From a virus: DNA of 21,711 nucleotides. A model generated the notes under the pieces. The model worked only from the letters and a program-made list of their open reading frames with translations. It ran no database searches and had not been told where the DNA came from. The translations under genes were made by a program, and so were the position numbers. The stretch spans positions 1 to 21,711 of IMG/VR virus record IMGVR_UViG_3300030118_004540; one strand, written 5' to 3'. Positions 1 to 21,711 of the stretch are shown here, one piece after another (position 1 is the stretch's first letter; each line of letters begins with the position of its first letter).

Positions 1-1
1 C

Positions 2-817
2 GAATTAAATAATCACAACGTATCAAATAAACGACAAGCATTGAAAGATTTGAAGATGTTAAACTTTGATGAAATTCAATTTAAAAATCCAGCACAAAGA
101 AGATTCTACAAAACCATATCTTCAAAAGATATTACATTTGGAATCGGACCAGCTGGTTGTGGTAAAACATTTTTATCAGTTCACAAAGCCCTAAGAGAAT
201 TAGGTGATAAAGATTCATCCATTGATGGTATTGTAATTGTCAAACCATTAGTAGAAGCTGCTGGTGAAAAGATAGGATTCTTACCTGGTGATGTAGAAGA
301 AAAGACATTACCATTCATGATGTCGTTTTATTACAATATGGAACAGATTATTGGTAAACAAAGACTAAACATACTCAAAGAAAGTAATACGATTCAAGTC
401 ATACCAATGGCTTATATGAGGGGTATTACTTTATCAAATAAATTTGTTATACTTGATGAAGCACAAAACGCTACACCTGACCAAATTAAAATGTTTGTAA
501 CAAGATTAGGTGAAGGTTCAAAATATATTATTACTGGTGACTTAGCACAATCTGATATTAAACATGGTATGAGTGGATTAGAAGATGCAATAAAAAGATT
601 TGCTGGTGTACATGGAGTTGGTTTAGCTCAGTTCAAAGAAAAAGACATTGTAAGACATTCATTAGTGAGAAGACTACTGAAAAGATATAAAGATAGTTTT
701 AATATCATTGATGAAATCTCAGCTGAGAAAACCATTTCAATGTGGATTCATGAACAAGGTTTAGATACACCAACTGATGGTTCAATTGATGATTATCATT
801 ACAAATTAAAAAAATAA
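2..817 (+). CDS. phoH: PhoH-like P-loop ATPase (5' end outside window)
   Basis: PhoH-family ATPase, a common auxiliary gene of marine and T4-like phages; its role in infection is unsettled, and RNA-linked or phosphate-stress functions are proposed for the family. A Walker A motif (GPAGCGKT) begins at about nt 146 and a Walker B motif (VILDEAQNA) lies near nt 445-471. The region after Walker B with 'ITGDLAQSD' is typical of the family. The frame is open without a stop from base 2, and no ATG occurs before base 56. The TTG at 41 has no convincing ribosome binding site, so I read the gene as cut by the window edge, with its true start upstream. The segment 'SNKRQALKDLKMLNF' before the core matches the usual N-terminal lead-in of phage PhoH proteins. 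It ends at a TAA just before a promoter, so it probably closes an upstream operon. Confidence 0.9.
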   Translation, partial: ELNNHNVSNKRQALKDLKMLNFDEIQFKNPAQRRFYKTISSKDITFGIGPAGCGKTFLSVHKALRELGDKDSSIDGIVIVKPLVEAAGEKIGFLPGDVEEKTLPFMMSFYYNMEQIIGKQRLNILKESNTIQVIPMAYMRGITLSNKFVILDEAQNATPDQIKMFVTRLGEGSKYIITGDLAQSDIKHGMSGLEDAIKRFAGVHGVGLAQFKEKDIVRHSLVRRLLKRYKDSFNIIDEISAEKTISMWIHEQGLDTPTDGSIDDYHYKLKK

Positions 818-825
818 AAAAATAC

Positions 826-855
826 TTGACTGTTATGCATTAAAGGTTGTATATT
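826..855 (+). promoter_or_regulatory. sigma70-like promoter ahead of the 3D-domain gene
   Basis: A -35 box TTGACT at 826-831 and a -10 box TATATT at 850-855 are separated by 18 bases. The pair sits in the 66-base gap after phoH and is followed by GGAG (872-875) eight bases before the ATG at 884. The boxes match the vegetative consensus at 5/6 and 5/6, which suggests early transcription by unmodified host polymerase. The sequence is AT-rich, so chance matches are possible, but the position at a gene boundary supports it. Confidence 0.6.
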
Positions 856-883
856 AATAATAGATTAATATGGAGAAATCTTT

Positions 884-1402
884 ATGATTAAAACAACTCA
901 TGCAACATTGGTATCCGTGATAGCGATGTTGACTTTAACTTGGTGGTTTGATGGTGTGACGAATAACCATTGGGAAGAAAGAAAAAGGTTGCAAGATAGA
1001 ATAACAAAGTTAGAAAATGATTGTAGTAATATTTATCCTAACAGAATATCATATACTGTTACGGTTACTACTTACAATCCAACTGTAAGACAATGTGATT
1101 CAACACCAAACATCACAGCCGATGGAACAAGGTTTCATACTTGGAAAGCATCTTCGTATAGATACGTTGCTTTATCAAGAGACTTGTTGTCAAGATGGGG
1201 TGGGCCTTTTAACTACGGAGATTACATTGTAATCGAAGGAACTGGTGATAGAGATGGAGTATATCAGGTTAGGGATACAATGAACCCTAAATGGACAAAT
1301 AGAGTGGATATTCTTACTACTAATGATAGGTTTAAATATAATAATATTACTATGTATAAGTATGTAAATGAAGATGAATATTTACTAACACATAACAACT
1401 AA
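884..1402 (+). CDS. membrane-anchored 3D-domain protein (RlpA/MltA-like double-psi barrel)
   Basis: 172 residues. An uncleaved signal anchor or signal peptide covers about residues 7-22, followed by a short charged, possibly coiled segment (about 29-47). From about 57 to 165 comes a 3D-type domain, with three conserved aspartates visible at D80 ('TADGT'), D131 ('VRDTM') and D142 ('RVDIL'). The fold is the double-psi beta barrel shared with MltA and RlpA, which cleave or bind peptidoglycan glycan strands in the periplasm. A role in lysis or cell-wall remodelling is therefore plausible but inferred. The start is supported by GGAG eight bases upstream, just after the sigma70-like promoter. C47 and C71 could form a disulfide in the periplasm. 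The next two genes follow within 20 bases and are probably co-transcribed. Confidence 0.7.
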   Translation: MIKTTHATLVSVIAMLTLTWWFDGVTNNHWEERKRLQDRITKLENDCSNIYPNRISYTVTVTTYNPTVRQCDSTPNITADGTRFHTWKASSYRYVALSRDLLSRWGGPFNYGDYIVIEGTGDRDGVYQVRDTMNPKWTNRVDILTTNDRFKYNNITMYKYVNEDEYLLTHNN

Positions 1403-1419
1403 ATAGAGGAAGCACAAAT

Positions 1420-1635
1420 ATGAAATGTATGATGAGTGTGGATGGCTCTAACATCGTTAGAGTTTCAGACGAAAGAGCATCTGAATTATTTTCTGAAGGT
1501 TTTAGATATGTATCTAAATCATTATGGAAAGAAAAAGTTCGTGATGTTAATAAATCAACTGAAGAAGAAAAACCAACCAAAACAAAATCAAACAAAATGT
1601 CAAAGGCTCAAAAAAGGCATAAGAGGAAATCATAA
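1420..1635 (+). CDS. small basic hypothetical protein
   Basis: 71 residues, family not recognised. AGAGGA at 1405-1410 lies nine bases before the ATG, a strong ribosome binding site. The N-terminal half ('GSNIVRVSDERASELFSEG') looks like a small folded alpha/beta unit. The C-terminal third is rich in Lys, Arg, Glu, Thr and Ser and ends in a strongly basic tail ('AQKRHKRKS'), probably disordered and possibly RNA- or DNA-binding. A longer reading frame overlaps it from 1436 but lacks a good ribosome site and conflicts with the next gene, so I prefer this frame. It sits between the 3D-domain gene and a small membrane-protein gene, separated from the latter by two bases. No function can be assigned. 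Confidence 0.65.
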   Translation: MKCMMSVDGSNIVRVSDERASELFSEGFRYVSKSLWKEKVRDVNKSTEEEKPTKTKSNKMSKAQKRHKRKS

Positions 1636-1637
1636 CC

Positions 1638-1976
1638 ATGTTACAAATGTTATATACAATATTTTTATTTGTAATTGCAAACATTATCATATGGTATCAA
1701 TTAAATTCTCAACTGGTTTGGGAGTGGGCTAAGGGGGCAAAATCTATGTGGATTATGTCCCTACTTGGCATTCCAATTAGTTTATTATTGTGGTATTGTA
1801 CAAAGATTGGTTATATTGGATTTGGAAATCTGTGGGCTGTTAGATTCATGGGTTTTGCAACTTCAATGTTAGTCTTTCCAATTATGACTTATTTTTACTT
1901 GGGAGAGCCAATGACTCTGAAGGTAATAGTTACTTTAATATTAGCTTTAATTATTATGATCTTACAGTTATTATGA
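1638..1976 (+). CDS. small four-helix integral membrane protein
   Basis: 112 residues, almost entirely hydrophobic, with four predicted transmembrane helices at about 2-22, 38-55, 64-86 and 92-112. AGAGG lies about 12 bases before the ATG. The overall shape (about 110 residues, four helices, 'GIPISLLLWY' and a late 'YFYLGEPMTLK' loop) recalls small DMT/EamA-like or DUF486-like transporter-fold proteins, but the resemblance is weak and the transported substrate, if any, is unknown. A phage membrane protein beside a putative cell-wall enzyme could also be a holin-like lysis protein, although holins usually have one to three helices. Its 3' end carries an 11-base direct repeat (1951-1961 and 1968-1978) that spans the stop codon. 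Confidence 0.7.
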   Translation: MLQMLYTIFLFVIANIIIWYQLNSQLVWEWAKGAKSMWIMSLLGIPISLLLWYCTKIGYIGFGNLWAVRFMGFATSMLVFPIMTYFYLGEPMTLKVIVTLILALIIMILQLL

Positions 1977-1978
1977 TC
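1951..1978 (+). repeat. 11-base direct repeat across a stop codon
   Basis: TTATTATGATC occurs at 1951-1961 and again at 1968-1978, with a 17-base period. The second copy contains the TGA stop (1974-1976) of the membrane-protein gene. It may be a simple slippage product in AT-rich DNA or a protein-binding site. Nothing else supports a function. Confidence 0.5.
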
Positions 1979-2047
1979 ATTATTATTATTAATTATTAAT
2001 TAATTGATCTATAATTAGTATGGTTTTCCAGAAAACGAGTAAAAAAA

Positions 2048-2068
2048 ATTGTAACAATATTGTAACAA
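2048..2068 (+). promoter_or_regulatory. tandem ATTGTAACAA boxes, possible operator
   Basis: ATTGTAACAA is repeated exactly at 2048-2057 and 2059-2068, an 11-base period close to one helical turn. The junction also forms the palindrome ACAATATTGT. The pair ends 12 bases upstream of the putative -35 box of the DruA-like gene. Same-face phasing and position suggest an activator or repressor site. The surrounding 158-base gap (1977-2134) otherwise holds only AT-rich sequence and a tight inverted repeat at 2023-2036 with no T-tract. Confidence 0.35.
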
Positions 2069-2080
2069 ATAAAAAAAAGC

Positions 2081-2109
2081 TTGGAATAATAAAATATTAT
2101 TCGTATATT
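2081..2109 (+). promoter_or_regulatory. possible promoter for the DruA-like operon
   Basis: TTGGAA (2081-2086) and TATATT (2104-2109) are 17 bases apart and lie 25 bases before the ATG at 2135. AGAGGA at 2123-2128 provides the ribosome binding site. The -35 box is a moderate match only. The promoter would start the long overlapping gene chain that ends at the terminator near 7770. Confidence 0.4.
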
Positions 2110-2134
2110 GTAAGTAATATAAAGAGGAATCAGA

Positions 2135-3331
2135 ATGTCATTTGATAATTTTTTTGAAGAAGTAAAAGAAGAATTTAATTACGAAGAGAAGAAAAAAGAA
2201 TTTATAGATAATTTGGATATGTTGAAATCTATGTCAGTTCAAGAACAAACACTTTATAAAAAGTGGCAAGAGTTCAATAAGAATCCTGACTTTCAAAAAT
2301 ATGCTTATAAGTTTGATTTATTCTCTCAGAAAATTTGGAAACCAACAGATATAAATAATTTAGAATTAACAATATCTGAAATAGAAAATCTCGACCCTTA
2401 CGTTGAAATTGTAGACAACAAGAATCAACAATCAGTTGAGAATTGGACACTTCTTAGAAGACTTATTCATTCAATGGAATATGTTGCTAATCCAGGTAGA
2501 AACATTAAAGTAATTGCTAAAGATAGAAATACAAATAAAGTTTTAGGTATGATGTCTTTAGGTTCAGATATTACATCACTTGGTGTTAGAGATGATTACA
2601 TTGGTTGGACTAAAGATAATAAATTCAAAGATGGTAAATTGAGATGTACAAGTATTGGAACATCCATTGTAGCAACTCAACCATTTGGATATAACTTTCT
2701 TGGTGGTAAGTTAGTCGCTATGTTACTAACCGATGAATCTCTCAGACAACATTGGAAAAAAACTTATGGTGATGAATTAGTTGGATTAACCACTACAGCA
2801 TTGTATGGTGTTCATTCAATGTATAATGGAATCCCTTTATGGAAAACTCTCGGTGAATCTGCTGGTAAGATTGCATTGAAGCCTGATGATTCAGTTTACA
2901 AACCGTGGCTTGATTGGATGAAAGATGAAAGAGCAGATGACTATAAAAGAATTATGACACCAAAGGAAGGTGTATCAGGTCCTCCTACTGGAGTTAAACA
3001 ATCATTAATAAATTATATGTTTGGTGAATTGGGAATTGTTAAATCACATTACAATCACGGATTTAAACGAGGAGTTTATTTCAGTTCATTTTATGAAAAC
3101 GGAAGAGAGTTTTTAAGAAATGAAATCAATGCTGATGAATTAATAATGAGACCAAAGTTTGCTCAAGGTTCTGAATACATTAATAAATGGTGGAAAAGAA
3201 AAGCAATAAAAAGATATACCAAGTTACATACAGAGAATAGATTAAAGCCTGAGATACTTTATTACTCAGACATATTGAATATGACTTGGGATGAATGTAA
3301 AGAAAAATATTTAGGAGAAGTGGGTAGATAG
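2135..3331 (+). CDS. DruA-like (DUF4338-type) protein
   Basis: 398 residues. After a charged helical N-terminus (about 1-70), the central part carries a block resembling the DUF4338/DruA family: 'LGSDITSLGVRDDYIGW' (about 142-158), then 'YNFLGGKLVAMLL' (186-198), 'YGDELVGLTTTALYG' (211-225) and 'GIPLWKTLGESAGK' (232-245). DruA is a component of the bacterial Druantia anti-phage system. Free-standing relatives occur in large phages, where the job is unknown. The alternation of a short strand, a hydrophobic helix and an 'LR..W...YG' segment could fit a GNAT-like fold, but I cannot show this. The C-terminal 100 residues are basic and may bind nucleic acid. The final G of its stop codon is the first base of the next gene's GTG start. 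G+C over nt 2641-2880 is 36% by my count, higher than the two genes that follow. The family call is from recalled sequence pattern and is moderate in confidence. Confidence 0.55.
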   Translation: MSFDNFFEEVKEEFNYEEKKKEFIDNLDMLKSMSVQEQTLYKKWQEFNKNPDFQKYAYKFDLFSQKIWKPTDINNLELTISEIENLDPYVEIVDNKNQQSVENWTLLRRLIHSMEYVANPGRNIKVIAKDRNTNKVLGMMSLGSDITSLGVRDDYIGWTKDNKFKDGKLRCTSIGTSIVATQPFGYNFLGGKLVAMLLTDESLRQHWKKTYGDELVGLTTTALYGVHSMYNGIPLWKTLGESAGKIALKPDDSVYKPWLDWMKDERADDYKRIMTPKEGVSGPPTGVKQSLINYMFGELGIVKSHYNHGFKRGVYFSSFYENGREFLRNEINADELIMRPKFAQGSEYINKWWKRKAIKRYTKLHTENRLKPEILYYSDILNMTWDECKEKYLGEVGR

Positions 3332-3813
3332 TGGCCATATCCGATTCAACTATATTAGGAAAAAGTTTAAATAATGATTATCACGATAATCAAGAAGCGT
3401 TTGAACAATATGATTTTGACGTAGATAAATTACAATACGTTTGTCATAATTTTGATTGCCCCTCTATTGAAAAATACAAAAATAAATACAAAATAAATGA
3501 CGACATGTCAGTTGAAGACTTTATAAAAATAATTAAAAATCATTATAATGAATTAACTTATATTGGTACTGAAAACGCTCATTTAGTAGCCACAAGTATT
3601 TGTAAAAATGATAAGAAAAATTGGGACGATAAAAAAAATCAAAAAGACAATGGTATATTTTTATGTCCAAATTGTCACAAAGCATATGATAGAAATGGTG
3701 GCAATTTTAATAATATAGAAAACGCACAATATGAGTGGTTAAAAAAAATGAAAAGTATCTTAACTTCAAAACAAAAAATAAAAGATTTTATGGAGGTTAA
3801 TAGTGAAAATTAA
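3331..3813 (+). CDS. HNH-type endonuclease-like zinc protein
   Basis: 160 residues beginning with GTG. Visible features fit an HNH nuclease: C38 and C43 as a possible first metal pair, 'ENAHLVA' with H84 as the first catalytic histidine, N107 in 'DNGIFLCPNCH', then C112, C115 and H116, and D120 after the second pair. HNH enzymes nick or cut DNA and in T4-like phages are often free-standing homing endonucleases. The GTG overlaps the previous stop by one base, AGGAG lies 13 bases upstream (long spacing), and no other start occurs before residue 59. Over nt 3481-3720 I count 57 G+C in 240 bases (24%), against 36% in the upstream gene, which suggests recent acquisition. The downstream partner starts inside its last 11 bases. 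Confidence 0.65.
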   Translation: MAISDSTILGKSLNNDYHDNQEAFEQYDFDVDKLQYVCHNFDCPSIEKYKNKYKINDDMSVEDFIKIIKNHYNELTYIGTENAHLVATSICKNDKKNWDDKKNQKDNGIFLCPNCHKAYDRNGGNFNNIENAQYEWLKKMKSILTSKQKIKDFMEVNSEN

Positions 3814-4702
3814 TAGTATAACAAATTGGTTTGAAACTTTTAATCCAAAAAAGAAACCACCAAAAAACTCTAAAAAAAATGTATTAGAACACAATAAATT
3901 TGTATTACGTCCCGAAGATTTATTTGGAGATAATGGTTCTTTAGAAAAAATAATTACATCATTAAGTAATAAAATGGATGAATTTAGAATCCATGAGGGT
4001 TTTAAAGAGGGTTGGTGGTTAAATTCTGAAACCAAACGTAGTTCAATGTATAAACCTGAGGGCATTATTTCAAACGATTCTGCTACAAAAATACTAAATT
4101 CTTATTTACACATGGAAGACGTTAATCCAAATACTAATTGCATTTCATCTGGAGATAAAAAGGGAACAGAATTGAAGGGTGGTATCATACCAAGAAATTA
4201 TAAAAGGGCTGCTAGAAAAATTATTCATGATTGTAAATTAAAATCAGAGTGTGACAAATGTGGTGAATCTGAAGTCTTACCAAATATTAAATTTTTTAAA
4301 AAATTAGGTTTAATGTTAGCTGAATGTAATTTATTAAAAATACCAGCTGTTATATTTTTACACCCACAAAACCTTTTACAACTTTGTCCTAATTGTGAAA
4401 AATTCTATAATAAAATGAATACAAAATTATTTCAACAAGGTAACCTACCATCTCACGAGATGAGAAGAATTAAAGAATGGGTAAATTCAGGACTACCTAT
4501 TCCTAAAGCTAGATTAAAAAATAATAATATTACTGAATTGAAAAATTTTGATGGTAAAATTATTTTTAATTCAACCACTCCAGGACTAAGCTTTGTGAAA
4601 AGAGTTAATGAAATGTATGCTGAAAATTGGAAAAAAATAGGAATAGAAGAAGATATGTTTAAATCTCATAAAAAATTCAAATCAGCGTTGGAGACTAAAT
4701 GA
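3803..4702 (+). CDS. zinc-binding protein with degenerate HNH-like centre
   Basis: 299 residues, GTG start overlapping the preceding gene by 11 bases, with GGAGG at 3792-3796 six bases upstream, so translation is probably coupled. The N-terminal half (1-110) is Lys/Asn-rich and unrecognised. The middle holds C150 and C153 ('CDKCGE') and C195 and C198 ('LCPNCEKFYNK'), a four-cysteine zinc site, with H187 and N190 between them. This is the layout of an HNH domain, but the final position after 'CPNC', histidine in the upstream gene, is E199 here. It may be a catalytically altered nuclease, a DNA-binding partner of the upstream HNH protein, or only a structural zinc protein. G+C over nt 4201-4440 is 59/240 (25%), matching its partner and not the flanks. 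It ends in an ATGA overlap with the glycosyltransferase gene. Confidence 0.55.
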   Translation: MKINSITNWFETFNPKKKPPKNSKKNVLEHNKFVLRPEDLFGDNGSLEKIITSLSNKMDEFRIHEGFKEGWWLNSETKRSSMYKPEGIISNDSATKILNSYLHMEDVNPNTNCISSGDKKGTELKGGIIPRNYKRAARKIIHDCKLKSECDKCGESEVLPNIKFFKKLGLMLAECNLLKIPAVIFLHPQNLLQLCPNCEKFYNKMNTKLFQQGNLPSHEMRRIKEWVNSGLPIPKARLKNNNITELKNFDGKIIFNSTTPGLSFVKRVNEMYAENWKKIGIEEDMFKSHKKFKSALETK

Positions 4703-6036
4703 ATATATTTAATTTTACAGAACAAAAAGACAACGATAAAGAATACAAATATAAAATATTAGTTTATCCTAATATAACTTATATGAAAGACTTAGAAAAA
4801 GATTCTTATGTCGTTGTCTTGCGTAATGTTATCAAAGAACTAAACAAAGTTCGTGACGATATTCATTGGACAATACTTTCACCTTATGAAGTTAAGAGTT
4901 TGATATTTCCAAACACAACACAATTACCAATAGAGTTACCATCATATCCAAATGCTATGAGAACTCATTTCAATCATAAACAATTATTAAAAACCATTGA
5001 TTGGAAAAAGAATGATTATGATATTGTGTATTCACATTTACCTGAACACACTTTACAATTATCAAATATGTTTGTTAATGAAACAAATATCAATCCTAAG
5101 TTTATTGGTTATTGTCATTGGTATGAAGTACCAGAAAACACAGCATATGCTAAATCGATGTTAATGCATAATATCGCTGGTACATTAGAAATGGAAGAGT
5201 GTGGCGTTAATACTAAATGGTTAAAAGATTTAATTATAGAAAAGTCTAAATTGATTTATACCAAAGATGTAACGGATAGATTAGAAAAAATAATCCAACC
5301 ACATTATCTTGGTGTTGATGATATTTCTACTGGACATAAACATAAACCAAAAACAATTTTATTTAATCATAGAGATAATGAGTATACTGGTTGGGCTTGG
5401 TTCGTTAAACGAATGGATGAACTATGGGAAAAACGACAAGACTTCAAAGTATATTTAACATTAGCAGATTTAGATAGACCATACGCTGAAAGAGTTAAGT
5501 TAAGTAGTAGAGATGATTATCTAAATTTTGTTCGTTCAATGCATATGGGTATTGGTTGTTTTCAAAAATATTCTGCTTGGAGTATTTCAACAACTGATGG
5601 CTTAAGTCAAGGTGTTCCATACATTCTCCCTAACGGGATGTGTTATCCAGAGATGGTGGGAGAACAATACCCATTACTTTACAAAGCTAATGACTCTCAA
5701 AGTTTTAAAGATATGATTGAAAATGTATTAGACAATGATTATATGAGAGATGAAGCTAACTTTTATTTAGAACCAAAGTTAGAAGGATTTAGGTGGAGTG
5801 AGAGAGTATTGAAGTGGTTTAATAATTGGAAACAGATTGAAGATTTAAAACCAATGTCAGATACAGAATCATATAAAAGGATTTTAGATTTTATTCACAA
5901 GAAAAAATCAGTAAGTAAAAAAGATATTTTAGAACATATGAATTGGGGTGTTCGTATATCTTTTAGTGAATATAGAAATAGGTTAAGATTAGAGGATACA
6001 ATTAAATTTACAAAAAATAGGTACGAGGTAAAATGA
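4699..6036 (+). CDS. GT-B-fold glycosyltransferase with winged-helix-like C-terminus
   Basis: 445 residues. The N-terminal half starts with a Rossmann-like strand ('YKILVYPNI', about 17-25). The C-terminal Rossmann half has 'NHRDNEYTGWAWF' (about 224-236) and 'GLSQGVPYILPNGMCYPEMVG' split over about 303-323, the region where GT-B enzymes bind the nucleotide sugar. The last 55 residues ('ILDFIHKKKSVSKKDILEHM...') look like a winged-helix DNA-binding domain fused to the enzyme. Transfer of a sugar to phage DNA bases, as T4 alpha- and beta-glucosyltransferases do, is one reading. Modification of a host surface glycan is another. The DNA-binding-like tail favours the first, but this is inference. 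An ATGA overlap and GGAG at 4690-4693 couple it to the previous gene, and another ATGA overlap leads into the HD gene. Confidence 0.65.
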   Translation: MNIFNFTEQKDNDKEYKYKILVYPNITYMKDLEKDSYVVVLRNVIKELNKVRDDIHWTILSPYEVKSLIFPNTTQLPIELPSYPNAMRTHFNHKQLLKTIDWKKNDYDIVYSHLPEHTLQLSNMFVNETNINPKFIGYCHWYEVPENTAYAKSMLMHNIAGTLEMEECGVNTKWLKDLIIEKSKLIYTKDVTDRLEKIIQPHYLGVDDISTGHKHKPKTILFNHRDNEYTGWAWFVKRMDELWEKRQDFKVYLTLADLDRPYAERVKLSSRDDYLNFVRSMHMGIGCFQKYSAWSISTTDGLSQGVPYILPNGMCYPEMVGEQYPLLYKANDSQSFKDMIENVLDNDYMRDEANFYLEPKLEGFRWSERVLKWFNNWKQIEDLKPMSDTESYKRILDFIHKKKSVSKKDILEHMNWGVRISFSEYRNRLRLEDTIKFTKNRYEVK

Positions 6037-6776
6037 AAAAACTAACAGCAGATGAAATACAAAATAATTGGAATACATTGATAGATGTTATCAATGCACA
6101 TATTGGTGATGATAGAAAAGATAACTTATTGAAGATGTATGATGACTTCCAAGATAGAATGATGTTTGCACCAGCTAGTGCTAAAGATGCATTTCATAAT
6201 GCGATGCCAGGTGGTTATGTTGAACATATTCTTCATGTAGTAAGTCACTCACTTGAGATTAAACAATTGTGGGAAAAAAATGGAGCTGAGATTAACTTCA
6301 CGGATGAGGAGTTAGTGTTTGCAGCTTTACATCATGACTTGGGTAAGGTTGGTGATTTGGAACACGACTATTATGTTCCACAAGATTCAGATTGGCACAG
6401 AAAGAATCGTGGTGAGATTTATAAACACAATCCAGCTTTACAATATATGAAAGTACCTGATAGAGGACTTTGGTTACTTCAACACTATGGTGTTAAGGTT
6501 ACTGATAAAGAATACATTGGAATTAAATTAACAGATGGTTTGTATGATGATGCGAATACAGCTTACTTAAAGTCATATAATCCTGATTACAATCTTCGTT
6601 CCAATATGGCTTATATATTACATCAAGCAGATATGATGGCGACTCACATTGAGTTCGACCAATGGAAAAGAGGAACTGAAAGTGAAGAGCCAATAAGTAC
6701 AAAAGTTCCAAAAACAAAAGATGAACAAAAACAAGTAGACAACTTGAAATCAAAATTTGACGAGTTGTTTAATTAG
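6033..6776 (+). CDS. HD-domain phosphohydrolase
   Basis: 247 residues. It contains a full HD metal-binding signature: a histidine in 'PGGYVEHILH' (about 59-68), 'HHDLGK' at H100, H101 and D102, and a late aspartate in 'LHQADMMATHIEFD' (about 197-210). The spacing resembles the HD domain of YhaM-type 3'-5' exoribonucleases and other nucleotide or nucleic-acid phosphohydrolases; the OB-fold part of YhaM is absent. The substrate cannot be told from sequence, and nucleotide or RNA hydrolysis would suit phage nucleotide metabolism. The gene overlaps the glycosyltransferase by four bases. Its stop (TAG) is part of the AGGAGA ribosome site of the next gene. Confidence 0.8.
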   Translation: MKKLTADEIQNNWNTLIDVINAHIGDDRKDNLLKMYDDFQDRMMFAPASAKDAFHNAMPGGYVEHILHVVSHSLEIKQLWEKNGAEINFTDEELVFAALHHDLGKVGDLEHDYYVPQDSDWHRKNRGEIYKHNPALQYMKVPDRGLWLLQHYGVKVTDKEYIGIKLTDGLYDDANTAYLKSYNPDYNLRSNMAYILHQADMMATHIEFDQWKRGTESEEPISTKVPKTKDEQKQVDNLKSKFDELFN

Positions 6777-6784
6777 GAGATATT

Positions 6785-7063
6785 ATGTGGATAGGTTTAA
6801 CAATATTATTTTTTATTATAAGTGTATTTACATCTTTGTTGGTGTATTACTCTTTACGAAGAATAACACAATATGAAGAGTTGATTTTAGAAATACAACA
6901 AGTGATAAAATTCTCAACAGAGAAAATGAAACTTGTAGATTCTAAAGGACATTATGAATCAGATGATGAAACTGGTTTTTTCTTTGAACAATTAAAACAA
7001 ATTCAATTATCTTTGGATGGGATATTTGAAGAGGAGACAATAAATGCCAAAAAAGAAAGCTAA
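6785..7063 (+). CDS. small single-pass membrane protein
   Basis: 92 residues, with one strong hydrophobic helix at about 3-23 followed by 'SLRRIT', then an acidic, probably coiled cytoplasmic tail. The positive residues after the helix suggest the N-terminus is outside and the C-terminus inside. AGGAGA at 6775-6780 overlaps the upstream stop and is well spaced to the ATG. The last 20 bases overlap the sigma-factor gene. No family is recognised. Its place between the HD protein and the late sigma factor gives no firm clue to function. Confidence 0.7.
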   Translation: MWIGLTILFFIISVFTSLLVYYSLRRITQYEELILEIQQVIKFSTEKMKLVDSKGHYESDDETGFFFEQLKQIQLSLDGIFEEETINAKKES

Positions 7064-7742
7064 AAGAAAAGTATACTTTGGACAAGAGGTTCAAGATGCA
7101 ATTATAGAATACAATTCTTCAATAGATGATAGTGAAAGAAATATTATTTATGGGACGAGAATACATAAAGCGTTTGATAAATTAGCTGAGAATATTATTA
7201 ACACTTTTAAATTCACTTATTTTGATTATGGATTTGAAGATATTAAACATGAAGTTGTAGCATTTATGGTAATGAATATTCACAAATATGACCACACAAA
7301 AGGTTCGAAGGCATTTAGTTATTTTTCAGTTGTAGCCAAAAACTATTTAATTCTTCATAATAATAACAATTATAAAAAATTAAAAACACATGATAAGATG
7401 GATGTTTTAGATAGACATAAATATGTAAATTATGATGACTCAGATTATAATGTTTTTACAGATGAAATAGTTGAATACTTTGATAGTAACTTAAACACTA
7501 TTTTTAAAAAAGATAGAGATTTAAAAATAGGATATGCTATCATTGATTTAATGAAACAACGAGATGAGATAGAAAACTTTAATAAAAAAGCAATATATAT
7601 ATTAATTAGAGAAATGACTGATGTGGAAACAGCTCATATAACCGCTGTAGTTAATGTGTTAAAAAAACATTACAAAAAACTAATTAATAAATTTCACAAA
7701 CAAGGTACTATTATTCACGATATGTCAGGCTCATTCTTTTAA
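7044..7742 (+). CDS. 55: late-transcription sigma factor, T4 gp55-like
   Basis: 232 residues. Residues about 53-110 match sigma region 2 in the short form used by T4 gp55: a helix, then 'GFEDIKHEVVAFMVMNIHKYD', 'KGSKAFSYFSVVAKNYL' and a basic Asn/Lys stretch. gp55 replaces sigma70 on host RNA polymerase and recognises TATAAATA-type late promoters, with the sliding clamp as activator. The extreme C-terminus ('MSGSFF') ends in aromatic residues, as expected for a clamp-contacting tail, but that assignment is inferred. No recognisable sigma region 4 is present, consistent with gp55. A ribosome site GAGGAG lies within the preceding gene. The gene closes the operon, with a terminator starting seven bases after its stop and the virion genes beginning about 95 bases later. 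Confidence 0.8.
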   Translation: MPKKKAKRKVYFGQEVQDAIIEYNSSIDDSERNIIYGTRIHKAFDKLAENIINTFKFTYFDYGFEDIKHEVVAFMVMNIHKYDHTKGSKAFSYFSVVAKNYLILHNNNNYKKLKTHDKMDVLDRHKYVNYDDSDYNVFTDEIVEYFDSNLNTIFKKDRDLKIGYAIIDLMKQRDEIENFNKKAIYILIREMTDVETAHITAVVNVLKKHYKKLINKFHKQGTIIHDMSGSFF

Positions 7743-7748
7743 AATATC

Positions 7749-7773
7749 AAACCCTCTTAAATGAGGGTTTTTT
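7749..7773 (+). terminator. rho-independent terminator after the late sigma factor
   Basis: AAACCCTC (7749-7756) pairs with GAGGGTTT (7763-7770) around the loop TTAAAT, and the T-tract runs through 7773. This 8-bp stem begins seven bases after the stop codon and separates the early-type chain from the structural genes. Confidence 0.85.
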
Positions 7774-7779
7774 ATTTCA

Positions 7780-7837
7780 TACAATTTCTTACAATTTTTA
7801 TATTTATATATGAATAAGTACATTCAGAGGAGATTGT
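7780..7837 (+). promoter_or_regulatory. leader of the virion gene block, with repeated TACAATTT boxes
   Basis: TACAATTT occurs at 7780-7787 and 7790-7797, a 10-base period. An AT-rich run TTTATATTTATATATGAATA follows. A TATATT at 7799-7804 could serve as a -10 box, but no good -35 is present, and no exact TATAAATA late box lies on the + strand. The complement of 7801-7808 does read TATAAATA. GAGGAG (7827-7832) gives the ribosome site of the gene at 7838. A late promoter is expected here from context, but its exact position is uncertain. Confidence 0.35.
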
Positions 7838-8242
7838 ATGGCAGACGAAAAAGAAATATTTGAAGGTAAAACCTTTCAAGACTTAACAAAAGATATTTAC
7901 GAAAATACTACAAAACGTAAAACTCAAATCGATTTGTTAATATCAGAAATACACGGATTCATAACAACCATAGATGATGTGGTATTAGTTGCTCCGATAA
8001 TTAAAGAATATATGGATACAGCTGTTCGTAATGATGAACACTTGGTAAAACTCGCTGGTGTACTGCAAAGAATTATTTCCAAATCACAAGGTGAATCAGA
8101 TGAATCAATGTTATTAAGTGATGAAGAAAAAGCTGATTTAATGGGAACACTTCAAGATACTGTGGCTGATTTAGAAAAGGAAAGTCAAAGACTTGAAACA
8201 ATAAAAGACAAAACAATACAAAAAGGATTTTCGGAGAGTTAA
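7838..8242 (+). CDS. predicted coiled-coil protein, first gene of the structural block
   Basis: 134 residues, acidic and mostly helical, with long heptad-like stretches near 60-80 and 95-125 ('DTVADLEKESQRLETIKDK'). No cysteine and no membrane segment. The family is not recognised. It is the first gene after the terminator, has a strong GAGGAG ribosome site, and abuts the spike gene, whose ATG is the next base after its stop. This placement suggests a tail or baseplate component or an assembly chaperone, but no motif proves it. Confidence 0.7.
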   Translation: MADEKEIFEGKTFQDLTKDIYENTTKRKTQIDLLISEIHGFITTIDDVVLVAPIIKEYMDTAVRNDEHLVKLAGVLQRIISKSQGESDESMLLSDEEKADLMGTLQDTVADLEKESQRLETIKDKTIQKGFSES

Positions 8243-9547
8243 ATGAGTTCAATATTTACGACAACTGAACACGCTACCGCAAAAGATTCACTCGGTAATG
8301 ATATTAACATACCAGTTCATATCCAATTTGTACCTGGCCATTGTGTAGAGCCAGTTCATTCTACAGATGATTTGAGACAAAATGGTGACGCTAGTATTAA
8401 TACAATTATAGCTTTACCTCATATTGAAAGTCCAGAAGTTGTGTTTAATAACCCAACTGTTGCAAAAGAACAATATAGATATTTTCCATTATTAAGAACA
8501 ACACATGATGTACCTAGTAAGGGTGACCCTGTTTTACTTTGTAAAATTGGAAAAATTAATTATTATTTAGGACCTTTAAATACAATTAAAAATAATCCAA
8601 CTTGGAATGACGATATAAATTATAACGCTGAAAAAATATATGATAATCAGTCTCTCAATGTAAATCGTGAACAAAGTAAAAGAGGACCTTCAGGTGAGAG
8701 TTTAAATTTTAATAAAAATAATCTATACTCACGATTAATAAAAAGAAGAAAAAAAGAATTAGATTTCGGTGATGTGCTTACTGAAACAACAGGTGATTAT
8801 ATAATAGAAGGTAGACATGGTAATAGTTTAAGAGTGGGTAGTCGTGGTAATAATCCATATTTATTTATCTCAAACAAAAGAGGAGTGGGTGATAAAGTTG
8901 AATCAATGGTGGATGGGTCTCTTATTAGTATTACATCTCATGGTACACTACAACAGCATTTTGGTGGTTATGAATTAAATGGTGTAGAATTATTTGGATT
9001 CAATCTATCATCGGATGTTGGGGAAGATAAAACTAAAAAAATAGGTGATGTGGTATCAAAGATAAATGGTGGTGAACAAGATGCTCAACAATTAATTTAT
9101 AATTATGGTTCACAAGAAGAAACTGATAGTGATGGTAACACTATTTTTAAAGGAGTTACTGCTAATCAAATATTATTACACTCTGATAGAATAACATTGA
9201 ATACAAAACTTGATGATATTTATTTATCATCAATAAAAGACATTCACATTGGAACTGGTAGACATTTAACTGTTTCTACAAATGGTGATTTTATAATAAA
9301 CTCACAGAGTATAATTTTAGGTAATCAAGAAAACGCTACAGAACCTATGATTTTAGGTAACACATTATTGAATTTATTAAAAGAAACTTTATCTATAATT
9401 AAAAATTCACAAGGTATATGTCAAGGAGCTCCAATTGCATTAGCTGATGAGACTGGAGCGCCAGGTAAAGTGAACGCTAAAATAACTAAAATAGAACAAA
9501 AAATAGATGAAATTTTAAGTACAAAATATTTTATAGAACCAAATTAA
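8243..9547 (+). CDS. baseplate hub/central-spike protein, gp5-like without lysozyme
   Basis: 434 residues. The N-terminal part includes an OB-fold-like segment ('YRYFPLLRTTHDVPSKGDP', then 'VLLCKIGKINYYLGPLN', about 77-112) resembling the gp5/VgrG-type base-V domain. The middle has 'GDYIIEGRHGNSLRVGSR' (about 192-209), typical of proteins at the spike base. The C-terminal part ('IHIGTGRHLTVSTNGDFII', about 333-352) is beta-rich and may form an intertwined spike, ending in a short coiled coil. T4 gp5 carries a lysozyme domain between the OB fold and the beta helix. None is visible here, so any peptidoglycan cutting must come from another protein. The adjoining gp25 and gp6 genes support a baseplate role. 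The 434-residue length is shorter than T4 gp5 (575). Confidence 0.6.
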   Translation: MSSIFTTTEHATAKDSLGNDINIPVHIQFVPGHCVEPVHSTDDLRQNGDASINTIIALPHIESPEVVFNNPTVAKEQYRYFPLLRTTHDVPSKGDPVLLCKIGKINYYLGPLNTIKNNPTWNDDINYNAEKIYDNQSLNVNREQSKRGPSGESLNFNKNNLYSRLIKRRKKELDFGDVLTETTGDYIIEGRHGNSLRVGSRGNNPYLFISNKRGVGDKVESMVDGSLISITSHGTLQQHFGGYELNGVELFGFNLSSDVGEDKTKKIGDVVSKINGGEQDAQQLIYNYGSQEETDSDGNTIFKGVTANQILLHSDRITLNTKLDDIYLSSIKDIHIGTGRHLTVSTNGDFIINSQSIILGNQENATEPMILGNTLLNLLKETLSIIKNSQGICQGAPIALADETGAPGKVNAKITKIEQKIDEILSTKYFIEPN

Positions 9548-9556
9548 GAGGAAGTT

Positions 9557-9949
9557 ATGAAAAAGAAAAAACCAAATATAAAAACTATAATTAGACAAAT
9601 TGTTAGAGAAGAGGTTGCTATGGCGATTCAAGAAGTGATAACTGAATTAAAACAACCAAATAAATCTCAACCTAAAAAAATCATTGAAAAGAAATCATTT
9701 ACAACTAATTCAGTATTGAATGATGTATTGAATGAAACAGCTCAAGATGGTGATTGGAAAACATTAGGTGGTGGAGAGTTTACTTCTGACAGAATGAATG
9801 AATTAGTTGGAAAACAATATGGTGATATGATAAATCAACAACCACAAGTTGTTCCATCAAATGACCCAATGGCTCAATTCGTTAATAAAGATTATAGTGA
9901 AGTATTGGAAAAGTCAATAGAAAAATCTAAAAACAAACTTGGAAGATAG
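9557..9949 (+). CDS. hypothetical virion-block protein
   Basis: 130 residues, not recognised. The N-terminus is very basic ('MKKKKPNIKTIIRQIVREEV') and likely helical to about residue 30, followed by a Pro/Gln/Lys-rich linker. A short conserved-looking segment 'DWKTLGGGEFTSDRMNELVG' lies at about 73-92. AGAGGA precedes the ATG by about seven bases. It lies between the spike and another small structural-block gene, and two bases separate it from the next ATG. The helix-linker-helix layout suits a small connector or chaperone of the baseplate or head, but this is a guess from position. Confidence 0.65.
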   Translation: MKKKKPNIKTIIRQIVREEVAMAIQEVITELKQPNKSQPKKIIEKKSFTTNSVLNDVLNETAQDGDWKTLGGGEFTSDRMNELVGKQYGDMINQQPQVVPSNDPMAQFVNKDYSEVLEKSIEKSKNKLGR

Positions 9950-9951
9950 TA

Positions 9952-10485
9952 ATGGGACTAAAACAAGATTTATTGGATGCTAAACTTAAAGGATTGGAGT
10001 TAAGTGGTGCTTCGAAAGAAGTTATCGAAGAGGCTAGAGCAGCAACCTCTCCACTATCTCAACAAATTGATTTAGAAGTAAAAGCTATTAAAGATTTTTT
10101 AATTAATTGTAGGTTTAGAGTTACAGCATTAAATGCGCCTGTAGTTTTAGAAGACTTTAACATTCCACCCCAAAATGGACAGATTGAAAGTACTGTTCAA
10201 ATAGCAGCGGGTCAGGCAATAACCACTACAGCTGGTCCTGGCTCAACGACTAGTCCTGGAATATTACAAAACACTGCGGATGGGGCTGGGGGCCCTCAGT
10301 CTCCTGATATTAAAACAGATATTATTAATGTTGATACAAATTCAGGTTTACAATCAACAGGTTATGCTTTTATAGGTTCAGACCCATTTTCTCAAGAAAA
10401 TTTTATTAGAGATATAAATGAGGAACAAGGTCAACGAAGATTTACAGAAGTTAAAATATTACCAGAAGATATTGAGGGATTATAA
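9952..10485 (+). CDS. hypothetical baseplate-block protein
   Basis: 177 residues, not recognised. A helical N-terminus (about 1-50) is followed by a possible beta strand region ('RFRVTALNAPVVLEDFNIP', about 55-73). A low-complexity Thr/Gly/Ala/Pro section (about 80-120) comes next, then an acidic C-terminus. It has a poor ribosome site (ATAGTAATG) and probably depends on translation of the previous gene, two bases upstream. Its stop overlaps the gp25 start in a TAATG. Placement directly before gp25 is where T4-like phages keep small wedge or hub proteins such as gp53, but I see no LysM or other diagnostic motif. Confidence 0.65.
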   Translation: MGLKQDLLDAKLKGLELSGASKEVIEEARAATSPLSQQIDLEVKAIKDFLINCRFRVTALNAPVVLEDFNIPPQNGQIESTVQIAAGQAITTTAGPGSTTSPGILQNTADGAGGPQSPDIKTDIINVDTNSGLQSTGYAFIGSDPFSQENFIRDINEEQGQRRFTEVKILPEDIEGL

Positions 10486-10976
10486 TGGCTATTAGAGATA
10501 TATCAAGAAAACCATATATTCAAGATAATGATGATAAAGTTAAAATTGGTATCGATTTACCAATTCGTAGAGGTGATGATTTAGATGGATTTTTTGCGAC
10601 TACCTCAACCACTATTGAGGCTGTAAAAAACAACATAAGAAATTTATTACAAACTGAAGAAGGTGAAAGATTCTTCCAACCAAATTTAGGGATAGGATTA
10701 AAAAAACTTTTATTTGAAAACATAACTGGTGAAATTTTATTAAAAATACAAAATTTAATATTAGATAAATTAGAATTTTGGTTACCTTTTGTTGAGGTAA
10801 GAGATATACAAGTTTTAACACTTGATAATACACCAAGTGTTGAAGTAAACGAAATTAGAGTAAAAATAGATTTTAACATTAAACAAGACCCTAATACTTT
10901 AGATTCTGTAGAATTAAACTTTTCTAGTGGAGTGGCTTCATCAGATTCTAATTTAGTTAGTGGTGGTGGATATTAA
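10485..10976 (+). CDS. 25: baseplate wedge protein gp25
   Basis: 163 residues, typical for the GPW/gp25 family. The signature 'GERFFQPNLGIGLKKLLFEN' lies at about 59-78, matching the family pattern of 'GER..rP.fG..l..llFe'. The alternating strands after it ('VEVNEIRVKIDFNIK') complete the small gp25 fold. In T4, gp25 nucleates sheath polymerisation and clamps the gp6 dimer in the inner baseplate wedge. The extra N-terminal 20 residues ('DISRKPYIQDNDDKVKIGID') and a Ser/Gly-rich tail are beyond the core. It overlaps the previous gene by one base, and the gp6 gene starts 13 bases later, a natural pairing. Confidence 0.9.
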   Translation: MAIRDISRKPYIQDNDDKVKIGIDLPIRRGDDLDGFFATTSTTIEAVKNNIRNLLQTEEGERFFQPNLGIGLKKLLFENITGEILLKIQNLILDKLEFWLPFVEVRDIQVLTLDNTPSVEVNEIRVKIDFNIKQDPNTLDSVELNFSSGVASSDSNLVSGGGY

Positions 10977-10989
10977 TTGGAGATAAAAT

Positions 10990-13212
10990 ATGCCAACGTA
11001 TGGTAAAAATGATTTTAAAGAATCAAATATAAATTATTTAAATAAAGATTTTTCATCGTTAAAACAATCATTGATGAATTATGCAAAATCTTATTTTCCA
11101 GATACATACCGTGATTTTAATGAAACATCACCTGGTATGATGTTATTGGAAATGAATGCCTATGTGGGTGATGTGTTGTCATTTTATATAGACCAACAAT
11201 ATCAAGAGATGTTATTACCATTGGCTGAAGAGAGAAGAAACATAATTACGATTGCTAAAATGTTAGGTTATAAAGTAAAACCAATTATTCCAGCCTTTGT
11301 TGATTTAAGTTTTACATCTAATGTAAATGCTTCAAGTGGTGATGTATCAAAAGTTGATTATTCTAATGCTAGTGTTTTTGATGCAGGAATTCAGATACAA
11401 TCATCAACAAATTCTGATATTATATTTACAACTATAAACCCAATTGATTTTAAAATAGAGCAACCTAATGATACTGAAACATCTATTACTGATGGGTCGA
11501 CTGGTTTAACTACCCAATACACATTAACAAGAAGTGTGAAAGCCATTAGTGCGACAGAAAAAACCATTACGTTTAATGTTGGAATTCCAGAAAAATTTAA
11601 AGTATTAACCATACCTGATACAGACGTGATTGATATTGTTTCGTGTATAGATTCAAATGGAAACAATTGGTATGAGGTTGACTTTTTAGCTCAAGATAAA
11701 GTTCCAATTCAAACACATTATACAGATGATGACAATAGAACTTCTGCATATGATAATGGTGGAGATTCAGGTTTATCATCTACAGCTGTTCCTTTTTCTT
11801 TATCATATATTGCATCATCAAAAAGATTTACGAGAGAAACTAATCAAGATAACACTACATCATTAGTTTTTGGAAATGGTGTTTTAAATAATGGTGATTT
11901 AATAAATGATGGATTTCTTGATTTAGAACAGATTGGAGTTGTAATACCAGGACAAACTAATGACTTAAATGATTCAATAGATCCACTTTTAGGAAATGAA
12001 TATTCAACATTAGGTGAAGCTCCAAATAATATAACTTTAACAATTACTTATCGTGTTGGTGGTGGTTTAATATCCAATGTACCAAGTAATGACTTGAATA
12101 CAACTTTATCTGAAATATCTACAATTTCACCTAGCGTTGATGGTGGGGCTAGATTGAGTACTGTTAATAATCTATCAGCAGCTGTTGGTGGTAAGAATGA
12201 AGAAGACGTTGTTGAAATAAAAGAAAAAGCCAAAGCATTTTTCTCAACACAAAACAGATGTGTCACTAAAGAAGATTATGAAGCCAGAGTGTTAAATATA
12301 CCCGCAAAGTTCGGAAACATAGCGAAAGCATATGTTACAAGAGAAGCTCCTATAATTGAAGGTAGTTCAAATTTAGTTGAAGTAGCAAACAAATTAAATT
12401 CAGCTGAAGCTAATTTCAATCAATTACAAACATTAGTAAATACAGTCTCAGAAAATACTGATGTTGCATCATTATCTGATATACTTTCGAACATTCAAAA
12501 TTATATAAATACATATAATAACGTAACAAATCCAGATTTATCTAATTTAGCTAGAGAATTAGAATTAGGGACAATAAACATTTATGCATTAGCATATAAT
12601 AGTGCTAAACAATTAGTTGGTAATCCAAACACTAATACAACGTTAACATCAGATAATTTACCTGATACTTTAATGTCAAACATAAAAAATTATATAGAAA
12701 ATTTTAAACTACTAACTGATTATGTAACTTTAAATGATGGATATGTTATAAACTTTGGAGTTATTTTTGATATAATTGCTGAAAAATATGCTAATAAACA
12801 AAAAGTTAAACTTGATTGTATAGAAAAAATTAAAGAATATTTTCGAATTGAGAAAATGCAATTCAACCAACCAATATTTACAAGTAAATTAGAGTTTGAA
12901 TTAATGGGTGTTGAAGGTGTTCGTTCAATTGGCCATGTAACAATTACACAACATGAAGATTATAAAAGTAACGCTGCTGACTCAGATTTACCAAGTCCAA
13001 CTTATACTTATTCAAAAGATGATTTAGGTCAGTTTACCAACTCAACATTAGTGGAAAATGGTGGTAGTGGCACTGTTGGATATGGATATAAATATGATTT
13101 TAGTCAACATTTATCAGATGATGGTATGGTTGTTTTCCCAGCAGAATCAAGTACACCAGCGGTTTTTGAATTAAAGAATCCAAATATAAATATACAAGGG
13201 AGAGTTAGATAA
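10990..13212 (+). CDS. 6: baseplate wedge protein gp6 (baseplate J-like)
   Basis: 740 residues, against 660 for T4 gp6. The N-terminal segment 'YLNKDFSSLKQSLMNYAK', then 'ETSPGMMLLEMNAYVGDVLSFY' and 'AKMLGYKVKP', is the strongly conserved gp6 start. A second block at about 385-435 ('GGARLSTVNNLSAAVGGK' and 'RCVTKEDYEARVLN') is the baseplate J-like core. The region about 460-560 is Asn/Thr/Ser-rich and helical and may be an insertion. gp6 forms the ring that holds the baseplate wedges together and contacts gp25 and gp7. GGAG lies eight bases upstream of the ATG, and the stop overlaps the next start in TAATG. An exact late-promoter box lies in its last 30 bases. Confidence 0.92.
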   Translation: MPTYGKNDFKESNINYLNKDFSSLKQSLMNYAKSYFPDTYRDFNETSPGMMLLEMNAYVGDVLSFYIDQQYQEMLLPLAEERRNIITIAKMLGYKVKPIIPAFVDLSFTSNVNASSGDVSKVDYSNASVFDAGIQIQSSTNSDIIFTTINPIDFKIEQPNDTETSITDGSTGLTTQYTLTRSVKAISATEKTITFNVGIPEKFKVLTIPDTDVIDIVSCIDSNGNNWYEVDFLAQDKVPIQTHYTDDDNRTSAYDNGGDSGLSSTAVPFSLSYIASSKRFTRETNQDNTTSLVFGNGVLNNGDLINDGFLDLEQIGVVIPGQTNDLNDSIDPLLGNEYSTLGEAPNNITLTITYRVGGGLISNVPSNDLNTTLSEISTISPSVDGGARLSTVNNLSAAVGGKNEEDVVEIKEKAKAFFSTQNRCVTKEDYEARVLNIPAKFGNIAKAYVTREAPIIEGSSNLVEVANKLNSAEANFNQLQTLVNTVSENTDVASLSDILSNIQNYINTYNNVTNPDLSNLARELELGTINIYALAYNSAKQLVGNPNTNTTLTSDNLPDTLMSNIKNYIENFKLLTDYVTLNDGYVINFGVIFDIIAEKYANKQKVKLDCIEKIKEYFRIEKMQFNQPIFTSKLEFELMGVEGVRSIGHVTITQHEDYKSNAADSDLPSPTYTYSKDDLGQFTNSTLVENGGSGTVGYGYKYDFSQHLSDDGMVVFPAESSTPAVFELKNPNINIQGRVR
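13185..13192 (+). promoter_or_regulatory. candidate gp55-type late promoter box TATAAATA
   Basis: The exact T4 late consensus TATAAATA lies 19 bases before the ATG at 13212, at the 3' end of gp6, and the window encodes a gp55-like factor. A transcript from here would have a very short leader with the GGGAGA ribosome site. The same octamer also occurs inside genes (2350-2357 and 12504-12511), so chance is a real possibility in this AT-rich DNA. Confidence 0.35.
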
Positions 13213-14333
13213 TGCATCATTTTATTTTTCCATCACAAGACAATTGGATTTCAAGTGGTTCAGACAAAATAACAGGTGAAACTTTCACAGACCAAAATTT
13301 TGGAAGAGACCAAATACTTGAAGTCAAAAAAGAATTTTTTAATAATACATTCGACCATTTCACAAGGGCGTTAATAAACTTTAGTGGAACTGAATTTACT
13401 GAATTATCAAAATCAGTTTCAGATGGAACTATAAAATCTGACGCGAAATATTATTTAAGACTTTATGAAGCTGAGGGTAATGCTGAGATGACTGAAGAAT
13501 ACAAATTAGCAGTAAGACCAATATCACAATCTTGGACTGAAGGAACAGGTAAGTTTGGTGATAATCCAAAAAACACTAATGGTTGTAGTTTTGATAATCG
13601 TAGTAATCCAATAGGTGGAACAGCAGTACCTTGGGCTAATGCTGGTGTATCAGTTTATCCTGTCAGTCAATCAGAACAATTATTTTCTAATCAAACTCCT
13701 GATGTTAATGTTGAAGTAACGGATATGGTTAACATGTGGTTGGAGGGGCAAGAAGAAAATTATGGTATGTTGGTTAATTTTAGTGGTAGTCAAGAAACAG
13801 ATTCAGAAACATTTGGACATTTAAAATTCTTTTCAAGAAACACACATACTATTTTTTCACCACAATTGGAAGTTCGTTGGGACGACCATTTACCTTGTAC
13901 AGGTTCAAATACTGGCTCTTTAATTCAATTAGGTGTAAGTGGATTAGATGATAACTTTTTATTTATGAAAGGTTTGAGAGAAAGTTATAAGGTGGGTGAA
14001 AGAGTAAAGTTTAGAGTTGGTTGTAGAAAAAGATATATTCAAAAAACTTTCTCTACATCAGTTCAAACCGTTACTGGTTCATTTATACCTGAAGGAAGTG
14101 GTTCATATGCAATTAAAGATGTCGCTACCGATGAATTTATTGTTCCATTTGAAGATAATCAAGGTGTAAGTTATACACAATTAAGTTGTGATAGTAATTC
14201 AAATTATTTTATTCAATACTTAGATGGATTTTATCCTGATAGAGTTTACAAAATATTATTTAAACTAAAATATAATGATGGACAAGAACAAGTGTTTGAT
14301 GATGACTTTGAATTTATAGTTAAGAGGAATTAG
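13212..14333 (+). CDS. DNRLRE-like jelly-roll virion protein
   Basis: 373 residues. Residues about 10-225 follow the DNRLRE domain plan: 'FTDQNFGRDQILEV' near the start, 'ALINFSG' (53-59), 'YYLRLYEAEG' (80-89), 'SQSWTEGTG' (105-113), 'VEVTDMVNMWLEGQEENYG' (167-185) and 'SPQLEVRW' (216-223). This beta-jelly-roll domain occurs in secreted surface proteins and binds or displays carbohydrate in some of them. The C-terminal 140 residues are beta-rich, probably a second sandwich. In T4, gp7 and gp8 follow gp6. Here this protein occupies that place, so it is probably a wedge- or fibre-associated component. Its start overlaps the gp6 stop by one base. Confidence 0.6.
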   Translation: MHHFIFPSQDNWISSGSDKITGETFTDQNFGRDQILEVKKEFFNNTFDHFTRALINFSGTEFTELSKSVSDGTIKSDAKYYLRLYEAEGNAEMTEEYKLAVRPISQSWTEGTGKFGDNPKNTNGCSFDNRSNPIGGTAVPWANAGVSVYPVSQSEQLFSNQTPDVNVEVTDMVNMWLEGQEENYGMLVNFSGSQETDSETFGHLKFFSRNTHTIFSPQLEVRWDDHLPCTGSNTGSLIQLGVSGLDDNFLFMKGLRESYKVGERVKFRVGCRKRYIQKTFSTSVQTVTGSFIPEGSGSYAIKDVATDEFIVPFEDNQGVSYTQLSCDSNSNYFIQYLDGFYPDRVYKILFKLKYNDGQEQVFDDDFEFIVKRN

Positions 14334-14337
14334 GTTT

Positions 14338-15942
14338 ATGGTAAATGAAAATTTAGAAAGACTATTAGATTTAGTAGCTGAGGCATTAATAATCAGTCCT
14401 TTAGTTCAGACTCCTCAAGACGTTGAAAAAAATCAAACCTTTATAAGGAATGGGTTGTTACAAAAAGGAACTGGAGAAGGTGTTTTAGCTCTTTTTCAAC
14501 GAGAAATAAAAGCTAATCAAGAAGATTTACAGATAACATATGAAGACGAAGAATCTGGAGAAATTTTATCAGAACTTGAATACATATCTACTTTACTTGA
14601 TTTTGAATTATACAGTTATACTGTTGATGTTACTTTAGATGAAAATAGTCAATATCAAATTAATTTAAATACAAATCAAGAATTACCTGATGAGTACACT
14701 AACCTCACTAAGTATGTACAACAAGGAGATGAGTTTTCTCAAAATCCCTTAAATGTAAGTCAGTTCATATCATTACAACAATCTTCATCGGTTGTCAATG
14801 TTGAACAAGCTGAAGAATTTTTAGACACAAATATATTTGAATTATTACCAGATGGGGATGCTAGACAAGCTAGAATTGTTAGATTCTTTCAAGAACTAAA
14901 TGCGTTATTACCTCCTGCGCCAGGTGAGAATGGACAACCACCATTTGATTTTCCAGATGATGATGATGATAGAGTTAATAGAGATGAAAATTTTAACTGG
15001 GTATCTGCTAGTTTATATGACCAAAACACAAGTATATCATATGCTCAAGATAATCAAGATGGAAACATCGATGAAGAAGATGCCTTTATACATAGATTAA
15101 AATCAACAGCCAATGACACAAATCAATCATTAACTATTGAAGATATTTATAATACCATTGAACCATATTTAACTGACATTTTAGAACCACAAACTGAATT
15201 ACAAGATGATAGACCAGAGTATACAAATAAATCTAGTGGTTATTTACAATTTAGAAATTTAAATCAAGGCATTATAATTCGTAATACTAATCAAGATTTT
15301 ATTGAGGGATTAAACCCAAATAATCCAACTTATTTAAACACGGATGGAACTGGTGGATTTACAATTACAATGTGGGTTAGATTTTTAGATAAAGTATCAG
15401 AGGGTACATTGTTTAACTTTGGAAATCCGGTAAGAGATGAAAATCCATTTGGTTTTAAATTAGAAACTTTAATAAATCCTGATGACAAGGAAAGGTATGC
15501 TCGTCTTTTATTATGGAATGGTAATCGATATTATGATTCACATCTTGGAATTAATGGTGTTGATAAAGTGTTTACTAACACGTTGGATTCACTTAATGAT
15601 ATACAATATCAACAATGGGTAAATATACCTCAAGACTTTAATGAATGGTATTTTATATGTGCTTCATATAATCCATTAGTCAATGAAACTTTTGGATTTG
15701 ATAATCAACAATTACCAGCTAATCAAGAACAAGTACAACAAGGTTTACCATTTGGAGATGGAGAACAAGGACAAACGGAACAAACTATAATTATACCAGA
15801 CACCTTACAAGAGCCTAATTTTTGGTTAAATCATATTGACCAAAATGCTTTGTATACAAATTATTCAGGATTTGGAAACCAATGTAAAGTTGAAATCATT
15901 TCAAGAACAGATTTACTACGAGCTCGTGGTTTTAAAATATAG
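14338..15942 (+). CDS. virion protein with LamG/concanavalin-like lectin domain
   Basis: 534 residues. The N-terminal 200 residues are acidic and largely helical and not recognised. A short Asp run (DDDDD, about 206-211) and a Gln/Asn-rich stretch lead to a LamG-like jelly roll at about 315-450, recognised by 'GGFTITMWVRFLDKVSEGTLFNFG' split over 337-361 and 'WYFICASYNP' at about 438-447. The protein ends in 'KVEIISRTDLLRARGFKI', a tail pattern I associate with lectin-bearing proteins of marine phages. Such domains bind sugars or proteins on cell surfaces, so a part in host recognition or baseplate decoration is likely. AGAGGA lies about ten bases before the ATG. A second in-frame ATG does not occur nearby, so the start is secure. 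Confidence 0.6.
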   Translation: MVNENLERLLDLVAEALIISPLVQTPQDVEKNQTFIRNGLLQKGTGEGVLALFQREIKANQEDLQITYEDEESGEILSELEYISTLLDFELYSYTVDVTLDENSQYQINLNTNQELPDEYTNLTKYVQQGDEFSQNPLNVSQFISLQQSSSVVNVEQAEEFLDTNIFELLPDGDARQARIVRFFQELNALLPPAPGENGQPPFDFPDDDDDRVNRDENFNWVSASLYDQNTSISYAQDNQDGNIDEEDAFIHRLKSTANDTNQSLTIEDIYNTIEPYLTDILEPQTELQDDRPEYTNKSSGYLQFRNLNQGIIIRNTNQDFIEGLNPNNPTYLNTDGTGGFTITMWVRFLDKVSEGTLFNFGNPVRDENPFGFKLETLINPDDKERYARLLLWNGNRYYDSHLGINGVDKVFTNTLDSLNDIQYQQWVNIPQDFNEWYFICASYNPLVNETFGFDNQQLPANQEQVQQGLPFGDGEQGQTEQTIIIPDTLQEPNFWLNHIDQNALYTNYSGFGNQCKVEIISRTDLLRARGFKI

Positions 15943-15951
15943 GTTTGAATA

Positions 15952-18900
15952 ATGGCTATTAATACCGAACAACCCATTGTAACTCAAAGAGTAAAAGGAA
16001 CTGGCAGAAGATTTTCCAAATACATTCCCCTTGACAATTTATCTTGTCAATATTATCGAGATATAGAAATAGGTGATACTACACCAAACGGGCACGTTGT
16101 CAGTCAAAAAGATATTGATGATGGAACTTATACACAACTTGGTTTTAATTGTGCATCAACTGATGTTTATTGGATGCAAGATGAAGTTAAATTTCAAGAG
16201 GTGTTTACTGATAATCCATTGTTCGGTATTGGTGATTATGAATATGATGATAGTGGTGATATGGTATTTTCTGAACCACCTGGTTGGCTTTGTACCACCC
16301 CATGTTGGATTAATGGAATGGGTGAGTGTTTTGATTGTCCTAGTGGAGGTGGGGGAACTGGACCTGGTGGAGGGACTGGAACTGGTGGGGGAACTGGTGG
16401 TACTGACCCTTATCCCACTCCTGGTTGTACCAACCAATACGCTGAGAATTTTAATCCATTGGCTACTCATGATGATGGTTCATGTACCTATTCGGAAGAT
16501 GTTCAAGACCGTATTCAACCAAACGGAATAGCACAAGCAGTTGAAAAATGTTGTAATGCTGGTACGGCTCATAGAGATACAGATTTAACAGAACAGGGAA
16601 ATGATGAAAACTATGGTTCATATCATGCGTGCAATCGAATAGATTGTGGTGCTAGTGAAGAAGACCCTTATAATACCATACCTAATGGTAATAATTTTCC
16701 ATTTGCATATGTTCATCAAGAACTTCAATGTGTATATCCTTTAGGTACAATTGAAGTTAATGGTACTGAACTTATTCAAGGTAACCATAACATTGTTTGG
16801 AATTACTATGAAAAAAATGCATCTTTAGCTAGTCCCTCTAGTGGCCCTCCTACTGAGCAGATGCGACACTATCCATATTTTAATAGGAACACATTCGCAG
16901 ATTCAGACGTAGAGGGTAAAATGTACTATAGTCTTCCACCTGTTGATGCAGAAGATAGTTATTTCAATAGGCCCTTTACTGATTCTGTTGAAAATGCAAG
17001 AATAGACAAACGTCAAAAAGGAATTACTAAAGATGGTGATGTACTTTATGATTTACCAACTTATGTTTCTAATACTTGTGAAGACCTTCAACAGAGTGGG
17101 GCAGACAATCCATATTTAGCGGTGGTTAGAAATCCTATCTTTAACATTTATGGTACACAAATAGGACCTCAAAATGGAAATGATAGAGGTATTGTAGTTT
17201 GTACAACTGAAAATAATGATTTATTTAATGAATTTTTTAATAATCCAACTCTTCTATCATACGTTTCAGAATTTTTTTCTACAATTACTAATGATAAAAT
17301 ACGAGATTTTACTGGTAATATAGTTACGGATGCTCCAAGTTCACAATTTGGTTATGGATTTGGATATTTTGATGATGAAGCGATTGAAGAAGTAAGAAAT
17401 GGTACTGCGCCATTTCTCACACCACCCGCATCAGGTGTAATGTTAAAAGAAGTATTGTATAGATTAGGTATTCCAGAGCCACCTTTAGTAATAGGATATG
17501 AAAGTGATAGTGGAATACCTGGTCATGAACAAGAGTGTTATGATAACCAAGTAGATCAAAAATATAGTTTATTACTTGATGAATTTAAAGTATTTTTAGA
17601 AATTGGAACTTTCTTTGCTGATTTTGGTATTCCTAATGTAGACATAGTGCCAACAATGAATGGGACATTAGATGTTTTTTCAGCTAGAGATTTAAGGGAA
17701 GAAAAACTTAATGCGTGTGATTATGTTGAATTTATGACTTTACCAGGAGGAAGTACAGATGGTGATGGAATTTATTATCAAGGAAATGAATTAGATACTG
17801 AAGATACTTATTTATTAAATTTTGATTGTAATACAGAATTTAATCAAAACATTAGTGGTTATAGTAGAATGAGAGCAGTTTGTAAAGATGGTTCAAGTGT
17901 TTTAATAGCCGGTACTGGAAATAATGATAACTCGGTATTAAATTATGATAATGCTGATAAGAGATTTAACACAGGTAGAGACGCTTGTAATTCAAAACTA
18001 AAACCATATAGTAATCAAGATTTATATTATTTAGCTGATGGTGATTTAAGAGAATCACTTGGTATTAATTTTTTTGAAAGTGAAAACACAGAAAACATTA
18101 CAAATAATTTTACTGGTAATTTAACTGGTGAAGAATTTGAACAAATACAACTTCCTAATTTATTATTAAATGGTGATGGTAGATTGGTTAGGCCTAATAT
18201 AAGTTGGTTATCAAATGAGTTTAGTTCGGATGAAAATGTTTTTGATGGTGTACCTTACATACCTGAAAATTGGGCACCAATACAACGTAAAGTAGGTAAC
18301 TCAATTACATTGAGAGCATTGGAAGAAAGACCATTTACGGATGGTGATTATGAAACTTACAATTTTCAATATACTGGTATGTTACCTTATTGGAGTTCAA
18401 ATAATGGTCAATGTTTTTCTGAACAAAAATGTTTAATAATAGATACCATGAATCCGTCAACTTATGATATAAGTAGTGATACAAAACAATTTTTTGAAAG
18501 TGGTAAATGGGATATTAGGCAAGCGATGACAACATGGATTCCAACAAAAAATATTTCTTTGGATTCATTAAGAAAAAATTCACAATACAAAGTTTCTTTT
18601 ATGATGAAAACAGTTGATATAAAAGATGATGTTGATTTAAAAGATACTGGTATTCATGTAAGCGCTGTTTTTGGAAATGAAACTCGAGACTGGATTAATC
18701 AAACTACTGTTGGTGCATCTCCAGATGTTAACATGAGAAACTTTAATCTTAGAGCCTCTGGAAAAAATGCCGATGAAGATAACAATGAATGGCCAATTGT
18801 TAAATTTTCTAATTCACAATGTTCACCAAACTCACATAATGAAGAACATTATTCAGAACGTTTAACGAATGATGACTATTGTAAAAAATCAAAAGCTAGT

Positions 18901-20826
18901 TTTACAAATACTGAAATGGATAAATGGGAAAAAATGGAATTTACATTCACACCATCATATCTTGCAAATATTTCATCTACAGGTAATTGGTTTAGTAGTC
19001 TTATGGGTGGTAGTAGTCTAATAGATGGGAATGGTGATTATACAACAGGTTTAAAATTATTATTTATGCCTTTACAATTTGCTTTAGGTGGAGGAGGTGA
19101 TTTTATTTCTGATGAGATTTTCGATACCGCAGAAGAAAATGTTTTTTCAGATGGTAGTTTTGAACCTGATGTAAATCAAATAGACCGTAATGGTGCTAAA
19201 ATATATTTAGATAATTTTGAATTTAAAGAGGATTTTTCTTTTCATCCCGATGTTGATGTTAGAAAAAAAATAGGGGGTGGGGAATATGGTGATACATCAT
19301 TGATGAGATATTCTAATTCTGATGATGTACAAGCACCACTACAAGCTCAATTTTATTTTTATCCAAGATATAGTTTTGATGATGTTTTATCAAAAGAAAG
19401 AAGAATTTTATTAGAAAAATTTAAATTCGGACAATTTTACATATCGGATATAGATTGGGGTGATGGGTCTCCAATTGAGTACTCAAGAGAGCCTTTTCAA
19501 TTAGGGGTAGAAAAAATATTATATCACACTTATGAAACGAATGGAGTTTATGAAATTCAAGCTAATATGTTTCAAATAAAATCAGATTCATACACATATA
19601 GTTTTGATAATTTTGATTTATTATCATACGAAGGAATTAGAGGTATAACGCATACAAAAAAAATAAGGTTAAAAATACATATTGGTGGTGGGTTATCAGA
19701 TGATTTTAAATATTTTTCTCGTGATGGTTTTTCCTTTATTCCATACAATAATACTTTACCAATCATTGGTGGTGTTTCAAATCAAAGTACTTATTATAAA
19801 AATATAAAAAGAAATATTGGAATATTAGATGATGTGAACACAACGGATATTAAGTACAAAAGTTTAACCGATAGATTAAATACAGAACACGCATTATCAA
19901 AACTTGATTCATCTTTAGATGATAGATTAAATGTTTTAACTAATTATAGACAACCAATTATAAATGAACAAAATACGGATGGAGAATATTTAAACACATT
20001 ACCCATACCATATTACTTTGAAGAATTTAATGTTGTTGATAATGTTCAAGTAAATTTAAGTAATTTAGATAGAGATGCTTGGGAACAATTAGGTAGGCCA
20101 GACATAGCTGATAAAATTGTAAATTTTATTAATATTCAAGAATTTCCATCATTCGCTACATTAGAAGAAAAACCATTTTCACTTCCTATAGAATTTTATT
20201 ATAATCCAACTTATACGCAGAATAATGTTTGGGATGGTGGGGTTTATAATAGTTTTCAATCTGAATTGGGAAAATCAATTGGTGATTGTGACTTAACAAA
20301 TGTAAAATATTACAATGAACCAAAATCAATATGGGAGTTGTTTGGTTTTGAAAATGAAGACTTTGATGAAATTGGTGTTCCTAATAATCCAAGATATTGG
20401 AAAAATATTATCCCACAAGATTATTCAATCTTTGAAAGAGATGGGTTAAGTGAAAATTATGTTGATGTTTATTCAGAGCAAAATTGGATTGGTATGAATG
20501 AATACCAAAATAATTATTATTATCCTGTGTTACCAACACATGGTGCTGATGGTTCGTTTACAAATAAAAATCCAGATTCTTTTACTAAAATACCATTTCC
20601 TTTACATGGTAAAATAACAAGTGAAAATGAAAAAAATGAAAAATTATTAATCAATATAATTAATGACAAAATTGATTCTGATACATTTTCTGATATGAGT
20701 GGTAATGGTAATTTAGGTTTTATAATTAATGATTATAAACCATTATTTGATAATGAATCTTTTTCACCTAAAAGAACAAAGTTCATTGATTCAATTAAAA
20801 CTTCTGAAAGTAATGGGGTGTTTTAA
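15952..20826 (+). CDS. giant mosaic adhesin-like virion protein
   Basis: 1624 residues, the largest gene here. In order: a Cys-containing N-terminal domain (1-130); a Gly/Thr linker (about 131-151); a 'GCTNQYAENFNPLA'...'DDGSCTY' motif (158-180), common in secreted proteins of marine Bacteroidota; a second Cys-rich stretch (about 195-245); a long unassigned region; a carbohydrate-binding-like jelly roll at about 735-1090, with 'NLLLNGDG' at its start and 'AKIYLDNFEF' at its end; a PKD-like domain at about 1160-1205 ('DWGDGSP' and 'HTYETNGVYEIQ'); and a C-terminal conserved-looking end ('DMSGNGNLGFIINDYK'). Size and position after gp6 suit a gp7-like wedge or a short-tail-fibre or adhesin, but no T4 counterpart is recognisable. 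The start has only a weak AGG site, so it probably depends on the upstream gene. The stop overlaps the next start in TAATG. Confidence 0.65.
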   Translation: MAINTEQPIVTQRVKGTGRRFSKYIPLDNLSCQYYRDIEIGDTTPNGHVVSQKDIDDGTYTQLGFNCASTDVYWMQDEVKFQEVFTDNPLFGIGDYEYDDSGDMVFSEPPGWLCTTPCWINGMGECFDCPSGGGGTGPGGGTGTGGGTGGTDPYPTPGCTNQYAENFNPLATHDDGSCTYSEDVQDRIQPNGIAQAVEKCCNAGTAHRDTDLTEQGNDENYGSYHACNRIDCGASEEDPYNTIPNGNNFPFAYVHQELQCVYPLGTIEVNGTELIQGNHNIVWNYYEKNASLASPSSGPPTEQMRHYPYFNRNTFADSDVEGKMYYSLPPVDAEDSYFNRPFTDSVENARIDKRQKGITKDGDVLYDLPTYVSNTCEDLQQSGADNPYLAVVRNPIFNIYGTQIGPQNGNDRGIVVCTTENNDLFNEFFNNPTLLSYVSEFFSTITNDKIRDFTGNIVTDAPSSQFGYGFGYFDDEAIEEVRNGTAPFLTPPASGVMLKEVLYRLGIPEPPLVIGYESDSGIPGHEQECYDNQVDQKYSLLLDEFKVFLEIGTFFADFGIPNVDIVPTMNGTLDVFSARDLREEKLNACDYVEFMTLPGGSTDGDGIYYQGNELDTEDTYLLNFDCNTEFNQNISGYSRMRAVCKDGSSVLIAGTGNNDNSVLNYDNADKRFNTGRDACNSKLKPYSNQDLYYLADGDLRESLGINFFESENTENITNNFTGNLTGEEFEQIQLPNLLLNGDGRLVRPNISWLSNEFSSDENVFDGVPYIPENWAPIQRKVGNSITLRALEERPFTDGDYETYNFQYTGMLPYWSSNNGQCFSEQKCLIIDTMNPSTYDISSDTKQFFESGKWDIRQAMTTWIPTKNISLDSLRKNSQYKVSFMMKTVDIKDDVDLKDTGIHVSAVFGNETRDWINQTTVGASPDVNMRNFNLRASGKNADEDNNEWPIVKFSNSQCSPNSHNEEHYSERLTNDDYCKKSKASFTNTEMDKWEKMEFTFTPSYLANISSTGNWFSSLMGGSSLIDGNGDYTTGLKLLFMPLQFALGGGGDFISDEIFDTAEENVFSDGSFEPDVNQIDRNGAKIYLDNFEFKEDFSFHPDVDVRKKIGGGEYGDTSLMRYSNSDDVQAPLQAQFYFYPRYSFDDVLSKERRILLEKFKFGQFYISDIDWGDGSPIEYSREPFQLGVEKILYHTYETNGVYEIQANMFQIKSDSYTYSFDNFDLLSYEGIRGITHTKKIRLKIHIGGGLSDDFKYFSRDGFSFIPYNNTLPIIGGVSNQSTYYKNIKRNIGILDDVNTTDIKYKSLTDRLNTEHALSKLDSSLDDRLNVLTNYRQPIINEQNTDGEYLNTLPIPYYFEEFNVVDNVQVNLSNLDRDAWEQLGRPDIADKIVNFINIQEFPSFATLEEKPFSLPIEFYYNPTYTQNNVWDGGVYNSFQSELGKSIGDCDLTNVKYYNEPKSIWELFGFENEDFDEIGVPNNPRYWKNIIPQDYSIFERDGLSENYVDVYSEQNWIGMNEYQNNYYYPVLPTHGADGSFTNKNPDSFTKIPFPLHGKITSENEKNEKLLINIINDKIDSDTFSDMSGNGNLGFIINDYKPLFDNESFSPKRTKFIDSIKTSESNGVF
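16344..16402 (+). repeat. G-rich tandem GGN-GGN-ACT repeat coding a Gly/Thr linker
   Basis: Within the giant gene, imperfect repeats of GGTGGGGGAACTGG type give three G-runs of three or more (16351-16355, 16372-16374, 16387-16391) plus many GG pairs. In DNA near 30% G+C this is a striking island. The translation is a flexible Gly/Thr/Pro linker between the N-terminal domain and the 'DDGSC' motif. Confidence 0.75.
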
Positions 20827-21711
20827 TGGGTAAAATTGTACAATTTAAAAACAAACCATCACCATCTACATATGGGCAATATTATTATGAAAATGATGAA
20901 TTATTGGAGTATCCAATTGAAGAATCAGATAGTGTGAAAAAACCATATGATAAATTTTCAACACAAACTCTTGAAACTACTGTTGTAAGTGATGAAACAA
21001 GAGATTTTATAATTGATAATAAACTTAAATACCTTGGAGTATCAAATATACAAATAGATAAATTAGTGATAAGAAATGCTGGTGTAAACCATAAAGTTAA
21101 AAATACACATTTTCGAGGTTTTATATTTGATAAAAATACTTTTGATTGTTTTAGAAGTAATGGTTCTTTAAAAAGTTTTAGTGAAATAGATACAGCTCTA
21201 TATACAGCTGTTAGAGATTCAGTAACAATAGATTTCGGTTTTGGTTTTTCTAGAACTTATCCTAATGATAGTGCTTTAAAAAATTCGGCTATGTTTTTTG
21301 ATTGGAATGCTCCAAGATACAACAAAGGAAGAGGACCAAATGAAATTGAATCTTTAACAGAACAAGTTATAATAGAAGATTTTGGATCTAATGGATATCC
21401 TAATCTTTTTACAAATGTTCCTGAAGTAAAATATACTGGAACTTTAGAACAAGGTATGGCTAACTTCAATACGGGTAGCTGGTCTCAGTCTGGTGTAAAT
21501 ACATTCGATAAACAACCCTTTCACCCTCAAGATGGAGTAGGAACTGCTGGAGCAATTGAAGAAAGATTAACAAGTATTTTTTCAGAAGATGGCCAAAATA
21601 ATTATATACAATTTGTAATTTGGACTAGAGGTGATGCAAGAAGGAGGGTTGGAACAAAAAGAAGAAGAAAGAGATTATATGTGTTTAAAGTTAATTTAAA
21701 TGAAATATTTG
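20826..21711 (+). CDS. structural-block protein, 3' end outside window
   Basis: An uninterrupted frame runs from the ATG at 20826 (overlapping the previous stop as TAATG) to the last base, giving at least 295 residues. It begins 'MGKIVQFKNKPSPSTYGQYY' and is rich in Asn, Phe, Lys and Asp. I do not recognise the family, and it does not resemble T4 gp8, which would be expected near here. Visible features are a block around 'TIDFGFGFSRTYPNDSALKN' (about 137-156) and a very basic stretch 'RRRVGTKRRRKR' close to the right edge. No membrane segment or signal peptide is seen. The one-base overlap and unchanged composition place it in the same late operon as the giant protein, so it is probably a baseplate or fibre component. 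Confidence 0.75.
   Translation, partial: MGKIVQFKNKPSPSTYGQYYYENDELLEYPIEESDSVKKPYDKFSTQTLETTVVSDETRDFIIDNKLKYLGVSNIQIDKLVIRNAGVNHKVKNTHFRGFIFDKNTFDCFRSNGSLKSFSEIDTALYTAVRDSVTIDFGFGFSRTYPNDSALKNSAMFFDWNAPRYNKGRGPNEIESLTEQVIIEDFGSNGYPNLFTNVPEVKYTGTLEQGMANFNTGSWSQSGVNTFDKQPFHPQDGVGTAGAIEERLTSIFSEDGQNNYIQFVIWTRGDARRRVGTKRRRKRLYVFKVNLNEIF

Follow-up and report, generated by a model that had tools for sequence, protein, structure and literature searches.

The locus analysed here raises the question of what a protein of the DruA family, known from the bacterial Druantia defence system, does in a phage. The window, meaning the whole stretch of DNA under study, is a virus record of 21,711 bases; apart from the gene in question it reads as a fragment of a marine T4-like phage, with a PhoH-like ATPase (recognized by eye), baseplate and virion genes, and an open reading frame that weakly matches a late sigma factor. 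The DruA-like gene starts with an ATG codon; the gene and the conserved segments of its product are as follows:

2135–3331, plus strand: DruA-like (PF14236) protein of 398 residues with a predicted GNAT fold (open reading frame, Pfam, PADLOC and PHROG matches, AlphaFold2 model)
2495–2608, plus strand: first conserved block, GR...LG...SD......RDxYIGW, residues 121–158, with G138, R152 and G157 invariant
2666–2728, plus strand: strand and helix with QPxGxNxLGGKL, residues 178–198, with P183, G190, G191, K192 and L193 invariant (n = 52)
2792–2827, plus strand: TTxLYGxxSxYN, residues 220–231, with T220, T221, G225 and Y230 invariant (n = 52)
3320–3328, plus strand: C-terminal tripeptide VGR, residues 396–398, the very end of the protein

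Family membership and predicted fold

The assignment to the DruA/DUF4338 family, already made in the first-pass annotation, was borne out by profile searches: Pfam DruA (PF14236) matched residues 84–328 with an E value of 6.6e-22 (score 78.4 bits, curated cut-off 27; model positions 46–296 of 297), and PADLOC DruA matched at 5.1e-19. The Pfam alignment spans the interval of residues 130–260 where such a match had been expected, and the three peptides on which the annotation had drawn lie at residues 144–158, 187–198, and 234–245. The protein also matched phrog_19197, a PHROG family without function, at 1.3e-32, and shares 33% identity with a protein of Pelagibacter phage Mosig, whose record annotates its own copy as DUF4338; an NCBIfam scan returned only noise under the cut-offs, and a sequence search of the PDB gave no match.

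An AlphaFold2 model, computed from 52 aligned sequences (the window protein plus sequences from IMG/VR and, in small number, GTDB contigs), reached a pLDDT of 93.6 and a pTM of 0.88. Nearly all of the top 50 Foldseek matches in the PDB were GNAT or other acyltransferases, each of them weak when taken singly (best E value 0.011; probability up to 0.99), and DUF4338 has been independently assigned to the GNAT superfamily (PMC10853773). The DruA-like protein is thus predicted to have a GNAT-type fold, in agreement with the literature; to this extent the earlier expectation of a DruA-compatible fold holds, no solved DruA structure having been found for a direct comparison. The fold is also compatible with a GNAT enzyme acting on RNA or a small molecule in phage physiology, for example in tRNA or rRNA modification, and a tRNA(Met) cytidine acetyltransferase appeared among the PDB matches, weakly, at an E value of 0.073; yet the most conserved clusters of the gene neighbourhood reveal no connection with genes for tRNAs or ribosomes, and we consider this reading quite improbable.

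The alignment of 52 sequences contains 14 invariant columns, including R152, P183, G190, G191, K192, L193, T220, T221, G225, and Y230; when Druantia-type and short DruA-like proteins (see below) are compared together with those of phages, the invariant residues are G138, R152, G157, K192, A195, Y211, T220, and G240. In the model, the segment with QPxGxNxLGGKL comprises a strand (residues 172–180) and a subsequent helix (residues 190–197); it likely occupies the position of GNAT motif A and would be the probable acyl-donor site. The classical Q/RxxGxG/A acyl-CoA motif does not occur in its standard form; the equivalent position, QPFGYNFLGGKL, keeps the glycines with a non-classical spacing. The TTxLYGxxSxYN strand with its following tyrosine likely forms the active-site side. 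Both Druantia-type DruA proteins used for comparison retain LGGKL and SxYN. The final residue is arginine in 175 of the 181 complete phage relatives (VGR, IGR or IIR), an ending that Druantia-type DruA lacks.

Distribution, selection and phylogeny

Relatives occur in 31 isolate or single-virus records (Pelagibacter phages Mosig and HTVC008M, many Synechococcus phages and two marine virus records) and in at least 596 IMG/VR stretches; the metagenomic contigs are almost all fragments. DruA-like proteins have been described in six Synechococcus phages (PMC12774648). The initial description of the gene as a lone copy calls for correction: the gene is widespread and conserved in phages, a second paralogue is present in some of them, and public phage records already annotate relatives. 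The second paralogue adjoins the first copy, or nearly so, in L051 (6142–7224), L072 (3598–4677), L093 and L095, and in L072 the DruA-like copies are separated by two Mom genes. Submitters have labelled the copy of S-SCSM2R (L084) as "methylcarbamoylase mom", which points to a Mom-like annotation transfer, and that of S-CREM1 (L088) as "iron-binding protein". A record titled Thermoplasmata archaeon bin33 (L108; a contig of 5.2 Mb labelled as an archaeal chromosome) encodes a DruA-like protein closest to the cyanophage copies and is possibly mis-binned.

Purifying selection on the gene is strong, with dN/dS ratios of 0.036–0.045 against relatives at 97–98% identity and of 0.11–0.27 against more distant ones; together with the wide spread, this identifies the DruA-like gene as a conserved phage gene and not a stray defence gene. 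In a maximum-likelihood tree, rooted at its midpoint only, the phage sequences including the window protein form one clade (support 99/93), within which some MAG contigs also fall that may themselves be phage; the two Druantia-type DruA proteins group with other bacterial members in a second clade (100/98), to which the window protein does not belong.

Among the roles proposed at first pass, that of an enzyme fits best, given the intact conserved residues, the strong purifying selection and the separate phage clade; a counter-defence decoy and a superinfection-exclusion factor both went unsupported, the gene being conserved across the sampled lineages and often placed in a replisome operon, and no Druantia partners having been found in the window. 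A decoy would mimic DruA and poison the Druantia system of the host; DruA homology is all that speaks for it, against an intact conserved core, a dN/dS of 0.04 and a clade distinct from Druantia-type DruA at 21% identity. This least likely of the rival explanations, to which we give only a very slight probability, was rejected on core conservation and dN/dS.

Replication genes, downstream cargo and Mom

The gene neighbourhoods were derived with a simple ORF caller, so that small genes and exact starts are uncertain, and gene names in the clusters of the clamp lineage were given by eye from the sequences. In this marine lineage, the genes typically follow one another as polymerase gp43, clamp gp45, DruA-like gene, and clamp loader gp44; of the 80 contigs that encode a related sliding clamp, 78 have the DruA-like gene at the clamp or immediately after it, and the remaining two end there. 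Cyanophages have the gene between gp44 and gp62, according to their record annotations, and pelagiphages have it downstream of recombination endonuclease genes. In the window's own lineage a gene for a glycosyltransferase or an HD-domain protein comes after the DruA-like gene, and the sliding clamp is not adjacent within the sequenced stretch. The DruA-like gene is thus part of the replisome operon in two phage lineages other than that of the window.

In the window's lineage, extra genes directly follow the DruA-like gene, ahead of the glycosyltransferase or HD-domain gene, in 27 of 53 loci; the other 26 have none. The window carries two such genes:

3331–3813, plus strand: HNH_2 nuclease-like open reading frame (PF13391 at 3.8e-6, above the cut-off)
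3803–4702, plus strand: second cargo open reading frame of 299 residues with CxxC/CPNC pairs, an HNH-like zinc site by eye only

The GTG start of the HNH reading frame overlaps the stop codon of the DruA-like gene. The HNH_2 reading frame did not turn up near the gene in the relatives retrieved, whose slot holds unrelated cargo or is empty, and a role as conserved partner of the DruA-like protein was rejected on these grounds. The 299-residue product had no Pfam, PHROG or PADLOC match and is a singleton in clustering. Elsewhere, the cargo consists of D12 adenine methyltransferases (L025, L027, L038), N6/N4 adenine methyltransferases (L033 by profile, and L036, which clusters with L033), ResIII (L036), Mom (L021 and one L072 gene by Pfam; L066 and a second L072 gene by phmmer with the Mom protein of phage Mu), and nucleases of the EndoVII-type HNH (L021, L066), GmrSD-HNH (L066) and HNH (L029) kinds. 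The slot just 3' of the DruA-like gene is therefore a hotspot for adenine methyltransferases, Mom and nucleases. Cargo between the DruA-like and glycosyltransferase genes was seen in the window (3331–4702), in L007–L038 and in L065–L067. Several of the cargo proteins, of 366–617 residues, had no convincing Pfam or PADLOC match, and the uncharacterised ones as a group matched almost no defence models in PADLOC.

This cargo invites the explanation that the DruA-like protein belongs to a phage-borne weapon that acts on competing phages by superinfection exclusion or restriction, marking self DNA or triggering an attack in which the neighbouring nuclease cuts. Such a role would suit a family known from Druantia and the 27 of 53 loci with downstream cargo, several of them encoding nucleases or methyltransferases, the window's HNH reading frame included; Mom-restriction enzyme fusions of jumbo phages have been interpreted in this way (PMC7824862). 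Yet 26 of the 53 loci lack cargo, the cargo is unrelated among phages while the DruA-like gene is constant, the cyanophage copies in replisome operons have no such cargo, and the Druantia type I partners DruB–DruE were not found among the window's scanned reading frames (on a contig that is a fragment, with both gene flanks covered). On balance we regard a weapon as distinctly unlikely.

Genes for Mom (PF25680), which is also a GNAT enzyme (PMC7824862), were found on 26 of 50 metagenomic contigs with the DruA-like gene, often as tandem pairs; the Mom of phage Mu matched 284 of 50,697 phage records, in a search of a different type from that behind the contig count. Mom adjoins the DruA-like gene in L021, L066 and L072, and is present in 18 of the 19 clamp-lineage contigs with enough upstream sequence. 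None of the seven DruA-like-carrying isolate genomes encodes Mom, so that any partnership is not obligatory and Mom as a constant companion was rejected; the co-occurrence largely represents shared descent. In a control based on the window's baseplate gene, Mom was found on one of 30 contigs (a carrier of the DruA-like gene) and the DruA-like gene on five, which are among the contigs extending furthest upstream; most of the 30 end before the DruA-like position. The sole Mom carrier of this control, the L444 contig, has a DruA-like gene apparently broken into two reading frames (15813–16458).

At the protein level, PF25680 did not match the window protein, and a direct comparison of the DruA-like and Mom profiles (hhalign) found nothing significant. 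A family of short DruA-like proteins of approximately 250 residues (e.g., L153, 7749–8501, and L151, 3537–4283; relatives L273–L301) shares contigs with full-length DruA-like proteins and was matched on 29 viral contigs in one scan. The two short proteins scanned matched PF14236 at 6.9e-22 and 1.4e-20, and PHROG Mom matched one of them at 2.9e-4. A profile of the short family (alignment A5) matched phage DruA-like proteins at 1.5e-19 and reached Mom with an E value of 1.9e-7 and a probability of 94%; with smaller first alignments the Mom match was weaker (E value 4e-4, 35%). The structural model of the short family, of moderate quality (pLDDT 76), gave Foldseek matches to DruA-like and N-acetyltransferase proteins. 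A chain of GNAT families leading from DruA through short DruA to Mom would be the natural reading of these profile matches, with its Mom step drawn from one kind of comparison.

The same evidence bears on the possibility that the DruA-like protein acetylates a protein of the replisome or the host, such as the sliding clamp or RNA polymerase, and thereby controls replication or host takeover. The predicted GNAT fold and the clamp and clamp loader as direct neighbours are in keeping with a protein acyltransferase, and host RNA polymerase is modified by other phage GNATs (PMC7824862); however, the window's lineage has no clamp beside the gene in the sequenced stretch, the cargo next to the gene consists of DNA modifiers and nucleases, and the profile bridge points to Mom, which leaves a protein substrate unlikely.

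A putative DNA-modifying enzyme and its known counterparts

Because of its GNAT fold, its link to Mom and its DNA-modification neighbourhood, the DruA-like protein is best explained as a putative DNA-modifying GNAT enzyme used in phage replication, a reading that we hold at about even probability. The enzyme would act at the replication fork or close to it, transferring an acyl or aminoacyl group onto bases of the phage DNA, and the modified DNA would be protected from restriction enzymes; for the DruA-like protein we infer the DNA substrate, the acyl or aminoacyl donor and the protection from restriction. More speculatively, and with a fairly low probability, DruA-like and Mom-like GNATs could form a joint, replication-coupled hypermodification system of abundant marine T4-like phages, in which the interchangeable nucleases and methyltransferases of the cargo slot would read the mark and discriminate self from competing DNA; bacterial Druantia type I would have recruited its DruA from an enzyme of this sort. 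The link between DruA and Mom through the short proteins, together with the genome context, leads from a protein of unexplained role to a prediction that can be put to the test, that of an unknown base modification in the DNA of common marine phages, some of them cultured; it also suggests a shared biochemical origin for a component of bacterial defence and a house-keeping enzyme of phages. The extent of the phage clade, the replisome-operon position, the co-localisation with Mom and the bridging family appear to be new, as do the hotspot of cargo genes and the arginine signature at the C terminus, as judged from open-access literature, so that earlier reports may exist; the open-access literature searched likewise offered no explanation of what DruA does within Druantia type I.

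The Druantia-type DruA proteins of plasmids pNWAT01 and pKF715A belong to the same Pfam family (PF14236/DUF4338) and have the common core GR...G...R(D)...LGGKL...T...SxYN...G, whereas the phage proteins form a separate clade at about 21% identity and end in VGR where Druantia-type DruA has a longer tail. The Synechococcus phage proteins (phrog_19197; S-PRM1; PMC12774648) and the DUF4338 protein of Pelagibacter phage Mosig fall into the same phage clade as the window protein and differ in position, between gp44 and gp62 in cyanophages and after recombination genes in pelagiphages, in contrast to the window's lineage, where the gene borders on a cargo slot. A GNAT (DUF4338) domain is fused to some DndF proteins of bacterial DNA-modification and defence loci (PMC10853773); this is the same Pfam family, attached there to the DndF core and here a stand-alone phage protein. 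Foldseek matches among viral models (BFVD) extend to giant-virus proteins, namely A0A3G4ZXG3 of Faunusvirus (E value 5e-20), A0A5K0UAJ3 of Yasminevirus (5e-16) and A0A3G4ZRA1 of Dasosvirus (3e-9), which span 469–1260 residues; two of these matches are part of proteins of more than 1,100 residues. Finally, the Mom protein of phage Mu (PF25680), which carries out adenine momylation, differs from the window protein in that the latter has no Mom profile match, yet both belong to the GNAT superfamily, and their families appear to be linked through the short DruA-like family and are often encoded on the same contig.
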